Below are positions 1-6,838 of a stretch of 6,838 nt of DNA, in pieces; positions within the stretch are counted from its first letter, which is position 1, and each line of letters begins with the position of its first letter. Source of the stretch: an archaeon (GTDB taxonomy: Archaea; Asgardarchaeota; Hermodarchaeia; Hermodarchaeales; Hermodarchaeaceae). The notes under the pieces are model-generated. The model was given only the letters and a program-made list of their open reading frames with translations. It was not told the origin of the DNA and did not search any database. The stretch lies in contig JABXGU010000765.1 in the NCBI GenBank assembly GCA_016550415.1, forward strand, positions 1 through 6,838, in the 5' to 3' direction. A program made the translations under genes and the position numbers.

Positions 1-111
1 TTGATAGAGCTTTCCAAGTTCATCTAATCCTTTAATATGAGCGTGTTTACTGAAGGTCTTCGGTGGCTGGAAGACCCGGGATTCCTTTGATGTGATTTCA
101 ATTTTACTCAA
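1..111 (-). CDS. acs: Acetyl-CoA synthetase (AMP-forming) N-terminus, partial
   Basis: The first 37 codons of a leftward gene are present; the rest lies beyond the window edge. The peptide begins MSKIEITSKESRVFQPP and continues with KHAHIKGLDELGKLYQ. This resembles the N-terminal cap domain of AMP-forming acetyl-CoA synthetases, which typically reads 'R-V-F-x-P-P-x-x-F-x-x-x-A-x-I-x-x-x-x-x-Y-x-x-L-Y'. That enzyme makes acetyl-CoA from acetate, ATP and CoA in the cytoplasm. The start is a TTG at 111-109, chosen because a GGTGA Shine-Dalgarno sequence (122-118) sits six bases upstream and an in-frame TGA overlaps it, so no earlier start is possible. The catalytic AMP-binding core is outside the window, so a propionyl-CoA synthetase or another acyl-CoA synthetase with the same cap cannot be excluded. 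Confidence 0.72.
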   Translation of the reverse strand, partial: MSKIEITSKESRVFQPPKTFSKHAHIKGLDELGKLYQ

Positions 112-117
112 TGCTGC

Positions 118-122
118 TCACC
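118..122 (-). promoter_or_regulatory. Ribosome-binding site GGTGA of the acs-like gene
   Basis: The minus strand reads GGTGA-GCAGCA-TTG, which is an archaeal Shine-Dalgarno core six bases before a TTG codon. It fixes the start of the truncated left-edge gene. Confidence 0.7.
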
Positions 123-177
123 GTAATGTATGATAGCATGATTCAACTCATGTTTTATGGGATTTCTCCCCTTCATG

Positions 178-239
178 AATTAGAGCTGTCAGTCCCCAAT
201 GGGACTGGGATGGCTTCCCAACGCCAGCCGGCTCTATTT
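178..239. repeat. Nested inverted-repeat cluster, possible structured RNA or operator
   Basis: TAGAGC (181-186) is complementary to GCTCTA (231-236). Between them lie two short perfect hairpins, AGTCCC-caat-GGGACT (191-206) and TGGGA-tggct-TCCCA (206-220), and the palindrome AGCCGGCT (226-233). The outer pair and inner hairpins together could form a small multibranch fold in RNA from either strand. The elements share bases, so not all can pair at once. On the minus strand it overlaps the predicted acs transcription start. Its function is unknown. Confidence 0.4.
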
Positions 240-242
240 AAA
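235..242 (-). promoter_or_regulatory. Candidate TATA box TTTAAATA for the acs-like gene
   Basis: The minus strand reads TTTAAATA, a close match to the archaeal TATA consensus. Transcription would start about 25 bases downstream (near 213) and give a leader of about 100 bases. A weaker alternative, CATAAAAC on the minus strand (about 151-158), would start near 128 and leave a short leader just long enough for the GGTGA site. The sequence does not decide between them. Confidence 0.4.
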
Positions 243-324
243 ATTTTGGGAGTGCTAGCCCTCCAATAAGACATAATGTTGTCTGGTCAAGGGATAATTA
301 TAATAAGCCAAAGTGGATGAGCTT

Positions 325-380
325 GTTCACTTCATCTGTGGCGGCGAGCCGCATACCAACACAGGAAGGTTAGTGTGAAC
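325..380. repeat. Nested inverted repeat around a GCGGC/GCCGC hairpin
   Basis: Three complementary pairs are nested: GTTCAC (325-330) with GTGAAC (375-380), CTGTG (336-340) with CACAG (360-364), and GCGGC (341-345) with GCCGC (348-352). The middle and inner pairs are contiguous on their left arms. The structure lies between the acs-like gene and the archaeosortase gene and overlaps the 3' end of the doubtful antisense ORF. It could be a leader structure, a terminator-like element or a protein-binding site. Confidence 0.35.
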
Positions 381-541
381 AGGAAAACCCCTGCTAGCAC
401 CATTGTTTCACCAAGAAGAGAAAGACCAAAATAATAGGCAACTCCCCCGCTGAGTAGGATAGTGAAACCAATAACAACTGATATCGATACGAGAACCCGT
501 GAAGAAACCCGAGAAACTGAAGAATCAGACACTGAGGACAC
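332..541 (-). CDS. Doubtful small two-helix membrane protein, antisense to the archaeosortase start
   Basis: This is a 69-residue frame with a GTG start at 541-539 (a second GTG is at 532-530) and a TGA stop at 334-332. It has a Ser-rich N-terminus, two hydrophobic segments (about residues 17-39 and 44-63), and ends in YAARRHR, a basic tail following a helix. An AGGAG lies 11 bases before the first GTG, rather far for a Shine-Dalgarno site. About 80 bases overlap the 5' end of the archaeosortase gene head to head, and the Ser/Val-rich N-terminus is simply the complement of that gene's charged tail. I do not recognise a family. It may be a chance ORF. In its favour, most of it lies outside any other gene and it looks membrane-like with a positive C-terminus. 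Confidence 0.2.
   Translation of the reverse strand: MSSVSDSSVSRVSSRVLVSISVVIGFTILLSGGVAYYFGLSLLGETMVLAGVFLFTLTFLCWYAARRHR
428..436 (+). promoter_or_regulatory. Weak candidate TATA box for the archaeosortase gene
   Basis: AAAATAATA lies about 30 bases before the GTG at 462. Initiation about 25 bases downstream would give a nearly leaderless transcript, which agrees with the lack of a good Shine-Dalgarno sequence there. The alternative is the AT-rich tract at 294-306 with a longer leader. Confidence 0.25.
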
Positions 542-1106
542 GGAGAAGCCAACTCCTGGAGACCTGATTCTGTATCTAATTATCGCTATTATAGTTACCG
601 TACTAGTATATTTTCTCCCTGAACCCTTCTATCTCGCCATTCCAACAGCCTATTGCTCCGCAGTAATACTAAGCGTCATATCAGTGCCATCAACAATGGT
701 CATCGACTGGACCTACGGCGCAGTATTTGTAAGCGGCATTGGCTTTCAATACCAAATCATCCGAGACTGCACAGGAATCCAAGTCATAGCAGTTTTTGCA
801 GGACTAATACTACCATTACCACGAGGAACATGGAGACGAAAAGCACTCTCCATGGCCGTTGTATCAGCCCTGCTTTTCATAGCAAATGTCTTACGAGTAG
901 TATATGAGATTTGGCTAGTCTACTGGGGAATTATGACATATGAGATGGCCCATTACCCAATGTCGTTCGTTTTAGGTATTATCGGCGTGTTTGCATTATG
1001 TCTAGTTGCTATCTGGTTGATGCCGGGTTTTATTGAGACCTTTGAGGATTTCATCGATTACCTTTTTCCTCCCAAGTCGAAAGTGGACTCATCTGATAGT
1101 TCTTGA
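462..1106 (+). CDS. Archaeosortase/exosortase family membrane transpeptidase
   Basis: A 214-residue integral membrane protein with about five hydrophobic segments (about 34-53, 56-74, 105-120, 127-150 and 167-190). It carries the family's catalytic triad: Cys103 in RDCTGIQ, Arg145 in ANVLRV and His164 in EMAHYP, each near a helix end in the expected order. By analogy with ArtA, such enzymes cut C-terminal sorting tails of exported proteins near the membrane and attach the product to a lipid. The N-terminal 30 residues are unusual: very polar and rich in Thr, Glu, Asp and Arg, probably cytoplasmic and disordered. The GTG at 462 is chosen because an in-frame TAA lies at 432-434 and no ATG, GTG or TTG follows before the first helix. 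No recognisable substrate with a sorting tail is confidently encoded here. The exact archaeosortase subtype cannot be told by eye. Confidence 0.9.
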   Translation: MKPITTDIDTRTREETRETEESDTEDTEKPTPGDLILYLIIAIIVTVLVYFLPEPFYLAIPTAYCSAVILSVISVPSTMVIDWTYGAVFVSGIGFQYQIIRDCTGIQVIAVFAGLILPLPRGTWRRKALSMAVVSALLFIANVLRVVYEIWLVYWGIMTYEMAHYPMSFVLGIIGVFALCLVAIWLMPGFIETFEDFIDYLFPPKSKVDSSDSS

Positions 1107-1213
1107 ACCGATAAGTGGGCGGAGAAAAGAAAAATATCAGACCATGTTTCAGGATTTGTAATTCAGATTCATTCCTAACATCAGAATGTATTCAACTAAA
1201 CTCATAACATAAC

Positions 1214-1223
1214 AGACTAGTCT
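1214..1223. repeat. Palindrome AGACTAGTCT upstream of a TATA box
   Basis: A perfect 10-base palindrome with flanks (ACA / TGT) that would extend it across a one-base bulge. It ends 14 bases upstream of the TATA box at 1238-1245, a position where archaeal activators or repressors can bind. It may be an operator for the GNAT gene; this is inference only. Confidence 0.3.
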
Positions 1224-1237
1224 TGTATAGTAAGAGA

Positions 1238-1245
1238 TTTATATT
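1238..1245 (+). promoter_or_regulatory. TATA box of the tandem-GNAT gene
   Basis: TTTATATT nearly matches the archaeal TATA consensus. Initiation would be expected about 25 bases downstream (near 1266-1270), leaving a leader of about 45 bases that contains a hairpin (1271-1291) and the GGAGGT ribosome-binding site. Confidence 0.55.
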
Positions 1246-1270
1246 ACTATCTGCACTAATTATCTCACTC

Positions 1271-1291
1271 AACGAGAGCAATTAGCTCGTT
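1271..1291 (+). repeat. Leader hairpin AACGAG...CTCGTT before the GNAT ribosome-binding site
   Basis: AACGAG (1271-1276) and CTCGTT (1286-1291) form a six-base-pair stem with a nine-base loop. An alternative pairing of AGC (1277-1279) with GCT (1285-1287) is possible. It sits at the predicted 5' end of the transcript and ends six bases before GGAGGT, so it could affect mRNA stability or ribosome access. Confidence 0.35.
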
Positions 1292-1296
1292 CTAAT

Positions 1297-1302
1297 GGAG
1301 GT
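1297..1302 (+). promoter_or_regulatory. Strong Shine-Dalgarno GGAGGT for a TTG start
   Basis: GGAGGT lies nine bases before the TTG at 1312-1314 and decides this non-ATG start. Confidence 0.75.
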
Positions 1303-1311
1303 TAATTCTTT

Positions 1312-2253
1312 TTGAAAATAAAATATTGTAACTGGGAGCCTGGCAAAGGACTGGAAGATATTCAAGCGAAAATCTATTCGGAAGCTTCTGGGCTGCCTGT
1401 AAGAGTGGAACAAATTCGGGCTCGTAACATGAGCCGGGATCCTTTGATGACTCGATACGCATTGACTGAGGCAGGTGAACCTCTCGCATATATTACATCA
1501 CGGGATTCAAGTTCTGAGCGAGGGCGAACTTATATTGGATATCCTTGGACCATGCCCGGTGTGTCTGCTGATGTCCAAGAGACACTGTATAATGAATTGT
1601 CTGCGTTCTTGGAAAAACGGAAGGAGACAGAAGAAATCGCCACAACAGTGGTACTAACAGCTAAGATTGCTGATAAGCAATTTGCCTACTGGGAGAAAAA
1701 GGGCTTTGTCGAAGACGAAAGACTCTATCGGTATAATCTGGATTTAGATGTCGATGAAATAAGCAAGTGGAAATTGAGTCCCAAACTCAAAGCGTTAGAT
1801 AGTCAAGTAGCAACTACAAAGGATCTGAAACATCTGTATGAACTTTCACAAGTTGATCCCTTGCTTGCTGGAGAATTCAGCACGGAAGAAGCTCGAGAGG
1901 GCTATTTCAAAAACCGTGTACTCAGAGATGGGCATGCAGTAATTCTCTTTGATAAGGGGCAAGCTGTTGCTGCTAGCGCACCACTTCGCATAGAACCCGA
2001 CAAACTCTTTCTCCTCGGAGATGAATCACGAGTCCTGATGCGGTTTACTGCTATCCGTCCTGGATACCAGTATGCTTGGAAGCGCTTGGTATATGAAATC
2101 GCCAAAGAAACAAAGGCTGCAGGATGGAGTAATATTCCCCTACGTTCCACCTTGCACTTTACCACCAATGCACCAGTCGCTATACACTTTGCAGAGATGC
2201 GCCCTGAACTTGAAATGTTTGAAGTCATACTCAAGAAACCGATGACTACATGA
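1312..2253 (+). CDS. Tandem GNAT-like N-acetyltransferase
   Basis: A 313-residue soluble protein that appears to hold two GNAT-fold halves. The first (about 1-146) ends in the typical beta4-alpha4-beta5 pattern FAYWEKKGFVEDERLYRY (124-141). The second (about 165-308) has AVILFDKGQAVAASAPL (209-225) and FTAIRPGYQ (245-253), followed by a helix. GNAT enzymes move an acetyl group from acetyl-CoA to amines. The CoA pyrophosphate-binding loop, normally Q/R-x-x-G-x-G/A, is poorly kept in both halves: PWTMPGVSADVQ in the first and RPGYQYAWK in the second. One or both halves may therefore be weak or non-catalytic. The substrate cannot be predicted. The TTG start is supported by GGAGGT nine bases upstream and a TATA box about 70 bases upstream. 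The gene stands alone and converges on the leftward RecA-like pair. Confidence 0.8.
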   Translation: MKIKYCNWEPGKGLEDIQAKIYSEASGLPVRVEQIRARNMSRDPLMTRYALTEAGEPLAYITSRDSSSERGRTYIGYPWTMPGVSADVQETLYNELSAFLEKRKETEEIATTVVLTAKIADKQFAYWEKKGFVEDERLYRYNLDLDVDEISKWKLSPKLKALDSQVATTKDLKHLYELSQVDPLLAGEFSTEEAREGYFKNRVLRDGHAVILFDKGQAVAASAPLRIEPDKLFLLGDESRVLMRFTAIRPGYQYAWKRLVYEIAKETKAAGWSNIPLRSTLHFTTNAPVAIHFAEMRPELEMFEVILKKPMTT

Positions 2254-2257
2254 CACT

Positions 2258-2264
2258 AAAAAAA
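2258..2264 (-). terminator. Candidate T-tract terminator of the leftward RecA-like operon
   Basis: Seven A on the plus strand give seven T in the transcript of the leftward genes, about 75 bases after the stop at 2338. Archaeal termination often uses such T-tracts without a hairpin. No T-tract is seen on the plus strand for the GNAT gene, so its end is undefined. Confidence 0.3.
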
Positions 2265-2337
2265 CAGGTTGGAGACATAAAGCCAAAGGTAGCCAAACAT
2301 GGATACTGATACCTATATCATAATTACTTTATCCAGA

Positions 2338-3018
2338 TTATGTAATGAATTGTAGTGGTTCAGTTTCTGAGAATTGCAGCCAGCGGCCATCAATTTGTGC
2401 ACCACGTACATGAGATAGGCGAACTTGGTGCTGCAAGTGTCCTTTAACTTCCTTGTATCGTGTTTCTATTATACCATCTGTCGAGTAGCCCAGTGTAGCG
2501 ACTATTTCTTTTTCTTGAACTCCTTGCTCCAATATGTAGATAGCTGTGACGCCACGATCTTTTACTTTGGCACATAGAACTTGGAGGAATTTAATGACTG
2601 AGATGGGTGTGGAATATGTCATGAGCGTAGTAATACTATCAATACAAAGGTGACCTTGGTCTAAATCTGAGATTGCTTGGAGTATTATGAGGTTTATCGT
2701 GTTTAGATTATATAGGCTCTGAAAGGCGAAGGGTTCTGATGAAGTCTTTCCTGCAACACAGGAAACTCCGTCAATTATGCGTAGTTTAGCAACATCCTTT
2801 TTGCCAGCATAGGATGCTGCCTTTTCACGTATCTGTTGGGGAGTCCAGACTGTTGTTGCATGTACGCAGGGTTCTCCTTGCTGCAGCCGGTCGCACAAAT
2901 ATCGAATAGCTAATGTTGCTTTTACAACTCCTGGAGGACCATACAAAAGGAGTTGACTACCTCTAGGAATCTGAAGGGCTCCTGATGGTGCAAAGCCTAC
3001 TTGTATGAAATCACTCAC
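2338..3018 (-). CDS. KaiC/RadA-like RecA-superfamily protein with broken P-loop (pseudo-ATPase)
   Basis: A single RecA/KaiC-like domain of 226 residues from GTG 3018. Its Walker A has decayed to GPPGVVKA (27-34): Lys33 remains, but the second glycine is Val32 and the Thr/Ser is Ala34. The KaiC-type glutamate pair after the second strand is missing (ATTVWTPQQ, 54-62). A Walker B-like strand HLCIDS keeps Asp127, and the C-terminal motif HVRGAQIDG (203-211) matches the family's K-x-R-G-x-x-H region. ATP hydrolysis is unlikely; a structural or regulatory partner role is inferred. The gene overlaps its upstream neighbour by eight bases, implying one mRNA and translational coupling. GTG 3018 is preferred because GGTGA (3031-3027) lies eight bases before it; ATG 3027 and ATG 3048 in the same frame are alternatives that add 3 or 10 residues. 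Confidence 0.83.
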   Translation of the reverse strand: MSDFIQVGFAPSGALQIPRGSQLLLYGPPGVVKATLAIRYLCDRLQQGEPCVHATTVWTPQQIREKAASYAGKKDVAKLRIIDGVSCVAGKTSSEPFAFQSLYNLNTINLIILQAISDLDQGHLCIDSITTLMTYSTPISVIKFLQVLCAKVKDRGVTAIYILEQGVQEKEIVATLGYSTDGIIETRYKEVKGHLQHQVRLSHVRGAQIDGRWLQFSETEPLQFIT

Positions 3019-3718
3019 TATCTTCATCACCTGCAAGGCGTAACCCATTCTTCTCTATTAGAACTTCGCGCCAATGCGTTTTGACACTATGCCCGACAAG
3101 GCTGTGCATCCTAAGAACCCAATGTAATTTACCATCAATTCCTTCAACAGTTCTTGTAAAAAATGAGCCATGGACTAGGGCTCGAAGATTTGTTACTAGT
3201 TTAGAATCATGGGCTTGCTCTTCTAAAACTATGATTAGTTTTTTTTCTAAACTTGAGATACGTTGTCCAAGGACATGGACAAAAGTGCGAATCCGTTCTG
3301 GGTCAGGTGCAGCAAGGCTAAGCCCTGATACAGAGTCAAGGATTATGGTGGAACCAGAATCCAAAGTTTTTGCATGATCTGTTACAATTAGGTTGACTTC
3401 GTTAAGATTACCTGGATTACTGATGCGTCTTATTGCATAAGGGTCATTTCGCATCCCAATACGCCAACTGTAAGCATCTATAAATTGTATCTTTGTGTTT
3501 TTTGATTCACTAGGTGTGAGTAGTCCTACTCCACATGCTTGGTTTAGAATTTCAGTGGGAGTGTTCTCAGTGGACAGATAAAGTGCCGCCTGCCCATTAC
3601 GGACAGTTTCCAAGGCAAGTTGAAGGCAAATACATGTCTTACCTGAACCAGGCGGCCCAATTAGCGCGATGCTTGTTCCTTTAGGAAACCCCTCCGGAAT
3701 AATTGGTTCCAAAAACAC
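3011..3718 (-). CDS. KaiC/RadA-like RecA-superfamily ATPase, intact P-loop
   Basis: A 235-residue single-domain RecA-superfamily ATPase from GTG 3718. It shows EGFPKGT (9-15), Walker A GPPGSGKT (21-28), one acidic residue in STEN (Glu51) where KaiC has two glutamates, and Walker B TIILDS with Asp128. The usual KaiC N-terminal signature G-L-D-E-L-L-G-G-G before FPKG is missing or unrecognisable, so the protein begins almost at the first strand. The GTG start is favoured by GAGG (3730-3727) eight bases upstream. The TATA-like tract at 3780-3771 would start transcription near 3750, after the further upstream TTG at 3763, which would add 15 residues. It is the first gene of a leftward pair with the broken-P-loop paralogue. 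The substrate or client is unknown; archaeal relatives are usually annotated as ATPases implicated in signal transduction. Confidence 0.86.
   Translation of the reverse strand: MFLEPIIPEGFPKGTSIALIGPPGSGKTCICLQLALETVRNGQAALYLSTENTPTEILNQACGVGLLTPSESKNTKIQFIDAYSWRIGMRNDPYAIRRISNPGNLNEVNLIVTDHAKTLDSGSTIILDSVSGLSLAAPDPERIRTFVHVLGQRISSLEKKLIIVLEEQAHDSKLVTNLRALVHGSFFTRTVEGIDGKLHWVLRMHSLVGHSVKTHWREVLIEKNGLRLAGDEDSE
3027..3031 (-). promoter_or_regulatory. Internal ribosome-binding site GGTGA inside the upstream gene
   Basis: GGTGA on the minus strand lies eight bases before GTG 3018-3016 and within the last codons of the upstream ATPase gene. It supports coupled translation of the two overlapping genes and the choice of the shorter start. 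Confidence 0.5.
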
Positions 3719-3726
3719 TGCAGTCG

Positions 3727-3730
3727 CCTC
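3727..3730 (-). promoter_or_regulatory. Ribosome-binding site GAGG deciding the GTG 3718 start
   Basis: The minus strand reads GAGG-CGACTGCA-GTG, an eight-base spacing. No comparable site precedes the alternative TTG at 3763. Confidence 0.45.
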
Positions 3731-3770
3731 AAATTGCGAGCACTTACAAGTAAACAATACCAAGCTAATC

Positions 3771-3780
3771 TTTTATTTAT
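3771..3780 (-). promoter_or_regulatory. Candidate TATA box of the leftward RecA-like operon
   Basis: The minus strand reads ATAAATAAAA. Initiation about 25 bases downstream would fall near 3750 and leave a leader of about 30 bases before GTG 3718. Confidence 0.45.
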
Positions 3781-3836
3781 CCCATAGATTAAGCTCATTT
3801 TGGCGAATAAACTTTTAGGCGTTTTACTATTGGGTC

Positions 3837-3848
3837 ACGAAAATTCGT
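3837..3848. repeat. Inverted repeat ACGAA-AA-TTCGT in the divergent promoter region
   Basis: A perfect 5+5 inverted repeat with a two-base centre, placed between the two divergent TATA boxes and about 20 bases upstream of the rightward one. It could be an operator shared by both arms of the cluster; it may also be chance in AT-rich DNA. Confidence 0.3.
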
Positions 3849-3867
3849 TAGCACTCCAACAAAAACC

Positions 3868-3875
3868 TATTAAAT
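3868..3875 (+). promoter_or_regulatory. Candidate TATA box of the rightward KaiC-like/GTPase operon
   Basis: TATTAAAT preceded by an A-rich stretch. Initiation near 3897 would leave about 30 bases of leader with the AGGGG ribosome-binding site. Confidence 0.4.
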
Positions 3876-3916
3876 GAAGGAGCAAGGTAGTTAATTAGTT
3901 AGACCCATTATATTGC

Positions 3917-3921
3917 AGGGG
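3917..3921 (+). promoter_or_regulatory. Ribosome-binding site AGGGG deciding the ATG 3928 start
   Basis: CAGGGG lies six bases before ATG 3928. A TTG at 3913 in the same frame would overlap this site and is rejected as the start. Confidence 0.6.
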
Positions 3922-3927
3922 AATAAC

Positions 3928-4668
3928 ATGAAGGAAAGGACGAAGTCAGGGATACCAGGACTTGATGAAGCACTACACGGTGGCTTCCCGAAAGGCACCA
4001 TCATTCTAGTAAGTGGTGGTCCAGGTACCGGAAAATCAATTTTACTGAATCAATTCCTTGTCAACGGCGCATTATCAATGAATGAGCCTGGTGTGCTAGT
4101 TTCGATGGAAGAACATCTTCAGTCAACTATCAGTAATATGAGTTCATTTGGCTGGGACCTTGAAAAACTTGTAGAAAAAGGAAAAATAGCCCTTGTCGAT
4201 GCTTCTCCAACAATTCAAAACGAACGAGTGGTCCTGAAACCTGAACATCCAATATTAGGACGAGAAGAATTCTCCATGGAGTCCCTTCTGTCATTGATTC
4301 ATCGTGAAATTCGACGAATAAAAGCCAAGCGAGTAGCCATAGATTCTATCTCTACATTAACACTCCAACATGAAAATGTATTCAAGCTTCGCCATGATCT
4401 GCTGAATATGGTCAGATCACTACGAATGACCGCTGCAACATGTCTTGTTGCTGTAGAAAGCCCCTCAGAAGACCGAATTGGGCGCTTCGATGTAGAGGGC
4501 TTTCTAACAGATGGCTGCTTAACAATGAAGCTAACAAGCCAGGGTACGGTCAGAATCCGTACAATAGAAATTGTGAAAATGAGAGGGACAAGCCATCAAA
4601 TGAATCCACTTCACCTCATCATCGGAGACAAGGGGATAGAAGTATCAGATCTTCCACCTATCCAATAG
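3928..4668 (+). CDS. KaiC-like RecA-superfamily ATPase, all motifs intact
   Basis: A 246-residue protein with one complete KaiC domain. In order: the N-terminal signature TKSGIPGLDEALHGGFPKGT (5-24), Walker A GGPGTGKS (30-37), the glutamate pair in VSMEEH (Glu61, Glu62) that in KaiC activates the hydrolytic water, Walker B RVAIDS with Asp139, and the C-terminal KMRGTSH (217-223) that contacts the nucleotide of the next subunit in KaiC rings. It should bind and hydrolyse ATP and may form hexamers (family knowledge). Unlike cyanobacterial KaiC it has one domain, not two, and no kaiA or kaiB is nearby. The start ATG follows AGGGG by six bases. A Ras-like GTPase begins 42 bases downstream on the same strand, so the two are probably co-transcribed. 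Among the five RecA-like domains of the window this is the only one with every active-site element. Confidence 0.92.
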   Translation: MKERTKSGIPGLDEALHGGFPKGTIILVSGGPGTGKSILLNQFLVNGALSMNEPGVLVSMEEHLQSTISNMSSFGWDLEKLVEKGKIALVDASPTIQNERVVLKPEHPILGREEFSMESLLSLIHREIRRIKAKRVAIDSISTLTLQHENVFKLRHDLLNMVRSLRMTAATCLVAVESPSEDRIGRFDVEGFLTDGCLTMKLTSQGTVRIRTIEIVKMRGTSHQMNPLHLIIGDKGIEVSDLPPIQ

Positions 4669-4697
4669 CCCAATTATTCAAAACAAACTCATACTAA

Positions 4698-4701
4698 GGT
4701 G
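4698..4701 (+). promoter_or_regulatory. Ribosome-binding site GGTG of the small GTPase
   Basis: GGTG lies nine bases before ATG 4711, in the 42-base gap after the KaiC-like gene. Its presence supports independent ribosome loading on a shared mRNA. Confidence 0.5.
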
Positions 4702-4710
4702 TAACATCAA

Positions 4711-5241
4711 ATGAGTCAAACACCTCGTTTATACACATTCAAGATATCAGTCATCGGCGACTATGCAGTCGGAAAAACATCTCTAATCAAAAGGTATATG
4801 ACAAATTCATTCGACGAAGGCTACCTTGCTACATTAGGGGCAGCCATTTCAAACTTTGAAAGCAGTGTTGGAAAGGATAAGGTTCAGCTACAAGTTTGGG
4901 ATTTAGCGGGCCAAACCTCTTTTAGAAGGGTTAGGGTTCAATATCTCTTTGGCACAGAATTTGCAATTGTCGTTTTTGATGTTACAAGGAAAGAATCTCT
5001 TGAATGTGTTATTGAGTGGGTTGAGGATGTACGTCAAGGTGCTCCTGAGGTTCTCCTTTATTTAGTCGGTAACAAATGTGACTTGAAAGAAGACCGTGTA
5101 GTTGAAGCAGATTCAGCACAAGCTATCATGAAGAAACTCAATATGGTAGGTTATTTGGAAACTTCTGCAAAAGAGGGAACAAATGTCAAAAATCTTTTCC
5201 AGGAAATCGTTCAGATACTTCATGAACGAGCTCAAAGATAA
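4711..5241 (+). CDS. Ras/Rab-like small GTPase
   Basis: A 176-residue protein spanning exactly one Ras-superfamily G domain. All five G boxes are present: G1 GDYAVGKT (16-23), G2 Thr41 in ATLGA, G3 DLAGQ (64-68) with the catalytic Gln68 kept, G4 NKCD (121-124), and G5 ETSAK (150-154). It should switch between GDP and GTP states. The C-terminus stops at HERAQR right after the last helix, with no cysteine for prenylation and no hypervariable tail, so membrane attachment of the eukaryotic type is not expected. Such Rab/Ras-like proteins are abundant in Asgard archaea, which is the main taxonomic clue here. It follows a KaiC-like ATPase by 42 bases and precedes a GvpD-like gene by 132 bases. This suggests a shared regulatory circuit, but partners such as longin or roadblock proteins are not in the window. 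Confidence 0.95.
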   Translation: MSQTPRLYTFKISVIGDYAVGKTSLIKRYMTNSFDEGYLATLGAAISNFESSVGKDKVQLQVWDLAGQTSFRRVRVQYLFGTEFAIVVFDVTRKESLECVIEWVEDVRQGAPEVLLYLVGNKCDLKEDRVVEADSAQAIMKKLNMVGYLETSAKEGTNVKNLFQEIVQILHERAQR

Positions 5242-5329
5242 TTAATAGAAGGTCTATTTGAAAGTGAAAACTGCATTGAAATCTATGTATTTAGCTGGAA
5301 AATTTCAAGTAATTAGGGTCACAGGGAAA

Positions 5330-5336
5330 TTTATTA
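5330..5336 (+). promoter_or_regulatory. Candidate TATA box of the GvpD-like gene
   Basis: TTTATTA sits about 40 bases before GTG 5374, in the 132-base gap after the GTPase gene. Initiation near 5357 would give a short leader. If used, the GvpD-like gene has its own promoter besides any read-through from the GTPase gene. Confidence 0.35.
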
Positions 5337-5373
5337 GATTGTAAACAGAGAGTAAAGTGAGCGAGAGTGGGTT

Positions 5374-6837
5374 GTGCTAATCGTGTCTTTCCCTCAAGAA
5401 ATCAATGAGTTCCTTAACCGTGTACAAGGACAGACAATTATTATTAAAGGCAGGTCAGGAACTGGAAAGACAACATTTACACTCTCAATGCTAGCTAGTT
5501 TGGTAGAATTAGCATCAGAGAAGTTCAAACCAGATAATTTCATCTATTTGTCATCCAGCGTCGCTACCGCTAATCTCCGAACCCAATTCCCCTGGGTCTT
5601 CGATTTTATACCAGAGAACAATATCCTTGATGCTTCCCCATCACTTGGTAGTCTTTCAGAGACTTCCTTGGAGTCTCGTAATGAATCCATGTCACGAATT
5701 GTATATTCTGATGAACTCACATTCATCAGTGCAGTTAATGACAGGCTGCAGACTCTTCAAAATGGTGTTTGTATAATCGACTCCTTTGATTCAGTGGTCG
5801 AAGCAGCACACGCTGATTCACGTCGATTAGCCAGCGCTTTAACTAATTTAGGTCGAACCTCCAACGCTAAAATCATACTCATCACTGAAGGCGATGAAGA
5901 AAGCCCTCTTGATCATATTGTTGATGGTATTTTATGTTTAATAAAAAGCACAGAGAATGGGCGTATTTGGCGCACATTACGCATCGATAAACTTCGTGGT
6001 ACACATATAGACCAAAGTCATTATGGCTTCACTTTGTTTGATAACAAATTCAGAATTCTTCAACCATATGATATTGACTTGGCTCATCGCCTTTCAGCTT
6101 TCAAAGTGATATCACATGGTGGTGGTCGATTCTCCTCAGGGCTGAAAGAACTTGATGACATATTTGGAGGCTTTCGTCGTGGTAGCACATTTTTCATTGA
6201 AGTTGGAAAACGTGTTTCCAATGAAGTTGTCAACACCTTTTTGCTAAACATCATTGCCAATTTCATTCTTCAAGAGAGTGGAGTAATTATCATTCCCCCA
6301 AATAAGCTAAGTCATCGCAGATTAAAATCTGCAGCACTACGCCTAGGTTTTGTTGACCAACTGAATACGCGTCTTCGTTTTCTGGCTAGTTCTGCGACTA
6401 CTCTTAGTGTTGAGAGTACTGCATCAGAAATGGGAGAACCCTATTATAAGACAGTGGCTATCAGAGAAAGCAATGATTTAGAGAATGCTTGGAATATGGT
6501 GCTAGAAGAATTGCGCAACCAGAAATGCTCCACGCTCTTAAATATCGTTGGCTTTGGATGGCTACACTCTTGGCTTGGCTCTGAACCACTTCCGCGATGG
6601 GCAACCCGTATTGCCACTGACACTGCAACTGAAAGTAATCTAGCAGTTGTCATAGGTTATGAAAGCACAGCAGATACAAATCAATTCCTTGCTGACCTTG
6701 CAGATATCCATATGGTTTTAAATGTCAAGGCAGGTGTGACCATTCTCCAAGGGGTCAATCCCCCAACTGCTCAATATTGTGTATTCACAAAACTTGTGGA
6801 GGGTAAACCACAAATTGGCTTCCAAGAACTCGCCTAA
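5374..6837 (+). CDS. GvpD-like protein with two RecA/KaiC-type domains, the second lacking a P-loop
   Basis: A 487-residue protein ending one base before the window edge. Domain 1 (about 1-230) has Walker A GRSGTGKT (26-33), Walker B CIIDSFD with Asp136 and KLRGTHI (206-212), but no glutamate pair (YLSSSVA, 58-64). The pattern P-x-E-I-x-x-F-L ... I-I-I-K-G-x-x-G-T-G-K-T ... Q-F-P-W resembles the P-loop region of GvpD, a regulator of gas vesicle genes in haloarchaea, and the length is similar. Domain 2 (about 245-487) opens with the KaiC signature SSGLKELDDIFGGFRRGS (254-271), yet its P-loop position reads IEVGKRVSNEVV (275-286) with no GK[ST], and its Walker B-like strand LLNIVGFG (388-395) lacks Asp. 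No gas vesicle gene is visible, so a general KaiC-type signalling role is as likely as gvp control. GTG 5374 is used; GTG 5383 is an alternative. The ribosome-binding site is weak. Confidence 0.83.
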   Translation: MLIVSFPQEINEFLNRVQGQTIIIKGRSGTGKTTFTLSMLASLVELASEKFKPDNFIYLSSSVATANLRTQFPWVFDFIPENNILDASPSLGSLSETSLESRNESMSRIVYSDELTFISAVNDRLQTLQNGVCIIDSFDSVVEAAHADSRRLASALTNLGRTSNAKIILITEGDEESPLDHIVDGILCLIKSTENGRIWRTLRIDKLRGTHIDQSHYGFTLFDNKFRILQPYDIDLAHRLSAFKVISHGGGRFSSGLKELDDIFGGFRRGSTFFIEVGKRVSNEVVNTFLLNIIANFILQESGVIIIPPNKLSHRRLKSAALRLGFVDQLNTRLRFLASSATTLSVESTASEMGEPYYKTVAIRESNDLENAWNMVLEELRNQKCSTLLNIVGFGWLHSWLGSEPLPRWATRIATDTATESNLAVVIGYESTADTNQFLADLADIHMVLNVKAGVTILQGVNPPTAQYCVFTKLVEGKPQIGFQELA

Positions 6838-6838
6838 A

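What the first reader, a model, noticed from the sequence alone, without database searches (positions are those of the whole stretch)
2338..6837. Compact module of four RecA/KaiC-like genes with graded active-site decay plus a Ras-like GTPase
Seen directly: five RecA-like domains in four genes are arranged on two divergent arms with a Ras-like GTPase inside one arm. Their active sites form a series. 3928-4668 is intact, with Walker A, two Glu and Walker B Asp. 3011-3718 has an intact P-loop and one Glu. 5374-6837 domain 1 has a P-loop but no Glu. 2338-3018 has a broken P-loop and no Glu. 5374-6837 domain 2 has no P-loop and no Walker B Asp. Established: KaiC-like proteins form rings in which subunits contribute to each other's active sites, and mixed active/inactive RecA paralogues are common (Rad51 paralogues). 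Inference: the genes encode a heteromeric ATPase assembly coupled to a GTPase switch, a candidate uncharacterised Asgard signalling system.
Basis: partly seen in the sequence, partly recalled or inferred. Interest (0 to 1): 0.72.

Follow-up and report, generated by a model that had tools for sequence, protein, structure and literature searches.

The report
Asgard KaiC-like ATPase signalling gene cluster
A gene cluster from uncultured Asgard archaea encodes four relatives of the clock protein KaiC plus a small switch GTPase; two neighbouring KaiC-like proteins have each kept a different half of the ATP-splitting site, so they probably work only together as part of a sensing circuit.

Summary
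In detail: four KaiC-family genes (K4, K3, K1, a two-domain GvpD-like protein) and an intact Ras-like GTPase. The active-site states recur in homologues, so they are not random decay.

Two things change the reading. First, the decay is a partition. K3 keeps its P-loop (52 of 52 sequences with letters) but none of 57 keeps the Lys or Arg finger that KaiC inserts into its neighbour's site. K4 has no GK-type P-loop (0 of 47) yet keeps the finger Arg (50 of 50). This predicts a K3:K4 heteromer with shared sites.

Second, the unit is larger. A stand-alone receiver gene follows the GvpD-like gene in 8 of 9 genomes; a multi-PAS kinase-like gene and an archaeosortase-like gene flank Hermodarchaeia loci. 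Strong K1, K3 and K4 hits share the same few of 227 genomes, including one distant lineage (G189) with changed order.

The GTPase is frequent but optional (6 of 9 genomes), and the kinase domain is degenerate in 2 of 6 loci. Most likely a KaiC-based, two-component-linked signalling complex: a new variant of the proposed archaeal KaiC hub kind. Function and all complexes are inferred; no interface was tested.

The parts
2338..3027 (-).
   Evidence: PF06745 73.5 bits, PF24336 48.9 bits; 52 homologues; fold model pLDDT 90.6
2917..2940 (-). K4 degenerate P-loop GPPGVVKA; no Gly before the Lys in 47 of 47 sequences with letters
2401..2412 (-). K4 finger motif HVRG; Arg kept in 50 of 50 sequences with letters
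   Evidence: aligned to the KaiC KxRG site
3011..3718 (-). K3: single-domain KaiC-like protein with intact P-loop, one Glu
   Evidence: PF06745 70.6 bits; 56 proteins matched, one of them the window's own
3635..3658 (-). K3 P-loop GPPGSGKT, intact in 52 of 52 with letters
3092..3103 (-). K3 former finger site SLVG; neither Lys nor Arg in 57 of 57
3928..4668 (+). K1: complete KaiC-like ATPase (P-loop 4015-4038, Glu pair 4108-4113, finger KMRG 4576-4587)
   Evidence: PF06745 227.9 bits; best PDB sequence match a designed KaiC, E 3.5e-71
4711..5241 (+). Ras-like GTPase with intact nucleotide-binding motifs (GDYAVGKTS, DLAGQ, NKCD, SAK); optional member
   Evidence: PF00071 158.9 bits; present between K1 and GvpD-like in L002, L003, L049, L051, absent in L006, L007, L050
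5374..6837 (+). GvpD-like two-domain KaiC-like protein: domain 1 with P-loop 5449-5472 and finger KLRG 5989-6000 but no Glu pair; domain 2 without P-loop or Walker B Asp
   Evidence: PF07088 57.2 bits, PF20440 31.9 bits; 31 homologues
462..1106 (+). Archaeosortase/exosortase-like membrane protein, conserved neighbour in Hermodarchaeia
   Evidence: TIGR04178 48 bits over cut-off 23; in all 7 loci L001-L007; strong hits (277 bits or more) in 8 of 227 genomes

Best explanation
The cluster encodes a KaiC-type signalling complex linked to two-component signalling. Shown: K3 and K4 are adjacent or overlapping, co-inherited KaiC-like paralogues whose active-site halves are complementary; K1 has a complete KaiC-like site; the GvpD-like gene is followed by, and as an ORF overlaps, a stand-alone receiver gene in relatives; multi-PAS kinase-like genes sit in the same neighbourhood. 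Inferred: K3 and K4 form an alternating ring in which ATP held by the K3 P-loop is completed by the K4 Arg from the next subunit, giving three competent and three dead interfaces. K1 supplies ATPase or autokinase activity. A kinase phosphorylates the receiver, which binds the GvpD-like hub and changes its nucleotide state or its docking to the K rings. Where present, the Ras-like GTPase is a second input or output switch on the hub.
For: Complementary loss: K3 52/52 P-loop, 0/57 finger Lys or Arg; K4 0/47 Gly of GK, 50/50 finger Arg. It also holds in the distant G189 pair (GKPGSGKT and no finger; GPPGSAK and VRG). The gapless finger alignment to solved KaiC is; that K224 and R226 come from subunit n+1 is in PMC2777353 (passages). 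Second genes of KaiC-like pairs in another Asgard group mostly keep both halves (GPLGSGKT-type plus RMRG). K3-K4 adjacent in 8 of 8 loci where both lie on one contig, window included. K1, K3 and K4 each form one clade with G189 outermost. Receiver directly after the GvpD-like gene in 8 of 9 genomes, all 8 over the PF00072 cut-off; in G189 it is elsewhere in the cluster. A multi-PAS kinase-like gene is next to the archaeosortase-like gene in 6 of 6 loci long enough, with HATPase_c over cut-off in 4. In G177 a K3/K4-like domain is fused to a receiver beside K1-like and Ras genes. A Ras-like gene lies within 300 bp of 14 of 74 GvpD-like genes, against about 0.4 expected from the Pfam density (arithmetic).
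Against: No physical interface was tested or predicted. K4 keeps the P-loop Lys and Walker B Asp, so it may still bind nucleotide. K4 lacks the finger Lys (0 of 50), so a shared site would have one basic finger, not two. K3 mostly has Asn in place of the second Glu. The kinase gene is missing at its usual place in the window (window 1-111 is the next gene); in L005 and L007 its HATPase_c is below cut-off (21.9 and 22 against 26.4), and HisKA is below cut-off or absent in all 6. The GTPase is absent at the module in 3 of 9 genomes, and Ras genes beside GvpD-like genes fall in several branches. Fifty-six of 74 GvpD-like genes have no Ras-like gene within the up to 3 kb held on each side.
Confidence: 0.47

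Rival explanations
1. Each KaiC-like protein works alone or as a homo-oligomer: K1 is an enzyme, K3 an ATP-bound non-hydrolysing switch like ArlH, K4 and GvpD-like domain 2 structural pseudo-enzymes. They are neighbours because they are co-regulated.
For: ArlH binds but does not hydrolyse ATP and still hexamerises (PMC8978795, passages). Loss of a finger in K3 is what a non-hydrolysing switch could show. Degenerate KaiC-like domains are called iKaiC in PMC5847659 (passages).
Against: It does not explain why K4 keeps the finger Arg in 50 of 50 sequences after losing the P-loop, nor the K3-K4 adjacency and nearly identical phyletic sets.
Confidence: 0.32
2. The cluster regulates a cell-surface system: the KaiC-like proteins act on the neighbouring archaeosortase pathway or on a pilus-like machine, as ArlH acts on the archaellum motor.
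For: Archaeosortase-like gene beside K4, directly or with one gene between, in 7 of 7 Hermodarchaeia loci and the window; K3 matches ArlH profiles weakly, far below their cut-off.
Against: No match to this archaeosortase at E 1e-8 in G189 or G226, which have module genes. I recognised no pilus or archaellum motor gene among the flanking genes that I scanned or read in L001-L007, but not every flanking gene was scanned.
Confidence: 0.1
3. A GvpD-like repressor module: the GvpD-like protein promotes breakdown of a transcription activator, as haloarchaeal GvpD does with GvpE.
For: PF07088 and PF20440 over their cut-offs; GvpD needs its P-loop and arginine-rich region (PMC4390858, passages).
Against: The partner kept next to it is a receiver. 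No GvpE-like gene was recognised, but none was searched for. Gas vesicle family PF00741 gave 0 of 10 genomes, but its control also rang nowhere, so inconclusive.
Confidence: 0.06
4. DNA recombination mediators, like Rad51/RadB paralogue complexes.
For: RecA-superfamily fold; RadB (below cut-off) and RAD51 homologue 4 (26 bits) profile hits for K3.
Against: Best family matches are KaiC-like; receiver, kinase-like and GTPase context; no DNA-repair neighbour recognised among the genes read.
Confidence: 0.04

Closest known systems
Archaeal KaiC-like ATPases as signal hubs (Makarova, Galperin and Koonin 2017, cited in PMC5847659; the 2017 paper was not held and not read)
   Same: KaiC-like and inactivated KaiC-like domains associated with receivers and PAS domains
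   Different: Four linked KaiC-family genes, a complementary K3/K4 pair and a Ras-like GTPase. PMC5847659 (passages) reports the KaiC-REC fusion solely in Methanosarcinaceae; here one is seen in the Asgard genome G177
Cyanobacterial KaiC with SasA and RpaA (the output pair is recalled)
   Same: Fold, P-loop, Glu pair and trans Lys/Arg finger in K1; two-domain architecture of the GvpD-like protein; kinase-like and receiver genes nearby
   Different: In KaiC both halves are fused and carry the catalytic residues; here elements are split between genes. KaiA and KaiB were not looked for
GvpD of haloarchaeal gas vesicle clusters
   Same: PF07088 P-loop domain and part of PF20440 basic region 2
   Different: Receiver and KaiC-like neighbours; about 74 of 254 PF20440 positions matched
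ArlH (FlaH) of the archaellum
   Same: Single KaiC-like domain; a precedent for a member that binds but does not hydrolyse ATP
   Different: K3 has lost the finger site and is paired with K4; no motor ATPase gene was recognised nearby
Elongator Elp456
   Same: Heteromeric RecA-like hexameric ring of paralogues that lack consensus P-loops (PMC11050213, passages)
   Different: Eukaryotic tRNA-modification accessory complex; analogy only, no membership claimed

Membership tests
KaiC ATPase family (PF06745) | Profile match over the curated cut-off | tested here: met
   K1 227.9, K4 73.5, K3 70.6, GvpD-like 51 bits; cut-off 26.6
KaiC ATPase family, catalytically complete member | P-loop, Glu pair, Walker B Asp and trans K-x-R finger in one domain | tested here: not met
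   Met only by K1; K3 lacks the finger, K4 the P-loop Gly and Glu, GvpD-like domain 1 the Glu pair
GvpD family (PF07088, PF20440) | Profile match over the curated cut-offs | tested here: met
   57.2 over 24 and 31.9 over 27.9 bits, the second over part of the profile
GvpD family | Gas vesicle gene context | tested here: inconclusive
   PF00741 in 0 of 10 genomes, but the control rang nowhere
Ras family GTPases (PF00071) | Profile match and intact G motifs | tested here: met
   158.9 bits over 21.6; motifs read
Heteromeric RecA-like ring ATPase | Co-assembly of K3 and K4 in one ring with shared sites | not testable with these tools
   No complex prediction available; only sequence complementarity
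Two-component system | Receiver encoded with the module | tested here: met
   PF00072 62.6 to 86.8 bits over 30.2 in 8 receivers next to GvpD-like genes of relatives; not inside the window
Two-component system | Active histidine kinase encoded with the module | tested here: inconclusive
   HATPase_c over cut-off in L001-L004 (71.8 to 82.4 bits), below in L005 and L007; HisKA never over cut-off in these six; no such gene at that place in the window
Archaeosortase/exosortase | TIGR04178 signature over cut-off | tested here: met
   48 over 23 bits; Cys103, Arg121 and Arg145 invariant in 7 sequences (that these are catalytic is recalled)

The most novel reading that the evidence does not exclude
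K3 and K4 are a KaiC-type ATPase split by gene duplication into a P-loop subunit and a finger-donating pseudo-enzyme. They form an obligate hetero-ring coupled at one locus to a receiver-based phosphorelay and, in many lineages, to a Ras-like GTPase: an archaeal circuit that joins KaiC, two-component and small-GTPase signalling.
Probability: 0.33. Interest if true: 0.78.

Novelty: new variant of a known kind. Interest (0 to 1): 0.6.

Why it matters
Asgard genomes carry tens of Ras-like genes (23 to 49 in the six searched) whose circuits are largely unknown; here one sits in a conserved signalling locus with KaiC-like hubs and a receiver. The K3/K4 pair also gives a directly testable case of one ATPase site divided between two paralogous genes, a step thought to underlie hetero-ring machines.

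Tried and rejected
Gas vesicle regulation: the PF00741 search was uninformative, as the control rang nowhere. One shared GTPase orthologue across GvpD-like loci: the Ras tree has several branches and a weak backbone, so neither one nor many origins is shown. Origin of K3 and K4 by one duplication: the tree is compatible but long branches meet and the relevant support is 88-90, so this stays open. A kinase gene between the archaeosortase-like gene and its usual neighbour in the window: rejected, window 1-111 minus is already that neighbour (51 bits to an acetyl-CoA synthetase-like gene; family checked in L002). Receiver start at the window's right edge: the frame overlapping the GvpD-like end is open and resembles the start in L002 and L051, but that overlap follows from GvpD-like conservation, so it is only consistent. 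Novelty in print: listings of searches of the held library showed no paper on such a cluster; the 2017 KaiC hub paper is not held.

Limits: the whole-genome searches scored at most 7-12 candidates per genome, so weak paralogues may be missed. The Ras control was 3 genes in 400 kb of 20 stretches that I chose at round coordinates on long contigs; Pfam gave 208 matches in about 22 Mb of 6 genomes. The Ras profile was trained partly on module loci, and the GvpD-like loci are not independent (7 of the 14 close pairs are one group, G085-G092). Two GvpD-like genes in one stretch were counted separately; flanks were shorter than 3 kb at contig ends; GvpD-like genes of L001-L007 were not in the 74.
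Full report
What is there. The window encodes, left to right: the N-terminus of an acetyl-CoA synthetase-like gene (1-111, minus), an archaeosortase-like protein (462-1106), a 313-aa protein without family match (1312-2253), then K4 (minus), K3 (minus), K1, a Ras-like GTPase and a GvpD-like protein. K4, K3, K1 and the GvpD-like protein all pass the KaiC cut-off in Pfam.

Active sites. PMC2777353 (passages) describes KaiC CI: E77 and E78, the P-loop Lys K52, and K224 and R226 supplied by the next subunit (n+1). K1 has all of these. K3 keeps the P-loop (52 of 52 with letters) and one Glu (54 of 54 with letters), but has no Lys or Arg at the finger site (0 of 57). K4 has lost the Gly of the P-loop GK (0 of 47) and the Glu pair, but keeps the P-loop Lys (47 of 47), the Walker B Asp (53 of 53) and the finger Arg (50 of 50), with no finger Lys (0 of 50). 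The GvpD-like domain 1 keeps the P-loop in the 24 of 26 with letters and KLRG in 26 of 26, without the Glu pair. These counts use the window plus all listed matches, and rows 1-25 of 31 (the six most distant rows were left out); in K3 the window is counted twice, as P0032 is its own protein. The alignment of the finger site to solved KaiC has no gap for K1 and K4. The distant pair of G189 shows the same partition. In another Asgard group most second genes of a KaiC-like pair keep both P-loop and R-M-R-G. Other K3/K4-like genes differ: L016, L020, L027, L031, L041-L044 and L047 are degenerate in other ways, and the L057 fusion keeps the P-loop without the finger. I read K3 and K4 as complementary loss after duplication; the tree does not settle the duplication itself.

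Neighbourhood. A scan of the genome collection with the K4 alignment gave 7 loci; six record titles name Hermodarchaeota or Hermodarchaeum, the seventh an archaeon isolate labelled Hermod. The block is: receiver, GvpD-like, optional Ras, K1, then K3-K4 on the other strand, optional phosphoribosyltransferase, archaeosortase-like, multi-PAS kinase-like, acetyl-CoA synthetase-like. Among 227 genomes of the phylum, strong K4 hits are in 8 (G001-G006, G071, G189); K3 in the same 8 plus an 80-residue copy at a contig end in G070; K1 in 8 (G004 missing at a contig end, G070 added), with four further genomes (G077-G080) at about 270 bits; the GvpD-like family in 9 (with G070 and G226, without G004); the archaeosortase in 8 (G001-G006, G070, G071), then G177 and G178 at about 140 bits. 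That G070 belongs with Hermodarchaeia is my inference from the trees. G189 holds kinase-like genes, GvpD-like, K1, K3, K4, Ras and a HisKA-plus-receiver gene in a changed order. G226 has receiver, GvpD-like and Ras, without K1, K3 or K4 on that stretch. K1, K3 and K4 trees each have G189 outermost, a side made of L006, L007 and G071 rows, and the window beside the other Hermodarchaeia.

Two-component parts. All 8 receivers next to GvpD-like genes pass PF00072. The kinase-like gene is a multi-PAS protein in 6 of 6 loci; HATPase_c passes its cut-off in L001-L004 and falls short in L005 and L007, and HisKA is below cut-off or not listed in all six. The weak kinases lie in the subgroup that also lacks the Ras-like gene and has a phosphoribosyltransferase gene instead. 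So the receiver is the constant part; the kinase is not shown to be active everywhere.

GTPase. In the 9 genomes with a close GvpD-like gene, a Ras-like gene lies within the cluster in 6 (G001, G002, G003, G070, G189, G226) and not in 3 (G005, G006, G071). In a wider set, 18 of 74 GvpD-like genes have a Ras-like gene within 3 kb, 14 within 300 bp; the control density (3 in 400 kb) predicts 2.7 Ras genes in the flanks, and the Pfam density (208 in about 22 Mb) about 3.5. The cases cluster by lineage, and the Ras genes fall in several branches with weak backbone support. The link is therefore recurrent but not universal. Elsewhere Ras-like genes sit with roadblock-domain genes (over the Pfam cut-off in L039 and L040, just below in L046), and in L039 a thioredoxin and a WD40 gene, near a K1-like and K4-like pair. 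In G177 Ras and K1-like genes sit by a K3/K4-like protein fused to a receiver.

How it may work. Shown: gene linkage, co-inheritance, motif partition, predicted folds. Inferred: K3 and K4 assemble so that the K4 Arg completes the K3 site; the receiver brings a kinase signal to the GvpD-like hub; the GTPase modulates it. ArlH is a precedent for a KaiC-like protein that acts by ATP binding and oligomer change (PMC8978795, passages), GvpD for a regulator that needs its P-loop (PMC4390858, passages), and Elp456 for a hetero-ring of degenerate RecA-like paralogues (PMC11050213, passages).

Known or new. Galperin and others (PMC5847659, passages) describe KaiC-like ATPases as proposed archaeal signal hubs, inactivated KaiC domains, and KaiC-receiver fusions solely in Methanosarcinaceae in their data. 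The present cluster fits that kind. New here, as far as the listings of searches show, are the complementary K3/K4 pair, the Ras-like partner and the Asgard KaiC-receiver fusion. I rate it a new variant of a known kind, with the complex and its function unproven.

Noticed in passing
window 462-1106: Archaeosortase-like gene whose strong orthologues occur in 8 of 227 genomes, those grouped with Hermodarchaeia; substrate not identified.
   Followed up: partly
window 1312-2253: 313-aa protein with no Pfam or NCBIfam match and no counterpart in L001-L007; looks acetyltransferase-like by eye only.
   Followed up: no
L005 728-1336, L006 10721-11323, L007 10721-11344: A phosphoribosyltransferase-like gene (L006 copy matches PF00156) sits beside K4 in these three loci, whose genomes lack the Ras-like gene at the module; in L005 and L007 the kinase-like gene has a weak kinase domain.
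   Followed up: partly
L057 9144-10454: K3/K4-like KaiC domain fused to a receiver domain in an Asgard genome (G177), next to K1-like and Ras-like genes.
   Followed up: partly
L041 5442-6918, L043 9041-10525, L047 3484-4922: Degenerate KaiC-like proteins next to a small nucleotidyltransferase-like gene (PF01909 over cut-off in L041 and L043, just below in L047).
   Followed up: partly
L039 4771-9649, L040 2907-7451, L045 5062-9792, L046 8829-11881: Ras-like genes near a KaiC-like pair in another Asgard group, with roadblock, WD40 or thioredoxin-like genes that vary by locus.
   Followed up: partly
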